From the NCBI RefSeq assembly GCF_030815145.1, contig NZ_JAUSWJ010000001.1, forward strand, positions 2,046,001 through 2,110,000: a stretch of DNA of 64,000 nt. The letters run 5' to 3'. Made by a program: the position numbers and the translations under genes. This stretch comes from Kaistia geumhonensis. GTDB lineage: Bacteria; Pseudomonadota; Alphaproteobacteria; Rhizobiales; Kaistiaceae. Below the pieces are notes generated by a model that was given only the letters and a program-made list of their open reading frames with translations, ran no database searches and was not told the origin of the DNA. Below, piece after piece: positions 1 to 64,000 of the stretch. Every line of letters starts with the position of its first letter. Within the stretch, counting starts at the first letter, position 1.

Positions 1-203
1 ATCATGACGTGCGACAGCACCGCTGCGACGAAGTCCTGGGCCGGGACCCGCTCGTCAATCTTCTGCGCAGCGCAGAAGGTCGGCCAGTTATCGAGGATCT
101 GCTCATAGAAGCTCGCAGCCAGCTTCCCTTGCGCGTCCAGCGCGGCTTCGATCTCGGGCGGGTAGGCGGGAGCCGTCGCTTCCTCCGGCTGCGCTGCACT
201 CAT
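1..203 (-). CDS. Hypothetical phage protein, N-terminal part only
   Basis: This reverse-strand frame starts at ATG 203-201 and runs off the window at its 3' end, giving 67 visible codons that begin MSAAQPEEATAPAYPPEIEA. A strong ribosome-binding site (AAAGGAG) lies just upstream, which decides the start. The visible part is acidic, with a helical stretch and residues such as SFYEQILDNWPTF. I do not recognise the family. It is the last visible member of the leftward early operon that begins at 1116 and should be controlled by the repressor operator upstream of that gene. Confidence 0.6.
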   Translation of the reverse strand, partial: MSAAQPEEATAPAYPPEIEAALDAQGKLAASFYEQILDNWPTFCAAQKIDERVPAQDFVAAVLSHVM

Positions 204-318
204 GAGGGTGGCTCCTTTCGAGCACGAGGGAGAGCTTGCTGCGCCGATCGTCGGCATCGGCGCGCGCGAGGCGGCCGGTGGACCAGAGGTCAGGGTCGAT
301 CGGCGCTTCGACGGGCAT
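103..318 (-). CDS. Small hypothetical protein, possibly spurious at its 3' end
   Basis: A 71-codon frame whose ATG overlaps the TGA of the preceding gene (TGATG), the same coupling used by its neighbours. The first 35 or so residues (MPVEAPIDPDLWSTGRLARA...) look like a normal acidic protein. The rest overlaps the next gene by about 100 bases in another frame and looks like out-of-frame sequence. No family is recognised. Either it is a genuine short gene with a long overlap, or only a coupling leader. The close start overlap is the main argument for it. Confidence 0.35.
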   Translation of the reverse strand: MPVEAPIDPDLWSTGRLARADADDRRSKLSLVLERSHPHECSAAGGSDGSRLPARDRSRAGRAREAGCELL

Positions 319-485
319 CAGGACGCGAGGCCGAGTCCGACGAGAGCGAGGCCGAAGCTCGCCATGGCGGCCGCGAAGGCTGCGAGCAGCGCGAGGCCGG
401 CGACCGACTGGACGGCGTCGCGAGCAAAGCTGCGCCAGTCGATCCGCGCCGGCTCGGGAGCCGGGATGAAGAGCGGGGCGCGCAT
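318..485 (-). CDS. Small single-span membrane protein (55 aa)
   Basis: The frame begins at ATG 485-483, overlapping the TGA of the gene before it, and ends in a TGA that overlaps the next ATG. The product starts MRAPLFIPAPEPARIDWRSF and its C-terminal half is one hydrophobic alanine/leucine-rich segment (about residues 28-54), so a single-span membrane protein is likely. The family is not recognised. It sits in the leftward early operon together with other small phage genes; its tight overlaps on both sides suggest translational coupling. Small membrane proteins in this position are often immunity or exclusion factors, but nothing here shows that. Confidence 0.55.
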   Translation of the reverse strand: MRAPLFIPAPEPARIDWRSFARDAVQSVAGLALLAAFAAAMASFGLALVGLGLAS

Positions 486-715
486 CAGCGAGCCCTCGCG
501 ATCGCCGGCGGCTCGTCGCGATAAACGGGGCCGCCGCCCGCCCCGTTAATCGCGTCAACCAAGGCCTTGCTGTAGACGCCGTCCTTGGTGACGAGGAGCG
601 CGAGCAAGGTCTCGTTGCTCATGAGCGTGACAATGCGGGTGTCGCCGCGGACAAGCTGTTCGGCGGTAAGCCGCTCGCCGGCGCGCAGGCTGATGGCGGT
701 AACTTCGTTCGCCAT
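485..715 (-). CDS. Hypothetical phage protein (76 aa)
   Basis: The product begins MANEVTAISLRAGERLTAEQ and continues as a mixed alpha/beta small protein with no recognised motif. The ATG at 715-713 is chosen; a GTG at 724-722 in the same frame overlaps the stop of the upstream gene (GTGA) and is an equally possible coupled start. The gene follows the 131-residue protein in the leftward operon and hands over to the 55-residue membrane protein through a TGATG overlap. No function is proposed. Confidence 0.6.
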   Translation of the reverse strand: MANEVTAISLRAGERLTAEQLVRGDTRIVTLMSNETLLALLVTKDGVYSKALVDAINGAGGGPVYRDEPPAIARAR

Positions 716-720
716 GGCCG

Positions 721-1116
721 TCACGCCGCCACGTCGAAGAGGAAGCGGCAGTTTTCGACCGCCTGCTTGCCGCGCTTCAGGATCGCGGCGCCTTCGCGGT
801 CGAGGCCGGCGCCGTGACGCTCGGCGAGGTCGACGAGGGCTTTCAGGGCGTGGACGGTCTCGACCGGGCCATCGACGGCGGGGCGCTCGATGACGCGGAC
901 GGCCTGCTCTCTCGCAAGGCGGCGGGCGGCCGGGGCGTATTCCGCGATCTCGGCGACGGTGAAGCCCTCGCTCGCGAGGTCATCATCGGAACAGCTGCCG
1001 AAGCCGGCGGCCATCTCGATCATCGTCGCGGCCATCAGGCCGACGATCGCGCCGACCTGGGCACTCGGGTCGGCTTCAATGCGCGCCTTGGCCAGCGCGG
1101 CGGCGGTGTCGACCAT
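721..1116 (-). CDS. Hypothetical phage protein, first gene of leftward operon (131 aa)
   Basis: The start at ATG 1116-1114 is supported by GGAGGC ten bases upstream. The product is helical and acidic, with a central segment AEIAEYAPAARRLAREQAV and a C-terminal half rich in charged residues. I do not recognise a family. It is the first gene after the repressor and has its own promoter region, in which a 16-bp palindrome identical in design to those of the CI/Cro switch lies between plausible -35 and -10 hexamers, so it and the genes behind it should be silenced in the lysogen. Confidence 0.65.
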   Translation of the reverse strand: MVDTAAALAKARIEADPSAQVGAIVGLMAATMIEMAAGFGSCSDDDLASEGFTVAEIAEYAPAARRLAREQAVRVIERPAVDGPVETVHALKALVDLAERHGAGLDREGAAILKRGKQAVENCRFLFDVAA

Positions 1117-1149
1117 GGGAAAGCCTCCATCGGTGGTTCGATGGAGGGA

Positions 1150-1178
1150 ACGCTAGTGCGGTATGCGTACCGCGTCAA
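1150..1178 (-). promoter_or_regulatory. Repressor-controlled promoter of the leftward operon
   Basis: On the reverse strand TTGACG (1178-1173) and TAGCGT (1155-1150) are spaced by 17 bases. The spacer contains the perfect palindrome GCGGTATGCGTACCGC at 1158-1173. The same palindrome type (nCGGTWNNCGTACCGn) occurs three times in the CI/Cro intergenic region. This placement would block RNA polymerase when repressor is bound. Confidence 0.6.
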
Positions 1179-1186
1179 GCGTCAAA

Positions 1187-1212
1187 TGCGGTATATCGGC
1201 ATATTTACCGCA
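1187..1212. promoter_or_regulatory. Split operator-like inverted repeat
   Basis: TGCGGTA at 1187-1193 and TACCGCA at 1206-1212 form a 7-bp inverted repeat with a 12-base spacer, ending against the stop codon of the repressor gene. The arms equal the half-sites of the nearby operators but the spacing is wider, so this may be two half-sites, an auxiliary operator, or a short hairpin after the repressor transcript. Confidence 0.4.
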
Positions 1213-1992
1213 TCAAAGGCCGAACAGGTCGTTCATGCTGAGGACCCGATGGACGGCCACGACCGTCTGGGCGGCGAATTCCATCGTCGCTTCAGGGTTC
1301 AGTTGGCGGGCGACAACGCCCGACTGCCGGCGCTCAAGGAAGATCTTGATGTAGCACTGCAGCGGAGCGTGCGGGCCATTTCGGATGTGGATGGCAACGG
1401 TATCGCCCCGACGCACCGGCTTGTGCGGATTCACGAAGCGGAGGTCACCGTCGAGGTGCTGCGGCTCCATCGAGTGCCCGGTGATGTAGAGTGCGTAAGC
1501 GTCCTTGATGTGGGCGAGCGCTGGCGGCCGGCGAGCATAGTCGACGATCTCGCCCTCAAAGTTGAAGCCCTCAAACGTACCCATGAGGCTACCCGCCGCC
1601 AACCCGTACACGGGCACATTCAACGGCATTTCAGCGCGACTTGGCAACCGGACGTCGGCGAGCCTCACTTCGCTGCTGCTGTCGAACGCCTCTCGCGCCA
1701 GCTGATCGGGCGTCAAAAGAACCGGCTGGGGCGGCTCCGGCTGGGGCGGGGCGCCGTCAGCGTCATCAGCGACCTGGTCGGTTTCGCCGAGCAAATAGGA
1801 GGTCGTCGTCTCAAGGACGGCCGCGATCTTGGCGAGGTTCTCGCTTCGCGGCATCCGGCCCTTCGCCCGCGTGAGATTGCGCAGACCATCGCGGCTCATC
1901 CCCGCCCGAGTGGACGCCGCCTCGCGCGAAAGCCCGAGCGCTTTCAAGCGCTCCTCGATCCGCTGCAGCAGGATGTCGTGACGGGTTGCCAT
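1213..1992 (-). CDS. CI/LexA-type prophage repressor with S24 protease domain
   Basis: This 259-residue protein should hold the prophage silent. Residues 5-68 form a XRE-type helix-turn-helix (LSREAASTRAGMSRDGLRNL). Residues about 125-255 are a S24/LexA self-cleavage domain: the Ala133-Gly134 cleavage pair in GLAAGSL, the nucleophile Ser174 in TGHSMEP and the general base Lys216 in CYIKIF are all present. RecA-stimulated self-cleavage, and therefore induction by DNA damage, is the expected behaviour of the family. The ATG at 1992 is chosen because the conserved HTH begins there and AAGGA lies upstream; the frame stays open further upstream through the operators. It is divergent from the Cro-like gene. 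Confidence 0.88.
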   Translation of the reverse strand: MATRHDILLQRIEERLKALGLSREAASTRAGMSRDGLRNLTRAKGRMPRSENLAKIAAVLETTTSYLLGETDQVADDADGAPPQPEPPQPVLLTPDQLAREAFDSSSEVRLADVRLPSRAEMPLNVPVYGLAAGSLMGTFEGFNFEGEIVDYARRPPALAHIKDAYALYITGHSMEPQHLDGDLRFVNPHKPVRRGDTVAIHIRNGPHAPLQCYIKIFLERRQSGVVARQLNPEATMEFAAQTVVAVHRVLSMNDLFGL

Positions 1993-1994
1993 GA

Positions 1995-2068
1995 TCGGTT
2001 TCCTTACCGCGACGCTGTCAAAACCGCATCCGGTATCCGTACCGTTGACAGTGCGGTTTTCGTACCGC
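1995..2068. promoter_or_regulatory. Immunity region: three operators and divergent promoters
   Basis: Three palindromes of one design lie here: TCGGTTTCCTTACCGC (1995-2010), CCGGTATCCGTACCGT (2030-2045) and GCGGTTTTCGTACCGC (2053-2068). Rightward, TTGACA at 2045-2050 stands 17 bases before CATCAT (2068-2073), with the third operator in the spacer; transcription from there would begin almost at the cro ATG. Leftward, TTGACA at 2021-2016 points at the repressor gene and faces the first operator; I see no convincing -10 for it. The layout recalls the lambda right operator. Confidence 0.7.
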
Positions 2069-2080
2069 ATCATGGTGGCC

Positions 2081-2398
2081 ATGTTGTCCATCGACGCCTT
2101 CCTTCGACTGGTTGACGCCTACTGCGCCGCAAGCGGTCTGGCAGTGTCGACGCTCTCGACCCGATTGTTCAATGACGGCAAGCGCATCAGCACATTGCGC
2201 GCCGGCCGCGATATCGGCGCACGCCGCATGGAAGCCGCGCTGGCGAAGCTGTCATCGCTTTGGCCATCCGATCTCGGCTGGCCTGCCGATATTCCTCGCC
2301 CCCATACCCCGGCGCGCGTCTCCTCCACGCCGCCCCAGCCCTCCGACGCCGCTCCTCCGGTGTCGGAGGGCGCCACCCTCGAGCGGGTGACCGCATGA
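2081..2398 (+). CDS. Cro-like early regulator
   Basis: A 105-residue product begins MLSIDAFLRLVDAYCAASGL and has a compact helical N-terminal half (STLSTRLFNDGKRISTLRAG) compatible with a small DNA-binding fold; the C-terminal third is proline-rich and probably disordered. Position opposite the repressor, across shared operators, makes a Cro role likely. An in-frame ATG at 2072 is an alternative start. With the visible promoter the message would be nearly leaderless. The family assignment rests on context more than on motifs. Confidence 0.65.
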   Translation: MLSIDAFLRLVDAYCAASGLAVSTLSTRLFNDGKRISTLRAGRDIGARRMEAALAKLSSLWPSDLGWPADIPRPHTPARVSSTPPQPSDAAPPVSEGATLERVTA

Positions 2399-2504
2399 GC
2401 GCTCTTTCCATGATCCGTCATCTGCGTGGTCCCCCGTGATCTGACGCGCCGACCCTCACACGCCGCCCTGACTTTCGCAGCGAAAAAACCGCGAGGTGAT
2501 TTTC

Positions 2505-2978
2505 GTGGACGCTACCGATTTGCCTTCCGGACTGCTGACGCTGATCAAGGATGCCAACCGGCAGGTCGTGCTTGCCGCCGGCGGCCCGGCCGTGGTGCAG
2601 GCGCTCACCGGGCTTTCGGCGGGCTCGATCTCGCGCATCCAGGGCGACGCCTATCCCGATCTCTTCCCGGTCTGGGCGATCGCGCTGATCGAGTTCAAGA
2701 CGCAGAAGCCGATCTTCGGCCGGCTGTTCGCGACGCTCACGCAGCATCAACTGGCGCCGATCGGCGAGGGCGAAGAGGCGGGCGGCCATCTGGTCGTCGA
2801 CCTGGTCGACTTCACCGTGCAGGCGGCGCGCGTCTCTTCCTCCCTCGGCTCGGCGCTCGCCGACAACATCGTGACGCCGAAGGAAGCGAAGGCGACGCTC
2901 GCCGAATTCGGCGCGCTGGAGCGGCAAATCGACCGCGCCAAGGGCAAGCTTGCCCCAATCGCCAGCGGCCGCAAATGA
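2505..2978 (+). CDS. Putative phage regulatory protein (CII-like position)
   Basis: A 157-residue protein (DATDLPSGLLTLIKDANRQV...) with a probable helix-turn-helix around AVVQALTGLSAGSISRIQGD. GTG at 2505 is chosen because a very good ribosome-binding site, GAGGTGAT, lies four bases upstream; the upstream GTG at 2496 overlaps that site. The middle (YPDLFPVWAIALIEFKTQKP) and the helical C-terminus suggest an oligomeric regulator similar in layout to phage CII/CP76-type proteins, but this is a guess. It opens a run of genes that overlap each other by four bases to 8634. Confidence 0.6.
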   Translation: MDATDLPSGLLTLIKDANRQVVLAAGGPAVVQALTGLSAGSISRIQGDAYPDLFPVWAIALIEFKTQKPIFGRLFATLTQHQLAPIGEGEEAGGHLVVDLVDFTVQAARVSSSLGSALADNIVTPKEAKATLAEFGALERQIDRAKGKLAPIASGRK

Positions 2979-3226
2979 CCATCACGCGGCTCACCTTCCA
3001 GCGGAACGGCCGGCGCATCAGCGTCACCGTACTGACGCCCGACCGGGCGCGGCGGCGGCGGATCGCTCGCGCCATGCTCGCCGCCGGATGGCCGCATGCC
3101 CGCATCGCCGCGGCGCTGCGCATTCGTCGCGAACGGCTCGAAGCCCTGCTTGCCGAGCCCTCGCTCTTCGATCCCGCAACCCTGAAAGAGGCCGCGCGCT
3201 TCGTGCGCCGGATGGTGGCCGCATGA
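2975..3226 (+). CDS. Small basic hypothetical protein (83 aa)
   Basis: The ATG at 2975 overlaps the TGA of the gene before, and its own TGA overlaps the next ATG. The product is strongly basic (DRARRRRIARAMLAAGWPHA) and contains a likely helix-turn-helix in the segment WPHARIAAALRIRRERLEAL, so DNA binding is plausible. No named family is recognised. It may regulate or assist the DNA modification and replication genes with which it is translationally coupled. Confidence 0.6.
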   Translation: MTITRLTFQRNGRRISVTVLTPDRARRRRIARAMLAAGWPHARIAAALRIRRERLEALLAEPSLFDPATLKEAARFVRRMVAA

Positions 3227-5826
3227 GCGCCGATAGCAAGGGCGGCGCCTATCGCGCGTTTCTCGAGGCGAAGATCAAGATGGCCCCGCTGCGCGGCCTG
3301 CCGATCGCGGCCGAGAGCGTCAACCCGGCACTGAAGCCGCATTGCCGCGCCATCGTGCCCTGGCTGGTCAAGGGCGGGCGGCGGGCGCTGTTCGCCGCCT
3401 TCGGGCTGCACAAGACGGCGATGCAGCTGGAGACGCTGCGGCAGATCCTTGGCCAGTTTCCCGGCGAGGCAGCGCTGATCGTGCTGCCGCTCGGCGTCAG
3501 GCAGGAATTCATCCGCGAGGCGCGCGAGCGCTTCACCGGCGCCTGTGAAGTCCGGGTGAAATTCATCCGCTCGGCGGCGGAGATCGAGCCCGGCGTGATC
3601 CATCTCACCAATTACGAGACGGTGCGCGACGGCAAGCTCGACCCGGCCCTCTTCACCGCCGCCTCGCTCGACGAGGCCTCGGTGCTGCGCGGCTTCGGCG
3701 GGACCAAGACCTTCCGCGAGTTCATGCGCCTCTTCGACAAGGTGCGCTTCCGCTTCGTCGCCACGGCGACGCCCTCGCCCAACGAATTCATCGAGCTGCT
3801 TTCCTATGCCGCCTTTCTCGGCGTCATGGATGTCGGCGAGGCGAAGACGCGCTTCTTCCGGCGCGACAGCGAGCATGCCGACCAGCTGACGCTGCATCCG
3901 CACAAGGAACAGGAGTTCTGGCTGTGGGTGGCGAGCTGGGCGCTCTTCATCACCAAGCCGTCCGATCTCGGCTTTTCCGACGAGGGCTATGAGCTGCCGG
4001 CGCTCGACCTTCGCTGGCATGAGATCGGCTCCGACCACGCCGCCGCCGGCGAGGAGAAGGACGGGCAAGGGCGGCTCCTGAAGGACAGCGCACGCGGTCT
4101 CGTCGAGGCGGCGCGCGAGAAGCGCGACAGCCTGCCCCGGCGCATCGAGCGGCTGCAGGCGATCCGCGCCGAGGACCCGGCCGCGCACCGTATCATCTGG
4201 CACGACCTCGAGGCCGAGCGGCAAGCCATCGAGAAGGCGATCCCGACCGCGCTCGCCGTCTGGGGCTCACAGGATCTCGACGAGCGCGAGCAGCGGATCA
4301 TCGACTTCTCGGACGGCAGGTTCGCCGAGCTGGCGGCGAAGCCCGTCATTGCCGGCTCGGGCTGCAACTTCCAGCGCCACTGCGCGCAGGCCGTCTTTCT
4401 CGGCATCGGCTTCAAGTTCAACGACTTCATCCAGGCCGTGCACCGCATCCAACGCTTCGGGCAGAGCCGGCCCGTCCGCATCGATCTCATCTACACCGAG
4501 GCCGAGCGCGAGGTGCGCCGCAGCCTCGAAGACAAATGGGCGCGCCACAAGGAGCTCGGCGAGAAGATGACCGCGATCATGCGCGACTATGGGCTGTCGC
4601 ACGCCGCCTTCGCCGAGACTCTGACGCGCTCTCTGGGCGTCGAGCGGGTCGTCTCGACGGGCGAGAACTACACGCTCGTCAACAATGACTGCGTCGAGGA
4701 GACGGCGCGGATGGGAACCGACAGCGTCGACCTCATCGTCACGTCGATCCCCTTCTCGACGCAGTATGAATACACGCCCTCCTACAATGATTTCGGGCAC
4801 ACCGACGACAACGACCATTTCTGGGCGCAGATGGACTTCCTGACGCCGGAGCTTCTGCGCGTGCTGAAGCCCGGCCGCTGCGCCGTCATCCATGTCAAGG
4901 ACCGGATCGTGCCGGGGGGCCTTTCGGGCCTCGGCTTCCAGACGGTCTACCCCTTCTCCGACGCGACGATCGCGCATTTCCAGAAGCACGGCTTCGCCTT
5001 CCTGTCGCGGATCACCAACGTCACCGACGTGGTGCGGGAGAACGCGCAGACCTATCGGCTCGGCTGGAGCGAGCAATGCAAGGACGGGTCGCGCATGGGC
5101 AACGGCATGCCCGAATATGTGCTGACCTTCCGCAAGCCGCCGACCGACCGCAGCAACGGCTATGCCGACGCGCCGGTGAAGAAGACGAAGCGGATGGCCG
5201 ACAAGGGCGGCTGGAGCGGCGAGGGCTATAGCCGCGCGCGCTGGCAACTCGACGCCGCCGGCTTCTGGCGCTCCTCCGGCGACCGGCTGCTCGAGCCGGG
5301 CGCGCTGGTCGGCCTCGACGCCAAGATCGCCTATCGCATGTGGAAGCGCTTCAACCTCCAGGCGGTCTACGACCTCGAGCATCACATCGCCATCGCCGAA
5401 GCGCGCGAGCTGGTCGGGCAGCTGCCGCCCGATTTCGCGCTGCTGCCCGTCCATTCCTGGCATGAGGAGGTCTGGACCGATGTCGCGCAGATGCGCTCGC
5501 TCAACACGATGCAGGCCGGCAAGGGCGCCGAGAAGCATCTCTGCCCCCTGCCCTTCGACATCGTCAACCGCGCCATCCTGCAGCGCTCCGAGCCCGGCGA
5601 AACCGTGCTCGACCCGTTCGGCGGGCTGATGACGACGCCCTATTGCGCCGTGAAGCTCGGCCGCAAGGGCATCGGAATCGAGCTCAACCCGCGCTACTTC
5701 CTCGACGGCTGCCGGTGGGTGGAAGCCGCCGCGCGCGAGATCGCCGTGCCGACGCTGTTCGACCTGCTCGGCGCCGAGGCCTCGGCCGAGGGCGACGAGG
5801 GCGGGATCGCGGAGGCAGCGGAGTGA
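3223..5826 (+). CDS. Helicase-like / DNA methylase fusion protein
   Basis: One 867-residue chain joins two enzymes. Residues 1-480 follow the SNF2 helicase plan: FAAFGLHKTAMQ (60-68) stands at Walker A but lacks the usual GKT/S, LDEAS (149-153) replaces DEAH, and FIQAVHRIQRFGQ is the typical motif VI. Residues 485-860 are a DNA N4/N6-amino methylase: TSIPFS (507-512) corresponds to the catalytic (D/N/S)PP(Y/F) motif, and DPFGG (797-801) followed by GIGIELNPRY is the S-adenosylmethionine site. Similar fusions are known in alphaproteobacterial prophages. The ATPase half may be inactive as a motor. Likely role: methylation of phage DNA. Both ends overlap neighbours by four bases. Confidence 0.85.
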   Translation: MSADSKGGAYRAFLEAKIKMAPLRGLPIAAESVNPALKPHCRAIVPWLVKGGRRALFAAFGLHKTAMQLETLRQILGQFPGEAALIVLPLGVRQEFIREARERFTGACEVRVKFIRSAAEIEPGVIHLTNYETVRDGKLDPALFTAASLDEASVLRGFGGTKTFREFMRLFDKVRFRFVATATPSPNEFIELLSYAAFLGVMDVGEAKTRFFRRDSEHADQLTLHPHKEQEFWLWVASWALFITKPSDLGFSDEGYELPALDLRWHEIGSDHAAAGEEKDGQGRLLKDSARGLVEAAREKRDSLPRRIERLQAIRAEDPAAHRIIWHDLEAERQAIEKAIPTALAVWGSQDLDEREQRIIDFSDGRFAELAAKPVIAGSGCNFQRHCAQAVFLGIGFKFNDFIQAVHRIQRFGQSRPVRIDLIYTEAEREVRRSLEDKWARHKELGEKMTAIMRDYGLSHAAFAETLTRSLGVERVVSTGENYTLVNNDCVEETARMGTDSVDLIVTSIPFSTQYEYTPSYNDFGHTDDNDHFWAQMDFLTPELLRVLKPGRCAVIHVKDRIVPGGLSGLGFQTVYPFSDATIAHFQKHGFAFLSRITNVTDVVRENAQTYRLGWSEQCKDGSRMGNGMPEYVLTFRKPPTDRSNGYADAPVKKTKRMADKGGWSGEGYSRARWQLDAAGFWRSSGDRLLEPGALVGLDAKIAYRMWKRFNLQAVYDLEHHIAIAEARELVGQLPPDFALLPVHSWHEEVWTDVAQMRSLNTMQAGKGAEKHLCPLPFDIVNRAILQRSEPGETVLDPFGGLMTTPYCAVKLGRKGIGIELNPRYFLDGCRWVEAAAREIAVPTLFDLLGAEASAEGDEGGIAEAAE

Positions 5827-6974
5827 ATGTGGCTCTTCGTCCCCGGCCTCTCGACGTCATCAGCCTGTGCACCGGAGGCGGAGGGCTTGACCTTGCCCTC
5901 GACCTCGCCGTTCCGGGATCTCGCGCCGTCGTTGTGGTGGAGAGGGAAGCCTTCGCCGTTGCCCATCTGGTCGCGGCGATGGACGCGGGTCTCCTGGCTC
6001 CGGCGCCTGTCTGGTCGGATGTCGGCACCTTCGACGGCCGCCCCTGGCGCGGCCTCGTGGATGGCCTCATTGGCGGCATCCCGTGCCAGCCGCACAGCCT
6101 CGCCGGCCGCAAGCGCGGCAGCCTCGACGAGCGCGACCTCTGGAGCGACACGCGGCGCATCATCGCCCGCGCAAGGCCGTGGTTCGTCCTCATCGAGAAC
6201 GTCGCCGGCATGCTCGCGGCGGGGGCTGACGAAATCGCTGGAGCGGAGCGCGTATGGCGAGACCTTCGCAAGCTGGGCTTCGCGGTTGAGGCAGGACTGT
6301 TCCGCGCGTCGGAAGTCGGCGCGCCGCACGAGCGCGAGCGGCTCTTCATCCTCGGGCTGGCCGACACCGGATGCGAACCTGATGAACGATCAGGAAAAGC
6401 CGGAGAGCTTCGCGGCGCGGCAGGAGCGACAGAAGGCGAAGGGCATCAACGGCAATGGCATGGGGATGCCGCTCGCGATGGCGGCGCGGACATGGCCGAC
6501 GCCGACGACGCGGGATCACAAGGGCGGCGGGGATGCTTTGATCCGATCGGACGGCAAGATCCGCAACGACATGCTCGACTGGGTAGCGGAGAAATGGGCG
6601 ACGCCGAGGGTCGAGATTGCCCGGGCGCTCGGCAACCCGAAGCACATCACGCCGACGCGCGCAAACGGCAACCTCGAGGATCAGGTCGTGGCGGTCCCCT
6701 CTTTCCGCCTGGACCAGCAGATCACGACGGATGGCGAGGAGTCCTCGCATATTCGCCGGACCTTGAACCCGCTGTTCGTCGAATGGCTGATGGGCTGGCC
6801 GCCCGGGTGGACCTTTCTGGGCCTCACGCCGCCCGCGTCGAGCGGCTGCGCATGCTCGGTAACGGCGTTGTCCCGCTTCAGGGCGGATATGCGATCCGCG
6901 CTCTCCTCGCTCGGCACGCCGCCCGCGGCTCCGCCCGAGCAGCCGAGCTTCTTGTGAGGGAGGGCGCAGCATGA
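5823..6974 (+). CDS. DNA cytosine-5 methyltransferase
   Basis: The GTG at 5823 overlaps the previous stop; the 383-residue product has motif I (SLCTGGGGLDLAL, from residue 14), the catalytic PCQ (Cys88 in GGIPCQPHS), the ENV motif (125-127) and, at the C-terminus, RMLGNGVVPLQ, the usual motif X. Between about 6370 and 6960 a second frame (+1) also encodes sequence typical of phage methylases, such as WPTPTTRDHKGGG and NPLFVEWLMGWPPGW. The annotated frame keeps all catalytic motifs, so it is taken as the product. Together with the preceding enzyme it would let the phage modify its DNA. The target base context is unknown. Confidence 0.8.
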   Translation: MNVALRPRPLDVISLCTGGGGLDLALDLAVPGSRAVVVVEREAFAVAHLVAAMDAGLLAPAPVWSDVGTFDGRPWRGLVDGLIGGIPCQPHSLAGRKRGSLDERDLWSDTRRIIARARPWFVLIENVAGMLAAGADEIAGAERVWRDLRKLGFAVEAGLFRASEVGAPHERERLFILGLADTGCEPDERSGKAGELRGAAGATEGEGHQRQWHGDAARDGGADMADADDAGSQGRRGCFDPIGRQDPQRHARLGSGEMGDAEGRDCPGARQPEAHHADARKRQPRGSGRGGPLFPPGPADHDGWRGVLAYSPDLEPAVRRMADGLAARVDLSGPHAARVERLRMLGNGVVPLQGGYAIRALLARHAARGSARAAELLVREGAA

Positions 6975-7435
6975 CCATCGAAACCCGGCGCGACGAGATC
7001 GAGTGCTGGCCGACGCGGCAGGACTGCATCGAGCAGAATCGGCGTGCGCTGGCCGCGATGCTGAAGCATCACGGGCATATCCCGCCCGAGCGGGACTGCT
7101 CGGCCGAGGCGCTGGCGATCCGCGCGCAGCTCGGGCGATGGTCGCCGCGCTCGCGCCGCGCGCTCGCCGTTCGGCCCGATGCCGGAAGGTCGCCGGCGAT
7201 GGCCGAGGACCTCGCCGCGCTGCTCGCCGAGATCTGCGGGCGCTACCAGGTCTCCGAACGCCAGATCCGCGAGCATGGCGGCTCGACCAATGCCCGCCTC
7301 GCGCGGCAGGCGCTGTTCCATGCGGCCTATCACCAGCTCGGGATGACCAAGGCCGCCATCGGCGGCGCCTTCGACCGCTCGGCGCAATCGGTCGGCCAGA
7401 CAATCCGCTTCGTCGAGACCGGATCGTCGCGATGA
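6971..7435 (+). CDS. DnaA C-terminal-domain-like protein
   Basis: A 154-residue protein whose C-terminal 75 residues (EICGRYQVSERQIREHGG..., ARLARQALFHAAYHQLGMTK, AAIGGAFDRSAQSV) resemble the DNA-binding domain of the replication initiator DnaA: a helix, a basic loop and the signature-like helix ahead of the Ser-Val segment. There is no AAA+ ATPase domain. It may bind a DnaA-box-like or iteron target in the phage origin, but could also be only a regulator. It lies between the methylases and the primase, with four-base overlaps on both sides. Confidence 0.65.
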   Translation: MTIETRRDEIECWPTRQDCIEQNRRALAAMLKHHGHIPPERDCSAEALAIRAQLGRWSPRSRRALAVRPDAGRSPAMAEDLAALLAEICGRYQVSERQIREHGGSTNARLARQALFHAAYHQLGMTKAAIGGAFDRSAQSVGQTIRFVETGSSR

Positions 7436-8634
7436 CCGCCCTTGCCTCGCCAGCCGTCGACGACTGGATCGACCGCGCGCGGGCCGTGCCGATCGAGGAG
7501 GTTGCCGCGCGGCTCTACGGGCTCGACTGGAAGAGCCGCGGCCACGAGATGGCATGGGCGTGTCCTGCCTGCGGCGGGCATGACCGCTTCTCGATCAACC
7601 GGCGCAAGCAGGTGTTCCATTGCCGCGCCTCCGGCGAAGGCGGCGACGTCATCGCCATGGTCCGCTATCTCGACGCCTGCGACTTCACCGCGGCCTGCGA
7701 GCGGATCACCGGCGAGGCGCGGCCGGACGGCGCCGGCGGCACGGTCGACGAGGCCGAGCAGCGGCGGCGGGCCGAGCAGCGCGCGGCCGAGCACGAGGAA
7801 CGCGAGCGCGCCGCGGCGGACTATCGCGAGGCCGAGCGGCGGCGATCATGGAAAATCTGGCAGGAGGCCGTGGCGATCCGGCCGATCGACCCGATCGGGC
7901 GTTACCTCGCCGCGCGCGGGATCGCGACCGCCGCGCTTGGCGGCGCGCGCCTCAAGATGACGCCCTCCCTCCCCTTCTATCAGCTCGACGGAAAGCGGCC
8001 GCGCGAGGTGCATAGGGGCCCGGCCATGGTCGGCGCCATCATCGGGCCGGACGGGCGGTTCCGCGGCGTCCACACGACATGGGTCGACCCGGCGACGCAT
8101 GCGAAGGCCGAGATCGCCGATCCCGAAACCGGCGAAGTGCTCTCGCCGAAGAAGGTGCGCGGCTCGGCCGGCGGCAACCATATTCCACTCTCCCGCAACC
8201 CCGTGGCCAGGCGGCTCGTCGTTGGCGAGGGGATCGAGACGGTGCTCTCGGTCAAGCATGCCTGCGCGGCCGAGATGCTGCCCGGCTGGATGGGCGAGAC
8301 GCTCTTCGTCGCCGGGATCTCGCTGGGCAATATCGGCGGGCGCGCGATGGACACGATCCCGCATCCGACCGCGACCCGCACCGACACGCTCGGCCGGGTG
8401 CGCAAGCAGCGCGTGCCGAACGACCAGCCCGACCGCGACCCGCGCTATGCGGCGCTGATGCCGCCCGACGGGGTCGAGGATGTGATCCTGCTCGGCGACG
8501 GCGACAGCGACCGCTTCACCACCGAGATGACGCTGCGCCGCGCGGCCGCGCGCTGGGCTCGGCCGGGCCGCGTGATCAAGGTCGCCTGGGCGCCGGCCGG
8601 CGGCGACTGGAACGATGTGCTGAGGGGGAAGTGA
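7432..8634 (+). CDS. Phage DNA primase (CHC2 zinc finger and Toprim)
   Basis: This 400-residue protein should lay down primers for phage replication. The zinc-binding domain has CPACGGHDRF (Cys44, Cys47, His50) and VFHCRASGEGGDVI (Cys64). A charged, likely coiled segment (115-150) follows. The Toprim catalytic residues appear as VGEGIE (Glu266) and LLGDGDSD (Asp356, Asp358). Its ATG overlaps the stop of the DnaA-like gene. The partner helicase begins 705 bases downstream, beyond a reverse-strand insertion. Confidence 0.88.
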   Translation: MTALASPAVDDWIDRARAVPIEEVAARLYGLDWKSRGHEMAWACPACGGHDRFSINRRKQVFHCRASGEGGDVIAMVRYLDACDFTAACERITGEARPDGAGGTVDEAEQRRRAEQRAAEHEERERAAADYREAERRRSWKIWQEAVAIRPIDPIGRYLAARGIATAALGGARLKMTPSLPFYQLDGKRPREVHRGPAMVGAIIGPDGRFRGVHTTWVDPATHAKAEIADPETGEVLSPKKVRGSAGGNHIPLSRNPVARRLVVGEGIETVLSVKHACAAEMLPGWMGETLFVAGISLGNIGGRAMDTIPHPTATRTDTLGRVRKQRVPNDQPDRDPRYAALMPPDGVEDVILLGDGDSDRFTTEMTLRRAAARWARPGRVIKVAWAPAGGDWNDVLRGK

Positions 8635-8643
8635 CTAATGACG

Positions 8644-9312
8644 CTAGTCCTCCGTAAGCATGACGATGTAGCTCTCCTCATCGAGCGCAACGCTGCGCGA
8701 GTAAAAGGCGTCCTCAAGCGTACCCATATCGACAAAAGGGGACGTAATCGTTCCATCTTGGAAAAGCCGCTCACGTACATTGTCCATCGCCTGGGCGATT
8801 ACAACAGCTTTCGCAGCGTATTTCTTTATGACGTCACTCGGACTTTCCCCAACGGCTGCGTTACCTATCTTGAGATTGCCGAAATCATTTCGGAAGAAAT
8901 TGAGCACGATGCCGAGGCGTCCATCGATCTCGAAAACCTCGGAGTGGTACCTGTTGATGTATTCACCAGCAACGACTGCCCTTTGGAGCGACCATACTCC
9001 GCTGTCAAGCGCGCTCGCAATAAATCTAAGGTCTACAGCGACAGCCAAGAGTATGTCGGTATTTCTCTTCAGCGCTGCGGTCCGATGAAAGCGCTCGTTA
9101 GCTTCGATTTGAGCTTGGGCGGCATCCCAAGCTCTACGAGCGGCCCAAAATGCGGCTGCTATCGCGCCTGCAGAAGTGAGTGTTGGTCCAAGTTTATCGA
9201 TCATATCGAGCGGCGCAAGCGATGGCGTGGCGACCAAGATTGTGAAGCCGCCGATCGCCGTCAGAACGAAGGTGATCGCCCAAGCGGCTTCGCCCAACCA
9301 TTCCTTTTGCAT
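8644..9312 (-). CDS. Reverse-strand membrane protein of unknown function (moron candidate)
   Basis: A 222-residue protein encoded against the direction of the replication operon, between primase and helicase. The N-terminus has two hydrophobic segments (about residues 9-30, with AWAITFVLTAIGGF, and 41-60, with LTSAGAIAAAFWAA) followed by a long helical, soluble region to the end. Base composition is clearly unlike its neighbours: two 60-base samples counted at 8881 and 9001 have 29 and 31 G+C, against 47 in a sample at 7741 in the primase. I know no family for it. An independently transcribed cargo gene expressed in the lysogen, for example a superinfection or defence factor, is the working idea. 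Confidence 0.75.
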   Translation of the reverse strand: MQKEWLGEAAWAITFVLTAIGGFTILVATPSLAPLDMIDKLGPTLTSAGAIAAAFWAARRAWDAAQAQIEANERFHRTAALKRNTDILLAVAVDLRFIASALDSGVWSLQRAVVAGEYINRYHSEVFEIDGRLGIVLNFFRNDFGNLKIGNAAVGESPSDVIKKYAAKAVVIAQAMDNVRERLFQDGTITSPFVDMGTLEDAFYSRSVALDEESYIVMLTED

Positions 9313-9338
9313 AACTTCCCCCAGTCTATCGGTGGCTC

Positions 9339-11138
9339 ATGCTAGACGATCCGCGCCGCCAAATCGCCGATGCGATCGCGCATGCCCAACCGATCGGCCC
9401 CGAACCCCCTTCCTCGGAGGGCGGCGACTTCGACGCCGGCGATGGGCCGGCGCCGTTCGGCGACTATGACGGCGACGAGAACGGGCCTTCCGACCTGCCG
9501 CCCGATGGCAGCGTCGATCCGAACCTCGTCGCCGAATGCGCCCCGCTCGACCATTCCGACACCGACAACGGGCTGCGGCTGCGCAAGCATTTCGGCCGCG
9601 ACCTCGTCGTGATGGAGCAGGCCGGCGCCAAGGTTCCGGCCTTCGTCGCCTGGACCGGGACACATTGGGACGTCGACACCGGCGGGCCGGCCGCGATGCG
9701 CATCGCGCAGAAGATCGGCGCGCTGATCGCGCTCGAGGCCGACCATCTCACCGCGACGCCCGACGAGATCAAGGCCATGCGCCGCGGCGCCGACGCCGAG
9801 GACGAGCTCGACACGCTCGAAGCAAAGGAGAGCCCGACCGACGCGGAGAAGCAGCGCATCCGCCTGTTGCGCGCACTCGTCGACGACGGCGAGGCGGCAA
9901 AGGCCGAGCTCAAGAAGCGGCAGATCGCGCGGCGGAAATTCGGCGTCTCTTCGAAGAACAAGGCGCGGCTCGAGGCCATGCTGGCCTGCGCGGCGCCGCA
10001 TATGCTCATCGAGCCCGAGGCCTTCAACGCCAATCACCTGCTCGTCGCGACGGCGGAATGCACGCTCGCCTTCGACAGGATCTCCGATCCCGAATGCCCC
10101 GATCCGGACGTGACGCGCTGGCTCGGCCGCTGCACGCCGATCCCCGGCCATCGCCGCGAGGACATGATCACGAAGGTGCTGCCGATCGTCTATGACCCGG
10201 CCGCGACCTGCCCGCGCTTCGACGCTTTCCTCGACGAATTCCAGCCGGACGCGGCGACCCGGCGCATGCTGCAGACCTGGTGCGGGCTCGGCCTGCTCGG
10301 CCTCACCAGCCAGCATATCGTCTTCCACTACGGGCTCGGCGCCAACGGCAAGAGCGTCTTCATGGAGACGATCATGCGCGTCATGGGCGACCTCGCCGTC
10401 GGCCTGCCGGCCGAATCGATCACCGGCGACGGCGCGCGCGGCGCCGGCGCGGCGAGCCCTGACCTCGCACGGCTCTATGGCGTCCGCTGCCTGCGCGTGC
10501 TCGAGCTGGCGGCCGACCAGCCGCTGCAGGAGGCGCTGGTCAAGAAGCTGACGGGCGGCGAGCGCATTCCCGTCCGAACGCTCTTCCAGGGCTATTTCGA
10601 GTTCACGCCGATTTTCACCGGGCATATGAGCGGCAACGGCTATCCGCGGATCGACGGAACGGATAACGGAATCTGGCGGCGCATGCTCGTCGTGCACTGG
10701 CCGGTGACGATCGCCGAAGAGCGACGCGAGAATTTCGAGGACGTGCTGGCGCGGTTCGCGCCGGAATATGCCGGCATCCTCAACTGGATGATCGAGGGCG
10801 CCAAGCGCTACATGGCCGAGGGTCTCGTCATCCCCGAGGCGGTGAAGCTCGCCACCAAGGAATATCGCGACGAGATGGACCCGATCGGGCTCTTCGTCGG
10901 CGATTGCGTCAGCCCGGCCGCGGGCGAGAGCGTCACGGCGCGCGAGATGTATCAGGCCTATGTCGCGTGGTCGGAGGCGAACGCCAAGAAGGCCTTCTTC
11001 GAGACGAAGTTCGGCCGCGTGATGAAGACGCGCTTCCGCCGCTCCGAGGGCAGTCCGCGCCGTTATCTCGACTGCCGCCTGCACGATGTGCCGGCCACCG
11101 CGCCCCGCAGCCCCTCGCCAGAGGATTACGAACCCTGA
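9339..11138 (+). CDS. D5-like primase/SF3 replicative helicase
   Basis: A 599-residue protein. The first 70 residues are acidic and probably disordered. Residues about 240-310 match the D5 N-terminal region of phage/plasmid primases (NHLLVATAECTLAFD...). The SF3 helicase Walker A is HYGLGANGKSVF near residues 329-340, with the downstream segment GNGYPRIDGTDNGIWRR typical of this family. A small winged-helix-like domain ends the chain. It should unwind DNA at the phage origin together with the CHC2 primase; the repeat field just after it is the best origin candidate. GGTGG precedes the ATG. Confidence 0.88.
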   Translation: MLDDPRRQIADAIAHAQPIGPEPPSSEGGDFDAGDGPAPFGDYDGDENGPSDLPPDGSVDPNLVAECAPLDHSDTDNGLRLRKHFGRDLVVMEQAGAKVPAFVAWTGTHWDVDTGGPAAMRIAQKIGALIALEADHLTATPDEIKAMRRGADAEDELDTLEAKESPTDAEKQRIRLLRALVDDGEAAKAELKKRQIARRKFGVSSKNKARLEAMLACAAPHMLIEPEAFNANHLLVATAECTLAFDRISDPECPDPDVTRWLGRCTPIPGHRREDMITKVLPIVYDPAATCPRFDAFLDEFQPDAATRRMLQTWCGLGLLGLTSQHIVFHYGLGANGKSVFMETIMRVMGDLAVGLPAESITGDGARGAGAASPDLARLYGVRCLRVLELAADQPLQEALVKKLTGGERIPVRTLFQGYFEFTPIFTGHMSGNGYPRIDGTDNGIWRRMLVVHWPVTIAEERRENFEDVLARFAPEYAGILNWMIEGAKRYMAEGLVIPEAVKLATKEYRDEMDPIGLFVGDCVSPAAGESVTAREMYQAYVAWSEANAKKAFFETKFGRVMKTRFRRSEGSPRRYLDCRLHDVPATAPRSPSPEDYEP

Positions 11139-11153
11139 GACCCTGCGGGGACA

Positions 11154-11450
11154 TCACAGGGTTCACAGGGTTTCACAGGGTTTGCGTCAAACCCTGTGAC
11201 GCGAAAAAGCGTGACTGCTCAAGGCGATAGACTGCCGATCACAGGGTTCACAGGGTTTTCGCGCCTGCGCCTATACATGCGGGGGTTCGGGGGATCATCA
11301 GTCGGCGGCGATTGATGGTGCTTTTACTTCACATATACGCGAGAAAACCCTGCAAACCCTGATCCTCATTCCATAAGATATTGATCCTTATGATATAATC
11401 GCTTCCCAGGGTTTGATTTGAACCCTGTGAAACCCTATCGAACCCTAATG
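11154..11450. repeat. Iteron-like repeat field, candidate replication origin
   Basis: Exact copies of TCACAGGGTT begin at 11154, 11163, 11173, 11239 and 11248 on the forward strand and its complement AACCCTGTGA at 11190 and 11421; partial copies (AAACCCTGC, AAACCCTGA, CAGGGTTTGA, AACCCTATCG, AACCCTAATG) fill 11345-11450. An A+T-rich stretch (11366-11400, with TATAAT at 11394) lies between the clusters. No gene is seen in the 325 bases between the helicase and the next start. Repeats plus an A+T-rich segment next to replication genes fit an origin; regulation of the downstream gene is the alternative. Confidence 0.6.
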
Positions 11451-11463
11451 CGGAGACAGCGCC

Positions 11464-12330
11464 ATGGTGAAGCGGATCGGGATCGAGGCCTTGTTGCGGT
11501 GGACCTATCGGGACGAGCTGCCGAAGGCCGGGGCCGCGCGGGCGCTGTCCGGCGTCGGCATCAAGCGGGCCTATTCGGCCGTCGAGGCCTATGGCGAATA
11601 TCTCTCGCTGATCGACTGCGCCGGCGAGAACCGCTTCGGCGTCGTGGCGGACCTGATGGCCATGGCCGAGCCGTCGATCGATGCGGTGCGCGTCTATGAG
11701 GCGGTGCAGGCGCTGGCGGGCGTCGAATTCGAGCTCGAGGCCGATGACGGCCTGCTCTCGGACATGCCGGTGATCGGTGACGAGATGCCCGGCGTCCTGG
11801 CGCGGGCGCAGAACCGTGTGACGATCGTCGATGCGCAGGGCGCGCGGCTCATCAAGGGCGGGCCGGTCGGTCTGATCGTCAAGCATGCGCTGCTCGGCGG
11901 GTGTCCCGTCTGGGAGGGCGAGGAGCCGGAGCGACGGTTCAGGCGCGCAGCGAGCGGCAATGGCGCGGCGTGGTTCCGCACGATCGTCATCGAGACCTCG
12001 GGCGGGCCGATGGAATGCGAGGTCGACGGCTGGGATGCGACGGGCAAGCGCCCTATGCCGGGCGCCTATCGCAAGGTCGAGTTCGATCCCGACCCGGCGC
12101 CGGTCGCGGAAGGGCGGATCGAATACAAGGTCTGGCACGCGGCACTCGGCGTCCTCACCGATGCGCTCACCGGCGCGCTGGACGGGTTCGACGTCGTGCC
12201 GACCGAGCGCCCTGCCCGGCCCTGGGAAGAGGCGCCGGAGGTGGCGCCGCAGGTGCTGCCGAACCTGACGGCGGCGGCGACGTGGCAGGGCCGGCTTTCG
12301 CATGCTGATCGAAAGCGGCTCGCCGCTTGA
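11464..12330 (+). CDS. Conserved-looking hypothetical phage protein (288 aa)
   Basis: The ATG at 11464 follows the repeat field. The product begins MVKRIGIEALLRWTYRDELP and has an N-terminal helical half and a C-terminal half with beta-strand character (AWFRTIVIETSGGPMECEVD). I do not recognise a family. The gene is alone between the putative origin and a terminator, so it may be transcribed from the TATAAT-like element inside the repeats. It could be a late-gene regulator or an accessory replication factor; neither is shown. Confidence 0.7.
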   Translation: MVKRIGIEALLRWTYRDELPKAGAARALSGVGIKRAYSAVEAYGEYLSLIDCAGENRFGVVADLMAMAEPSIDAVRVYEAVQALAGVEFELEADDGLLSDMPVIGDEMPGVLARAQNRVTIVDAQGARLIKGGPVGLIVKHALLGGCPVWEGEEPERRFRRAASGNGAAWFRTIVIETSGGPMECEVDGWDATGKRPMPGAYRKVEFDPDPAPVAEGRIEYKVWHAALGVLTDALTGALDGFDVVPTERPARPWEEAPEVAPQVLPNLTAAATWQGRLSHADRKRLAA

Positions 12331-12373
12331 CTTGCGGCGTTCCCTTGACTTAGCGTTGGCCACGGTAAGAAAG

Positions 12374-12407
12374 AAGGCTCGGAGCGGTGACGCTGCCGGG
12401 CCTTTTC
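12374..12407. terminator. Intrinsic terminator between convergent genes
   Basis: AAGGCTCGG (12374-12382) pairs with CCGGGCCTT (12396-12404) in a 9-bp stem with one G-T pair, followed by TTCGTT on the forward strand. It lies between the 288-residue gene and the oppositely oriented XRE gene and could serve both. Confidence 0.7.
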
Positions 12408-12412
12408 GTTGA

Positions 12413-12670
12413 TCAGGCGCTTTTGAGGAGCGTCGCCACCGCCAGGATGTCGGTGCGAAGCGCCGCCGGCAGAAGGCGGGCGAGATCCTCGCTCCCGGCG
12501 AGCGGCAGCAGCGCGCGCTCGATCGCGAGGCGGTGCATTGTCTTGAAGACGACCTTGCCCGCCTCGATGTCCTGATAGGACCGCAGGTGGATGCCGAGCA
12601 GCTCGGCCATCCCCGTCTGTGTCAGGCCGAAGGCCTTGCGCAGTTCGGGCAGATCGGACGCTGTGAGCAT
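12413..12670 (-). CDS. XRE-family small transcriptional regulator
   Basis: An 85-residue protein, MLTASDLPELRKAFGLTQTG..., with a canonical XRE helix-turn-helix over residues 5-60 (LTQTGMAELLGIHLRSYQDI) and a short helical tail. AGGAG lies before the ATG. It is the second gene of a leftward pair after a 22-codon peptide gene, and the promoter region upstream contains two palindromes that are plausible operators. It may autoregulate and set expression of the divergent HNH gene. An antitoxin role is possible, since small XRE proteins often pair with small toxins. Confidence 0.75.
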   Translation of the reverse strand: MLTASDLPELRKAFGLTQTGMAELLGIHLRSYQDIEAGKVVFKTMHRLAIERALLPLAGSEDLARLLPAALRTDILAVATLLKSA

Positions 12671-12741
12671 TGCGGCGGCTCCTGTGCTTCGCTATCTTCT
12701 GGGGAACCGGCGGGGTGTGTCAGACCCCGCCGGCCCCCGGC

Positions 12742-12810
12742 TTACCGGCTAATGGAGAGTGTCAGTCTCCACTTGCCGAACCGGACTTGGAAGGTGAGCT
12801 TGATGCTCAT
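12742..12810 (-). CDS. 22-residue cationic peptide gene
   Basis: A short frame with a strong ribosome-binding site (GGAGGC) encodes MSIKLTFQVRFGKWRLTLSI followed by SR. Residues alternate hydrophobic and polar on both sides of a central Gly-Lys, with five basic residues and no acidic one, so an amphipathic beta-hairpin is easily drawn. It precedes the XRE gene in the same direction. It could be a leader peptide, a small toxin or an accessory peptide. The evidence is the start signal and the non-random composition only. Confidence 0.42.
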   Translation of the reverse strand: MSIKLTFQVRFGKWRLTLSISR

Positions 12811-12829
12811 GGTGCCTCCAGTCCGTTGA

Positions 12830-12851
12830 TGTCAGGCGGTATTGCCTGACA
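12830..12851. promoter_or_regulatory. Perfect 8-bp palindrome, operator candidate
   Basis: TGTCAGGC (12830-12837) and GCCTGACA (12844-12851) form an inverted repeat around GGTATT. It sits between the leftward peptide/XRE genes and the rightward HNH gene, as expected for an operator of the XRE protein; no T-run follows, so a terminator is less likely. Confidence 0.5.
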
Positions 12852-12860
12852 CCCTCTTTA

Positions 12861-12908
12861 TACGGTGTTTCCCCATATCGCGCAAGCGGAATATGAGGAA
12901 ACACCGTA
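12861..12908. repeat. Long 12-bp inverted repeat before the HNH gene
   Basis: TACGGTGTTTCC (12861-12872) is repeated inverted as GGAAACACCGTA (12897-12908), and inside them CATAT (12874-12878) pairs with ATATG (12891-12895). The two arms therefore form a near-continuous 17-bp stem with a 12-base loop, 13 bases before the chosen start of the HNH gene. It may be a second operator or an RNA hairpin that limits translation. Confidence 0.55.
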
Positions 12909-12921
12909 TTTGTTTGAGCCC

Positions 12922-13326
12922 ATGCCATCGCGCCCAACGACGTTTCGCCCCGCTGGTCGGCCTGATCGGGCGGAGCAGCGGCGCGTCTATGACGAGCGGC
13001 GCGGCAGTGCCCGCGAGCGCGGCTATAACGTCCGCTGGCAGAAGGCGCGACAGACCTTCCTCGCCCGCTCGCCACTCTGCCTCGGATGCGAGTCTGTCGG
13101 GTGGATCGAGCCGGCGACGGTCGTTGATCACGTCGTGCCCCATGACGGTGATACGGCGCGCTTCTGGGACACGGAGCGCTGGCAGGGCTGCTGCAAGTGG
13201 CACCACGACGTGGTCAAGCAGCGGCTTGAGGATCGGTGGAGGCGCGGCGAGGTCGGCGCCCCGGCGCTCTGGCTGTCGAGCCCCGAGGCCGCCGCCCTGA
13301 CCCGCGCGCTCCGCCCGCTCGGTTGA
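12922..13326 (+). CDS. HNH endonuclease, packaging-associated
   Basis: A 134-residue protein beginning MPSRPTTFRPAGRPDRAEQR. It carries CLGCESVGWIEPATVVDHVV (two zinc cysteines and the Asp-His of the first HNH half), then WQGCCKWHHDVVKQ for the second half. HNH proteins of this size are commonly encoded directly before the small terminase and are needed with the terminase for genome cutting in HK97-like phages. The frame is open upstream to 12865, but those codons come from the inverted repeat, so the later ATG is preferred. Confidence 0.82.
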   Translation: MPSRPTTFRPAGRPDRAEQRRVYDERRGSARERGYNVRWQKARQTFLARSPLCLGCESVGWIEPATVVDHVVPHDGDTARFWDTERWQGCCKWHHDVVKQRLEDRWRRGEVGAPALWLSSPEAAALTRALRPLG

Positions 13327-13457
13327 GGGGGGGTGGGGGGTCGAAAGTTCGGGCCTTTTCGGACAGGACCGGCGCTCCAATAGGGAAGAAATCGGCGCGG
13401 AATTCGGCGGCAGGTTTTTTTTGGCGTCACTCCGGCGCTGCAACATGAGGTGACCCG

Positions 13458-14090
13458 ATGGCTGCGCGTGGCAGGCGGGGTGACCCGGCTGCCCAGGCTG
13501 CGAAGGGGCATCCCGGTCGCCGCCGCAAGAGCGTCAAGAAGATGATCGCCGAGGCGGATCGCGTCGCGAGCCTCCTCGCCGCGGCGCCGCCGATCGGCGA
13601 CGAGTTCTCGCCGCCGGTGTTTCTCACCGACCCGACCGTCGCGCCGGCGCTCAAGATCTGGCGCGACTTCGCGCCCGAGCTTCGGCGAACGAAGCGGCTG
13701 TCGCAGCTGCACCGGCTGCACTTCGCGATGTTCTGCGTTTACTACGGCGAATGGCTGGCGGCGTCGGACGATATCCGTCGCAACGGGACCTTCCAGATGG
13801 TGGCCACCGTCTCCGGCTCGGAGATGGAACGCACCCGGCCGATCGTTGCCTTCCGCGAGATCGCCTATCGCAACGTCATGGAGCTGGGGAAGGAATTCGG
13901 CCTGACGCCGCGCGAGGAATACGCCCTCGTGCGCGACCAGGCGGACGCGGTGTCGCGCAATCCCGGCCTCTTCGGCGACCAGCGCCAGCCCGCGAGCTCC
14001 TCCGAGCCGCCGGCGCCCGCCAAGGCAGACAGCCTGATCGGCTCGCTCGACGCCCTCGATTCGGAACCGCCTCCGGGCCTGCCCAACTAA
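13458..14090 (+). CDS. Terminase small subunit (P27 family)
   Basis: A 210-residue DNA-recognition subunit of the packaging motor. The basic, Gly/Arg-rich N-terminus (MAARGRRGDPAAQAAKGHPG) and the segment PPVFLTDPTVAPALKIWRDF followed by LSQLHRLHFAMFCVYYGEWL are characteristic of P27-type small terminases. GAGGTGA before the ATG supports the start. The 131 bases upstream (13327-13457) hold no gene; they contain G- and T-runs and may include the packaging site, which cannot be read from sequence alone. Confidence 0.85.
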   Translation: MAARGRRGDPAAQAAKGHPGRRRKSVKKMIAEADRVASLLAAAPPIGDEFSPPVFLTDPTVAPALKIWRDFAPELRRTKRLSQLHRLHFAMFCVYYGEWLAASDDIRRNGTFQMVATVSGSEMERTRPIVAFREIAYRNVMELGKEFGLTPREEYALVRDQADAVSRNPGLFGDQRQPASSSEPPAPAKADSLIGSLDALDSEPPPGLPN

Positions 14091-14093
14091 GAG

Positions 14094-15842
14094 ATGAGCG
14101 AGGATCCCCTCGCTGGCGCTTCGACGGTCGCCGTCGAGGCGGCGGCCCGCGCGAGCCTGTGGCCTGAACCGCAATGGCTCACCGAGCTGTGCGCCGAGCC
14201 CGGCAACGAATGGGCGCGCAAGGCCTGGGAGAAAGCGCGGCAGGTTCCGGGCGCGTGGTTCGACCATGCGAAGGCCGAGAAGGTCGTCGCGCTGTGGCCG
14301 ACATGGTTCGTGCTCACCGACGATCGCTTCGCCGGTGTTCCGTTCCGGCTGCTGCCGTGGCAGGCGGCCGTGGTGCGGCTTCTCGTCGGCTGGAAGGCGC
14401 CGACCGAGATCATCGACCCGTGGACGGGCGCAAAGACCTTCGCGCATGTCCGCGTCTTCAAGCGGCTGCTGCTCTGGATCCCGCGCAAGAACGGCAAGAG
14501 CGAGTTCCTCGCCGCGCTGGCGCTGCTCTTCTTTGCGATCGAGGGCGTCGCCGGCGGCCAAGGCTTCGTGTTCGCCCGCGACGAGGCGCAGGGGCGCGTC
14601 GTGCTGCGCAAGATGAAGGCGATGATCGCGGGCAATCCGCGGCTCGCCGAAGACGCGCAGCCCTTCGCGAAATCGATCTATCTGAAGCCGACGGCATCGC
14701 TTTTCGAGCTGCTGACCGGCTCCGAGGAGGGCAAGCACGGCAAATCGCCGACCGTCATCGCCGGCGACGAGATGCATGAATGGCGCTCGCGCGAGGTCGA
14801 GACGACGCTGCGGCAAGGCACGGGAACGCGCCTGCAGCCCATCGAGCTCTATGCCTCGACGGCGGGCAAGAAGACGAACCCGACCGGCGTCGCGCTCTGG
14901 GAAGAGAGCCTCGCCATTCTCGACGGCCGGATCGACGATCCGGCGACGCTGGTCGTCGTGTTCGCGGCCGGGCCGGAAGACGACTGGCGGGACGAAGACG
15001 CCTGGCGCCGCGCCAACCCGTCGCTCGGCCTGTCGCCGACGATCGCCTTCCTGCGGCGCGAGGCGGCGCTTGCCATCGACAATCCGCGGGCCGAGGCGCA
15101 TTTCCGCTGCTACCACCTCAACCAGTGGGTCGACGGCACCGTCCGCTGGCTGAGCGTCAAGAAGTGGGATGCCTGCGCCGTCGACGCGACGAGCTGGAAG
15201 ACGGCGGCGCAGCGGCTGAAGGGCCGTACTTGCTGGGGCGCGATCGACGTCTCGTCGACCCGCGACGTGACGGCGCTGATCTGGCTGTTCCCGCCGGAGG
15301 GCGACGAGACGAAGTGGCAGCTGGCCTGCCGCTTCTGGGTGCCCGAGCTGACGCTGGCCGAGCGCGTCAAGGCTGATCGCCTGCCCTATGACCGCTGGAA
15401 GGCGATGGGCGCGATGGAGACGACGCCCGGCGACTATGTCGACCAGAACTTCGTGAAGGCCGCTGTCCTCGAAGGCTTCAACGACTTCGACGTGCTCGGC
15501 GTCGGCTACGATCCGTGGAACGCGACGAAACTCGTCGCCGACCTCGAGACCGAGGGCGTCGAGATCGACCGGCTGATCGAGATGCGGCAGGGCATCGCGA
15601 CGCTGGGCGAGCCGTCGAAGCACTTCGAGCGGCTCGTCTATGCCGAGCTGCTCGATCACGGCGGCCATCCGGTGATGCGCTGGATGGCGGGCAACGCGGT
15701 CGTTCGCTTCGACGAAAACCTGAACTTCGCGCCGGCTAAGAAGCGCTCGGCCGAGAAGATCGACGGCATCGTTGCCGGTGTCATGGCGGCAGGCCTCGCC
15801 TTCCGCAACGACGACGCAAAATCCTTCTGGGAAACGACCTGA
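14094..15842 (+). CDS. Terminase large subunit
   Basis: A 582-residue ATPase-nuclease that pumps DNA into the prohead. The Walker A is LLWIPRKNGKSEFL (Arg131 to Ser136 is the loop, the classical terminase variant), Walker B is TVIAGDEMHE (Asp225, Glu226), and the RNase H-like nuclease has WGAIDVSSTRDVTALIW and VLGVGYDPWNATKL with the metal-binding aspartates. Length and motif order fit the HK97-type (Terminase_1) family. Three bases separate it from the small subunit. Confidence 0.93.
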   Translation: MSEDPLAGASTVAVEAAARASLWPEPQWLTELCAEPGNEWARKAWEKARQVPGAWFDHAKAEKVVALWPTWFVLTDDRFAGVPFRLLPWQAAVVRLLVGWKAPTEIIDPWTGAKTFAHVRVFKRLLLWIPRKNGKSEFLAALALLFFAIEGVAGGQGFVFARDEAQGRVVLRKMKAMIAGNPRLAEDAQPFAKSIYLKPTASLFELLTGSEEGKHGKSPTVIAGDEMHEWRSREVETTLRQGTGTRLQPIELYASTAGKKTNPTGVALWEESLAILDGRIDDPATLVVVFAAGPEDDWRDEDAWRRANPSLGLSPTIAFLRREAALAIDNPRAEAHFRCYHLNQWVDGTVRWLSVKKWDACAVDATSWKTAAQRLKGRTCWGAIDVSSTRDVTALIWLFPPEGDETKWQLACRFWVPELTLAERVKADRLPYDRWKAMGAMETTPGDYVDQNFVKAAVLEGFNDFDVLGVGYDPWNATKLVADLETEGVEIDRLIEMRQGIATLGEPSKHFERLVYAELLDHGGHPVMRWMAGNAVVRFDENLNFAPAKKRSAEKIDGIVAGVMAAGLAFRNDDAKSFWETT

Positions 15843-15845
15843 CGA

Positions 15846-17090
15846 ATGGGCATCTGGTCCTGGCTCCCCTGGGGGCGGAAGAACGCCGACCCGACCGAGC
15901 GTCAGGCCTGGCTGCGCGGCGGACTTCCGACCGGCGCACCACTGACGCCGGAAACGGCCCTCAGCACCACGACTGTGCTCGCCTGCTGCCGTGTGCTGAT
16001 GAACGGCGTCGCGCAGGTGCCGTTTCGCCTTTATCGGGAAGCCGACGACCGCCGTAAGCCGGCGAGCGATCACCCGCTTTATTCGCTGCTCTATCGGCGG
16101 CCGAACAAGTGGCAAACGGCCTTCGAGTTCCGCCAGACACTCGTGCTGCATCTGGCGCTCACCTGGAATGCCTACGTCTTCGTCAATCGGGTCGGTATCG
16201 CGCGCAACATCTTCGAGCTGATCATCATCGAGCCGCAGCGCGTCACCGTCGAGCGCCGCGACGATCTTTCGCTCGTCTATCGCGTGACCGGCGAGAAGGG
16301 TGAGCAACAGGTATTCCCTGCCGAGGCGATCTGGCATCTGCGCGGCCCGTCGTGGAACAGCTATCTCGGCATGAACCCGCTTCGGCTGGCTGCGGAGGCG
16401 ATCGGGCTTGCGGCTGCGCTGGAGCGCGGCCAGGCCGAGTTTCAGAAGAACGGCGCCGCGGTCTCCGGCTCCTATTCCGTGGAGGAAAAGCTCTCGCCAG
16501 AGCGCTACGAGTTCCTGGCGAAGTGGATCGACAGGCACGCCGTCGGCGGCGACCGGGCCGCCAAGCCTATGATCCTCGACATGGGGGCCGAATGGGCATC
16601 GCATGCGATGTCCAGTGTCGATCAACAGCTGATCGAGACGCGCAAATTCCAGATCGAGGAGATCTGCCGCGCCTTCAACATCATGCCGATAATGGTCGGG
16701 CATGGCGGCGACACCTCGCCGACCTATGCCAGCGCAGAGCAGTTCTTCCTGGCGCATGTCGTGCACACGCTCTCGCCCTGGTACGAGCTGATCGAGCAGA
16801 GCGCCGACGTCAACCTACTTACCGAGGAAGAGCGCGCGGCCGGCTACTACACGAAGTTCACGCCCAACGCGCTGATGCGCGGCGCCGCAAACGACCGCGC
16901 CAACTTCTATTCCAAGGGCCTCGGCGCCGGCGGCACGAAGGGCTGGCTTACCCAGAACGACGTGCGGCGCCTCGAGGATATGGACCCGTCGGACGATCCG
17001 AGGGCCAACGAGCTGCCGCAGCCGACCGCGAAGCCCGGCACGTCGCCGGCCGACCCGTCGAACACGCCCGGAGATCCCAATGCGCAGTGA
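15846..17090 (+). CDS. HK97-family portal protein
   Basis: The 414-residue portal ring protein through which DNA enters and leaves the head. The N-terminus contains TVLACCRVLMNGVAQVPFRL and the middle contains WNSYLGMNPLRLAAEAIGLA, FQKNGAAVSG and FQIEEICRAFNIMP, all usual signposts of the HK97/SPP1-like portal family. The C-terminus is proline-rich and flexible. Its last codons overlap the start of the prohead protease gene by 11 bases. Confidence 0.93.
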   Translation: MGIWSWLPWGRKNADPTERQAWLRGGLPTGAPLTPETALSTTTVLACCRVLMNGVAQVPFRLYREADDRRKPASDHPLYSLLYRRPNKWQTAFEFRQTLVLHLALTWNAYVFVNRVGIARNIFELIIIEPQRVTVERRDDLSLVYRVTGEKGEQQVFPAEAIWHLRGPSWNSYLGMNPLRLAAEAIGLAAALERGQAEFQKNGAAVSGSYSVEEKLSPERYEFLAKWIDRHAVGGDRAAKPMILDMGAEWASHAMSSVDQQLIETRKFQIEEICRAFNIMPIMVGHGGDTSPTYASAEQFFLAHVVHTLSPWYELIEQSADVNLLTEEERAAGYYTKFTPNALMRGAANDRANFYSKGLGAGGTKGWLTQNDVRRLEDMDPSDDPRANELPQPTAKPGTSPADPSNTPGDPNAQ

Positions 17091-17799
17091 AGCCTTCTAT
17101 GCGCCGCTCGAGGTGAAGTTCGCCGAGGGCGCCACCGCTGGCATCTTCGAGGGTTATGGCGCGGTGTTCGGCAATGTCGACGCCTATGGCGACGTCATCC
17201 AGAAGGGCGCATTCCGCGAGACGCTGCGCGAGTGGAAAGGGCTCAAGAAACTGCCGCCGATGCTCGTACAGCATGGCGGCTGGATGATGACCGACATGGA
17301 CGCGCTGCCGGTCGGGATCTGGGAGGCGATGTCGGAAGACGACACCGGCCTTCAGGTCAAGGGTCGCCTCATCAATCTCGACACCGAGCGCGGCAAGACG
17401 ATCTATGGCGCCATGAAGGAAGGCGCCCTCGACGGCATGTCGATCGGCTACCGGGCGAAGGAATTCGCGCTCGGCACCAAGCCCGAGGAGCCGCGCCGCA
17501 CGCTCAAGAAGATCGACCTCATGGAGGTGTCGGTTGTCACCTTCCCGGCCAACGGCAAGGCGCGCGTCAGCGCCGTCAAGTCGCAGGACGATCTGAGCGT
17601 CGAAGACATTCGCGAGATCGAAGCCATCCTCCGGACGGAGGACCTCTCGCAACGGGACGCCGCGAAGGCCGTCGCCGGCTTCAAGAAGTGGCTCCGCCGT
17701 GACGGCGGTGCACCGGGACCAGGCTCTCGCGACGAGAGTGCTGCGGCCGACCTGGCGGACGTGATCCGCCGGAACATCGCATCCCTTTCGGCACGGTGA
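17080..17799 (+). CDS. HK97-family prohead protease
   Basis: A 239-residue serine protease that trims the scaffold part of the capsid protein. The core has FEGYGAVFGNVDAYGDVIQK, the catalytic His65 in MLVQHGG, the nucleophile Ser121 in LDGMSIGYRA and the strand VSVVTFPANGKARV. The C-terminal tail (about 165-239) is charged and probably serves targeting. It overlaps the portal gene and is followed directly by the capsid gene, the standard order. Confidence 0.92.
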   Translation: MRSEAFYAPLEVKFAEGATAGIFEGYGAVFGNVDAYGDVIQKGAFRETLREWKGLKKLPPMLVQHGGWMMTDMDALPVGIWEAMSEDDTGLQVKGRLINLDTERGKTIYGAMKEGALDGMSIGYRAKEFALGTKPEEPRRTLKKIDLMEVSVVTFPANGKARVSAVKSQDDLSVEDIREIEAILRTEDLSQRDAAKAVAGFKKWLRRDGGAPGPGSRDESAAADLADVIRRNIASLSAR

Positions 17800-17804
17800 G
17801 AACC

Positions 17805-19154
17805 ATGGACCTGAACGAGATCAAGGGCCTGCTCGACAAGCAGGGCGAGGCGTTCGACGCCTTCAAGAAGTCGCACACCGAACAACTCGACGAGCTGAAG
17901 AAGAAGGGCGCCACCGACCCGCTGCTGGTCGAGCGCATGGGCAAGGTCGAAAAGGCGCTCGACAGCGCGGTCGAGGCGAAGGCCGCGATCGAGGCGAAGC
18001 TCGAGGCCGAGAAGAAGGAGCGCGAGGCGCTCGAGGCGCGGATCAACCGCGAGGGCATCAAGGCGGGCAGCGTCGAGGAGGCGAAGCGCGCCATCGAGAT
18101 CAAGGACTTCAACGTCACCCTCGCCGCCGTCGCGTCGGACCAGAAGCGCGGTTTTGCGCCGCTCGACGAGAAGGGCTATGACGCCTACAAGTCCGCCTTC
18201 AACGGCTTCCTGCGCAAGAACGAACGGCTGCTCACGGCCGAGGAAGTGAAGACGCTCTCGGTCGGCTCCGACCCCGACGGCGGCTATTTCGTCACGCCGG
18301 ACATCACCGGGCGCATCGTCAAGAAGGTCTACGAGACCTCTCCGATCCGCCAGATTGCCAGCGTACAGGCGATCAGCACCGACGCCCTCGAGGGTATCGA
18401 GGACAATGGCGAGGCCGGCGCCGGCTATGCCGGCGAGATGACGCAGGGCTCGGATACCACCACGCCGCAGGTCGGCAAGTGGCGGATCCCCGTCTTCTGG
18501 ATCGACACCGAGCCGAAGGCGACGCAGCAGCTGCTCGACGATGCGGCGGTCGACATCGAGGGCTGGCTGAGCGGCAAGGTCGGCGACAAGTTCTCGCGCT
18601 TCGAGAACTCCGAGTTCGTGAACGGTGCCGCCAACAAGATCCTCGGTCTCGCCAAGGGATACACCGCCGCCGCCGACAGCGGCGCCGGCGTCACCTGGGG
18701 ACAGGTCGGTTATGTCGCCACCGGCTCGGACGGCGCTTTCGCCGGCTCCAACCCGGCCGACAAGCTGATCGACCTGATGGGCGCGCTGAAGGGTGCGTAT
18801 CTCAACAATGCGCGCTGGCTGACCCGCCGCTCCGTCGTCACGCTCATCCGCAAGTTCAAGGATGGGCAGGGCAACTATCTCTGGCAGCCGGCCTTCACGC
18901 TCGGCACGCCGGAATCGATCATGGGCTTCCCGGTCACCCGCGCCGAGGACATGCCCGCGGTGGCGTCGAACAGCTACTCGCTGGCCTTCGGCGACTTCGC
19001 GGCGGCCTACCAGATCGTCGACCGCCAGGGTATCCGGGTGCTGCGCGATCCCTACACCGCCAAGCCCTTCATCAAGTTCTACACGACGAAGCGGGTCGGC
19101 GGCGGCGTCGTGAACTTCGAGGCCTACAAGCTGCTGAAGTTCGGCACCTCGTAA
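17805..19154 (+). CDS. Major capsid protein (HK97 fold)
   Basis: A 449-residue precursor. Residues 1 to about 95 are charged and coiled-coil-like (MDLNEIKGLLDKQGEAFDAF...), the delta/scaffold domain removed by the protease; the mature shell protein follows with DPDGGYFVTPDITGRIVKKV and a C-terminal AFGDFAAAYQIVDRQGIRVL segment typical of HK97-type capsids. ATG 17805 is preferred over the GTG at 17796 because CGGTGAG is well placed before it. Confidence 0.95.
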   Translation: MDLNEIKGLLDKQGEAFDAFKKSHTEQLDELKKKGATDPLLVERMGKVEKALDSAVEAKAAIEAKLEAEKKEREALEARINREGIKAGSVEEAKRAIEIKDFNVTLAAVASDQKRGFAPLDEKGYDAYKSAFNGFLRKNERLLTAEEVKTLSVGSDPDGGYFVTPDITGRIVKKVYETSPIRQIASVQAISTDALEGIEDNGEAGAGYAGEMTQGSDTTTPQVGKWRIPVFWIDTEPKATQQLLDDAAVDIEGWLSGKVGDKFSRFENSEFVNGAANKILGLAKGYTAAADSGAGVTWGQVGYVATGSDGAFAGSNPADKLIDLMGALKGAYLNNARWLTRRSVVTLIRKFKDGQGNYLWQPAFTLGTPESIMGFPVTRAEDMPAVASNSYSLAFGDFAAAYQIVDRQGIRVLRDPYTAKPFIKFYTTKRVGGGVVNFEAYKLLKFGTS

Positions 19155-19167
19155 GCGGCAACGCGCG

Positions 19168-19190
19168 GCCGGCGCCTTCGCGGCGCCGGC
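19168..19190 (+). terminator. Hairpin after the capsid gene
   Basis: GCCGGCGCC (19168-19176) pairs with GGCGCCGGC (19182-19190) around TTCGC, 14 bases after the capsid stop. There is no T-run, only a pyrimidine-rich tail, so partial termination or protection of the abundant capsid message is more likely than full termination. Confidence 0.5.
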
Positions 19191-19222
19191 ATTCCTCCCT
19201 CTCCATCTCAAGGATACGCACG

Positions 19223-19642
19223 ATGCGTGACATCATGGATCGGGTGCACGTCGCCGCGGCCTTCGCGCCGAAGGCGGCCGTCACCGACAACACCGCGCAG
19301 GTCTCGTCCGTCGCCGATCTCAAGGGTTACGGCTCTTGCATGCTGGCCTATATCCTCGGCACCAACGCCGACACGGATATGACCTACACGCTGCTCATCG
19401 AAGACAGCGACGACAATTCGTCCTTCGCCGCGGTCGACGACGCCTATCTCAACGGCACCGAAGTGCTCGGCAGCGCCGACTTCGGCGACGACGGCGAGCC
19501 GCGCAAGATCGGCTATACCGGCATCAAGCGCTATGTTCGCGCGACGATCACGCCGGCGAACAATACCGGCAACGTCTTCATCGGCGGCGTCTGGGTGCTC
19601 GGCCATCCGAACCGCCAGCCGACGGCCAACCCGCCGATCTGA
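19223..19642 (+). CDS. Hypothetical head protein (139 aa)
   Basis: The product (MRDIMDRVHVAAAFAPKAAV...) is rich in small residues and beta strands (TDMTYTLLIEDSDDNSSF, GIKRYVRATITPANNTGNVF) and is related in style to head decoration or stabilisation proteins encoded just after the capsid in such phages. An AAGGATA element precedes the ATG. Assignment to a head role comes from position; no specific family is claimed. Confidence 0.75.
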   Translation: MRDIMDRVHVAAAFAPKAAVTDNTAQVSSVADLKGYGSCMLAYILGTNADTDMTYTLLIEDSDDNSSFAAVDDAYLNGTEVLGSADFGDDGEPRKIGYTGIKRYVRATITPANNTGNVFIGGVWVLGHPNRQPTANPPI

Positions 19643-19650
19643 CCCGCGCC

Positions 19651-20238
19651 ATGCTCGCGCCCGTCCTGATCACGGCACCGGCGGAAACGCCGGTGTCGCT
19701 CGCCGAAGCCAAGGCGCATTGCCGCGTCGACCACGACGACGATGATCTCCTCATCGAGGCGCTGATCTTGGCGGCGGTCGGGCATCTCGATGGCTGGTCG
19801 GGCGTGCTCGGTCGAGCTCTGGTGACCCAGACCTGGCGGCAGGACTTTTTCGGCTTTGGCAGCACCCGCTGCGGGCCGTTGCGGCTCGCTCTCTCGCCGG
19901 TGTCCTCCATCTCGTCGCTGACCTATTTTGAACCGTCCGGGGCTCAGCAGGCCCTTTCGGCCGGGGTGTATCGACTGCTCACAGACGAGCGCGGGCCGTT
20001 TGTCGAGTGTGTGGGCGATTCGACATGGCCGTCGACGGCATGCCGGTCCGATTCGGTATCGGTCACTTATGTCGCCGGGGTCGCCGCTGCCGACGTGCCC
20101 GCGCCGATCAAGGCGGCGACGCTGCTCATCGTCGGGCATCTCTATGCCAACCGCGAAGCCGTAGCGGAAAGCACGCTCGCCGCATTGCCATACGCGGTCG
20201 ACGCACTGATCGCGCCCTATCGCCGCGTAGGCCTCTGA
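19651..20238 (+). CDS. Head-tail connector protein (gp6-like)
   Basis: A 195-residue protein with the N-terminal pattern PVSLAEAKAHCRVDHDDDDL and LLIEALILAAVGHLDGW, the hallmark of phage head-tail connector/adaptor proteins of the gp6 / phiE125 gp8 type, and a later ADVPAPIKAATLLIVGHLY helix near the C-terminus. It should form the ring under the portal. It follows the putative decoration gene by eight bases. Confidence 0.88.
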   Translation: MLAPVLITAPAETPVSLAEAKAHCRVDHDDDDLLIEALILAAVGHLDGWSGVLGRALVTQTWRQDFFGFGSTRCGPLRLALSPVSSISSLTYFEPSGAQQALSAGVYRLLTDERGPFVECVGDSTWPSTACRSDSVSVTYVAGVAAADVPAPIKAATLLIVGHLYANREAVAESTLAALPYAVDALIAPYRRVGL

Positions 20239-20262
20239 TATTTCCCTCTCAAGGATCTCACC

Positions 20263-20673
20263 ATGGCTGATCTCTCCATCACCGCGGCAAACGTCATCGC
20301 GGGCGACGACAGCGTGCAGGCGTCCGGCATCGCGGGCGAAGCCGTCGCGGCCGGCAAGGTCGGGTATTACAACACCAGCACGCGCCGCTACATGCTGGCC
20401 GACAGCAACTCCGCCACCGTCGAAGCGCGGCGCGGCACCTGCATCTTTCTCAACGGCGCAGCGGCGGGGCAACCCGTGAAGGTGCACCGGGCTGGCGACA
20501 TCACGATCGGCGCCACTCTCACGGCGGCCACGGCCTACTATCTGTCCGACACGCCAGGCGGCATCTGCCCGCTCGCCGATGTCGGGAGCGGCGAGTATGT
20601 CTGCCAGGTCGGGCTCGCCAGATCGACGACTGTCCTTACGGTCGACTTCCAGTTCCCGGGCGTCGCGCTCTAG
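20263..20673 (+). CDS. Putative head/tail decoration protein (136 aa)
   Basis: A beta-rich, alanine/glycine-rich protein starting MADLSITAANVIAGDDSVQA, with repeats of short strands (GQPVKVHRAGDITIGATLTA) like those of capsid decoration or fibre-stabilising proteins. An AAGGATCTCACC stretch precedes the ATG. It lies among the connector genes, where such structural accessories are common. The exact role is not known. Confidence 0.65.
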   Translation: MADLSITAANVIAGDDSVQASGIAGEAVAAGKVGYYNTSTRRYMLADSNSATVEARRGTCIFLNGAAAGQPVKVHRAGDITIGATLTAATAYYLSDTPGGICPLADVGSGEYVCQVGLARSTTVLTVDFQFPGVAL

Positions 20674-20676
20674 ACC

Positions 20677-20865
20677 GTGCCCTGGGTGCGGTTTACCAGC
20701 CGCTTCGACTGGTCGCCGCCGCCGTTTCGGCAGCGGCGCACGACAGTGTTCCAGGCCGGCCAGACCCTGCTCGTGACCACGGCATGCGCGAAAAGCGCCG
20801 TCGCGGCCGGCAAGGCTGTCCCTGTCGCCAAGCCCAAGCAGGAGCACGACAATGGGCGCGGGTGA
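20677..20865 (+). CDS. Short basic phage protein (62 aa)
   Basis: A short frame starting at GTG 20677, three bases after the previous stop, encoding MPWVRFTSRFDWSPPPFRQR followed by a small alanine/lysine-rich tail. Its end overlaps the start of the head closure gene by 14 bases. The N-terminal pattern (aromatic and basic residues, FDW) is seen in small connector-region proteins of related prophages. There is no clear ribosome-binding site, so coupling to the gene before would be needed. Confidence 0.5.
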   Translation: MPWVRFTSRFDWSPPPFRQRRTTVFQAGQTLLVTTACAKSAVAAGKAVPVAKPKQEHDNGRG

Positions 20866-21196
20866 CCTTCGGGAACGCCTCTCGTTCCAGAAACGCGCCG
20901 CAATCGACGACGGCTTCGGCAACCCGGTCTCCGGTCCCTTCGTCGAGCAGTTCGTCGTGTGGGGGCGCATCCAGTATCTGAAGGGCGGCGAAGGTGTGCA
21001 GGCGGCCAGGCTCGCCGGTACGCAACCTGTCATCCTGCATGTCCGGGCGTCACGCCAGACGCGCACCATCTCTCCGGACTGGCGGGCGGTCGACGCACGG
21101 CGCGGCACGATCTTCAACATCACTGCCGCCGCCAACATGGACGAGCGCAACGTCATGATCGAGATCCTTGCATCGAGCGGGGAAGCATCGGGCTGA
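20852..21196 (+). CDS. Phage head closure (head-tail joining) protein
   Basis: A 114-residue protein with the standard opening GDLRERLSFQKRAAIDDGFG and VVWGRIQYLKGGEGVQAARL, and a later DWRAVDARRGTIFNITAAAN segment; this is the head-tail joining (gp16/gpII-type stopper) family. It should close the connector after packaging. Its TGA overlaps the ATG of the following gene. Confidence 0.88.
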   Translation: MGAGDLRERLSFQKRAAIDDGFGNPVSGPFVEQFVVWGRIQYLKGGEGVQAARLAGTQPVILHVRASRQTRTISPDWRAVDARRGTIFNITAAANMDERNVMIEILASSGEASG

Positions 21197-21663
21197 TGGC
21201 GACCAAGGTGGAGCGGCTCGATCGGCTCAAGGCGAAGATCGCGGCGATGGCCCCTGCGGCGAGAGCCGAGATTCAAAAAGCTCTCGTCGAGAGCGGAGAG
21301 GAGATCGCGAACCTCGCTCGTCATCTCGCGCCAAAGAAAAGCGGGGCGCTGGCGCGGTCGATCGGATCGACGCTTGGCGCCTACACGCCGGACAACTCCA
21401 ATGTGCGCGGAGTATCGGCCGGAGGCGGCAATGATCTTTCTGTCACGGTGCATGCCGGCGACGAGAACGCCTACTACGCGGCGTTTGTCGAGTTCGGGAC
21501 AGCGCCGCATCGGCAGAAGCGCAACCCGTTCAACGGTGGCGAGCATCCAGGGTCGAAAGCCGTTCCATTCTTCTTCCCGGCCTATCGAGCCGGAAAGAAG
21601 AGGGCGAAATCGCGGATCGCGCGCGCGGTCAACCGTGCTGCCAAGAAGGTAGCGTCGAAATGA
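21196..21663 (+). CDS. HK97 gp10-family tail completion protein
   Basis: A 155-residue protein starting MATKVERLDRLKAKIAAMAP with the family landmarks ALVESGEEIANLARHLAPKK, SGALARSI, AYYAAFVEFGTAPHRQ and a C-terminal FFFPAYRAGKKRAKSRIARA helix. HK97 gp10-like proteins join the tail tube to the connector. Start and stop both overlap neighbours by a few bases. Confidence 0.88.
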   Translation: MATKVERLDRLKAKIAAMAPAARAEIQKALVESGEEIANLARHLAPKKSGALARSIGSTLGAYTPDNSNVRGVSAGGGNDLSVTVHAGDENAYYAAFVEFGTAPHRQKRNPFNGGEHPGSKAVPFFFPAYRAGKKRAKSRIARAVNRAAKKVASK

Positions 21664-22058
21664 TCGGCAGCCCGAGCCTGGCGCTCCAGAAGGCTATTGT
21701 CGACGCGCTGAGCCGCGGCGTGCCAGAGGTCGGTGGCCGCGTGTTCGATGTCGTGCCGCCATCGGCGGCCTTCCCCTATGTCACGATCGGCGAAGGACAG
21801 GACCTCGCCGATACTGCCGATTGCTATGACGGCACCGAGTCCTTTCTGGACATTCACGTGTGGTCGCGGGCGGTCGGTTTTCCTGAGGCCAAGCGCATCG
21901 CCGGCAAGGTCCGCCATGCGCTGCACGATGCCGATCTGCCGCTCGACGAGCATGTTCTTCTGCTTCTCCACTTTCGGGATCAGCGCCCTCTTCGTGATCC
22001 CGACGGCGTCACAAGCCATGTGGCGATGACGTTCCGCGCTCTGACACAGCCAGCCTGA
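21660..22058 (+). CDS. DUF3168 tail terminator/completion protein
   Basis: A 132-residue protein with the fold landmarks SLALQKAIVDALSRGVPEV, VPPSAAFPYVTIGEGQ, FLDIHVWSRAVGFPEAKRIA and a final SHVAMTFRALTQ strand. These match DUF3168, the tail terminator family, which ends tail tube growth. The ATG overlaps the previous stop by four bases. Confidence 0.86.
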   Translation: MIGSPSLALQKAIVDALSRGVPEVGGRVFDVVPPSAAFPYVTIGEGQDLADTADCYDGTESFLDIHVWSRAVGFPEAKRIAGKVRHALHDADLPLDEHVLLLLHFRDQRPLRDPDGVTSHVAMTFRALTQPA

Positions 22059-22072
22059 TACAGGAGACAATG

Positions 22073-22507
22073 ATGGCGAAGCCGACCACGCTTCGGGGAT
22101 CGAAGCTGCTCGTCAAGATTGGCGATGGTGGATCGCCGGAGGTCTTCACGGCCCCCTGCGCCCTGACGACGAAGTCATTCGGCCGCTCGGCCGGAGTGAA
22201 CGAATTCAACGTCGCGGACTGCGACGACCCGGACGCGCCGATCTGGACCGAGCGTGTCAAGAGCGCGCTGTCGTCCACGATTTCTGGCTCCGGCACGCTC
22301 GCGCAGGAGAGCCTCGATCTCTACGAGGCGGCCTATTCGGACCAAGACTCGCGCAATGTCCAGGTGACGATCGACTATTCGGTCGGCCCCCGTACCTATG
22401 AGGGCAAATATCACCTGACGACCCTCAACATCACCGGCGAGCAGGACGGGCTCATCCAGGTCGAGATCGAGCTTCAGTCCGACGGCGCGGTCGGCATCGC
22501 CGCATGA
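22073..22507 (+). CDS. Major tail tube protein
   Basis: The 144-residue tube subunit. The pattern KPTTLRGSKLLVKIGDGGSP, then FNVADCDDPDAPIWTERVKS, then STISGSGTLAQESLDLYEAA is typical of the TP901-1/GTA tail tube family. Two adjacent ATGs occur; 22073 is chosen because it has the better distance to AGGAG. Its stop overlaps the ATG of the chaperone gene. Confidence 0.88.
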   Translation: MAKPTTLRGSKLLVKIGDGGSPEVFTAPCALTTKSFGRSAGVNEFNVADCDDPDAPIWTERVKSALSSTISGSGTLAQESLDLYEAAYSDQDSRNVQVTIDYSVGPRTYEGKYHLTTLNITGEQDGLIQVEIELQSDGAVGIAA

Positions 22508-22944
22508 GCCGCTCTGGGGCGATCGAGATCGCATGGAACGGCGGGACGCATTCATTCCGGCTTGCGATCCGCCAGTGGGTCGAACTTCAGGAGGAATGCG
22601 GCATCGGTCCTCCCGAGCTGCTTTCGCGGCTTGGAGGCAGCCGCTGGCGCGTCCAGGACGTGCGCCAGCCGATCCGGCTGGGGCTTGTCGGCGGCGGCAT
22701 GAAGCCGGCGGATGCCAACATCCTTGTCGCCCGCTATGTCGACGAGCGCCCGCTGATCGAGGCTGTGCCGGTCGCGCAGGCGATCGTCCTCGCGTCACTT
22801 GTCGGCGTGCCCGACGAGCCCGTGGGAAAAGAGGCGGCGGCGGGGGCCGCGACGGAGGCGGACGCGACGGACGCCTCGCCTTCGCCGCCTATTACGGATC
22901 CGGCGCCGCCATGGGGTTCACCCCCCGCGATGTCGACGACATGA
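22504..22944 (+). CDS. GTA-family tail assembly protein, upstream chaperone frame
   Basis: A 146-residue protein starting MSRSGAIEIAWNGGTHSFRL with QPIRLGLVGGGMKPADANIL and VARYVDERPL, as in gene transfer agent family tail proteins encoded between tail tube and tape measure. The C-terminus after residue 110 is alanine/proline-rich. At codons 107-109 the heptamer GGGAAAA is in slippery phase, and a -1 shift there would extend the protein into the next frame to 23060, giving 185 residues, the usual arrangement of siphovirus tail chaperones. Confidence 0.82.
   Translation: MSRSGAIEIAWNGGTHSFRLAIRQWVELQEECGIGPPELLSRLGGSRWRVQDVRQPIRLGLVGGGMKPADANILVARYVDERPLIEAVPVAQAIVLASLVGVPDEPVGKEAAAGAATEADATDASPSPPITDPAPPWGSPPAMSTT
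22824..22830 (+). promoter_or_regulatory. Candidate -1 ribosomal frameshift site
   Basis: The heptamer reads G GGA AAA in the frame of the upstream chaperone, the X XXY YYZ form. Shifting back one base continues as GGG AAA AGA into the frame that stays open through the downstream 49-residue gene to 23060. The lambda tail chaperone uses the closely related GGGAAAG. A G+C-rich stretch follows. Confidence 0.65.
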
Positions 22945-23060
22945 GCTTCTGGGAGTTCGCGGCCTGCGTCGACGGCTTCAACACCGCCAACGGCGCCGAG
23001 CCGGACGTCGAGCCGCCGACGGCCGAAGAATATCACGACATGGTGCGGAGGCTCGGCTGA
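22911..23060 (+). CDS. Tail assembly chaperone, downstream frame (GTA/TIGR02216-like)
   Basis: A 49-residue frame from ATG 22911 encodes MGFTPRDVDDMSFWEFAACV and ends EEYHDMVRRLG. This is the form of the short tail chaperones found before the tape measure in GTA-like tails. It overlaps the previous gene by 34 bases in the -1 frame. It may be made alone, or as the C-terminal part of a frameshift fusion beginning at 22504. The stop overlaps the tape measure ATG. Confidence 0.78.
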   Translation: MGFTPRDVDDMSFWEFAACVDGFNTANGAEPDVEPPTAEEYHDMVRRLG

Positions 23061-24940
23061 TGGCGACCGATCTCGAAAGGCTCGTGGTGCGCCTCGAGGC
23101 GCAGATCAAGAGCTATGAGAACGCCATGAAGAAAGCCGCTGGCATCGGCGACAAGACGGCAAAGCGGATCGAGACGCGGTTCGCAACGATGAACAAGAGG
23201 CTCGATGGCTTCGGTATTGACTTCCTCAAGGGCGTCGGGGCGGGTGCCGCCGGCGCACTCCTCGCCGGTCTCAACTTGAACGCTATCCGCGATGCGGTGC
23301 GCAGTGTCGGCGATCTCTCCGATCTCGCGGACGCCCTCGGTGTCACTGCCGAACAAATTCAGGCCCTGCGCTATGCCTCCGAGCAGGCGGGCGGATCGAC
23401 GGAGGCGCTGGACTCCGGACTCTCGAAGTTCGTCAAGAATGTCTCCGACGCCGGACGCGGAACCGGCGACCTCGCGGCGGTGCTTGAAGCCAACAATGTC
23501 GCTGTGCGGGACCAGTCCGGCAATCTGCGGTCGTCAATCGACCTCCTCGGCGCATACGCTGATCTCGTGAAAGGCGCCAGGAGCCCCCAGGACCAGCTCA
23601 ACCTGGCCGTGATGGCGTTCGGAAGGTCCGCCGGGCCCGACCTGGTTGGCCTGCTGAAACAGGGCAGCGCGGGTATCAATGATCTCGTTGCCGATGCCCG
23701 GCGCGCGGGCGTCGTGCTCGGCGACGATCTCGTTGCCGAGGCCGGAGCGCTCGACGATACCCTGACAGGGCTCGAATCGCAGCTGCGGAACACGTTCGAA
23801 GAATTCGCCGTGCGCACGGCGCCGCTGCTGATCAATGGGCTGACGGGCGTCAACGAGATGCTCCGCGAGATCTCGGACACATTGGCCGGTCTGCCGCTCA
23901 AGCAGATGGACGATTTTCTCGCAAAGGTGCAGGCGGCGGTCGCAGCTTCTGGGCGCGACTTCGGTGACTTCACAGGCCTTCGGACGTCGTCACTCGCCTT
24001 GCAGCGGCGGTTCGGCATTCAGTCGCCGGCCATGAAAGCCGAGGATGCGGCCTATGCGGCCTATGAAGCGCAGCGCAACGCGGCACGATCCGGCGCCGCT
24101 CCGGCGACCGCAGGCGCGACCTCATCGCCGCCGACGGTCGTCCCCTCCATGAGCGGCGGCTCCGGGAGTGTCAGTCGCGGATCGGGCGGACCGAACGACT
24201 ACGAGCGGGCCGTCAAGTCGATCAAGGAGCGAACGCAGGCTCTCGTCGCAGAGGCCAACGCGCAGGCATCGGCCAACCCCCTCGTGACCGACTATGGCTT
24301 TGCGGTGGAAAAGGCGCGTGCAGCGCAGGATCTGCTGACGGCCGCCATGGAAGCGGGCATCGCTATCACGCCAGAGCTGCGCCAGTCGATCGACCAGCTG
24401 GCGACCGGCTATGCCGCCGTTGTCGTCGACGCCGAAAGGCTCGCAGAGGAGCAGGGACTGATCCTGCAGCGTGCGGAAGACATGCGCGACACCATGAAGG
24501 ATGTCGCCGGCGGCTTTGCATCGGATCTTCTGCGTGGCGCGAGCGCGGCTGAGGCGCTTGCCAACGCGATCCAGAAGATCTCCGACAAGCTGCTGAACGT
24601 CGCTCTCGACGCTGTCTTCGGCGGTGGCGGCGGGTCCTCAACCGGGGTGCTCGACGGAGTTATCAAATCCCTGATCGGTCACAACGCGACCGGAACGACC
24701 AACTGGCGCGGCGGGCCGACTTGGGTCGGGGAAAAGGGCCCCGAGATCGTTGACCTGCCGCGAGGCGCCCGCGTCATCCCGAACCATGTCATCGCCAGGG
24801 ACGCGGGATCCGGGAGCGGCGGCACGACCAATGTCAGCGTCTCGATCGCGACCCCGGATTCTGGAAGCTTCCAGCGTTCGCGCGGTCAGGTCGAATCCAC
24901 CATCGCGCGGGCCGTCGCGCGCGGGCAGCGCGGGCTCTAG
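23060..24940 (+). CDS. Tail tape measure protein
   Basis: A 626-residue protein that sets tail length and lines the tube. It begins MATDLERLVVRLEAQIKSYE (a coiled coil to about residue 50), has one hydrophobic segment near 55-72 (GVGAGAAGALLAGLNL), long helical regions, a Ser/Gly-rich hinge near 355-375, a second helical block, and a C-terminal GEKGPEIVDLPRGARVIPNH motif that is common to tape measure proteins. Its modest length predicts a short tail. Confidence 0.9.
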   Translation: MATDLERLVVRLEAQIKSYENAMKKAAGIGDKTAKRIETRFATMNKRLDGFGIDFLKGVGAGAAGALLAGLNLNAIRDAVRSVGDLSDLADALGVTAEQIQALRYASEQAGGSTEALDSGLSKFVKNVSDAGRGTGDLAAVLEANNVAVRDQSGNLRSSIDLLGAYADLVKGARSPQDQLNLAVMAFGRSAGPDLVGLLKQGSAGINDLVADARRAGVVLGDDLVAEAGALDDTLTGLESQLRNTFEEFAVRTAPLLINGLTGVNEMLREISDTLAGLPLKQMDDFLAKVQAAVAASGRDFGDFTGLRTSSLALQRRFGIQSPAMKAEDAAYAAYEAQRNAARSGAAPATAGATSSPPTVVPSMSGGSGSVSRGSGGPNDYERAVKSIKERTQALVAEANAQASANPLVTDYGFAVEKARAAQDLLTAAMEAGIAITPELRQSIDQLATGYAAVVVDAERLAEEQGLILQRAEDMRDTMKDVAGGFASDLLRGASAAEALANAIQKISDKLLNVALDAVFGGGGGSSTGVLDGVIKSLIGHNATGTTNWRGGPTWVGEKGPEIVDLPRGARVIPNHVIARDAGSGSGGTTNVSVSIATPDSGSFQRSRGQVESTIARAVARGQRGL

Positions 24941-24942
24941 AG

Positions 24943-25581
24943 ATGGCGTTTCACGACGTGCGCTTCCCCGTGCGGATCGCCTTCGGGTCGACCGGCGGTC
25001 CTGAGCGCAAGACCGAGATCGTCACGACCGGTTCGGGCGGCGAGGAGCGGAACGCCGTGTGGGCCAACTCGCGCCGGAAGTACAATGCGGGGTACGGCGC
25101 GACCTCGATCAGCGACATCCACAAGATCATCACGTTCTTCGAAGCGCGTGGCGGCCGCCTCAACGGCTTCCGCTTCAAGGACTGGCTGGACTATAAATCG
25201 GTCTCCCCCGACGCCGCGATAGCGCCGACCGATCAGTTGATCGGGACTGGAACCGGCGCCCTCGCGACCTTTCAGCTGCGCAAGACCTATACGTCCGGTG
25301 CGCAAAGCTGGGCGCGGACAATCCAGAAGCCCGTTTCGGGCACCGTCCGGGTGGCGGTCAACGGTGTCGAGAAGACGAGCGGTACGCATTTCAACGTCGA
25401 TCACTCGACAGGGATCGTCACCTTCACCGGCGGCAACATCCCGACCGCGGGACAGGACGTCCGCGCCGGCTTCGAATTCGACGTGCCGGTGCGCTTCGAC
25501 GTCGATTTCCTCTCGATCAACCTGGCGCATTTTCGGGTCGGCGAGGTGCCGGACATTCCGCTCATCGAGATCAGGCCATGA
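24943..25581 (+). CDS. Distal tail / DUF2460 protein (GTA gp12-like)
   Basis: A 212-residue protein with FHDVRFPVRIAFGSTGGPER, KYNAGYGATSISDIHKIITF, RLNGFRFKDWLDYKS and the end VDFLSINLAHFRVGEVPDIP, all landmarks of TIGR02217/DUF2460. In gene transfer agents the equivalent is the distal tail ring that joins tube and hub. It starts two bases after the tape measure stop and overlaps the next ATG. Confidence 0.9.
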   Translation: MAFHDVRFPVRIAFGSTGGPERKTEIVTTGSGGEERNAVWANSRRKYNAGYGATSISDIHKIITFFEARGGRLNGFRFKDWLDYKSVSPDAAIAPTDQLIGTGTGALATFQLRKTYTSGAQSWARTIQKPVSGTVRVAVNGVEKTSGTHFNVDHSTGIVTFTGGNIPTAGQDVRAGFEFDVPVRFDVDFLSINLAHFRVGEVPDIPLIEIRP

Positions 25582-26471
25582 AGACCCTTCCTGCTGGGCT
25601 GCAGGCTCATCTCGACACCGGGGCGACGACGCTTTGCTGGTGCTGGAAGGTTGCGCGCCGCGACGGCCTCACCTTGGGCTTCACGGACCACGATGTCGCC
25701 TTCGCTTTCGACGGCGTCACCTATGACGCGGCGACTGGCTTCACGGCGACGGAAATCGAGGCCAATCTTGGTCTCAGCGTCGACAATCTCGATGTCGAGA
25801 GCGCGATCTCATCGGACCTCATCACGGCCGACGACATCACGGCCGGACGATGGGATGATGCGACGGTCGAGATCTGGCGCGTCAACTGGTCCGATGCATC
25901 GCAGCGCATCCTCGTCCGCAAGGGTTCGATCGGCGAGGTCACGCATGGGTCGGTTGCATTCAGTGCCGAGATCCGCGGGCTGGCGCACGAGCTCAACCAG
26001 TCGAAGGGCAACACCTATCAGCGGATGTGCGCAGCGGTCCTCGGTGATGGCCGTTGCAAGATCAACCTGGCAGCTGCGGAGTTCCAAGGCAGCGGAAGCG
26101 TGTCGGTTGCCCTGGACGGACGCTATCTGAGCGTCTCTGGCCTCGAGGACTTTGCCGAAGGGTGGTTCACCTTCGGCGTGCTCACCTTCACATCAGGGGC
26201 CAACGCAGGCGTCGCGATCGAGGTGCGCCAGAATCTCTGGCGGCAATCGGACGTCACGATCACGCTCTGGCAGCGCGCTCCGCTTCCGATCGCGCCCGGC
26301 GATACCTTCACCATCGTCGCCGGCTGCGACAAGACTTTCGCGACCTGCAAGGCGAAGTTCGACAATCACCTGAACTTCCGCGGCTTCCCTTATATCCCCG
26401 GCAATGATGCCGTGCTGCGCGTCGCCAAAAAGAGCGACACGGAAAATGACGGCAGCTCCTTCTTCAATTGA
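25578..26471 (+). CDS. Baseplate hub protein, DUF2163 / phage BR0599 (GTA gp13-like)
   Basis: A 297-residue hub protein. N-terminal landmarks are FTDHDVAFAFDGVTYDAATG and FTATEIEANLGLSVDNLDVE (DUF2163); the C-terminal third carries the cysteine-bearing segments QRMCAAVLGDGRCKIN and AGCDKTFATCKAKFDNHLNF and ends near FPYIPGNDAVL, typical of the phage BR0599 domain. In the gene transfer agent the four conserved cysteines bind an iron-sulfur cluster, and all are present here. Confidence 0.9.
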   Translation: MKTLPAGLQAHLDTGATTLCWCWKVARRDGLTLGFTDHDVAFAFDGVTYDAATGFTATEIEANLGLSVDNLDVESAISSDLITADDITAGRWDDATVEIWRVNWSDASQRILVRKGSIGEVTHGSVAFSAEIRGLAHELNQSKGNTYQRMCAAVLGDGRCKINLAAAEFQGSGSVSVALDGRYLSVSGLEDFAEGWFTFGVLTFTSGANAGVAIEVRQNLWRQSDVTITLWQRAPLPIAPGDTFTIVAGCDKTFATCKAKFDNHLNFRGFPYIPGNDAVLRVAKKSDTENDGSSFFN

Positions 26472-26892
26472 CCGGGCCGCGGTCCTCGCTGTGGCGCGGA
26501 CGTGGGTCGGCACGCCCTATCATCATCAGGCCTCCCTCAAGGGCGTCGGCTGTGACTGTCTCGGGCTCATCCGCGGCATCTGGCGGGAGATCTATGGTTC
26601 CGAACCGGAATTGCCGCCGGCCTATAGCAGCGACTGGTCCGAGGCGACGGGCCGGGAGACTTTGCTCGAGGCGGCGCGCCGTCATCTCGTGCCGATTTCG
26701 GCGGATAAGGCCATCTGTGCCGATGTCGTGCTGTTCCGCTGGCGCGACCATCTTCCGGCGAAACATGCCGGCATCCTGATCGGCGACGATCGCGTCCTTC
26801 ACTCACAAGAGAAGGACGGCGTGGTCGCCTTCTCCCTCACTCCATGGTGGCGCCGGCGCATCGCCGCTGCCTTCCGATTTCCGGGTCTCTAG
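26446..26892 (+). CDS. NlpC/P60 cell-wall peptidase of the tail (GTA gp14-like)
   Basis: A 148-residue cysteine peptidase expected to open peptidoglycan during infection. Cys38 in GVGCDCLGLIRG is the nucleophile, His in AKHAGILIGDD and the polar residue in VLHSQEKDG complete the triad. ATG 26446 is chosen, which makes the gene overlap the hub gene by 26 bases; the family's usual N-terminus (a helix leading to WVGTPYHHQASLKGVGCDCL) starts after it. Confidence 0.88.
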   Translation: MTAAPSSIDRAAVLAVARTWVGTPYHHQASLKGVGCDCLGLIRGIWREIYGSEPELPPAYSSDWSEATGRETLLEAARRHLVPISADKAICADVVLFRWRDHLPAKHAGILIGDDRVLHSQEKDGVVAFSLTPWWRRRIAAAFRFPGL

Positions 26893-29800
26893 TTGGCAAC
26901 CATCCTGCTCTCAACGGCCGGCGCTGCCATCGGCAGCGTCTTCGGCCCCGTCGGCACGCTGGTCGGACGGGCGCTCGGCGCCTTCGCCGGCGCAGCCATC
27001 GACAATGCTGTCGTCAACGCGCTCACGCCCGCGACGCAGCAGGCGGGTCCACGCCTGACCACGACCGACATCACGAATTCGACCGAAGGGGCGGTCATCC
27101 CAAGGGTCTATGGTCGCGCGCGCATGGGCTGCCAGATCTTCTGGGCTACGCATTTCGAGGAAGTCATCGAGACCGACACGTCGGGCGGCAAGGGCGGCGG
27201 GTCTCGGGTCGAAACGACGACCTACCGCTACTATGCCAACTTCGCGGTCGGCATCTGCGAAGGGCCGATTACCACCATCGGGCGGATCTGGTTCGATGGA
27301 CAGGAGGTCGACCAGCTCCTCATCACCTATCGCTACTATCGGGGCGACGAATACCACGTCGTCGACTCTCTCATGGAGGCGAAGGAAGGCAGCGGCAACT
27401 CGCCGGCCTATCGCGGGCTGGCCTATATCGTCTTCGAGCGACTGCCGCTCGAGGATTACGGCAATCGTATCCCGCAGGTGCATGTCGAGGTGTTCCGCTC
27501 GGTCGGCGACCTCGAGCCGATGATCGAGGGGGTGGCGATCATCCCTGGCAACGAGTTCCTCTACGAAGGCGAGCCGATCACCGCCAATGACGACGAGTTC
27601 GGCGGATATGGCGATAACCGGCATACCCTCACGGCGGTGTCGGACTGGTACGCATCCATCGGCCGCCTTCAATGGCTGGCGCCGGAGCTCAAATCGGTGC
27701 TGTTCGTCGTGCCGTGGTTCGGCGACGATCTGCGCTGCGGCGTGTGCACCGTCCGCCCGAAGGTCATCGACAATACGCGGACGACCGTACCCTTCCCGTG
27801 GGTAGTCGCGGGTCTCACGCGCACCACGGCCTTGGTCGTGACGCAGTTCGAAGGAGCATCCGCCTATGGCGGCACGCCGAACGACGGCAGTGTGATCCGG
27901 GCAATCCAGGACCTGTCGTCACGCGGCATTGCGGTCACGCTGCTGCCTTTCATGATGATGGATATCGCGCATGGCAACGGGCTGCCAGATCCCTATGGCG
28001 GCAGCGAGCAGCCGGGCTACCCATGGCGTGGCCGCGTCACCTGTTCGCCCGCTCCGGGACAGCCTGGCACCGTCGACAAGACGGGTACGGCCGCCTCGCA
28101 GGTGGCGAGCTTCGTCGGTTCAGCGGCGCCGGCCGATTTCGGTTTCACCGGCGGCAACATCACCTATGTCGGCCCGGCGGAATGGAGCTATCGCCGCTTC
28201 ATCCTGCACTATGCGAAGCTCGCGCAGGTTGCCGGCGGCGTGAGCAGTTTCCTGATCGGGTCGGAGATGATCGGCCTCACGCAGGTGCGCAGCGGCGCCT
28301 CGACCTATCCTTTTGTCAACGCTCTGAAGACCCTCGCCGCAGATGTAAAGGGGATGCTTGGAAGCGTCGTTGACGTCGGTTATGCGGCTGACTGGTCCGA
28401 GTATCATTCGCACCGTCCGTCCGATGGCTCGAGCGATGTCTATTTCAATCTCGACCCGCTGTGGTCGGACAGCAATATCGACTTCATCGGCATCGACAAC
28501 TACATGCCGCTTTCCGACTGGCGCGATGGAGAAAGCCATCTTGACTATGTGAACGGCCTCGGGACATCGATCTATGACGACGCTTATCTGCGCGGCAATG
28601 TCGAAGGCGGCGAGCTCTATGACTGGTATTATGCCAGCATGGCGGCGCGCAATGCGCAGACGCGAACGCCGATCGTCGATGCCAGCCCGGCGTCCGAGCA
28701 TTGGGTTTTCCGCCAGAAGGACGTCCGCAACTGGTGGCTGAACGCGCACCATGACCGGCCCGGAGGCGTCCGCGCCGGCTCTTCGACAGCGTGGACGCCG
28801 CAGTCGAAGCCGATCGTCTTCACCGAGCTCGGTTGCGGAGCCGTGGACAAGGGTTCGAACCAGCCGAACCTCTTCCTCGACGCAAAATCGTCGGAAAGTG
28901 GCTGGCCGTACTATTCGAACCATGCCCGCGACGATGCCATGCAGCGGGCCTTTCTCGAGGCGCTCCTCGGCTATTGGCGCGACAACAATCTCCCGGGCAT
29001 GATTGATCTCGCCCGGTCGAATGTCTGGTGCTGGGATATCAGGCCTTGGCCGTCATTTCCGGAAGACCAGAACATCTGGGGTGACTCTCCAAATTGGGAT
29101 CGCGGCCACTGGCTGAACGGCCGTCTGGCAACGGCGCCTGCTCGCGAGACGATCAGAGCGGTCCTCGCGGATTACGGGTTCACGGACGGCTTCGTCGAGG
29201 CGATCCCCAGCGTTGTCGAGGGCGTCACCGTCGATACGGTCGGAAGCGCCCGCAGCATCCTGGAGTCCATCGCTCCGATCCATTCCTTCGATGCCGTCGA
29301 GAGCGAGGGCAAGATCAAGTTTGTCCGGCGCCTCGGCCGTCTGAGTTCGGTGACGATCGCTTCGGACGATCTCGTTGCCGAGCAATCCGACGGGCCACTC
29401 TGGACGGAGACTCGCGGCCAAGAGACCGAGCTTCCGGACGCCGTGAAAGTGACGTTCGGCGACCCGGTCCGCGACGACCAGCCGGGTTCGGCGGAGGCGC
29501 GCCGATCATCCGGCGGCAGCATCCGTACGGTGACGATCGACTTGCCCGTCATCATGCCGGAAACGCGGGGCCGGGCAGCCAGCGAGACGCTGCTGCACGA
29601 AGCGTGGATCGGCCGCGACAAGCTTGCGTTCAGCGTGCCGCCGTCCTTTGCGCGGCTCGATCCCGGCGACATCTTCATCTTCGCCGCGACCGGCAATCGT
29701 CGATATCGTGTCACCGGGATCACCGATGGCGCCAGCCGCCGGATCGCGGCTGAAGCCGCCGATCCCGACCACTATGCGCCGGTCGAGATGCCTCGCTCGG

Positions 29801-30789
29801 CCGGGCCTCGGGCCATGCAGGTGCAACTCATCGATCCGCTGGCGGTCTTCGTCGACGGACCGATGCTGGCATCCAGCGACAAGGATTATGTCGGCTATGT
29901 CGGCGCCGTAGCGGCGCCCTTCCGCTCGGGGGTCGCACTCTATCGCTCGCCGACAGACTCCGGTTTTGCGCTCGACAGCGTCTGCACCGCGCCGGCGATC
30001 ATCGGCGAGACCCGCTACGCCTTTTATTCGGGCCCTGTTGGGCGCTGGGACCGCGCCGGCAGCCTCTATGTGAAGCTCGTCCGCGGCGAGATGTCGTCGG
30101 CGCAGGAGGATCTCGTCCTGAACGGCAGCAACGTGCTGCTGGTCCAGAACCAGGACGGCGAATGGGAGGTCATCCAGTTCGCGACGGCCACGCTCGATGG
30201 CGTGCGCAGCTATGTCTTGACGGATCTGCTGCGCGGCCAGCTGGGGACCGAGCATGCCATGCGCGACCCGGTCCCGGCCGGCGCCAGGGTGATGATGGTC
30301 AACCGAGCCGTTCTGCAGCCAAGCATGGGTCAGGCGAACACGGGGCTTGCTCTCAACTGGCGGTATGGACCCGCCGACCGCGCCTATAGCGACCCGGCCT
30401 ATCGCGATCTGGCCTTTACGTTTGCAGGCAAGGGGCGACGCCCGCTTTCTCCGGTCCAGTTCCGGGGGCAGCGCGACCCATCGAGTGGGGATTGGTCGCT
30501 CCGATGGATCAGGCGGACCCGCATCGAAGGTGACTCCTGGGGAGCGGCAGAAGTGCCGCTCGGCGAGGCTTCGGAAGGCTATCGCGTGTGGGTGATCGAC
30601 CAGGGCGACGGTTCCATCAAGCGCACGACGGACGTGAGCAGCCCGTCATGGATTTACACCTCGAGCATGCAGGCGGCCGACTTCGGCACCGGGCAATGGA
30701 GCGTGCTGCTGCGGGTCGCTCAATTCAGTGATGCCTACGGCCTCGGCATCTCGGGTCAGGAACTCGTCTGGAACAGGGAAGCCGCATGA
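26893..30789 (+). CDS. GTA TIM-barrel / host specificity hub protein
   Basis: A 1298-residue central tail protein. It begins at TTG directly after the previous stop with the canonical MATILLSTAGAAIGSVFGPV segment, a membrane-active-looking hydrophobic N-terminus. Residues about 230-750 form the GTA TIM-barrel (glycoside-hydrolase-like) domain, with YPWRGRVTCSPAP, FIGIDNYMPLSDWRDGE and KPIVFTELGCGAVDKGSNQP (Glu at the catalytic strand position), and the rest matches the tail-J-like domain (LDPGDIFIFAATGNRRYRVT). It should trigger contact with the cell and may cut surface glycan. Confidence 0.93.
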   Translation: MATILLSTAGAAIGSVFGPVGTLVGRALGAFAGAAIDNAVVNALTPATQQAGPRLTTTDITNSTEGAVIPRVYGRARMGCQIFWATHFEEVIETDTSGGKGGGSRVETTTYRYYANFAVGICEGPITTIGRIWFDGQEVDQLLITYRYYRGDEYHVVDSLMEAKEGSGNSPAYRGLAYIVFERLPLEDYGNRIPQVHVEVFRSVGDLEPMIEGVAIIPGNEFLYEGEPITANDDEFGGYGDNRHTLTAVSDWYASIGRLQWLAPELKSVLFVVPWFGDDLRCGVCTVRPKVIDNTRTTVPFPWVVAGLTRTTALVVTQFEGASAYGGTPNDGSVIRAIQDLSSRGIAVTLLPFMMMDIAHGNGLPDPYGGSEQPGYPWRGRVTCSPAPGQPGTVDKTGTAASQVASFVGSAAPADFGFTGGNITYVGPAEWSYRRFILHYAKLAQVAGGVSSFLIGSEMIGLTQVRSGASTYPFVNALKTLAADVKGMLGSVVDVGYAADWSEYHSHRPSDGSSDVYFNLDPLWSDSNIDFIGIDNYMPLSDWRDGESHLDYVNGLGTSIYDDAYLRGNVEGGELYDWYYASMAARNAQTRTPIVDASPASEHWVFRQKDVRNWWLNAHHDRPGGVRAGSSTAWTPQSKPIVFTELGCGAVDKGSNQPNLFLDAKSSESGWPYYSNHARDDAMQRAFLEALLGYWRDNNLPGMIDLARSNVWCWDIRPWPSFPEDQNIWGDSPNWDRGHWLNGRLATAPARETIRAVLADYGFTDGFVEAIPSVVEGVTVDTVGSARSILESIAPIHSFDAVESEGKIKFVRRLGRLSSVTIASDDLVAEQSDGPLWTETRGQETELPDAVKVTFGDPVRDDQPGSAEARRSSGGSIRTVTIDLPVIMPETRGRAASETLLHEAWIGRDKLAFSVPPSFARLDPGDIFIFAATGNRRYRVTGITDGASRRIAAEAADPDHYAPVEMPRSAGPRAMQVQLIDPLAVFVDGPMLASSDKDYVGYVGAVAAPFRSGVALYRSPTDSGFALDSVCTAPAIIGETRYAFYSGPVGRWDRAGSLYVKLVRGEMSSAQEDLVLNGSNVLLVQNQDGEWEVIQFATATLDGVRSYVLTDLLRGQLGTEHAMRDPVPAGARVMMVNRAVLQPSMGQANTGLALNWRYGPADRAYSDPAYRDLAFTFAGKGRRPLSPVQFRGQRDPSSGDWSLRWIRRTRIEGDSWGAAEVPLGEASEGYRVWVIDQGDGSIKRTTDVSSPSWIYTSSMQAADFGTGQWSVLLRVAQFSDAYGLGISGQELVWNREAA

Positions 30790-31445
30790 GCGAATCCGCA
30801 CGCCTGAAGCTGCCTTACCTCGCGGCGTCGCAAGCGCAGAAGCATGTCACGCACAACGAAGCGTTGACGATCCTCGACGCCCTCGTGAGCGCGCGCGCGC
30901 TCGACAAGGATACCGCGTCGCCTCCGGGCGGGGCATCCGATGGCGATGCCTACATCGTGCCGGTCGGCGCTACCGGCGCATGGTCGGGCTGGGACAACAG
31001 CTTCGCAGAGCGTCAGGACGGCATCTGGCGCCGGTTCCTTCCCTTCGACGGACTGATCGTCTGGGTGAGCGACGAAAGCCGTCAGTATCGCTGGAACGCC
31101 ACTGCAAGTGCCTGGCAGGCCTTCGGCGAGTTGCGCCCGGCGAGGAACGGGAGCGGCACCACTGACGCGCTCGCGCTCACCGATCTCGGGAAGCAGGTCA
31201 TCCTCACCAATGGATCGGCCATCACCCTAACGCTGCCGAACAGCCTTCCTGTCGGCTTCCAGTGCATCGTCATTCAAGGCGGCGCCGGCGCCGTGACATT
31301 CTCGCCCGCGAGCGGGGCGTCGCTGAAGAACAGGAACAGCCACACGAAGACGTCCGGCCTCGACGCGCTCGTGACGGTGCTCGTTCGGGCGAATTCCGGC
31401 GGCTCCAGCGCCGTCTTCCACATTGCCGGCGACACCGCGGCATAG
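30786..31445 (+). CDS. DUF2793 tail protein
   Basis: A 219-residue protein with the characteristic opening ARLKLPYLAASQAQKHVTHN EALTILDALV and YRWNATASAWQAFGE, the DUF2793 family found right after the GTA-like hub protein. The C-terminal half is beta-rich (GFQCIVIQGGAGAVTFSPAS), as in fibre tips or collars. The ATG overlaps the stop of the hub gene. A role at the tail tip is inferred from position. Confidence 0.86.
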   Translation: MSESARLKLPYLAASQAQKHVTHNEALTILDALVSARALDKDTASPPGGASDGDAYIVPVGATGAWSGWDNSFAERQDGIWRRFLPFDGLIVWVSDESRQYRWNATASAWQAFGELRPARNGSGTTDALALTDLGKQVILTNGSAITLTLPNSLPVGFQCIVIQGGAGAVTFSPASGASLKNRNSHTKTSGLDALVTVLVRANSGGSSAVFHIAGDTAA

Positions 31446-31469
31446 ACCGCTTCAACATCGGGGATCTCG

Positions 31470-31871
31470 ATGACTACGCTGCAGGATATCTCTGTGTGGC
31501 GCGGAAACTCGCTGCCGCCGATCGAGTGGACATGGGCAGATGGCTACGCTGGCACCGCGCAATGCCAGCTTACTGTCTGGCGTCGCGGCAAGCGCCTTTT
31601 CACGGTCGACAGCGGCGCCGGGCTGACGATCGATCCCTACGGTCGCCGATTCATCTGGGAGCCGACAGTCGACCAGTCGCGCCAGCTGCCGTTGGGCCGT
31701 CTCTGCGACTACGAGCTCGAAGACCGCGTCGGGGGCGAGCAGACGCTCTTTGCAGGCGCGGTTATCGGCATTGGCGGGCTCAACCTCGACGACGGCGCGA
31801 CGCAGCCGGGCGGCAGCCTCGACTTCTCCTACACCGGCAACACCGATCAAGAACTGGACGGATGGATCTGA
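31470..31871 (+). CDS. Hypothetical tail-tip protein (133 aa)
   Basis: The product starts MTTLQDISVWRGNSLPPIEW and alternates short beta strands with glycine turns (QCQLTVWRRGKRLFTVDSGA, RLCDYELEDRVGGEQTLF). No family is recognised. It stands between DUF2793 and another tail-region protein, so a structural or chaperone role at the tail tip is likely. Its TGA overlaps the next ATG. Confidence 0.7.
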   Translation: MTTLQDISVWRGNSLPPIEWTWADGYAGTAQCQLTVWRRGKRLFTVDSGAGLTIDPYGRRFIWEPTVDQSRQLPLGRLCDYELEDRVGGEQTLFAGAVIGIGGLNLDDGATQPGGSLDFSYTGNTDQELDGWI

Positions 31872-32665
31872 TGGCCGCAACGCTCGTCACAAAGTACATC
31901 AAGGATGCAATCGGTGGCCTGATGCCGCGTCGTGTCGTCAACACGAGCGGCACGGATGACGGCCCTTTCATCGCCCTGCAGATCATCGCCAGGCCGGACG
32001 GTTCGGCAGCGGTTGACCTTGAGGCGCTGAACGCGGCGCTCGTCGAGGCGGTAGGCGATGCCGCAGCGGTGCTGCCGACCGGGGCCGCTACTCAGACGAC
32101 GCTTGCTGCCGTGCTCGCGGCACTGCAGGCGCAGAAGACGGGCGCGCCCGCCGATCCGCAGGTCTCCGTCGGCCCCGCCAAGATCGTAACGGCGACGCTC
32201 ACGCGCCCCGCCGATACCGCCGTTTATGCGACCGGCGACCTCATCGCGAACTCGACGACGGCCGGCTCGGTCGCGCCGATGGCGCTCGCGGTCGCCCGCA
32301 CGAACGACGTGACCGGGATGGTCCGAAAGGTCCGCCTCGCCACCAGCAACGCCGCCTGGGCCAACAACACCGTCCGCGTCCATCTCTTCCGGAGCGTGCC
32401 GACGAGCGCGGTCGGTGACAACGGCGCCTTCTCCGGCGCGGTCAACGGCATCGCCTCGGTCCATCTGGGCTATTTCGACGTGACCTTCGATGTCGCCTTT
32501 TCGGACGGGGCCAAGGGCGAGGGGGCGCCGAACGCGGGCAGCGAGATCAATTTCGAGCCGGCCGCCGGCACCGCCAATATCTACGCCCTGCTCGAGGTGC
32601 GAGGCGCCTACACCCCGGCATCCGGCCAGACCTTCGCCCTGGCGCTCGAAGTCCTCCAGAACTGA
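31871..32665 (+). CDS. Hypothetical phage tail-region protein (264 aa)
   Basis: ATG 31871 overlaps the previous stop and has GGATGGA upstream; ATG 31862 in frame is the alternative. The N-terminal part (AATLVTKYIKDAIGGLMP) is followed by a segment that repeats alanines and valines, then a beta-rich half with VTATLTRPADTAVYATGDLI, VRKVRLATSNAAWANNTVRV and FRSVPTSAVGDNGAFSG, the pattern of small tail-fibre or appendage modules in related prophages. No enzyme motif is visible. Confidence 0.72.
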   Translation: MAATLVTKYIKDAIGGLMPRRVVNTSGTDDGPFIALQIIARPDGSAAVDLEALNAALVEAVGDAAAVLPTGAATQTTLAAVLAALQAQKTGAPADPQVSVGPAKIVTATLTRPADTAVYATGDLIANSTTAGSVAPMALAVARTNDVTGMVRKVRLATSNAAWANNTVRVHLFRSVPTSAVGDNGAFSGAVNGIASVHLGYFDVTFDVAFSDGAKGEGAPNAGSEINFEPAAGTANIYALLEVRGAYTPASGQTFALALEVLQN

Positions 32666-32674
32666 GAGGCCCGG

Positions 32675-35149
32675 ATGTCATCGCTCAATCAGCGGCGAGC
32701 GGCGCTCTCGGGGCAGACGAAGCGACCGTCGCGGTCCATGCAGTTTCGCGCGCTCGCGGCGACCCGTCTCGTCGCCGAGATCGCCATGGGCAACAGCCAG
32801 CAGATGAAGGACGGCTACGGCTGGGACTATGGCTGGCCCTATGCCATGAGCCAGTTCGTCCCGATCTATGCGACCTCGGTGCTGCCGCGAGGGGCAGAGA
32901 GCGCGGCCGGATACAACGCGCTCTATGTGCCGCCGACCAATGACGGGACGCGGCCGAGCGAGTTCAATGCGTTCCTCCTCCCTGGGCAGAAGGATCCGAC
33001 GCCGGGCCCGCTGGATGCCGGCTTCGGCTACCAGGAAACCGGCGATCCCGGCGACGGCGCGCGCTTGTTCGCCTCTGCCGATGGTGCCGACGGTCTCGAT
33101 CACCGTCACCGCCTGCGCCTGCACTTCGCCTACGGCACCTTTCCATCGGGCGCCGGAACCGTGCGACCGCACATGCGCCTTGGCGCGGCTCCTTACACGG
33201 GGATTGCGCAATCGCCCGTCATCAACACCAACACCGGCGTCTATGGCGTCACGCGGGGCACGCTCGATGTTGCTGCCGACCCGGCGAGGACCGGGGCTCT
33301 CGAATGCCGCTGGCGCCAGTCCGGCACGACGATCACCGCGCCGGCGCTGCAATCGTGGATGCAGCTCGAGGACCGCGATGCCCAGGTCGGCTATTGCCTG
33401 ACGTCGATGTTCGCCGAGGGCGGGCAGACCATCGGCGGCATGGCGGCCTACATGACGGCGCTCGCGGACGATCAGCTGCGCAATGTGATCACGGCTTGCG
33501 TGCAGATCCAGCTCGACCGCGGCCTGGTGCCGATGGCGATCTTCGCCATCCACGAGGGCGAGAATGCCCGGAACATGACCGACAACAGCGCGGTCAACTA
33601 TGTCGCGCAGTTCCGCATCATCTGGGAACGCTTCAAATATGGCTGGGAGAAGCTCTGCGGCTTTCCGCTCGGCAATCTCGCCTGCGAGGTCCGCTGCGGC
33701 GTGCCGATTTCCTTCCCGCAGGACGTCAAGATCGCGTCCTACGACGCGGCGATGGCGCGCTATTGCCTCTCCGACCCGATGGTCAGCCATTTCCGCTACG
33801 AGGATTCGACCTCGTACCAGTCCATGGTGGACGGCGGGTTGTTCCTCGACGGGCTGCATCTGACGCCGCTCGGCTATCAGGTGCTCGCGCTGAACGACCT
33901 GATGCGGAACATGCCGAAGGTGCCGGCGATCAACAAGGACATCCCCGGCATCCTCGGCGTCCGCGGCCTCGGGCGGACGCTTTCCGCGATCCCCGGCACC
34001 TGGTTCCAGACGCCGGCGCTGACCTATCAGTGGTGCGCCGACGGGATCCCGATCGCCGGCGCGACGGGACCGACCTTCGTCGAAACGTCCGCGGAGGCCG
34101 GCAAGACGATCACCGTCGTCGAGACGGCCACGATCAACGGCTTCCGCACCACCGCGACCTCGGCCGGCGTCATCGACACGACGTCGTTCGTCGCGGACTA
34201 TGTGAACGGGATCTACCGGCTCGGCACCACGAGCTATGCCGACGAGGCGGCGTTCAACACCGCCGCAGGCATCACGAAGTCGGGCATCACCCGCGTCTCG
34301 GTCCCGGCAATCTTGGGTGGAGAGCTGATCGTCAACGGCACCTTCGATACCGACACCGCCGCGTGGGCCTCGGCCGCCACGGTCTCGATCGCGGCGGTCG
34401 GCGGGCGCCTCCGCGTGACGCGCGCCACGAACGGCCAGACGCAATATGCCTATCAGGGCCTCACTGCCGAGATCGGCAAGGCCTATGTCGCCAAGTTCGA
34501 TTCCTACGCGGTCAGCGGAAACATGGCGGACTGCCGCTGGGGCAACTCGGCCGGCAACAATCTCTATTTCAGCACGGCGGTGCCGGTCGTCGGTTCCGTG
34601 CAGCACATTGCGAGCCGCGCGACGGCGCTCTTCTTCGCCGCCGGCGACGCCAATGTCGCTCGATCGGGAATCAGCGACATCGACAATGTCTCGGTCATGG
34701 AGGAAGGGCCGTTCCCCGGCTACTCCGGAACCGCCCACACGACCTTCATCAAGGCGACCACCGGCTCAGCTCTACCGAGCGGCACGGCGCAGGTGCTGCA
34801 CCAGGAGGATGTCGGCTCGGAAGCCAACCGCCGCCGCATCGTCTGGGGCACGGACGGCATCCTCCGGGCGATCTACACGGTCAATAGCGTCGACGTCGCG
34901 ACATTGCCCCTCGGCCCGGTCGGCATCAACACCGCGATCCGCGTCGCGGCCGCGCACGCGCAGGCGGATTTCGCGGCCTCGCTCAACGGCGGCGATGCGG
35001 TCACGGCCACCTCCGGCAACGTTCCTGCGGCGGCGTGGCTGCGCGTCGGCCGGTCGTTCACCGGCGAGGCGTGGGCCGGGAGTATCGATCTGGTCTGGCA
35101 TCTCAATTCCCGCCAGTCGAACGCGAACCTGAAGAACCTCACGAGCTGA
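32675..35149 (+). CDS. Tail fibre/spike with SGNH-hydrolase-like domain
   Basis: An 824-residue protein, the best candidate for receptor binding. Residues about 25-415 match the order of SGNH/GDSL esterases: block I as MGNSQQ (Ser41, GNS instead of GDS), a GxND-like block as HEGENARN (293-300), and DGLHLTPLG (392-400) with Asp392 and His395 as the catalytic pair. Then follows an Ig-like module (TYQWCADGIPIAGATGPTFV), a carbohydrate-binding-like module (GELIVNGTFDTDTAAWASAA) and a C-terminal lectin-like region ending GRSFTGEAWAGSIDLVWH. A deacetylase acting on capsule or lipopolysaccharide is plausible; the unusual distance between blocks needs checking. Confidence 0.75.
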   Translation: MSSLNQRRAALSGQTKRPSRSMQFRALAATRLVAEIAMGNSQQMKDGYGWDYGWPYAMSQFVPIYATSVLPRGAESAAGYNALYVPPTNDGTRPSEFNAFLLPGQKDPTPGPLDAGFGYQETGDPGDGARLFASADGADGLDHRHRLRLHFAYGTFPSGAGTVRPHMRLGAAPYTGIAQSPVINTNTGVYGVTRGTLDVAADPARTGALECRWRQSGTTITAPALQSWMQLEDRDAQVGYCLTSMFAEGGQTIGGMAAYMTALADDQLRNVITACVQIQLDRGLVPMAIFAIHEGENARNMTDNSAVNYVAQFRIIWERFKYGWEKLCGFPLGNLACEVRCGVPISFPQDVKIASYDAAMARYCLSDPMVSHFRYEDSTSYQSMVDGGLFLDGLHLTPLGYQVLALNDLMRNMPKVPAINKDIPGILGVRGLGRTLSAIPGTWFQTPALTYQWCADGIPIAGATGPTFVETSAEAGKTITVVETATINGFRTTATSAGVIDTTSFVADYVNGIYRLGTTSYADEAAFNTAAGITKSGITRVSVPAILGGELIVNGTFDTDTAAWASAATVSIAAVGGRLRVTRATNGQTQYAYQGLTAEIGKAYVAKFDSYAVSGNMADCRWGNSAGNNLYFSTAVPVVGSVQHIASRATALFFAAGDANVARSGISDIDNVSVMEEGPFPGYSGTAHTTFIKATTGSALPSGTAQVLHQEDVGSEANRRRIVWGTDGILRAIYTVNSVDVATLPLGPVGINTAIRVAAAHAQADFAASLNGGDAVTATSGNVPAAAWLRVGRSFTGEAWAGSIDLVWHLNSRQSNANLKNLTS

Positions 35150-35152
35150 TCC

Positions 35153-35284
35153 TCACCCGGCGATCATCCGCCAGAGCGTCCTGATCCACGGCGCCAGCGC
35201 CGCCGCGACGATGACTACCGAGGCGATCAGCAAGCCGGCGGACTGAAGGCGGTCGGCAAGGGTCCGGCGGTCGCGGTCGGGCAT
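35153..35284 (-). CDS. Small reverse-strand membrane protein (43 aa)
   Basis: A short frame encodes MPDRDRRTLADRLQSAGLLI followed by a single hydrophobic span (IASVVIVAAALAPW) and a basic end. AAGGTG precedes the ATG at 35284. It fills the otherwise empty gap between the tail fibre and endolysin genes, on the opposite strand. A small holin/antiholin-type or lysogenic membrane protein is conceivable. The topology (charged N-terminus, one span) and start signal are the only support. Confidence 0.42.
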   Translation of the reverse strand: MPDRDRRTLADRLQSAGLLIASVVIVAAALAPWIRTLWRMIAG

Positions 35285-35314
35285 CCCGGCACCTTAAACC
35301 AAATCGGAGACATC

Positions 35315-35992
35315 ATGAGCGTTCTTGACGCGGCCTCGGCTGCGCGCCTTCGCGCGGCCCATCCCCTGCTGCAGAAGCTTTTCGAGGCCGTCGCTGCGAG
35401 AACGCCGATCATTATCCTCGAAAGCCAGCGTGGCCGCGCGGCGCAGGAGGAGGCGTTCCGCAAGGGCAACTCCAAGGCGCATTTCGGCGACAGCGCTCAT
35501 AACTGGAGCCCGAGCGTCGCCCTCGACGTGGCGCCGCGTCCGCTCGACTGGGGCGACCGGAAGGCCTTCATCGCGCTGTCGGTCATCGTGTTCGAAGAGG
35601 CGCGGCGCCTCAAGATCCCGATCCGCTGGGGCGGCGACTGGAACGGCAACGGCGTCCTGACCGACGAGAAGCTGTCCGACCTGCCGCACTATGAGCTGAA
35701 GCCGTGGCGCGACTTCGCGAAGCGCGATTGCGTCCTCTTTGGGGAGGCGCCGAAGCCGCCGCCGGCGGCCGTCGAGACGCGATATCCCGTCCTCCGTCGC
35801 GGCAGCAAGGGCACCGACGTGATCGAGCTGCAGCGCCAGCTCCAGGCCGCCGGCATCGATCCGGGGGCGGTCGACGGCGACTATGGCGACAAGACCTTCG
35901 CCGCCATCCGCGAGCTGCAACGTCGCAGGGGCCTCGAGCGCGACGGCGTCGCCGGCCCGAAGACGCGGGCGGCGCTGGCCGACCTGCTGTGA
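35315..35992 (+). CDS. Endolysin: M15 peptidase with peptidoglycan-binding domain
   Basis: A 225-residue lysis enzyme. The VanY/M15 zinc site is complete: His62 and Asp71 in SAHNWSPSVALDVAP and His125 in DLPHYELKP, with RWGGDWNGNG between. Residues 152-222 form a PG_binding_1 domain (VLRRGSKGTDVIELQRQLQA, ending RDGVAGPKTRAALADLL). The expected reaction is cleavage of the peptide stem (L-Ala-D-Glu or D-Ala bond). No signal peptide is seen, so release depends on a holin, and two holin-like genes follow. Confidence 0.9.
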   Translation: MSVLDAASAARLRAAHPLLQKLFEAVAARTPIIILESQRGRAAQEEAFRKGNSKAHFGDSAHNWSPSVALDVAPRPLDWGDRKAFIALSVIVFEEARRLKIPIRWGGDWNGNGVLTDEKLSDLPHYELKPWRDFAKRDCVLFGEAPKPPPAAVETRYPVLRRGSKGTDVIELQRQLQAAGIDPGAVDGDYGDKTFAAIRELQRRRGLERDGVAGPKTRAALADLL

Positions 35993-36066
35993 CCCGCCAA
36001 CCATCCGGGATTTCCGGACGGTTGGAAGCCTTCTTCGCACTTTCTGCAAACACACGGGAGATGATC

Positions 36067-36567
36067 ATGATCCGCATTGCCGGAGCGCTCGCGCTCGCCT
36101 TCGTCGCCCTGGCCGGGGTCGCTCACGCGGCCGCGGTCGCCGAGCCCTCGACCGTCGTCACCGTTCCGATCGGGGACTGGATCGCGGCTGGCGCTGCGGC
36201 TCTCGCAGCCTCGGCCGGTTCGGTCGTTCTCTGGGGCCTGCGGCAATTGCCCGGCGCGCTCCTGCAGCGGCTGCGCACCCTGCAGGCAGAGCAGATCCTC
36301 ACGATGGCAATGGCCTATGGTCTCAACGCTGTCGCCGGCGCCGCGCGAGGCAAGGTCCTTTCCGCCGATGTCGGCAACGCGGTGGCCGCCGAAGCACTCG
36401 GCTATGTCGTCGAGCACGGCCCGAACCGCCTCATCAAATGGCTCGGCGGCGAGCAGGCGATCCGCGAGAAGATCATCGCCAGGCTCGATCTCGGCGCCGA
36501 CGCCGAAGTGAAGGCTGGCGAGATCGTGACGGCTGCGACGGGCGGCCTGTTCGCGGCCGGCAGATAG
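36067..36567 (+). CDS. Holin-like / secreted lysis-module protein (166 aa)
   Basis: ATG 36067 is chosen because GGGAG lies six bases before it; ATG 36061 is the alternative. The product begins with a signal-like segment (MIRIAGALALAFVALAGVAH) and a second hydrophobic stretch (DWIAAGAAALAASAGSVVLW, about residues 36-56), then an amphipathic soluble part. Genes of this layout follow endolysin genes in Rhizobiales prophages. A holin or spanin-like function fits the place but no family motif proves it. Confidence 0.65.
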   Translation: MIRIAGALALAFVALAGVAHAAAVAEPSTVVTVPIGDWIAAGAAALAASAGSVVLWGLRQLPGALLQRLRTLQAEQILTMAMAYGLNAVAGAARGKVLSADVGNAVAAEALGYVVEHGPNRLIKWLGGEQAIREKIIARLDLGADAEVKAGEIVTAATGGLFAAGR

Positions 36568-36577
36568 CGGGGGCATC

Positions 36578-36958
36578 ATGGCGGACTGGCAAGGCGGCGG
36601 CCACGGCAACGAGCTTGCCGCCTGGCTGGCCGCCAAGATCATCCCGGCGCTCGCCGGCGCGGCCGGCGCCTTCGTGGCGCATCTGCTGCCGCCGGCCAAG
36701 CCCTGGCGGGAGCGGCTCGTCGAGTATATCGGCGGCGCGCTCACGGCCATGCATGTCGGCCCGGTCGCCGGGCCGGTGCTCTACAATGCGATCCTCGCCG
36801 GCTGCGAATTCTGGCATATCGACCCGCCGCAGGCCTTGCCGGCGCCGAGCGTGGAAAGCCTCGCATCGTTCCTCGCCGGCGCGCTCGGCCTCGGCATCCT
36901 GCGCGGTCTCATCGTCTGGATCAGGAGATGGGCGCGGGAACCAAAGATGCCCGGCTAG
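36578..36958 (+). CDS. Putative holin (126 aa, membrane)
   Basis: A 126-residue protein with a hydrophobic helix near 13-35 (AAWLAAKIIPALAGAAGAFV), a second near 50-72 and a third near 95-115 (SLASFLAGALGLGILRGLIV), followed by a basic C-terminus WIRRWAREPKMPG. Three spans and a charged tail are usual for class I holins. Directly downstream of the endolysin and the signal-bearing protein, so it is the more likely holin. Family not named. Confidence 0.68.
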   Translation: MADWQGGGHGNELAAWLAAKIIPALAGAAGAFVAHLLPPAKPWRERLVEYIGGALTAMHVGPVAGPVLYNAILAGCEFWHIDPPQALPAPSVESLASFLAGALGLGILRGLIVWIRRWAREPKMPG

Positions 36959-36962
36959 GCGG

Positions 36963-37214
36963 TCACAACCGCCCACTCGGCAGGTCGCCGGGCGAGACCC
37001 GGAATGAGGTGTTGCGGCCGGCGCATTCCTGACAGACCAGCGCCCGGCCGCCAATCCTCGCCGGGCCGCGATCGGCCGAGCCGCGCACCGAGGCGGCCCC
37101 GCCATAGATCCGCGCCATCGTTTCGAGGTCGACTTCCGCGCTGTGATTGCAGCCGTGGCAGTGGGCCGTGAGCCTGTATCGCCCGCTGATCAGGCTCTCG
37201 ATCGTCCCGGTCAT
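36963..37214 (-). CDS. Zinc-ribbon-like hypothetical protein (83 aa)
   Basis: The reverse-strand frame MTGTIESLISGRYRLTAHCH... has two CxxC pairs, CHGC (residues 19-22) and CQEC near residues 61-64, about 40 residues apart, as in small zinc ribbons that bind nucleic acid or protein. It runs against the late operon and shares a divergent promoter region with the metallophosphoesterase gene, so it may be expressed in the lysogen. Function unknown. Confidence 0.65.
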   Translation of the reverse strand: MTGTIESLISGRYRLTAHCHGCNHSAEVDLETMARIYGGAASVRGSADRGPARIGGRALVCQECAGRNTSFRVSPGDLPSGRL

Positions 37215-37278
37215 GGCTGCGCCTCCTATCGCCTCTGTTTCTTATTTGTTCTCATTCAGTCCGGTTCAAGGAGCGGCG

Positions 37279-38538
37279 ATGCAAAGGCAGCGCGGTCACC
37301 ACATTTCGGAGGCGCAGCGCGCCGCGGTCGAGGCCATCCTGCGGCAGGGCAAGCATGCCTCCGACGCCGCGCGCGAGACCGGCGTGGGCGCCCGGACCTG
37401 CGAGCGCATCCGCCGCGAGCTGCTCGGCAAGGCGGCCAGGAAGCCGAACGGGCTCGGCGGCTCGGCGGCCGATCGCGAGATCGTGCGGCTGCGCGACGAG
37501 GTCGCGAGCCTCAAGCGCGCGCTCACCGAATCGCACCGCGAGACGCTGAGCGAGGATGCGATCAAGATCCTGCTCGGCCGCGTCGCCGCAGCGCCGGCCG
37601 ATCCGCCCGACTGGATGGCCGATCCGCCGGCGCGCACCATGACGGGCCGCACGCCGGAGGTCCCGTCCGTCATCTGGTCGGACTGGCATCTCGGCGAGGT
37701 CGTTTCCTCCGCCGAGACGAACGGGCTCAACGCCTATGACCCGGCCATCGCCGACGCGCGCGTGAAGCGGCTCGTGACGGCGACGATCCATCTCTGCCGC
37801 AAGCACGGGCCGGGCGCCTATCCCGGCGCCGTCGTCAACCTGCTCGGCGACTTCGTCTCCGGCGGCCTGCATCCCGAGCTGGCGAAGACGGACGAATTCG
37901 AGCAGATCCCGGCCGCGTTGCGCGCCCGCGACCTGCTCATCTGGTCGCTCGACCGGATGATCGAGACCTTCGGCCGGCTCTATGTGCCCTGCACCTCGGG
38001 CAATCATGGCCGCTCGACGCCGAAGCCGGAGCACAAGCGCTACGTCTTCAAGAATTTCGACTGGCTGATCTACCAGCTGCTCGCCCGCCACTATGAGGGC
38101 CGCAGCGACATCGTCTTCGACATCCCCGAGAGCAACGAGGTGCATTACCGGGTCTATGGCCTGCGCTTCCTCGCGATGCATGGCGACATGCTCGGCGTCA
38201 AAGGCGGCGACGGCATCATCGGCTCGATCGGCCCGATCATGCGCGGCGAGGTGAAGACGCGCGGCCAGGCGACCTCGAGCGGCCGCGACTATGACGTGCT
38301 CCTGATGGGGCACTGGCATCAGCCGCTCTGGCTGCCGCGCGCGATCGTCGCCAACAGCCTCAAGGGCTTCGACGAGTACGCGAAGAACGCCCTGCGCGCG
38401 CCGCCGAGCGAGCCCTCGCAGCCGCTCTTCTTCGTCCATCCGCGCCGCGGCATCACCAGCCGCTGGGATGTGAAGGTCGAGGAACCGGCCGGGCCGGCCG
38501 TGGCCGACTGGGTCAGCTGGAGGAGCGCGGCGGCATGA
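37279..38538 (+). CDS. HTH-containing metallophosphoesterase
   Basis: A 419-residue protein. The N-terminal 60 residues form a helix-turn-helix of the transposase/Sigma-70 region 4 type (SEAQRAAVEAILRQGKHASD, VGARTCERIRRELLG), then a charged linker, then a metallophosphoesterase with SDWHLGE (Asp135, His137), LGDFVSGG, SGNHGR and MGHWHQP, the five metal-binding blocks in order. AAGGAGC precedes the ATG. It may be a sequence-directed nuclease or phosphatase; such proteins occur at the right end of several alphaproteobacterial prophages. Confidence 0.82.
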   Translation: MQRQRGHHISEAQRAAVEAILRQGKHASDAARETGVGARTCERIRRELLGKAARKPNGLGGSAADREIVRLRDEVASLKRALTESHRETLSEDAIKILLGRVAAAPADPPDWMADPPARTMTGRTPEVPSVIWSDWHLGEVVSSAETNGLNAYDPAIADARVKRLVTATIHLCRKHGPGAYPGAVVNLLGDFVSGGLHPELAKTDEFEQIPAALRARDLLIWSLDRMIETFGRLYVPCTSGNHGRSTPKPEHKRYVFKNFDWLIYQLLARHYEGRSDIVFDIPESNEVHYRVYGLRFLAMHGDMLGVKGGDGIIGSIGPIMRGEVKTRGQATSSGRDYDVLLMGHWHQPLWLPRAIVANSLKGFDEYAKNALRAPPSEPSQPLFFVHPRRGITSRWDVKVEEPAGPAVADWVSWRSAAA

Positions 38539-39071
38539 GCATGAACCTCGTCGCATTCACCGGCCTCGCCGGCTCCGGCAAGACGACGGCCGCCCTGCAC
38601 CTGGTCGAGCGTCACGGCTTCGTGCGAACCCGCTTCGCCGATCCGCTCAAGGCGATGCTGCGCGCGATCGGCCTTGGAGTCGAGGAGATCGACGGAACGC
38701 TGAAGGAACGGCCGAGCCCCTTCCTCTGCGGCCGCACGCCGCGCCATGCGATGCAGACGCTCGGCACCGAATGGGGGCGGCAGTGCATCGCGCAGGATCT
38801 CTGGACAACTCTCTGGTCGGCTCGCGCCGGCGACTGCCTCGACCTCGGCGGCCGCGTCGTCGTGGACGACTGTCGCTTCCCCGACGAGGCCGATGTCGTG
38901 CGGCGCATGGGCGGGCTCGTCGTGCGTCTCAGCGGACGCGGCGGCATCGCCGGGACTCACGCCTCGGAGGCCCAGGCCTTCGACGCCGATGTCGAGCTCG
39001 GCAATGCCGGATCGCTCGAGGAGCTGCATGCCTGGCTCGACCAGATCATCGGGCCACCGCGGTTGGACTAA
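38535..39071 (+). CDS. Deoxynucleoside monophosphate kinase-like protein
   Basis: A 178-residue P-loop kinase: GLAGSGKTT (residues 10-18) is the Walker A, FADPLKAMLRAIGL and RHAMQTLGTEWGRQ follow, and VVVDDCRFPDEADVV stands for the LID/Walker B side, the layout of phage dNMP kinases (T4 gene 1-like, PF21448 type). It would raise precursor levels for phage DNA synthesis, possibly for modified bases. Its ATG overlaps the previous stop. Confidence 0.82.
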   Translation: MSMNLVAFTGLAGSGKTTAALHLVERHGFVRTRFADPLKAMLRAIGLGVEEIDGTLKERPSPFLCGRTPRHAMQTLGTEWGRQCIAQDLWTTLWSARAGDCLDLGGRVVVDDCRFPDEADVVRRMGGLVVRLSGRGGIAGTHASEAQAFDADVELGNAGSLEELHAWLDQIIGPPRLD

Positions 39072-39127
39072 TGGCGAAAAAGCTGTTGCCGATCAATGGC
39101 CGGGTCGACGGTCCAATTGGCAACTAA
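39071..39127 (+). CDS. 18-codon frame coupled to the kinase gene
   Basis: ATG 39071 overlaps the kinase stop (TAATG) and the frame ends at 39127 after MAKKLLPINGRVDGPIGN. It is the last frame before the tRNA-like junction. It may be a real tiny protein, or the start of a gene cut off when the prophage integrated. Support is limited to the overlap and the basic opening. Confidence 0.3.
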   Translation: MAKKLLPINGRVDGPIGN

Positions 39128-39136
39128 GGCTTTGAT

Positions 39137-39179
39137 AATGCGGGAATTATGCAGTCTACCATTGAACTACACCCGCATT
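39137..39179 (-). other. tRNA-Gly 5'-half-like sequence closed by an inverted repeat
   Basis: On the reverse strand 39176 to 39154 read like the acceptor strand and D-arm of tRNA-Gly (GCGGGTGTAGTTCAATGG then TAGAC). The expected anticodon and T arms are absent: the next bases are TGCATAATT and then CCCGCATT, which pairs with AATGCGGG at the 5' end as an 8-bp stem. So this is not a functional tRNA. It marks the phage-chromosome junction and may be the truncated tRNA side of the attachment site. Confidence 0.5.
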
Positions 39180-39405
39180 CCGGAGCCGGGCGGGCCGGCT
39201 GGCGGAAGCGCGCCTATCTAGCCTCTTTGCCGGGGCTTGATCAAGCGGGGCTCGCGGCGGAGCGGCGGGAACGACTGATTGCGAGGCGTCACGGCCGAAT
39301 GGCGGCCTCACCACGGTCAAAGCCGGCCCCGAGGGTTCCGGCGACGCGCGGGGCATGCGACACTCGCGGCATGGCCTCGCGGCCGCCTGCTGCCGGAATC
39401 TCATC

Positions 39406-39834
39406 ATGACGACGCTCACGCCTTTCCACATCGCCTTTCCCGTCGACGATCTCGCCGCCGCGCGCGCCTTCTATGGCGGGCTGCTCGGCTGCGAAGAGGG
39501 GCGCAGCTCGGACCGCTGGATCGATTTCAGCCTCTATGGCCACCAGATCGTCGCGCATCTGAAGCCGAAGGACCCGGCCGATGCCGGCGCGCATCACAAT
39601 CCGGTCGACGGCCATGACGTGCCGGTGCCGCATTTCGGCGTGGTGCTGGAAATGGCGGATTGGGAGCGCCTCGCCGCGCGGCTCAAGGAAGCCGGCGTCA
39701 GCTTCATCATCGAGCCCTATATCCGCTTCAAGGGCGAGGTCGGCGAGCAGGCGACGATGTTCTTCCTCGATCCCGCCGGCAACGCGCTCGAATTCAAGTC
39801 CTTCGCCGACATGAGCCAGATCTTCGCCAAGTAG
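39406..39834 (+). CDS. VOC-family (glyoxalase-like) protein
   Basis: A 142-residue protein of the vicinal-oxygen-chelate fold: [20 protein letters not shown] opens the first beta-alpha-beta-beta-beta module, [20 protein letters not shown] the second, and [15 protein letters not shown] holds the last metal-ligand glutamate. The reaction is unknown; family members include glyoxalases and dioxygenases. It is the first chromosomal gene after the prophage and converges with the phosphoketolase gene. Confidence 0.85.
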
Positions 39835-39867
39835 CGGCGCAGGAGACCAGACGCAGACGACGTGGAT

Positions 39868-39886
39868 GGCCGGGGCAGCCCCGGCC
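39868..39886. terminator. GC hairpin between convergent genes
   Basis: GGCCGGGGC (39868-39876) and GCCCCGGCC (39878-39886) form a near-perfect stem 34 bases after the VOC gene and 47 bases beyond the phosphoketolase stop. No T-run follows on either strand, so it may assist Rho-dependent ending or protect transcript ends. Confidence 0.45.
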
Positions 39887-39932
39887 ACGAGCCTCTTCCG
39901 TCGGCACCCCGATGCCGGGGGCCGGCAGCCCG

Positions 39933-42326
39933 CTAGCCGCGGCCCGGCCAGACCCAGTCGCGGATCTCCGGCATGTCCTCGCCATGGGCGCGGACATAGC
40001 GGTGGTGCTCGATCAGCTTGTCGCGCAGCTTCTGCATCACGGCCGCCGCGCTGACGGCGAGACCCGGCACCCGCTCGATGGCCGACATCGCGAGATGGTA
40101 GCGGTCGAGGCCGTTCATCACCGTCATGTCGAAGGGCGTCGTCGTCGTCCCCTCCTCCACGAAGCCGCGCACATGCAGCCGCTGGTGGTTGGTGCGGCGA
40201 TAGGTGAGGCGGTGAATGAGATAGGGATAGCCGTGATAGGCGAAGATCACCGGCTTGTCCCGCGTGAACAGCGACTCGAACTCGCGCTCGGTGAGGCCGT
40301 GCGGATGCTGCTCCTTGGCCTGCAGCGTCATCAGATCGACGACATTGACGACGCGCACCTTCAGCTGCGGCAGCGCCTTGCGCAGGATGTCGACGGCGGC
40401 GAGCGTCTCCAGCGTCGGCACGTCGCCGGCGCAGGCCATGACGACATCGGGCTCGCCATGGTCGTCCTCGTTGCCGGCGAAGGTCCAGATGCCGATGCCG
40501 GCCTCGCAATGCAGGACCGCCTCGTCCATGGTCAGCCATTGCGGCGCCGGCTGCTTGCCCGCGACGATGACGTTGATGCGGTCATAGGTGCGCAGCACGT
40601 GATCGGTCGTCCAGAGCAGCGTGTTGGCGTCCGGCGGCAGATAGATGCGGACGATGTCGGCCTTCTTGTTGGCGACGAGATCGACGAAGCCGGGATCCTG
40701 ATGGCTGAAGCCGTTATGGTCCTGCCGCCAGACATGCGAGGTCAGCAGATAGTTGAGTGAGGCGATCGGCCGCCGCCAGGCGAGGTCGCGCGAGACCTTC
40801 AGCCACTTGGCGTGCTGGTTGAACATCGAATCGATGATGTGGATGAAGGCTTCGTAGCAGGAGAAGAAGCCGTGGCGGCCGGTGAGGAGATAGCCCTCCA
40901 GCCAGCCCTGGCAGAGATGCTCGGAGAGCACCTCCATGACGCGGCCATCCTGCGAGAGATGGTCGTCATAGCTCTCGATCCCCTCCATCCAGACGCGGTC
41001 GGTCGTCTCGAACACCGCATCGAGCCGGTTCGAGGCCGTCTCGTCCGGCCCCATGATGCGGAAATTGCGCGTCTCGGCGCTCATCGCCATCACGTCGCGC
41101 AGGAACGAGCCCATGACGCGCGTCGCCTCGGCCGTCGTCGCGCCCGGCGAGGGCACGGCGACCGCATAGTCGTGGAAGTCGGGCAGCTTCAGCTCGCGCT
41201 TCAGCAGCCCGCCATTGGCATGCGGATTGGCGCCCATGCGGCGGTTGCCGGAGGGCGCGAGCGCCGCCAGCTCGGGCATCAGCCGGCCCTTCTCGTCGAA
41301 CAGCGTATCGGGCTCGTAGGAGCGCAGCCAGGCATCGAGCAGCGCCAGATGTCCCGCATTGTCGCGCACATTGGCGATCGGCACCTGATGGGCGCGCCAG
41401 AAGCCCTCGACCTTCTTGCCGTCGACCTCCTTCGGCCCGGTCCAGCCCTTGGGCGAACGCAGGATGATCATCGGCCAGCGCGGACGCGCATGCGCATGGC
41501 CGGCGGCGCGCGCCTCGGCCTGGATGGCCGCGATGCGGCCGAAGGCGGTGTCGAGCGTCGCCGCCATGGCCTGGTGCATGGGCTCGGGATCGCTGCCCTC
41601 GACGAAGAACGGCTCGTAGCCGAAACCCGAGAAGAGCTGCTCGAGCTCGGCGTCGCTCATGCGGCCGAGAACGGTCGGATTGGCGATCTTGTAGCCGTTC
41701 AGATGCAGGATCGGCAGCACCGCTCCGTCATGGACCGGCGAGAGGAACTTGTTGGAATGCCAGGAGGCGGCGAGCGGCCCGGTCTCTGCCTCGCCGTCGC
41801 CGATGACGCAGGCGACGACGAGCGAGGGATTGTCGAAGGCGGCGCCATAGGCGTGAACCAGCGCATAGCCGAGCTCGCCGCCCTCATGGATGGAGCCGGG
41901 CGTGTCGGCCGAGGCGTGGCTCGGAATGCCGCCGGGGAAGGAGAACTGGCGCACGAGCTTGGCGAGACCGTCGGCATCCTGAGCGACATCCGGATAGATC
42001 TCGCTGTAGGACCCTTCCAGATAGGTGTTGGCGACCATGCCGGGGCCGCCATGCCCGGGGCCGCAGATATAGATGACATTGGCGTCGCGCGCCCGGATGA
42101 CGCGGTTCAGATGCGCATAGATGAAGTTGAGGCCGGGTGTGGTGCCCCAATGGCCGAGCAGGCGCGGCTTGATATGATCGCGCGTCAGCGGCTGGCGGAG
42201 CAGCGGGTTGTCGAGCAGATAGATCTGGCCGACGGAAAGAAAGTTAGCCGCCTTCCAATATCGATGGATGAGATCGAGCTCGTCCTTGCCGAGGGGGCCG
42301 TCCAGCGTCATCGTCGCCTCCGTCAT
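39933..42326 (-). CDS. xfp: Xylulose-5-phosphate/fructose-6-phosphate phosphoketolase
   Basis: A 797-residue thiamine diphosphate enzyme that splits xylulose 5-phosphate (or fructose 6-phosphate) to acetyl phosphate and an aldose phosphate. Visible landmarks: [39 protein letters not shown], the diphosphate motif [20 protein letters not shown] and C-terminal [20 protein letters not shown]. Length is normal. ATG 42326 is chosen over an upstream ATG at 42368 because homologous sequence begins after it and GGGAGCG is upstream. It lies 105 bases after the transaldolase-like gene in the same direction, so the two probably serve one pentose-phosphate route. Confidence 0.95.
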
Positions 42327-42431
42327 GCGGGGGCCGCGCTCCCGGGGCGAGGCGCAGCCGGCCGCCAATAGAGGGCGACAGACTGCGCCCGGCCTTGACC
42401 ATGATCAAGGGCGCTCGTCACGAAAGGCTGG

Positions 42432-43112
42432 TCAGGGGGTCTCGGCGGCGACCTCGAAGGCCTCGGCCGCGGCGGTCGTCAGCGGATCGGCGAACAGCGC
42501 GGCGGCGACCTTGGGGCTGAAGGTGAAGGTATCGAGGCCGAGCGCCGCGAGGCGGGCGAGGTCCTCGGCGGAACGCAGGCTCGCGACGAGAATGCGCATC
42601 GCGCTGCCGGCCGACCGCACCATGGCCTGCATGGCGGCGATCTCGCCGGCGCCGTCGCGGCCGGCATCGTTCATGCGGCCGAGATAGGGCGCGGCATAGT
42701 CGGCGCCGAGCGCGGCGGCGCTGAGCGCCTGATGCGATGCATAGACGGCGGTCATGGTGATGCGGATGCCGTCCGCCTTGAGCCGCGCGGCGGCGATGGC
42801 GCCTTCGCGGGTGATCGGCACCTTGACGACGATGCGATGGTCGATCGCCGCGATCGCGCGGCCGTTCGCTTCCAGCGCCTCGGCGCTTCGGCCGAAGGTC
42901 TGCATCTGCAGCTCGCCGGTGCCGAGTGCGAAGGCGGTGTCGGCGAGACGCCGAAGATCGGGCAGCGCGCAGGGGATGCCGGCCGCGGCAAGCAGCGTCG
43001 GATTGGTCGTGACGCCGTGGAAGAGGCCGGTCGGCAGCCACTCCCGCCAGGCCTTGCTGTCCGCCGTATCGAGCAGCAGGCGGATCCGCCCGCGATTGTC
43101 GTCTGCCGTCAT
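42432..43112 (-). CDS. Transaldolase / fructose-6-phosphate aldolase family protein
   Basis: A 226-residue TIM-barrel aldolase. LLLDTADSKAWREWLPTGLF and GVTTNPTLL are the family opening, and the Schiff-base lysine is in HRIVVKVPITREGAIAA. The short length fits the FSA/TalC subgroup or a related aldolase; which sugar phosphate it uses cannot be read from the sequence. ATG 43112 is used because the family sequence starts just behind it. Coupling with phosphoketolase downstream suggests a shared pathway. Confidence 0.88.
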   Translation of the reverse strand: MTADDNRGRIRLLLDTADSKAWREWLPTGLFHGVTTNPTLLAAAGIPCALPDLRRLADTAFALGTGELQMQTFGRSAEALEANGRAIAAIDHRIVVKVPITREGAIAAARLKADGIRITMTAVYASHQALSAAALGADYAAPYLGRMNDAGRDGAGEIAAMQAMVRSAGSAMRILVASLRSAEDLARLAALGLDTFTFSPKVAAALFADPLTTAAAEAFEVAAETP

Positions 43113-43320
43113 GTCAGGTCCCCGTCTCGTTCGGGCGTCCAATAGACGATCCGGCGACGCAATGCACCTCGCCTCGAGGCCAGCCACCGGCCGTGAAGCA
43201 CATCACATCGCTGCGGCCGCGCTTCTGCTTGAAACCGCCGCGAGGGTCGCGCGTTGGACCAGCGAACCGTTCTTGAGCGGAACAATTTCAGACTGGGACG
43301 CCGCAGGGCGGCGGGGGATC

Positions 43321-43575
43321 ATGATCAGCATCGATCGTAGCCGGGTGATCGGCATTCTCGCAACCGCGACGCTCGTCGCCACGGCCGTGACCGCCTGGGG
43401 AACGCAGGCCACCGGCCATGGCAACGGCAGTGCCGACCCGACGGCCGCGGTCAGCTTCGAACGCGCCGGAGTCGGCGGGCGCAAGGGCTGTGAAGTCCAG
43501 TCCTGGCCCTATATCGCGCCGGAATGTCTCTCGGCCTCGCAGGGCGAGAGCCGGACGATCCGCCGGCTCCTCTGA
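43321..43575 (+). CDS. Small secreted protein (84 aa)
   Basis: The product begins MISIDRSRVIGILATATLVA with a hydrophobic signal-like N-terminus and ends with GCEVQSWPYIAPECLSASQG. A pair of cysteines flanking WPYIAPE is typical of a small periplasmic protein family common in Rhizobiales. Function unknown. It is divergent from the transaldolase-like gene, with about 208 bases of intergenic DNA that presumably hold both promoters. Confidence 0.72.
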   Translation: MISIDRSRVIGILATATLVATAVTAWGTQATGHGNGSADPTAAVSFERAGVGGRKGCEVQSWPYIAPECLSASQGESRTIRRLL

Positions 43576-43578
43576 CGC

Positions 43579-44481
43579 CTAGTCCGCGAAGGCGGCTGCC
43601 GCTCTGAAGAGCGAGAGGTGCCGCCGCGCCACCGCCTCCACATCGGTGCCGTAGCCGCCGCCGATGACACCCGCCAGCGGCAGATCGCGCGAGCGCACCG
43701 CCTGCAGCACGAGCGCATCACGCTGCGCCAGCCCCGCATCGGTCATCGCCAGCCGGCCGAGCCGATCGTCGCGGTGCGGGTCGACCCCGGCATTGTAGAA
43801 GACGATGTCCGGCTGCAACCGGTCGAGCAGCGGCGCCAGGATCGCGCCGAGCGCCTCCAGATAGGCCGCGTCCTCCGTTCCGTCGGCAAATCCGATATCG
43901 ATGGTCGAGGCGCGCTTGCGCACCGGATAGTTGCGCTCGCCATGCAGCGACAGCGTCGTCACCCGCGCATCGCCAGCGAAGATGGCGGCCGTGCCGTCGC
44001 CCTGATGCACGTCGCAATCGACCACCAGCGCCGTCTCGATGCGCCGCTCGGCGAGGAGCACGCCGAGGGCGACCGCGACATCGTTGAAGGTGCAGAACCC
44101 GGCGCCCTGCTCCGCGCGGGCGTGATGGCTGCCGCCGGCGGTGTTGCAGGCGAGCCCCGTCTCCAACGCCAGCCGCGCGGCAAGGATCGTCCCACCCGCC
44201 GCTGTCGCAGCGCGGCGCACGACGGTCTCGTTCATCGGCAGGCCGATTTCGCGCTCGATCGCAGGCGGAAGACAGAACGTCAGGACCGCGTCGACATAGG
44301 CGGGGTCATGCGCGAGCGCGAGTTCGGCCGCGCTCGCCGCCTCCGGCCGGGCAAAGCCGCTATCCGCAAGGCCGTCGGCGTGCAGGAGCGCCGCCAGCCG
44401 CTCGTATTTCCGCATCGGGAAGCGATGATCGGCCGGGATCTCGGCGGTGTAGGCCTCGTGGTGGACGATCGGCAGCGGCAT
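43579..44481 (-). CDS. Histone-deacetylase-family amidohydrolase
   Basis: A 300-residue zinc enzyme of the HDAC/acetylpolyamine amidohydrolase/AcuC superfamily. It has the His-His pair in GGSHHARAEQGAGFCTFNDV, the zinc ligands in DCDVHQGDGTAAIF and YNAGVDPHRDDRLGRL, and the late GGGYGTDVEAVARRH. ATG 44481 starts at MPLPIVHHEAYTAEIPADHR, the usual family N-terminus. The substrate is not predictable. It converges with the small secreted protein gene, leaving three bases between the stops. Confidence 0.88.
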   Translation of the reverse strand: MPLPIVHHEAYTAEIPADHRFPMRKYERLAALLHADGLADSGFARPEAASAAELALAHDPAYVDAVLTFCLPPAIEREIGLPMNETVVRRAATAAGGTILAARLALETGLACNTAGGSHHARAEQGAGFCTFNDVAVALGVLLAERRIETALVVDCDVHQGDGTAAIFAGDARVTTLSLHGERNYPVRKRASTIDIGFADGTEDAAYLEALGAILAPLLDRLQPDIVFYNAGVDPHRDDRLGRLAMTDAGLAQRDALVLQAVRSRDLPLAGVIGGGYGTDVEAVARRHLSLFRAAAAFAD

Positions 44482-44615
44482 GCGCCGAGGATAGCGCGGA
44501 ACGGGTGGGTTGCGAGCCCTCGTCCAGATCCGCATCGACGAAAGAGCGGGAAGCGGCTATCCCTCGACCCCTTCGATTCCGCCGCGGCAATGGCCGCCAG
44601 CACCACGATTCCTCC

Positions 44616-45974
44616 ATGAACGACGTTTCCGCCGCAGCGCCTCGCCGCGCCTTTGCCGTCACCCATCGCGGCATCCTCGCGATCGCCGTGCCGATGACGC
44701 TCGCCTATCTCTCGACGCCGCTGCTCGGGATCACCGACATGGCAGTGATCGGCCGTATCGGCGATGCGGCGCTGATCGGCGGCGTCGCGCTCGGTGCCGT
44801 CGTCTTCGACTTCATCTTCTCGACCTTCAATTTTCTCCGCAGCGGCACGACGGGCCTCACCGCGCAGGCCTATGGCGCCGGCGACCGCACCGAGATGCAG
44901 GCCGTGCTGTTCCGCGCGCTGCTGCTCGCCGTGGCGATCGGCATCGTGGTCATCCTGCTCGGCCGGCCGATCCTCGCGCTCGCGCTGGCCGGACTCGGCG
45001 GCAGCCCGGCGGTGCAGGCGGCGACGACGACCTATTTCGACATCCGCCTCCTCTCGACGCCCTTCGCGCTCGCCAACTACGCCATGCTCGGCTGGCTGGT
45101 CGGGCTCGGCCGCGCCACGGCCGGCCTCGTCCTCCAGACGGTGCTGAACGGGCTCAACATCGCGCTCAGCATCCTCTTCGTGCTCGGCTTCGGCTGGGGC
45201 ATCGCCGGAGCGGCGCTCGGCACGACGCTCGGCGAGGCGATCACCGCCTGTCTCGGGCTCCTCGTCGTGCTGCCATCGCTCGATCGCCGCGACCGCCCGG
45301 CGCGGGCCAAGGTTCTCGACCGGACGGCGATCGTCCGCATGATCGCGGTCAACCGCGACATCATGATCCGCTCCTTCGCCCTCCTCTTCGCCTTCGGCTT
45401 CTTCGCCTCGCGCGGCGCCGCCTTCGGCGATGTCACGCTCGCCGCCAATGCCGTGCTGATGAACCTCTTCCTCGTCGGCGGCTATTTCCTCGACGGGTTC
45501 GCGGCGGCGGCGGAGCAATATGCCGGACGCGCGGTCGGCGCGCGCTACCGCGCCGCCTTCGTGCGCTCTGTCTGGCTGACGCTCCTCTGGGGCTACGGCC
45601 TCGCGTTCGCCGCCGCGCTGGTCTTCGCGCTTGCCGGGCCGGCGATCATTGATCTCATGACCGCCAATGAAGAGGTGCGCGAGACGGCGCGGCGATACCT
45701 GCCCTGGGCGGTGGCGACACCTATCGCCGGCGTGCTCGCCTTCCAGATGGACGGCGTCTTCATCGGCGCCACCTGGTCGCGCGACATGCGCAACATGATG
45801 CTGGCCTCGCTCGTCCTTTTCCTCGCCGTCTGGTGGTGGGCCGAACCGGCGCTCGGAACGGACGGTCTGTGGCTGGCGCTGATCGTCTTCCTTTCGGCGC
45901 GCGGGCTGACGCTCGCCTGGCGCTGCCGCAGCCGCATCGCCTCCACCTTCGGCCCGGAGGGGGCGGAGGACTGA
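44616..45974 (+). CDS. MATE family efflux transporter (DinF-like)
   Basis: A 452-residue inner membrane transporter with twelve hydrophobic segments. GILAIAVPMTLAYLSTPLLG in segment 1, and FNFLRSGTTGLTAQAYGAGD in the loop after segment 2, are the standard MATE signature; the second half repeats it (ANAVLMNLFLVGGYFLDGFA, AAEQYAGRAVGARY). DinF-type members export organic cations, probably with proton or sodium exchange. The ATG at 44616 follows the 5' side of the deacetylase, divergent from it. Confidence 0.92.
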   Translation: MNDVSAAAPRRAFAVTHRGILAIAVPMTLAYLSTPLLGITDMAVIGRIGDAALIGGVALGAVVFDFIFSTFNFLRSGTTGLTAQAYGAGDRTEMQAVLFRALLLAVAIGIVVILLGRPILALALAGLGGSPAVQAATTTYFDIRLLSTPFALANYAMLGWLVGLGRATAGLVLQTVLNGLNIALSILFVLGFGWGIAGAALGTTLGEAITACLGLLVVLPSLDRRDRPARAKVLDRTAIVRMIAVNRDIMIRSFALLFAFGFFASRGAAFGDVTLAANAVLMNLFLVGGYFLDGFAAAAEQYAGRAVGARYRAAFVRSVWLTLLWGYGLAFAAALVFALAGPAIIDLMTANEEVRETARRYLPWAVATPIAGVLAFQMDGVFIGATWSRDMRNMMLASLVLFLAVWWWAEPALGTDGLWLALIVFLSARGLTLAWRCRSRIASTFGPEGAED

Positions 45975-45977
45975 GCC

Positions 45978-46502
45978 TCAGCCGCCAGGCGCCGGGGCCG
46001 GGGCGGTCAGACTGCCGATGAGCTCGAACGGGCTGTGGCCGCTGCGCGCGGCGATCGCCGCCAGAGTGTCGGTGGGCGCGACCGGGCCGAAGCCGGCATC
46101 GTCGAGCCGTTTCACGGCCGCCGCGCTATCGAGCTTCAGCACCGGGGCCAGCGTCTCGAGCGGCGCCTGCTGCGCCGCTGCGACCAGCGCCATCGCCGGG
46201 TTGCCGCCGCCCCTCCCGCTCGCGCTGGCGCCATAGGCGAAGACGGCCGCGGCGGCGAGGCTCGCGACCAGCGCGATCGGCATGGCCGCGTGGCGGAAAT
46301 AGTTGAGGAACGGCCGCCAGTTGCGCCACAGATGCAGCACGAAGGGCAGGAGCAGGACCAGCGAGAGCACCTCGTGCATCTCGTGGAACAGCCCCGGCGA
46401 CCAGCCGAAATAGAGCGCGACGCCCGACACCGCCGAGACGATGAAGAGACCCGCCGTCAGCGGCGTCCCATACCGAAAGAAGAAATCCCGCACGCCGCGC
46501 AT
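45978..46502 (-). CDS. DUF4405-type membrane protein
   Basis: A 174-residue protein with three hydrophobic segments (TPLTAGLFIVSAVSGVAL, near 13-30; HEVLSLVLLLPFVLHLWRNW, about 42-62; ALVASLAAAAVFAYGASASG, about 76-95). His residues in HEMHEVLSLVLLLPFVLHLW could bind heme, as in the related cytochrome-like family. Then follows a soluble C-terminal domain with AVKRLDDAGFGPVAPTDTLA. ATG 46502 is used. It converges with the MATE gene, three bases between stops. Function unknown. Confidence 0.75.
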   Translation of the reverse strand: MRGVRDFFFRYGTPLTAGLFIVSAVSGVALYFGWSPGLFHEMHEVLSLVLLLPFVLHLWRNWRPFLNYFRHAAMPIALVASLAAAAVFAYGASASGRGGGNPAMALVAAAQQAPLETLAPVLKLDSAAAVKRLDDAGFGPVAPTDTLAAIAARSGHSPFELIGSLTAPAPAPGG

Positions 46503-46616
46503 GCCCTGTCTCTCCTGGCGCCGGCGGCACCATGCGGCCGGCCATCCACGGCAAGAGCGATACACGAGGAAGGCGGCGGCGATCCTCTCCAGGCGGTATC
46601 CGATTGTATCCGTTTG

Positions 46617-47684
46617 TCAGCCGCCGGCGGCCCAGCGCTCGCGCTCGATTCCGACAGCGTCGGCGATCGAGCCGAGGCCGCGGCGGTCGAGGATACGCGA
46701 GAGGCCGGCGAGGATCTCGCCGGGCAGTCCCGGACCCTGATAGACGAGGCCGGTATAGAGCTGCACGAGATCGGCGCCGGCCGCGATCTTCTGGAAGGCC
46801 GTCTCGGCCGAGTCGACGCCGCCGACGCCGATGAGCGGCATCTGGGGTCCGACGAGGCCGCGGAAGCGGGCCAGCATGACCGTCGACATGCGGAAGAGCG
46901 GACGGCCGGAGAGACCGCCCGTCTCCTTCGCCAGCGCCGCGGTGGCGAGCGGCGGGCGCGAGACCGTCGTGTTGGAGATGATCACGCCGTCGAGCCGGCG
47001 CGCCAGCACCACCTCGGCGACGTCGGCAAGGCCCGATTCATCCATGTCCGGCGCGATCTTGACCAGCATCGGCACCCGTCGCGGCTGCGCATCGCGGGCC
47101 TCGACGACGCGGGCAAGCAGCGCATCGAGCGCCGCCCTGCCCTGCAGGTCGCGCAGGCCCGGCGTGTTGGGCGAGGAGACATTGACCGTGAAATAGCTGG
47201 CGAGATCGGAAAAGGCCTCGATGAGGGCGACATAGTCGGCAGCCCGATCGGCGCTGTCCTTGTTGGCGCCGATGTTCACGCCGACGATGCCCTTGCGTCT
47301 CCGGCGGGCGAGATTGTCGCGCGCCGCCGCCTTGCCGGCATTGTTGAAGCCGAGGCGGTTGATGATCGCGCCGTCCTCGGCGAGGCGAAAGATGCGCGGC
47401 CGGGGATTGCCGGCCTGCGGACGCGGCGTCACCGAACCGATCTCGATGAAGCCGAAGCCGAGCGACAGCAGCCCGTCCGCGACCTCGGCATTCTTGTCGA
47501 GGCCGGCGGCGAGGCCGAGCGCATTGGGGAAGTCGAGACCGAACAGCCTGCGGGCGAGGCGCGGATCGCGCGCCGGATCGACGGCCCGGGTCAGCCCGGA
47601 GCCGATCAGCTTCAGCGAAAGGCCATGCGCCGTCTCCGGATCGATCCGGAAGATGGCGGGGCGGGCGATGCGATAGAGGCTCAC
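46617..47684 (-). CDS. pyrD: Dihydroorotate dehydrogenase (quinone, class 2)
   Basis: A 355-residue flavoenzyme of pyrimidine synthesis. GLAAGLDKNAEVADGLLSLG, GSVTPRPQAGNPRPRIFRL, LGFNNAGKAAARDNLARRR, the catalytic serine segment NVSSPNTPGLRDLQG and GVGGVDSAETAFQKIAAGAD all fit class 2, membrane-bound PyrD; the length and N-terminal amphipathic helix (SLYRIARPAIFRIDPETAHG) do too. The GTG at 47684 overlaps the TGA of the DUF952 gene, so the pair is co-translated. Confidence 0.95.
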   Translation of the reverse strand: MSLYRIARPAIFRIDPETAHGLSLKLIGSGLTRAVDPARDPRLARRLFGLDFPNALGLAAGLDKNAEVADGLLSLGFGFIEIGSVTPRPQAGNPRPRIFRLAEDGAIINRLGFNNAGKAAARDNLARRRRKGIVGVNIGANKDSADRAADYVALIEAFSDLASYFTVNVSSPNTPGLRDLQGRAALDALLARVVEARDAQPRRVPMLVKIAPDMDESGLADVAEVVLARRLDGVIISNTTVSRPPLATAALAKETGGLSGRPLFRMSTVMLARFRGLVGPQMPLIGVGGVDSAETAFQKIAAGADLVQLYTGLVYQGPGLPGEILAGLSRILDRRGLGSIADAVGIERERWAAGG

Positions 47685-48025
47685 GGGATCGCGGCCGGGA
47701 AGACATGCGCGCCGTCGGCACCGCGCGGCAGCGGCACGACCGAACGGACATGGGCGAGGTCGAGCGGCGCATGGAGATGTGGGAACAGCGCCCCGCCGCG
47801 CGAAGGCTCCCATTTCAGCGCCGGTCCCAGCGCCTCGGCGTCGACCGCGACGAGCAGCAGGTCGTCGATGCCGGCGAAATGACGGGCGGCCGTCTCGCGC
47901 AACTGCTCCGCCGCCGAGAAATGGATGAAGCCGTCCGTGTGGTCGACCGGCGCGCCTTCGAAGCGGCCGAGCGCCTCCGCCTCGCGCCAGAGCGCCGCAG
48001 GCGCGATCTTGTAGATTTCTGTCAT
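47681..48025 (-). CDS. DUF952 family protein
   Basis: A 114-residue protein with the DUF952 landmarks YKIAPAALWREAEALGRFEG, VDHTDGFIHFSAAEQLRETA and the end FPHLHAPLDLAHVRSVVPLP. Its function is unknown, and it is nearly always found immediately before pyrD in alphaproteobacteria, as here with a four-base overlap. ATG 48025 is chosen since the family starts there. Confidence 0.88.
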   Translation of the reverse strand: MTEIYKIAPAALWREAEALGRFEGAPVDHTDGFIHFSAAEQLRETAARHFAGIDDLLLVAVDAEALGPALKWEPSRGGALFPHLHAPLDLAHVRSVVPLPRGADGAHVFPAAIP

Positions 48026-48267
48026 GGAATGTCCCGTTTTCGTCGAGAAAACTAGCGGCTCGCCCTCCCCTCGGCAAGGCGCGCGAACGATCTGGGGCAA
48101 GGCGCGCGGTGCGCGCTGGACACGGTTCGTTCGCGGGGATACATGGTGCTTGCAGGGATTTTATTCCTGTTCCTGCACTTCGTTGTGCCGCGTCTCGGGG
48201 GAGAGAAGGCAGGGCCACGCCGGGAGCATGCGCTCCGGTCCGGCCCGTTCATCCGGAAGGTCCGGCC

Positions 48268-48918
48268 ATGCTGTCACACGAACGGATCTGGACGGCCATC
48301 GACGTTCTCGCCGAGCGTCATGCGCTCAGCGTCTCGGGCCTCGCCAAGCGTGCGGGCCTCGATCCGACGACCTTCAACCGGTCGAAGCGCGTCGGCAGCG
48401 ACGGGCGCCCGCGCTGGCCGTCGACCGAGAGCATTTCCAAGATCCTCGAGGCGACCGGCGAATCGGTCGAGCGCTTTCTCGGCATCGCGGCCGGCACGAG
48501 CGCGGCGCTGGCCGAGATCGACCGTCCGTTCCGCCAGGTACCGCTGATCGGCTTCGCGCAGGCCGGTGCCGGCGGCTTCTTCGACGATGGCGGCTTTCCC
48601 GCAGGACAGGGCTGGTACGAGGTCTCGTTTCCGCAGAGTCGCAACACGGAGGGCGTGTATGCGCTCGAGGTGTCCGGCGATTCCATGATGCCGCTCTATC
48701 GCCATGGCGACGTCATCATCGTGTCGCCGACGGCGCCCTGCCATGTCGGAGACCGCGTGGTCGTCCGCACCCAGCAGGGAGAGGTCATGGCCAAGGTGCT
48801 CGCCCGCCGCGACGCCAGCCGGGTCGAGCTCGCCTCGCTCAATCCCGATCATGCGCCGCGCAGTCTCGCGACGCACGAGATCGACTGGATCGCGAGGATC
48901 ATCTGGGCCAGCCAATGA
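48268..48918 (+). CDS. HTH transcriptional regulator with S24 peptidase-like domain
   Basis: A 216-residue LexA/CI-like protein on the chromosome. The N-terminus is a helix-turn-helix (LSVSGLAKRAGLDPTTFNRS, residues 20-39). The S24 domain has the Ala99-Gly100 pair in FAQAGAGGF, Ser139 in VSGDSMMPLY and Lys176 in VMAKVLARR. GGAAGG precedes ATG 48268; the frame is open to 48109, but that part lacks homology-like sequence. A symmetric TGCAGG/CCTGCA element at 48151-48177 may be its operator. Likely a regulator of unknown stress genes; conserved in Rhizobiales. Confidence 0.8.
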   Translation: MLSHERIWTAIDVLAERHALSVSGLAKRAGLDPTTFNRSKRVGSDGRPRWPSTESISKILEATGESVERFLGIAAGTSAALAEIDRPFRQVPLIGFAQAGAGGFFDDGGFPAGQGWYEVSFPQSRNTEGVYALEVSGDSMMPLYRHGDVIIVSPTAPCHVGDRVVVRTQQGEVMAKVLARRDASRVELASLNPDHAPRSLATHEIDWIARIIWASQ

Positions 48919-49697
48919 CCCGAACGCTTCAGATCGCCGCCCTTCTGCTCGTCGCCGTCATCCTGGCGGGTGTCGTCACCCTCGTCATGGACGGCGGGGA
49001 GAGCGTGCGTCTCGGCGTGGGTGCCCCCGCGCCGGTGCCGCCGGCGGCTTCCGCAAGCCGACCCTCGCCGCCGGAGACGATAACGCCGTCCCCGAAGGTC
49101 GCACGGGCGCGCCCCGATTTCGGACCGGTCGTCACGAGCCCCGTTCCCGAGGCGCCGGATGCGGCGCCGGGAAGCCTGCCGCGCATGGTGGGCGGACCGG
49201 GCATCAGCCCGGGCCCGCTCGTGACCGGCGTCCTGGAGCGAGAAGCGCCGCAAGCCGCCGAACCCGAGGCGGCCCCAAGCGGCCCTCAATGGAAGACCTT
49301 CAACCAGGTCGTCGTGATCGGCGCCGGCATCATCAATCTCGGCGGGCGCAAGGTCCAGCTCGACGGGATCATCGTGCCGGCGAGCGGGAGCACCTGCCGG
49401 ACCGCTCCGGACGAGCCCGGCTTCGACTGCGCCTTTCTGTCGATGCAGGCACTGCGCCAGCGGATCCGCGCGCGAGGAATCGAGTGCCGGCTCGACACGG
49501 TCGAATACGTCGGCGCCGAGCCGGCGTCCTGCCGCATCGGCCAGACGGACCTCGCAGCATGGCTGGTGGAGCAGGGCTGGGCAGCGCCGGCGGAAGACGC
49601 ACCCGACGAATATCGCGCGGCTGAACAGCAGGCGCGTTGCGCGGGCGCCGGGATATGGGCGGGAGCCGCCCGGCCGGACAACTGCCCGGCGCAGTAG
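48915..49697 (+). CDS. Secreted SNase-like (thermonuclease fold) protein
   Basis: A 260-residue protein. Residues 1-25 (MTRTLQIAALLLVAVILAGV) form a signal anchor, a proline-rich linker follows to about residue 120, and the C-terminal 135 residues have the staphylococcal nuclease fold (LGGRKVQLDGIIVPASGSTC, DLAAWLVEQGWAAPAEDAPD, YRAAEQQARCAGAGIWAGAA) with four or more cysteines. Catalytic arginines typical of active nucleases are not all evident, so activity is unsure. It overlaps the S24 regulator gene by four bases and is probably co-expressed. Confidence 0.78.
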   Translation: MTRTLQIAALLLVAVILAGVVTLVMDGGESVRLGVGAPAPVPPAASASRPSPPETITPSPKVARARPDFGPVVTSPVPEAPDAAPGSLPRMVGGPGISPGPLVTGVLEREAPQAAEPEAAPSGPQWKTFNQVVVIGAGIINLGGRKVQLDGIIVPASGSTCRTAPDEPGFDCAFLSMQALRQRIRARGIECRLDTVEYVGAEPASCRIGQTDLAAWLVEQGWAAPAEDAPDEYRAAEQQARCAGAGIWAGAARPDNCPAQ

Positions 49698-49700
49698 CCG

Positions 49701-50327
49701 TCAGGCACCGGCCCGGCGCAGCCCGAGCGAGAGAACCCCTGCGCCGATCAGCAGCGACCCGCCGACCCGGTTGACCGCCGTCTGAACCGACGGCTTGCGG
49801 ATGGTGGTGCGTGCGCCGCTGGCGAGCAGCCCGTAGAGAGCAGCGTTGAGGCTCGCCAGCACGAGGAACGTCGCCTCGAACAGGATCATCTGCGGCAGAA
49901 GTGGTGCGTCGGCCACGAGAAATTGCGGCAGGAACGCGACAAAGAACACGATGCTCTTCGGGTTCAGCGCCGTCACGACATAGGCGTGCAGGAAGATGCG
50001 GACCGGCTTCGTTTCGGCAGCTTCGCCCGGGGCTCCGACGGTCGGCTTCGCGCGCCAGAGCTTGACGCCGAGATAGACGAGATAGGCGGCGCCGACCCAT
50101 TTCAGCACCGTGAACAGCGTCGCCGAGGCGGCCAGCAGCGCGCCGAGGCCCAGCATCGAGGCCGTCATCGCGGTGAAATCGCCGAGCGCAACCCCGGCGA
50201 CGGTGGCACGGCCGGCCCGGCGGCCATGGCCGAGCGCATAGCTGATGACGAGCAGGACAGTCGGGCCGGGAATGGCCAGCATGACGGCGGACGCGGCGGC
50301 GAAAGCGAGCCAGTGTTCGAAAGTCAT
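49701..50327 (-). CDS. LysE family amino-acid exporter
   Basis: A 208-residue membrane protein with five or six spans. MTFEHWLAFAAASAVMLAIP is the usual opening; the loop AIPGPTVLLVISYALGHGRR after span 1 is the LysE/RhtB signature, and KWVGAAYLVYLGVKLWRAKP ends the third span. Exporters of this family move basic amino acids or homoserine/threonine out of the cell. GGGAGTG before ATG 50327 decides the start. It converges with the nuclease-like gene. Confidence 0.9.
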   Translation of the reverse strand: MTFEHWLAFAAASAVMLAIPGPTVLLVISYALGHGRRAGRATVAGVALGDFTAMTASMLGLGALLAASATLFTVLKWVGAAYLVYLGVKLWRAKPTVGAPGEAAETKPVRIFLHAYVVTALNPKSIVFFVAFLPQFLVADAPLLPQMILFEATFLVLASLNAALYGLLASGARTTIRKPSVQTAVNRVGGSLLIGAGVLSLGLRRAGA

Positions 50328-50417
50328 CGGCGGCACTCCCATGAGAACATGCCGCCGATCCATCCACAACGGGAGGCAGCGCGCAAGGCGCCGCCTTCCT
50401 GCCGCCTTCCTGCCGCC

Positions 50418-52079
50418 TCAGGCCGGAGCCAGCGTCCCCGCGAGCGCCCTTGCGATGCGGTCTCTGGTTTCCGCGATGCCGTAGATCGCCACGAAGGAGC
50501 CGAAGCGCGGGCCCTGGTCCTGACCGAGCAGGGCCTGGTAGAGGCCGCGGAACCAGTCCAGCGAGACGCCGGGCGGATTGCCGTCCGGCCCCTTCTTGGC
50601 CGGATCGGGGAAGAAGGCACGACCGACATCGAACACCACCGCCTGGATTTCGTCGGCGGTCGACTGCGCCGGCAGCGCGGCAAGCGCGGCGTCCAGCGCG
50701 GCAAGCGCCTCGGCGAGCGCGCCCTCGGGGCGGATATAGTGCTTATGCGCCTTGAGGACGTCGTTGTAGTAGCGGATCGCGAAGCCCGCGAGCGCGTCGA
50801 GCTTCTCCCGGGCGGCCGGCTCGATCTCCGGCAGATAGCGCGAGACATAGGCCCAGAGCACGGCCTTGTCGGTCGCATCGGAAACCGACACGAGGTTGAG
50901 CAGCATCGCGAAGCTGATCGGCGAGACGATCTGCGGCGGATTTCCCGAATGGATGTGCCAGGCCGGATTGCCGAGCTGCTGCTCGGTCGCCTGGCGCGAG
51001 AAGGCCTCGATGAAGCCCGCATAGTCGTCGACATGGCGGGGGATCACCTCGAAGCCGAGCCGCTTGGCCGTCTTCGGCTTGTTGTACATCAGCAGCGACA
51101 GGCTCTCGGGCGAGGCATAGGTGAGCCACTGCTCGATCGTCAGCCCGTTGCCCTTCGACTTCGAGATCTTCTCGCCGTTCTCGTCGAGGAAATGCTCGTA
51201 GGTAAAGCACTCCGGCGGCTCGGCGCCGAGCGCGCGGCAGATGCGGGTCGAGAGCTTGACGCTGTCGATGAGGTCCTTTCCGCTCATCTCATAGTCGACG
51301 CCGAGTGCATACCAGCGCATGGCCCAATCGGCCTTCCACTGGCACTTCACGGCGCCGCCTGTGACGGTCGTCGTCACCGTCTCGCCGTCCTCGGGATCGA
51401 CATAGGTGATCGTGCCGGCCGCGACGTCGCGGTCGATCATCGGCACCTGGAGCACCCGGCCGGTCTTCCTCGAGATCGGCAGGAAGGGCGAATAGGTCGC
51501 CTGCCGCTCGGCGCCGAGCGTCGGCAGGATGATCTCCATTACCTCGTCATAGACCTCGAGCATCCGCCGCAGCGCGCCGTCGAAACGGCCCGAGGCGTAA
51601 TAGTCCGTCGCGCTCGCGAATTCGTAGGCGAAGCCGAAGGAATCGAGGAAGGCGCGCAGCCGGGCGTTGTTGGCCGCGCCGAAGGAAGGATACTCGTTCG
51701 AGAACGGATCCGGCACCCGCGTCAGCGGCATGCCGAGATGCGCGGCCATCATCTCCTGGTTCGGAACGTTGGACGGCACCTTCCTGAGGCCATCCATGTC
51801 GTCGGAGAAGGAGAGGAGGCGCGTCTCGATGCGATCCTCGGTCAAGAGGCGGAAGGCCGTGCGGACCATCGTCGTGCGCGCCACTTCGCCGAAGGTGCCG
51901 ATATGGGGAAGCCCCGACGGCCCGTAGCCGGTCTCGAACAGCACCGGCGACTTCGGCCCGTGCGTCTCGAGCCGGGCGATGATGCGCCGCGCCTCCTCGA
52001 AGGGCCAGGCTTTCGACTCTTTCGCCGCTGCGACGAGGGCGGGCGAAAGATCGAGGACGGGTGGCCTGGCTGACGACAT
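50418..52079 (-). CDS. lysK: Lysyl-tRNA synthetase, class I
   Basis: A 553-residue class I enzyme, the form that alphaproteobacteria use in place of class II LysRS. HIGH appears as [20 protein letters not shown] (His-Ile-Gly-Thr), and KMSKS as [17 protein letters not shown]. The middle is typical ([20 protein letters not shown]). ATG 52079 is chosen because the family sequence begins with [20 protein letters not shown]. Loads lysine on its tRNA. Confidence 0.95.
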
Positions 52080-52269
52080 CGGAAACCTCGGGAGGATCAT
52101 TCCGCGGGCAAACCCGCCGCGCGGGCGCGAGAGCCATAGGGAGCGCGCGCGGCGGCGTCAATGGCGAAGCCCCGAGGCATCACGCGCGGGAGGCGTTGAA
52201 CAAGCGAGGCCGACATCCTAGTTTCGTGCGCGCCGCCGCCCGGGCGGAGAGACGACGGAGTTTCAGACG

Positions 52270-52701
52270 ATGGACAAGGCCGCCGCCACGAAGAGTGCCG
52301 TATCCCCGCAGGAGGCGCTCATCTATGTCATGGTGACGCTGTCGGCCGTCGACCGCGAGATGACCGATCGCGAGATGCGCAAGATCGGTGACATCGTGAA
52401 CACGCTGCCGATCTTCGGCGGCTTCGACACCGATCGTCTCGTCCAGGTGGCGGAAGACTGCGCCGCCATCACCCGCGAGGCCGACGGGCTGCACGAGGTG
52501 CTGGCCGTGATCGCGACGGCTCTGCCGAAGAAACTGCACGAGACGGCCTATGCCCTCGCCGTCGAGGTCGCCGCGGCCGACCTCCATGTCGAGCAGGAGG
52601 AACTGCGCTTCCTCGAACTGCTCCGCGACGTTCTCGATGTCGACACGCTGACCGCCGCGGCCATCGAGCGCGGCGCCCGGGCCCGTTACCGGACGCTCTG
52701 A
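52270..52701 (+). CDS. TerB-like tellurite-resistance family protein
   Basis: A 143-residue all-helical protein. ALIYVMVTLSAVDREMTDRE, MRKIGDIVNTLPIFGGFDTD and LAVEVAAADLHVEQEELRFL are the TerB/DjlA N-terminal helical pattern, with the paired acidic residues that bind metal. It stands alone upstream of the ClpP-like gene in the same direction, without other ter genes, so a tellurite role is unlikely; small TerB proteins are thought to be stress or membrane-associated sensors. Confidence 0.8.
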   Translation: MDKAAATKSAVSPQEALIYVMVTLSAVDREMTDREMRKIGDIVNTLPIFGGFDTDRLVQVAEDCAAITREADGLHEVLAVIATALPKKLHETAYALAVEVAAADLHVEQEELRFLELLRDVLDVDTLTAAAIERGARARYRTL

Positions 52702-52721
52702 GCGCCCCCCATTCACCCTTG

Positions 52722-53348
52722 ATGCCGATGCGCCTCGCCGTCTTCCTTGTGTCGCTCGTCATCGCGGCGATGCTCGCAGGCGAGGCACGGGCTGGCTGGG
52801 TCCATATCCGCTATGGCGAGAACAACAGCTGCATCGTTTCGCTGACCGGCTCCATCACGCTGGCGAATGCGAATTTCTTCGAGGCCGTTACCGCGGACTG
52901 CACCAGCGGCGGCGTTCTTCTCGAAAGCAATGGCGGGCTGGTCGAGCCGGCCTTGCACATCGGAGAACTGATCCGGCAACGGGGGCTGGAAACGGCCGTC
53001 GCCTATGATGCGCGCTGCGCGTCGGCCTGTGCGCTCATCTGGCTCGGGGGCGTCAAGCGCAACATCTTTCCGTCCTCGCGGATCGGCTTTCACGCCGCCT
53101 ATGTGATGGACGGCGACGTCGCTCGGGAAACCGGCGTCGGCAATGCGCTGATCGGATCCTACCTGACGACCATGGGACTGCCGCGCAGGTCGATCATCTT
53201 CATCACTTCGGCCGATCCGAAGAGCGTCAATTGGCTCGACTATCGCGACGCCGTCGATCTCGGCATCGGGATCAACCTGCTCGGCGAGACAGACCGCGCC
53301 TGGATCGACGACATCCGCGCCAGCGATCCCCACTACACGCCGCTTTGA
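52722..53348 (+). CDS. Periplasmic ClpP-like (COG3904) protein
   Basis: A 208-residue protein with a signal peptide (LAVFLVSLVIAAMLAGEARA). CTSGGVLLESNGGLVEPALH then ARCASACALIWLGGVKRNIF place a serine in a Ser-Ala-Cys nucleophile elbow, as in COG3904 Clp/crotonase-fold periplasmic proteins. FHAAYVMDGDVARETGV supplies a likely His. A serine protease or a non-enzymatic relative; substrate unknown. ATG 52722 is chosen, ATG 52728 is possible. It follows the TerB gene in the same direction by 20 bases. Confidence 0.72.
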   Translation: MPMRLAVFLVSLVIAAMLAGEARAGWVHIRYGENNSCIVSLTGSITLANANFFEAVTADCTSGGVLLESNGGLVEPALHIGELIRQRGLETAVAYDARCASACALIWLGGVKRNIFPSSRIGFHAAYVMDGDVARETGVGNALIGSYLTTMGLPRRSIIFITSADPKSVNWLDYRDAVDLGIGINLLGETDRAWIDDIRASDPHYTPL

Positions 53349-53370
53349 CATCCGGTCGCGGCGGTTCGTC

Positions 53371-54216
53371 CTAGAAGTAGCTGACCGGGAAATAGCGGAG
53401 ATAGAGCTCGGCGAAGACGCCCTTGTCGTAGAGGCTGTCCAGCGCCCAGTTGACCGCCTGACGTAGCTCGGGCCGGTCCTTCGGCAAGGCGACGGCATAA
53501 CCTTCGCCGAAGAAGCGGCTCTCGAGATAGGGGCCGCCGACGAATGCGCAGCAGTCCCGCGCCGCCGGCGATTGCTGCCAGAAGGCGAGCGCAGTTCCGT
53601 CCCCGAAGGCGAAATCCGCCTCGCCCTCCCTGACCGCCTCCGCCGCGGCGACCGGTGTCGACACCGCCAGTCGACGCGCCTCCGGAAAGAAGCTCGCGAG
53701 ATAGGCCTCGTGCGCGCTGCCGGCGGCGACAGCGACGGTCCGCCCCCTCAGGGCGGCGGCACCGATATCGGTCGACCGCTCGTCGACCGGCCCGATGAAG
53801 CGGGCGGCCGGCCTCAGATAGACGTCCGAGAAGCCGAGCGACTCCCGCGCGGTCGCGGTGATCGCGATGCCGGCGATCGCGGCGTCGATACGCCCTTCGA
53901 CAATGGATGGACCGAGGCTGTCGAAAGGCCTCGTCTGCATCGTGCAGGCGACGGCGAGTTCGCGGCAGATCGCCCGCGCCAGCTCAACATTGAAGCCGGT
54001 CAGCGTTCCGTCGCTCCCGGTGAAGCTGAAGGGCGGGAAATCGCCGACCGTCGCGAAGCGGAGCGGCGTCAGCGCGGCGGCGGGCGGCAGGTCGATGCGC
54101 CGGCCCGGATCGAAGAAATTCGGGATCACGACCTCATCGGCCGACGCCACCGCGGCGAGCACAATCGCGATTGCCACCATCAGGCCGCGCAAGGGAATTG
54201 CCAAGCGGCGCGTCAT
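53371..54216 (-). CDS. Family 3 extracellular solute-binding protein
   Basis: A 281-residue periplasmic protein with a signal peptide (LRGLMVAIAIVLAAVASA). RFATVGDFPPFSFTGSDG, LTGFNVELARAICREL and the mid part EGRIDAAIAGIAITATARES with YLRPAARFIGP are the type-3 amino-acid-binding pattern. There are no permease or ATPase genes nearby, so it is an orphan receptor, perhaps sensing rather than importing. ATG 54216 is used; GTG 54225 is the alternative. It converges with the ClpP-like gene. Confidence 0.87.
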   Translation of the reverse strand: MTRRLAIPLRGLMVAIAIVLAAVASADEVVIPNFFDPGRRIDLPPAAALTPLRFATVGDFPPFSFTGSDGTLTGFNVELARAICRELAVACTMQTRPFDSLGPSIVEGRIDAAIAGIAITATARESLGFSDVYLRPAARFIGPVDERSTDIGAAALRGRTVAVAAGSAHEAYLASFFPEARRLAVSTPVAAAEAVREGEADFAFGDGTALAFWQQSPAARDCCAFVGGPYLESRFFGEGYAVALPKDRPELRQAVNWALDSLYDKGVFAELYLRYFPVSYF

Positions 54217-54315
54217 CTGTCTCACTTATGGTTGCAGCCGCCGGTGGGGCACCGGAGCGTCTGCGGCAAGCATAGCGATGGCCCGCCGGTTGCGGAACGT
54301 CGAACGGGGGCGGAC

Positions 54316-56130
54316 GTGGACAGCCGCAGGGAATGGTCATCGGTGCCAGGCGCCGACGGCCCCGGTACCGATGTGCCGGGCGCCTACCGGACGCGCGCGG
54401 CCGAACTCGGGCTTCGCTTCATCGCAAGCCCGACCGGCGAGGGATATCGCGCCCGGCCGGACATGGCAGACGATGTCGCCGCGATCGCGGCCACCATCCG
54501 GAGGGGCTCGCTGGCGGCCGCCGAACGCGACGGCGAGAGAGCGATATTCATCGCACCTGAAAGGGGTGACCTTCGCTCGCTGTCGGCACGGGTCCGGGCC
54601 GATCCGGCGATCGCCGGGCTCGTCATGGTCACGACCCCTGCCGCTGTCCGGCGCCTTCTGCTCGCGCGATACCGCATGGCACTCGTCCGCGACGCGACGG
54701 AGCGGCTCGCGACGCGGCGGCCGGACCTTTCGGCGCGGCGTCTCGTGACCCGGGCCGAGGGAGCCGTCCTCGCCACCGTGCTTTTCGGCATCGCAGCGGC
54801 AATCTTCCTTCTGGGAGCGCCGGCCATCGCTGCCATCGAGATCCTTGCCGGCCTCGTCTTTCTCGCCACGATCCTCCTGCGCATGCAGGCGATCAGCGTC
54901 GTGACGCACAGGCGTCGCCACCGCCGGACCGAGCTGCCGCAGGTCGAGCCGGAAAGCCTTCCCGTCTACAGCATCCTGCTGCCGGTCTATCGCGAACCAC
55001 ATATGCTCGCCGAACTCGTCGGCTGCATGGAGCGGCTGGTGTGGCCGCGCGAGAAGCTCGACATCAAGCTCATCGTCGAGGCCGACGACAAGGCGACGCT
55101 CGCGGCCGCCAGGGTGCTCAGGCTGCAAGCGCCCTTCGAGGTCCTTGCCGTCCCGGCCTTCGGTCCACGCACCAAGCCCAAGGCACTGGCCTTCGCGCTG
55201 CCTCTGGCGCGGGGCGAACTCGTGACGGTCTTCGATGCCGAGGACCGGCCCGATCCGCTGCAGCTCATCGAGGCCTATCTCGCCTTCCAGCGCGGCGGGC
55301 CCGACCTCGCCTGCGTGCAGGCGCCGCTTCTCGTCGACAACACGGCAACAAACGGGCTGACCGCGCTGTTCGCTCTCGAATACTCGGTTCAGTTCGACGG
55401 CGTGCTGCCGCTTCTCGCCGATCTCGACCTGCCGCTGCCGCTCGGCGGGACGTCCAACCATTTCCGCCGCGCCGTTCTGGAGGATGTCGGCGGCTGGGAT
55501 CCCTACAATGTCACCGAGGACGCCGATCTCGGTCTCCGCCTCGCCCGCTTCGGATACCGGACCGGGGTCATAGAGCGGCCCACGCTGGAAGAGGCGCCGC
55601 GCACGGTGAGCGTCTGGCTCGGCCAGAGGACGCGCTGGCTGAAAGGATGGATGCAGACGCTGCTGGTCCATCTGCGGTCGCCACGCCGGCTGCTCAGGGA
55701 GATTGGACCGCGGCGCTTCGCCTATTGCCTGCTCGTGCTCTTCGGCTCGCTGGTCGCCGCAGCCATCCATCCCGTCTATCTGGCGACGGCGCTGGCGCTC
55801 ATCTTCGACCCCGCGCGGCTCTGGCGGGCCGACAGCCCGCTCTTCGCGGCGATGACCATGCTGAGCCTCTTCAACCTCGTCTCCGCCTATGGCGTCTTCG
55901 TGCTGCTGTCGCGAGAGACCTTCCACCTGCGCCACCTGCCCTGGCCCGCCTCCGCGCTCGTCTACCTGCCGGCCTACTGGCTGCTGCTGTCGATCGCTTG
56001 CTATCGCGCCATCGGCGAACTGATCATCGCCCCGCACCACTGGTCGAAGACCCGACATGTGGGGCGCCGGGTGCAGCCTGCCGTCCAGCGCGCCGAGGCG
56101 ACCGAAAAACTGGCCCAGCCTGTCGGCTGA
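54316..56130 (+). CDS. Membrane glycosyltransferase, family 2 (cellulose-synthase-like)
   Basis: A 604-residue enzyme. The N-terminal 145 residues are soluble with no named fold. Two membrane segments (150-190) follow. The GT-A catalytic domain has VEADDKAT (Asp near 254), FDAEDRPDP (Asp near 308), TEDADLGLR (Asp near 400) and QRTRWLKGW (near 437), the D,D,D,QxxRW set of processive polysaccharide synthases. Four more hydrophobic spans lie at the end. No PilZ domain is present, so cyclic-di-GMP control like BcsA is not expected. GTG 54316 is chosen; GGGGGCG is upstream. Confidence 0.87.
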   Translation: MDSRREWSSVPGADGPGTDVPGAYRTRAAELGLRFIASPTGEGYRARPDMADDVAAIAATIRRGSLAAAERDGERAIFIAPERGDLRSLSARVRADPAIAGLVMVTTPAAVRRLLLARYRMALVRDATERLATRRPDLSARRLVTRAEGAVLATVLFGIAAAIFLLGAPAIAAIEILAGLVFLATILLRMQAISVVTHRRRHRRTELPQVEPESLPVYSILLPVYREPHMLAELVGCMERLVWPREKLDIKLIVEADDKATLAAARVLRLQAPFEVLAVPAFGPRTKPKALAFALPLARGELVTVFDAEDRPDPLQLIEAYLAFQRGGPDLACVQAPLLVDNTATNGLTALFALEYSVQFDGVLPLLADLDLPLPLGGTSNHFRRAVLEDVGGWDPYNVTEDADLGLRLARFGYRTGVIERPTLEEAPRTVSVWLGQRTRWLKGWMQTLLVHLRSPRRLLREIGPRRFAYCLLVLFGSLVAAAIHPVYLATALALIFDPARLWRADSPLFAAMTMLSLFNLVSAYGVFVLLSRETFHLRHLPWPASALVYLPAYWLLLSIACYRAIGELIIAPHHWSKTRHVGRRVQPAVQRAEATEKLAQPVG

Positions 56131-56182
56131 GAGCCTGGCCACTCGTCCTTTGAGCGCAACAGACCGCAAGGAGGAAGCAGCG

Positions 56183-56536
56183 ATGTCCTATGTCGACGGA
56201 TTCATATTGCCGGTGCCGAAGGCCCGCCTCGACGACTATCGCCGGATCGCGACGACGGCGTCGGAGGTCTGGCGCGAGCATGGCGCCCTCTCCTATGCCG
56301 AATATGTCGGCGACGATGTCCCTTATGGCGAACTGACCTCGTTTCCCCGTTCCGTCCAGTTGAAGGACGACGAGGTCGTGATCTTCTCCTGGATCAAGTA
56401 TCGCGACCGGGCCCATCGCGACGCCGTCAACGCCAAGGTGATGGCCGACGAGCGCATCAAGGCGATGATGGAGGAGATGCCGGCCGACGGGAAGCGGATG
56501 ATCTTCGGCGGATTCAGCGTGCTGCTGGACGTCTGA
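56183..56536 (+). CDS. DUF1428 family protein
   Basis: A 117-residue protein beginning SYVDGFILPVPKARLDDYRR with KYRDRAHRDAVNAKVMADER and the end KRMIFGGFSVLLD, the pattern of DUF1428, a dimeric alpha-beta barrel family of unknown function. AAGGAGG lies before the ATG, an unusually strong start. Its 3' end overlaps the convergent phosphoesterase gene by 23 bases. Confidence 0.9.
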   Translation: MSYVDGFILPVPKARLDDYRRIATTASEVWREHGALSYAEYVGDDVPYGELTSFPRSVQLKDDEVVIFSWIKYRDRAHRDAVNAKVMADERIKAMMEEMPADGKRMIFGGFSVLLDV

Positions 56537-57293
56537 CGACCCGTCGCGCGACCTGCAGATAGCCGCCGCGCGCCTCGCCGGCGAGACGATGGCCCGCCAC
56601 CTTGTGCACCGCCTCGCCCAGCATGAAGGCGTGAAACGGCGCACCGTGGAACAGCGGGCGGAAGGCGTCATCGAGCACGTCGAGGCCGCCGGCGAGCGCG
56701 CCGAAGGCTGGCATGACGAGACGCTCGCGATTGGCGATGAAGCAGCGGCGGCGCACCGAGCCGCCGCGACCGACGACGCGCGCGGACGGATGGAGATGAC
56801 CCGCCACCTCACCCGGCGCCCGGCCGGCGCGCGGCTCGTGGCGGAACGTCAGCGACCCGACGACGAGTTCGCGCTCCGCATGCCCGCCGAGCGCGGCGGG
56901 CGGCAGCGGATCATGGTTGCCGGCGATCCATATCCACTCGCAACCGGCCACGAGTTGGCCGAGCAAGGCGCGGTCGGCCTCGCCGAGCCGCTCCGCGGCG
57001 CGCCTGTCGTGGAAGCTGTCGCCGAGCGCGACGACGCGGCGGGGAGCGAGCCGTCCGACGAGGGCCGCTAGGCGGCGCAGCGTCGCTACGGTGTCGTAGG
57101 GCGGCAGCATCTGGCCGCGCGCCGCGAAGGCCGAGCCCTTTTCGAGATGCAGGTCAGCCACGACGAGCGTCGCTTCCTCCGCGATATGCAGCGCGCCTTC
57201 CACGGTCAGTGCAACCGCGACATCGGCGATCATGCACTGTGTCGAGGATGGCTCGGGACGGGGGGCGGGCTGGGCTGTCGCGGGCGGGTTCAT
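56514..57293 (-). CDS. pdeM: Ligase-associated DNA damage response phosphoesterase PdeM
   Basis: A 259-residue metallophosphoesterase with VVADLHLEKGSAFAARGQML, RRVVALGDSFHDRR, IWIAGNHDPLPP and PGEVAGHLHPSARV, all metal-binding blocks in order. This subfamily is always linked to the helicase, exonuclease and ligase of the same repair cluster. ATG 57293 is chosen, leaving a short linker upstream of the family start. It follows the helicase, same direction, with 31 bases between, so it belongs to that operon. A cleaving role on DNA ends is inferred. Confidence 0.88.
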   Translation of the reverse strand: MNPPATAQPAPRPEPSSTQCMIADVAVALTVEGALHIAEEATLVVADLHLEKGSAFAARGQMLPPYDTVATLRRLAALVGRLAPRRVVALGDSFHDRRAAERLGEADRALLGQLVAGCEWIWIAGNHDPLPPAALGGHAERELVVGSLTFRHEPRAGRAPGEVAGHLHPSARVVGRGGSVRRRCFIANRERLVMPAFGALAGGLDVLDDAFRPLFHGAPFHAFMLGEAVHKVAGHRLAGEARGGYLQVARRVVRRPAAR

Positions 57294-57324
57294 GCGTCGA
57301 TTCGCGTTTCGTTCTCGCCCCACC

Positions 57325-59889
57325 TTAGGAGACGACGAGTCCTGCCGGCAAGCCGGCGCCGTGCTCCGCCTCGAGGAACGCCTCGCCCATCGCCTCGCGG
57401 ACGAGATCGTCGACATTCTCGCGGAGGATGTCCTCGGCAGCCGCGCCGGCGACCGTTTCCTTTCCGATATCGAGCATCACCGGCACGGCGAGCGGCGAGA
57501 TGCGCTCAAGCGGCTGGTGCAGGATCGCGCCCTCGACACGCATCAGCATGTCGGACAGCCGCGCAACATCGAGGAGGCCGGTCGCGGCGTCGGCCCAGGT
57601 GGCGCGCAGCAGGATATGGTCGGGCTCGTGGCTGCGCAGCACGTCGTAGATGAGATCGGTCGACATCGTCACCTGACGGCCGGTCTTCTCCTTGCCGGGA
57701 TGGCGGCGCTCGATCAGGCCGGAGATGAGCGCGCAGGTGCGGAAGCTGCGTTTCAGGAGATAGCTCTCCGCGAGCCAGGCATCGAGATCGTCGCCGAGCA
57801 TGTCCGGCGCGAAGAGATCGCCGAGCTCGGGCTTGCCCTTGGCAAAAGCCGCGCCCATGTCGCCGAGGCCCCAGACGGCGAGCGAATAGTCGGAGGCGAC
57901 GAAGCCGAGCGGGCGCAGCTTCGCCCGCTCCAGCCGCCGCGTCAGCAGCATGCCGAGCGTCTGGTGCGCCAGCCGGCCCTCGAAAGGGTAGGCGACCATG
58001 TAGAAGCGGCCGCCGCGCGGAAAGGTCTCGACCAGAAGCTGGTCGCGGCGCGGCAGCACGGAAACCTCCTTCTGGATGCGCAGCCAGTCGGCAACCTGAT
58101 CCGGCAGCCGCGACCAGGCGCTCTCGTCGGCGAGCAGCCCGCGCACGCCGTCGGCGAGATAGGTCGAGAGCGGAAACTTGCCGCCGGCATACATCGGCAC
58201 CTTCGGCGCCTCGTCATGGGTGCGCGAGACGACGGCGACATTGTCGCGAATGCCTTCGAGCTTCACGACGAGGCCGGCGAAGAGAAAGCTGTCGCCGGGC
58301 GCCAGCTGCTCGACGAAGAACTCCTCGATCTCGCCGAGAACGCGGCCGCCCATTCCCACCGGACCGCCGGTCCTGCGCGAGGCGAGGCGCACTTTCAGCA
58401 GCGGCGCCTCGATGATCGTGCCGACATTCAGGCGGTATTGCTGCGCCACGGCGGGATGCGTGATGCGCCAGAGGCCGTCCTCGCCGCGCCTGATCTTGGC
58501 AAACCGCTCATAGGCCCGCAGCGCATAGCCGCCGGTCGCCACGAAATCGACCACGCGCGCAAAGGTCTCGGTATCAAGATCGCGATAGGGAGCCGCGGAC
58601 GCGACCTCGGCATGGAGCGCGTCGGCGTCGAACGGCGCCGAGCAGGCCATGCCGAGCACATGCTGGGCGAGCACGTCGAGCGCGCCGGCCCTGACGCGCG
58701 GCGTATCCTGCGCGCCTGCGAGGCTCGCCTCCAGCGCGACCGTGCATTCCATGACCTCGAAGCGATTGGCCGGCACAAGGAGCGCACGCGAGGGCTCGTC
58801 CATGCGGTGATTGGCACGGCCGATGCGCTGGGCGAGCCGGCTCGCCCCCTTCGGTGCGCCGACATTGATGACGAGGTCGACATCGCCCCAGTCGATGCCG
58901 AGATCGAGCGTCGAGGTGCAGACGACGCAGCGCAGCTCCGAGGCCGCCATCGCCGCCTCGACGCGCCGGCGCTGTCCGACATCGAGCGAGCCGTGATGCA
59001 GCGCGATCGGAAGCCCGTCCTCGTTGACGCGCCAGAGTTCCTGAAAGATGCGCTCGGCCTGGCTTCGGGTGTTGACGAAGACGAGCACCATGCGGCTGGC
59101 ACGGATCTGGGCGTAGATCGCTTCCATCGCATGCACGGCCGAATGCCCGGCCCACGGGATGCGGGTTTCGGCGGGCAGGATGGTCACCTGCGGCGCCGCG
59201 CCGCCCTTCACCGTCACGAGATCGGCAAGGTTTGCCGGCTCACCAGCGGACTGCGGCATCAGCCAGCGGCGCAGATCGTCGGGCTCGGCGACGGTGGCCG
59301 AAAGCCCGACGGCACGAAGACGAGGCCGCAGCTTGCGGAGCCTCGCCAGGCCGAGCGCCAGCAGATCGCCGCGCTTCGCCGTGACGAGCGAGTGCAGTTC
59401 GTCGAGCACCACCGTCTCGAGGCTGTCGAAGAAGCGCTCGGCATCCGGGGCCGAGAGCAGCAGCGCGAGCTGCTCGGGCGTCGTCAGCAGGATATCGGGC
59501 GGGGCGTGCTTCTGCCGCTGCCGCTTGTGCGCCGGGGTGTCGCCGGTGCGCGTTTCGACCGTGATGTCGAGTGCCATGCCGTCGAGCGGCTCCTCGAGAT
59601 TGCGGGCGATGTCGACAGCGAGGGCCTTCAGCGGCGAGATGTAGAGCGTGTGGATGCCGGGCCGGCGGGACCGCCTCGGCCGACCTGCCAGCGCCACGAG
59701 GCTTGGCAGGAAGCCGGCCAGCGTCTTGCCGGCGCCGGTCGGCGCGATGAGCAGCACCGAGCGCCCCTCCTCCGCCCGTTGCAGCAGTTCGAGCTGATGG
59801 GCGCGCGGCGCCCAGCCCCGTCGCGCGAACCAGTCGCGAAACGGCGCGGGAAGGAGTTCGGCAGGGGATGCGGCGGTCGGGTCGGACAC
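57325..59889 (-). CDS. Ligase-associated DNA damage response DEXH-box helicase
   Basis: An 854-residue Lhr-type helicase. Walker A LLIAPTGAGKTLAGFLPSL, the DEXH box VVLDELHSLV, QRIGRANHRMDEPSRALLVP (motif VI), and a long C-terminal winged/Lhr core region ending with DILRENVDDLVREAMGEAFL. It begins at ATG 59889. It is the start of a leftward unit with PdeM. The four-protein set (helicase, ligase, exonuclease, phosphoesterase) is known to act together in repair of cross-link or cisplatin-type damage in some alphaproteobacteria. Confidence 0.93.
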   Translation of the reverse strand: MSDPTAASPAELLPAPFRDWFARRGWAPRAHQLELLQRAEEGRSVLLIAPTGAGKTLAGFLPSLVALAGRPRRSRRPGIHTLYISPLKALAVDIARNLEEPLDGMALDITVETRTGDTPAHKRQRQKHAPPDILLTTPEQLALLLSAPDAERFFDSLETVVLDELHSLVTAKRGDLLALGLARLRKLRPRLRAVGLSATVAEPDDLRRWLMPQSAGEPANLADLVTVKGGAAPQVTILPAETRIPWAGHSAVHAMEAIYAQIRASRMVLVFVNTRSQAERIFQELWRVNEDGLPIALHHGSLDVGQRRRVEAAMAASELRCVVCTSTLDLGIDWGDVDLVINVGAPKGASRLAQRIGRANHRMDEPSRALLVPANRFEVMECTVALEASLAGAQDTPRVRAGALDVLAQHVLGMACSAPFDADALHAEVASAAPYRDLDTETFARVVDFVATGGYALRAYERFAKIRRGEDGLWRITHPAVAQQYRLNVGTIIEAPLLKVRLASRRTGGPVGMGGRVLGEIEEFFVEQLAPGDSFLFAGLVVKLEGIRDNVAVVSRTHDEAPKVPMYAGGKFPLSTYLADGVRGLLADESAWSRLPDQVADWLRIQKEVSVLPRRDQLLVETFPRGGRFYMVAYPFEGRLAHQTLGMLLTRRLERAKLRPLGFVASDYSLAVWGLGDMGAAFAKGKPELGDLFAPDMLGDDLDAWLAESYLLKRSFRTCALISGLIERRHPGKEKTGRQVTMSTDLIYDVLRSHEPDHILLRATWADAATGLLDVARLSDMLMRVEGAILHQPLERISPLAVPVMLDIGKETVAGAAAEDILRENVDDLVREAMGEAFLEAEHGAGLPAGLVVS

Positions 59890-59957
59890 GAGAACAGAAG
59901 TAGGACGCAGCTGCGGCCAAGTCGAGGGTGGCCGCTTCCTGGCTCAGCCGCCCGCAA

Positions 59958-60082
59958 AGACCCCTCTCGACCCCTCCCCCGCTTCGCGGGAGAGGGAGTC
60001 CCGCTGCCGAGTTCGCTTCAGCGCTGATGAAGAAGGGATCTGGCCCTCTCTCCCGCGAAGCGGGGAAGAGTTGGAGAGGTGG
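59958..60082. repeat. Inverted pair of REP-like repeats between divergent genes
   Basis: Both units carry the palindromic core CCGCTTCGCGG in a C/T-rich surround: the first at about 59958-59999, the second, inverted, at about 60043-60082 (seen as CCCGCGAAGCGGGG). They are separated by 43 bases. This form is typical of short repeated intergenic elements of Rhizobiales. The 251-base gap has no gene. Confidence 0.55.
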
Positions 60083-60140
60083 GCCTTTGGAGCGGACGGT
60101 TTCCGCTTCCGATCTTCCGCCGGCGCCCTATCTTTCCTCC

Positions 60141-61163
60141 ATGATCCGACCCGAAGCCCTGCTCGCGCCCGATGAGAACGGGCTCTATTGCCCGCTCGGC
60201 GGCTTCCATATCGATCCGGTGCGGCCCGTGGAGCGCGCGCTCATCACCCATGGCCATGCCGACCATGCCCGTTCGGGCCATGGCGCGGTGCTCGCGACCG
60301 CCGAGACGCTCGCCATCATGGCCGTGCGCTATGGCGAGGACTTCGCTGGAACGACGCAGGCGGCGACGCTCGGCGACGTCATGCGCATCGGCGACGTCTC
60401 CGTCTCGTTCCATCCGGCCGGCCATGTGCTCGGCTCGGCGCAGATCGCAGTCGAGGGCGGCGGCTGCCGCATCGTTGTTTCCGGCGACTACAAGCGGCGC
60501 CGCGACCCGACCTGCCTGCCCTTCGAGCCGGTGCCCTGCGACGTCTTCATCACCGAGGCGACCTTCGGCCTGCCCGTCTTCCGCCATCCCGACGATGGCG
60601 ACGAGATCGCCAAGCTGCTCACCTCGCTCGCCGCCTTTCCCGAACGCGCCCATCTCGTCGGCGCCTATGCGCTCGGCAAGGCGCAGCGGGTCATCAAGCG
60701 GCTGCGCGAGGCAGGCTATGACGAGACGATCTACATCCACGGCGCGCTGGAGCGGCTCTGTGCACTCTACGAGGCCGAGGGCATCACGCTCGGCCCGCTG
60801 GCGCCGGCGACGCTGGGCAACGGCCGCCGCGGCGAGGCAGCCGCCTTTGCCGGCGCCGTCGTCGTGGGACCGCCCTCGGCCTTTGCCGATCGCTGGGCGC
60901 GGCGCTTCCCCGATCCGGTGCCAGCCTTCGCCTCGGGCTGGATGATGATCCGCCAGCGCGCCAAGCAGCGCGGCGTCGAGCTGCCGCTGGTCATCTCCGA
61001 CCATTGCGACTGGGACGAGCTGACCGCGACCATCGCCGAGCTTTCGCCCGGCGAGGTCTGGGTGACGCATGGCCGCGAGGAGGCGCTGGTGCGCTGGTGT
61101 GCGCTGTCAGGCATCCGCGCGCGGCCGCTGCATCTCGTCGGCTACGAGGACGAGGGCGACTGA
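60141..61163 (+). CDS. Ligase-associated DNA damage response exonuclease
   Basis: A 340-residue metallo-beta-lactamase-fold nuclease. HxHxDH is ITHGHADHARSGHG; other ligands lie in FHPAGHVLGSAQIAVEGG and VVSGDYKRRRDPTCLPFEPV; the C-terminal half has SDHCDWDELTATIAELSPGE and WVTHGREEALVRWC, the beta-CASP-type end of the mRNA 3'-processing factor family. It is divergent from the helicase/PdeM unit and convergent with ribN. Confidence 0.9.
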   Translation: MIRPEALLAPDENGLYCPLGGFHIDPVRPVERALITHGHADHARSGHGAVLATAETLAIMAVRYGEDFAGTTQAATLGDVMRIGDVSVSFHPAGHVLGSAQIAVEGGGCRIVVSGDYKRRRDPTCLPFEPVPCDVFITEATFGLPVFRHPDDGDEIAKLLTSLAAFPERAHLVGAYALGKAQRVIKRLREAGYDETIYIHGALERLCALYEAEGITLGPLAPATLGNGRRGEAAAFAGAVVVGPPSAFADRWARRFPDPVPAFASGWMMIRQRAKQRGVELPLVISDHCDWDELTATIAELSPGEVWVTHGREEALVRWCALSGIRARPLHLVGYEDEGD

Positions 61164-61167
61164 GCCC

Positions 61168-62070
61168 TCATGCCGCCGCCGGCCGGCTCTCGCGCCAGAG
61201 CAGGAACATCGAGGCGCCGACGATGAGCGCCGCGCCGAGCCAGAGACCGCTCGGCGGCAGCCAGCCGAAGACCAGCCAGCCGGCCAGCACGTTGAGCGGC
61301 AGCTTCACATGGTCGAAGGGCTGGACATAGGCTGCGTCGGCCCGGGCATAGGCAAGCGTCAGGAAGCCCTGTGCGAGCGCCGTGAGCACGCCGACCGCGA
61401 CGATCACCAGCCAGCCATGCACGTCCGGCAGCACGATGCCGGCCGGCAGCGCCATCACGAAATTGACCGGCGCCAGCATGAGCAGCAGCCATGCGGCGAC
61501 GGCTTCCGGCCGGTCCTCGGCCAGCAGCCGCTTCTGGATCAGCGACACGCCGGCCCAGAGGATCGCGGCGGCGAGCGGGTAGAGGCTGGCGGCGCTGAAG
61601 CTCTCCGAGAACGGGTCGAGGATGACGAGGCCGCCGGCGAAGCCGACGGTGACCGCCAGCCAGCGTTCGGCCGAGACGCGCTCGCCGAGGAAGAGGCCGG
61701 CGCCGATCGTCACCACGAAGGGCGAGGTCATGACCAGCGCCACGGCCTGGCCGATCGGCACGCCATGGGCGAGGCCTGCGACCCAGGCCTGAACGCCGAG
61801 CGCGGCCAGAAACACGCGCGCCGCCTGCAGCCATGGCCGGCGCGTCCTGAGCGAGGGCAAGCCTCGCCTCAGCGCCCATGGCAGCACGGCGAGGAGCGCG
61901 ACGGAGTATTGCAGGAAGGCGGCGGTGGGCGCCGGCATGCCGAGCCGGGTCGTCGCCACCTGTTCCAGCGTGTTGACGCCGGCAAAGGCGACGCCGGCGA
62001 GGATCATGAAGACCGCGCCGGACAGAGGCGCCCGCGCCGCGGGCATGGGGGAGGTCAAGGTCTGACTCAT
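61168..62070 (-). CDS. ribN: Riboflavin transporter RibN-like (EamA/DMT family)
   Basis: A 300-residue membrane protein with ten hydrophobic segments in two EamA repeats (GAVFMILAGVAFAGVNTLEQ, FLQYSVALLAVLPWALRRGL; LYPLAAAILWAGVSLIQKRL in the second). It is read from the FMN riboswitch element lying at 62303-62158, 88 bases before its ATG, which argues strongly for riboflavin uptake of the RibN type described in Rhizobium. When FMN is plentiful, expression is expected to be turned down. Confidence 0.85.
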   Translation of the reverse strand: MSQTLTSPMPAARAPLSGAVFMILAGVAFAGVNTLEQVATTRLGMPAPTAAFLQYSVALLAVLPWALRRGLPSLRTRRPWLQAARVFLAALGVQAWVAGLAHGVPIGQAVALVMTSPFVVTIGAGLFLGERVSAERWLAVTVGFAGGLVILDPFSESFSAASLYPLAAAILWAGVSLIQKRLLAEDRPEAVAAWLLLMLAPVNFVMALPAGIVLPDVHGWLVIVAVGVLTALAQGFLTLAYARADAAYVQPFDHVKLPLNVLAGWLVFGWLPPSGLWLGAALIVGASMFLLWRESRPAAA

Positions 62071-62157
62071 GTTGGTCCCTCGAAGTTGGACAACACGAAA
62101 TCAGGGCAATAGCGACGACGGACCGCGCCGCGCCATGGGCGCGAGGCGATCCTTCAT

Positions 62158-62303
62158 GCTGTTCTCTTCCATCCGGACTGTGACCGTCGGCTTCGGATTT
62201 CGACCGAATCTGCTGACCCTTCCGGCGTGAGCCGCAAGGCGCTCGCGGGCTTGCAGGAAACCTGCCTACCGCCGGTGGGGAGTTTCACCCCGCCCTGAGA
62301 ACG
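62158..62303 (-). promoter_or_regulatory. FMN riboswitch (RFN element)
   Basis: The reverse strand reads CAGGGCGGGGTGAAACTCCC, CACCGGCGGTAGGCAG, GCCCGCGAGCGCCTTGCGGC, GGGTCAGCAGATTCGGTCG and finally GCCGACGGTCACAGTCCGGA, then TGGAAGAGAAC, which are the conserved segments of the RFN aptamer in order. Downstream, at about 62115-62150, a further hairpin with CGCGCC and GGCGCG could serve the expression platform before the ribN ATG. Confidence 0.92.
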
Positions 62304-62410
62304 AGGCCCGACGAAGATCGGGCTCCCCTTACGTAAGCTGCGCGGGCGGCGCCGGCAAGCGATGCCGTTCGCCGTCTTCACTCGGCGGCGCAAAGCTATA
62401 CCTATGAAGC

Positions 62411-64000
62411 ATGGAACGCTTCGCCGATCTCCTCGACCGCCTGATCCTGACGCCATCGCGCAACGCCAAGCTGACGCTGCTCGCGAACTATTTCCGCACG
62501 ACGCCGGATCCCGATCGCGGCTGGGCGCTGGCGGCGCTGACCGGCGATCTCGATCTGCCGGCCGTGAAACCGGCCATGCTGCGCGCGCTCGTCGCCGAGC
62601 AGATGGACGAGGTCCTGTTCGCCTATTCCTACGACTATGTCGGCGACCTCGCGGAGACGATCGCCCTGGTGTGGCACGAGCGGGGCGGAACCGCCGGCGC
62701 TCCCCCCACCCCACTGCGCCACAACACCCCTTCCCTCTCCGCCGTCGTGGAGACGATCGCGGCCTCCTCGCGCAGCGAAGGGCCGCGCTGCGTGGCGGAA
62801 TTCCTCGATGCGCTCGACGCGACCGGACGGTGGGCGCTGCTGAAGCTCGTCACCGGCGGGCTCAGGATCGGCGTCTCGGCGCGTCTCACCAAGCAGGCGC
62901 TCGCCGATATCGGCGGCAAGGAAGTCAACGAGATCGAGGAGCTGTGGCATGGACTGGTGCCGCCCTATGCCGATCTCTTCGCCTGGCTGGAGGGGCGGGG
63001 CGAGAAACCCTCCTCCGCCGCGCTGGCGCCGTTCCGGCCCATGATGCTGGCGCAGCCACTCGAGGAGAATGATCTCGCGCGTATCACGCAGGACGCCTAT
63101 GCCGCCGAATGGAAATGGGACGGCATCCGCGTCCAGGCGGTTTCGGAGGGCGGGGTGCGGCGGCTGTACACCCGCACCGGCGAGGATATCGGCGACGCCT
63201 TTCCCGACATGATCGAGGCGCTCGACATCGAGGGCGCGATCGATGGCGAGCTGCTCGTCGGGCGACGCGAGGGCGAGGCGATCGCGCCCGGGAGCTTTTC
63301 CGAGCTTCAGCAGCGGCTGAACCGCAAGGCCGTGTCGGGCAAGCTGATCGCCAGCCATCCTGCCTTCATCCGCGCCTATGACTGTCTCGTCGATCGCGGC
63401 GAGGATCTTCGCACCCTGCCCTTTCGCGAGCGGCGCAGGCGTCTGGAGGACCTTGTCGCGACCTCGCTGGCAAAGCGCATCGACCTCTCGCCGCTCGTCC
63501 CTTACGACAGCCTCGACGAGCTCGCCGGGAAGCGCGGCATGCCGCCGGCGCCGATCATCGAGGGGCTGATGCTGAAGCGCTGGGACTCGGTCTATGAGCC
63601 GGGCCGACCCAAGGGGCCGTGGTTCAAGTGGAAGCGCGATCCGCACACGGTCGACGCCGTGCTCATGTATGCCCAGCGCGGCCACGGCAAGCGCTCGTCC
63701 TTCTATTCGGACTACACCTTCGGCGTCTGGAAAGAGACGGAGGGCGGCGCGGAACTGGTGCCGGTGGGCAAGGCCTATTTCGGCTTCACCGACGAGGAAC
63801 TGGCGCAGATCGACCGCTTCGTGCGCCGCAACACCGTCAACCGTTTCGGACCGGTGCGCGAGGTGGTGCACGAGGCGGAGAAGGGACTTGTGCTCGAGGT
63901 CGCCTTCGAGGGCTTGCAGCGTTCGACGCGGCACAAGAGCGGCGTCGCAATGCGCTTTCCGCGTGTCTCGCGCCTCCGCTGGGACAAGCCGCCGCGCGAG
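62411..64000 (+). CDS. ATP-dependent DNA ligase, 3' end beyond the window
   Basis: At least 530 residues are visible, with no stop before the window end. The start is the ATG at 62411. The N-terminal DNA-binding region (MERFADLLDRLILTPSRNAK) is followed by the nucleotidyltransferase domain with the catalytic Lys235 in AAEWKWDGIRV, GAIDGELLVG, EGLMLKRWDSVYEPG and FKWKRDPHTVDAVL, then an OB-fold domain (ELAQIDRFVRRNTVNRFGPV). This is the ligase of the damage-response cluster. It is separated from the exonuclease by ribN, an interruption worth noting. Confidence 0.93.
   Translation, partial: MERFADLLDRLILTPSRNAKLTLLANYFRTTPDPDRGWALAALTGDLDLPAVKPAMLRALVAEQMDEVLFAYSYDYVGDLAETIALVWHERGGTAGAPPTPLRHNTPSLSAVVETIAASSRSEGPRCVAEFLDALDATGRWALLKLVTGGLRIGVSARLTKQALADIGGKEVNEIEELWHGLVPPYADLFAWLEGRGEKPSSAALAPFRPMMLAQPLEENDLARITQDAYAAEWKWDGIRVQAVSEGGVRRLYTRTGEDIGDAFPDMIEALDIEGAIDGELLVGRREGEAIAPGSFSELQQRLNRKAVSGKLIASHPAFIRAYDCLVDRGEDLRTLPFRERRRRLEDLVATSLAKRIDLSPLVPYDSLDELAGKRGMPPAPIIEGLMLKRWDSVYEPGRPKGPWFKWKRDPHTVDAVLMYAQRGHGKRSSFYSDYTFGVWKETEGGAELVPVGKAYFGFTDEELAQIDRFVRRNTVNRFGPVREVVHEAEKGLVLEVAFEGLQRSTRHKSGVAMRFPRVSRLRWDKPPRE

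Follow-up and report, generated by a model that had tools for sequence, protein, structure and literature searches.

The short tail assembly chaperone gene at 22504-22944 and the open -1 frame that continues from it to 23060 most probably form a frameshift tail assembly chaperone gene of the lambda G/GT type, encoding a short form and a 185-residue fusion, a reading to which we assign a probability of about 0.93. All positions refer to the window, i.e., the whole 64,000-nt stretch of Kaistia geumhonensis DNA that was analysed, and all features described in it are on the plus strand. What the sequence itself provides is the identity and position of the gene, the frame, the heptamer and a predicted stem-loop, as well as the conservation of these features. 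Frame, heptamer, stem-loop, conserved residues early in the -1 frame and natural in-frame fusions in relatives all support the original prediction of a -1 frameshift that would yield a fusion resembling lambda GT, about as firmly as sequence data can.

Gene order, slippery heptamer and reading frames

The chaperone ORF (146 aa) is located between the gene of the major tail protein (Phage_tail_2; 22070-22507; PF06199, E 6e-21) and that of the tape measure protein (23060-24940; phrog_8892, E 5.1e-57), the ATG of which overlaps the -1-frame stop. This is the place of the lambda G/GT pair and, as in that pair, the downstream part occupies the -1 frame, which is open from the slip site onward. The heptamer GGGAAAA at 22824-22830 had been predicted to be in the slippery phase of the upstream frame; read directly, the codons of ORF 22504-22944 at the site are GTG GGA AAA GAG, and the heptamer indeed reads G GGA AAA. 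The -1 frame, claimed to be open past the heptamer, runs to a TGA at 23058-23060 and would add 76 residues and a stop (22830-23060) upon a shift. Together with the 109 codons upstream, this count reproduces the 185 residues announced for the predicted product.

As a word, GGGAAAA is neither rare nor enriched in the window (2 copies in 64 kb vs. 2.8 expected), and it is phase, place and conservation rather than the word itself that stand above chance at 22824-22830. Strong heptamers, defined as [GGG/AAA]AAA[A/G] or GGGGGA[A/G], were found in phase at none of the 5348 codon positions of 16 other, hand-chosen ORFs of the window. Both codons of the slip site are rare (GGA, 43 of 510 Gly codons; AAA, 26 of 192 Lys codons).

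That slippage occurs, how often it does and what the two products do are what we infer from these features. Most ribosomes would read 22504-22944 and produce an abundant short chaperone, while a minority would slip back one base at GGA AAA (22824-22830), tRNA-Gly re-pairing with GGG and tRNA-Lys with AAA, helped by the stem-loop starting at 22836. Slipped ribosomes would then continue in the -1 frame to 23060, giving the 185-residue fusion that ends in a TAC_6-like domain. Judging from lambda, the short form may coat the tape measure protein and the fusion may recruit the major tail protein, both forms leaving before the virion is complete.

The upstream chaperone and the downstream domain

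The upstream ORF belongs to the Phage_TAC_11 (GTA-gp10) family (PF11836, E 9.8e-25, 86.9 bits against a gathering cut-off of 27.8) and matches phrog_8985 (E 9.8e-39). This protein carries a "tail tube" label in PHROGs and in 5 of the 10 phage records examined. A tail tube subunit is expected to be a beta sandwich. In the AlphaFold2 model, residues 1-109 form a beta hairpin and five helices (mean pLDDT 90.5), a predicted fold that differs from that expectation. Among predicted viral structures, the four matches with E <= 0.001 are one tail assembly chaperone, one uncharacterized RcapNL protein and two nameless proteins; among weaker matches both names, chaperone and tail tube, occur. A sequence search of the PDB returned no match, and a fold search of the PDB none with E <= 0.001.

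The conserved, T-like downstream domain (22875-23057) matches phrog_18467 (E 5.4e-18). The window's own copy has no Pfam match and thus stays below the gathering cut-off of PF09550 (Phage_TAC_6). PF09550 is nonetheless the family matched most often by relatives of the domain, weakly and in 6 of 32 (best E 0.0029), and the family profile aligns with that of canonical GTA TAC_6 over 44 columns (hhalign 90.5%, E 1.4e-6). Based on these profile comparisons, we regard the domain as related to Phage_TAC_6 and do not assign it as a member. In the records of phages AP-16-3, NV1.1.1 and ppBeUSDA76-1 (L008, L010 and L012) the downstream domain lacks a CDS of its own, and other phage records among those examined name the upstream protein a tail tube protein.

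Conservation of the heptamer in related loci

Conservation was examined in two sets of loci. The first comprises 57 loci with the upstream domain, window included and two copies of the window's own locus excluded, drawn from ten of eleven tblastn-matched phage records (the remaining one being another record of phage 16-3), from a search of the family (4 of 28 genomes) and from a search of the order (44 of 397 genomes, 47 places). Under a profile whose building had used nine sequences of the 39 two-domain loci, the downstream domain is absent from the other 18; inspection by eye shows another gene following in many of these, and at L058 a canonical TAC_6-like ORF is present. In the 39 two-domain loci, window included, the domain lies in the -1 frame 37 times, in frame 0 as one ORF twice and never in +1. 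The two natural in-frame fusions (L004, from phage RHph_X2_26, and L029) both lack an in-phase heptamer. A strong in-phase heptamer occurs in the overlap of 34 of the 37 -1-frame loci, a count that includes three near-identical phages (L008-L010), vs. 3.6 expected from shuffling the codons of each overlap. Strong heptamers in these overlaps fall 40 times in the slippery phase and 5 times in the other two phases together. The three exceptions have GGGGGGA in phase (L019), GGGAAAT in phase (L031) and none (L038).

The second set results from an IMG/VR scan with a 10-row alignment, from which the best 80 of 517 confirmed loci were taken and 79 used, the window's own contig being excluded; it partly overlaps the first set, L191 and L017 giving the same domain. 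Within these best 80 of 517, the downstream domain is present at 78 of the 79 loci, the remaining contig ending before it, and lies in the -1 frame in 77 of 78. The sole +1 locus (L213, IMG/VR 3300022226_000028) adjoins a long A-run, where a -2 shift or transcriptional slippage is possible. After removal of loci more than 90% alike, 46 of 52 non-redundant -1 loci from the same best 80 have a strong in-phase heptamer, vs. 4.4 expected, and 48 of 52 have an XXXYYYZ or GGGGGAR of any kind in phase; L218, L220, L224 and L231 yielded no in-phase heptamer of the scanned classes. In this selection 56 heptamers are in phase and 24 are not, many of those 24 lying in A-runs. The original prediction had named a lack of conservation of the heptamer among homologues as a result that would speak against it. 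Since an in-phase heptamer is kept in both sets, in the proportions given above, that outcome is excluded.

When both sets are pooled (the second again from the best 80 of 517), heptamers from a widened list are present at 84 of 89 loci: GGGAAAA (29), GGGGGAG (24), AAAAAAA (17), GGGGGAA (8) and others (6).

A predicted stem-loop behind the heptamer

A stem-loop is predicted at 22836-22889, 5 nt 3' of the heptamer. For the stretch 22831-22915 the folding z is -2.36, a value equalled or bettered by 3 of 200 shuffles. Over 34 loci, 50-nt windows compared with dinucleotide shuffles give a mean z 3' of the heptamer of -1.84 at offset 0, -1.62 at offset 5, -0.62 at offset 9 and -0.34 at offset 12, while more distant offsets range from +0.12 to -0.11 (-130 to -70) and from -0.07 to -0.43 (+30 to +150). 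The signal thus peaks directly after the heptamer.

Alternative explanations

The two parts could instead be made as separate proteins, the second starting at ATG 22911-22913, the first -1-frame start codon past the heptamer, or by reinitiation at the ATGA of 22941-22944, where a -1-frame ATG overlaps the 0-frame stop and would open a 39-aa product; the heptamer would then be incidental. The existence of this overlap in the window is in keeping with such an arrangement, as are the 25 of the 84 heptamer loci (window included) in which a start codon touches or overlaps the 0-frame stop, the GTGA used by the host's own GTA-type pair, and the separate CDSs of phage records, for which this is the assumption made by annotation. 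Yet both ATGs lie inside the conserved domain, and 79 of the 84 heptamer loci have no ATG, GTG or TTG between the heptamer and the start of that domain. When the -1 frame is used in tblastn, alignments to 10 phage records begin at residue 16 or 18, ahead of ATG 22911, which is residue 28, and Y7 and G10, also upstream of this ATG, are at least 90% conserved in the 32 rows of the alignment. Given these observations, the in-phase conservation of the heptamer far above expectation in both sets and the existence of natural in-frame fusions, an independent downstream start was rejected as the main route, and two separate proteins appear improbable. A short separate product is possible, because a stop-adjoining start is present in those 25 loci and all but 8 of 84 have some later start that would leave 25 residues. 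A far-upstream -1-frame ATG (22533) was also considered as the expression start and rejected, as in 29 of the 84 loci fewer than 60 nt separate the opening of the -1 frame from the heptamer that follows.

The probability of the remaining explanations is lower still. The frame might change in transcription, the polymerase slipping on an A-run to give a mixed mRNA pool, as the AAAAAAA of 17 of the 84 relatives and the longer A-run of L213, with its domain in +1, could indicate. The window has only four A, the GGGGGAR relatives (32 of 84) have no A-run, and a stem-loop spacing of about 5 nt suits ribosomal slippage, and we rejected transcriptional slippage as the main route on these grounds; it seems very improbable. 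That the heptamer arose by chance in a spurious open frame has in its favour that the word GGGAAAA is not enriched and that the GC-rich window contains many spurious open frames. This too was rejected and would be very surprising, as in-phase conservation is about tenfold above the codon-shuffle expectation in two sets and the 16 other ORFs hold no strong in-phase heptamer. Ribosomal frameshifting at 22824-22830 is the preferred reading.

Nature of the element

Proteins with N6_N4_Mtase, Toprim/DnaG zinc ribbon and D5_N domains are encoded upstream of the tail genes, and a gene identical to the upstream chaperone gene is present in an IMG/VR viral contig of 46,092 bases. Based on these replication-type genes and this viral contig, the element is read as a prophage; a gene transfer agent (GTA) would be a tail-head cluster without phage replication genes, which is not what was found. 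A close-protein scan of viral contigs returned the window's own gene only, and a near-DNA search returned nothing. Phage-type genes are located at 2950-11138 and 38535-39071, coding for a DNA methylase, a Toprim/DnaG-zinc-ribbon protein, a D5_N protein and a deoxynucleotide monophosphate kinase.

Comparison with known systems

The slippery site of lambda is GGGAAAG. The window's pair resembles gpG/gpGT of lambda in its location between the major tail and tape measure genes, its short ORF with a -1 extension and an XXXYYYZ site conserved in relatives, but differs in its TAC_11 family with a TAC_6-like extension, its long overlap past the heptamer and its strong GC-rich stem-loop. The lambda chaperone pair operates through -1 shifting at a low level, and the proportion of short to long product is crucial for tail assembly (PMC5009743); conserved frameshift chaperones of dsDNA phages were described by Xu, Hendrix and Duda in 2004 (via PMC5009743). 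GGGGGAA is the "fivetwo" site of SEA-PHAGES (actinophage) chaperones, explained by G:U pairing (PRFect, PMC10885494); GGGGGA[A/G] occurs in phase at the same place in 32 of the 84 relatives, the window itself having GGGAAAA. In alphaproteobacterial phages, chaperone frameshifting has already been reported: phiCbK-like Caulobacter phages have a chaperone pair with AAAAAAC or GGGAAAC slippery sites (PMC3556154), the likeness to the window's pair being one of slippery sites, and in a collection of Rhodobacter capsulatus phages RcZahn, unlike most, is described as lacking the frameshift that is usual for the chaperone (PMC8601537). For a Wolbachia element, a hydrolase with a possible +1 shift is reported (PMC10299305).

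The original prediction noted that the two parts are usually treated as separate genes in GTAs, which agrees with the descriptions of RcGTA, where g10 and g10.5 are tail chaperones 1 and 2 (PMC11409702) and g10.1 is a short gene (PMC9765227). The upstream part of the window's pair is TAC_11, like that of RcGTA, and its downstream part is related by profile to TAC_6; unlike it, the RcGTA pair is described in the literature as two genes (PMC11409702, PMC9765227). Virion mass spectrometry of vB_MseS-P1 lists counterparts of g3-9, g11-13 and g15 and not of g10 (PMC11409702), as would be expected of a chaperone.

In a literature search covering titles and the beginnings of abstracts, no tail chaperone frameshift was reported in a GTA among the matches listed, which is no proof of absence as most subscription papers were outside reach; a term search of the RcGTA structure paper did not return the word "frameshift" (PMC7296036). 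The mechanism is classical. As far as the literature was searched, its use in this tail type and the split of GTA-type loci between frameshift and stop-start overlap appear to be new. The predicted fusion, said in the original prediction to be new for this tail type, is the rule for this branch of GTA-type tails and not a peculiarity of this locus. Should GTA-type tails use frameshifting, these phages and many GTA-type clusters would be misannotated in a specific way: the second chaperone would be truncated, absent or given an internal Met as its start, while the upstream chaperone is often named tail tube.

GTA-type loci and the host's own pair

The host genome encodes a second pair, canonical TAC_11 and TAC_6, at C1:1241689-1242179 on the minus strand (L059, L080). 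The GTG with which its TAC_6 begins overlaps the preceding stop (GTGA), and no in-phase heptamer was found in the last 90 nt. One genome thus combines a heptamer-bearing prophage pair with a GTA-type pair joined by a stop-start overlap, a contrast bearing on how the chaperone ratio is set after tail domestication.

Across the class, TAC_6 was found in 30 of 240 genomes; roughly 22 of the 30 loci fall in the -1 frame, with an XXXYYYZ or GGGGGAR of some kind in phase at 14 of the 22, both counts being approximate as the automatic choice of upstream ORF was wrong for several other loci. We further analysed the best 80 of 558 confirmed named canonical g10 loci, R. capsulatus not among them, which may include clusters other than domesticated GTAs. 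TAC_6 is present at 79 of these 80, in the -1 (74), +1 (4) or 0 (1) frame. An in-phase heptamer, of the permissive XXXYYYZ class, occurs in 32 of 37 loci without a start ahead of the FPW motif vs. 12 of 42 with one (Fisher p 2.7e-7, which overstates independence, the loci being related). Restricted to -1 loci of the same best 80, the counts are 32 of 37 without a start (8.6 expected) and 11 of 37 with a start (5.8 expected), the former group having 49 heptamers in phase and 3 out of phase.

The commonest heptamers in this selection are CCCTTTC at the PFPW codons, GGGAAAG, AAACCCT and CCCTTTG. CCCTTTC lies in phase exactly at the PFPW codons of TAC_6, with no earlier start, in 13 loci (L110, L111, L113, L115, L117, L118, L121, L123, L126, L128, L130, L164 and L173). 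Stem-loop signals are weak for CCCTTTC (n = 13; mean z -0.98 to -1.10 at offsets 0-9, -0.81 at -100) and for GGGAAAG (n = 6; -0.41 to -0.91 at offsets 0-9, -0.96 at -100), and at many GTA-type loci the stop that closely follows FPW coincides with or adjoins an ATG or GTG. Our somewhat favoured interpretation is that chaperone -1 frameshifting is ancestral in GTA-type tails and still operates, at these four heptamers, in many alphaproteobacterial GTAs described as having two genes, and that elsewhere, e.g., in the host's GTA-type pair, it has been replaced by an ATGA or GTGA stop-start overlap, changing how the chaperone ratio is set.

At L143, L149, L162 and L180 and in the phage contigs L271 and L272, an in-phase AAACCCT directly precedes a TGA stop. 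As this combination also creates a TTG start overlapping the stop, frameshift and reinitiation are indistinguishable at such loci. Finally, RcapNL_00016 of Rhodobacter phage RcapNL (L270, 10354-10926), a 190-aa hypothetical protein, appears by eye to be a third natural in-frame chaperone fusion.
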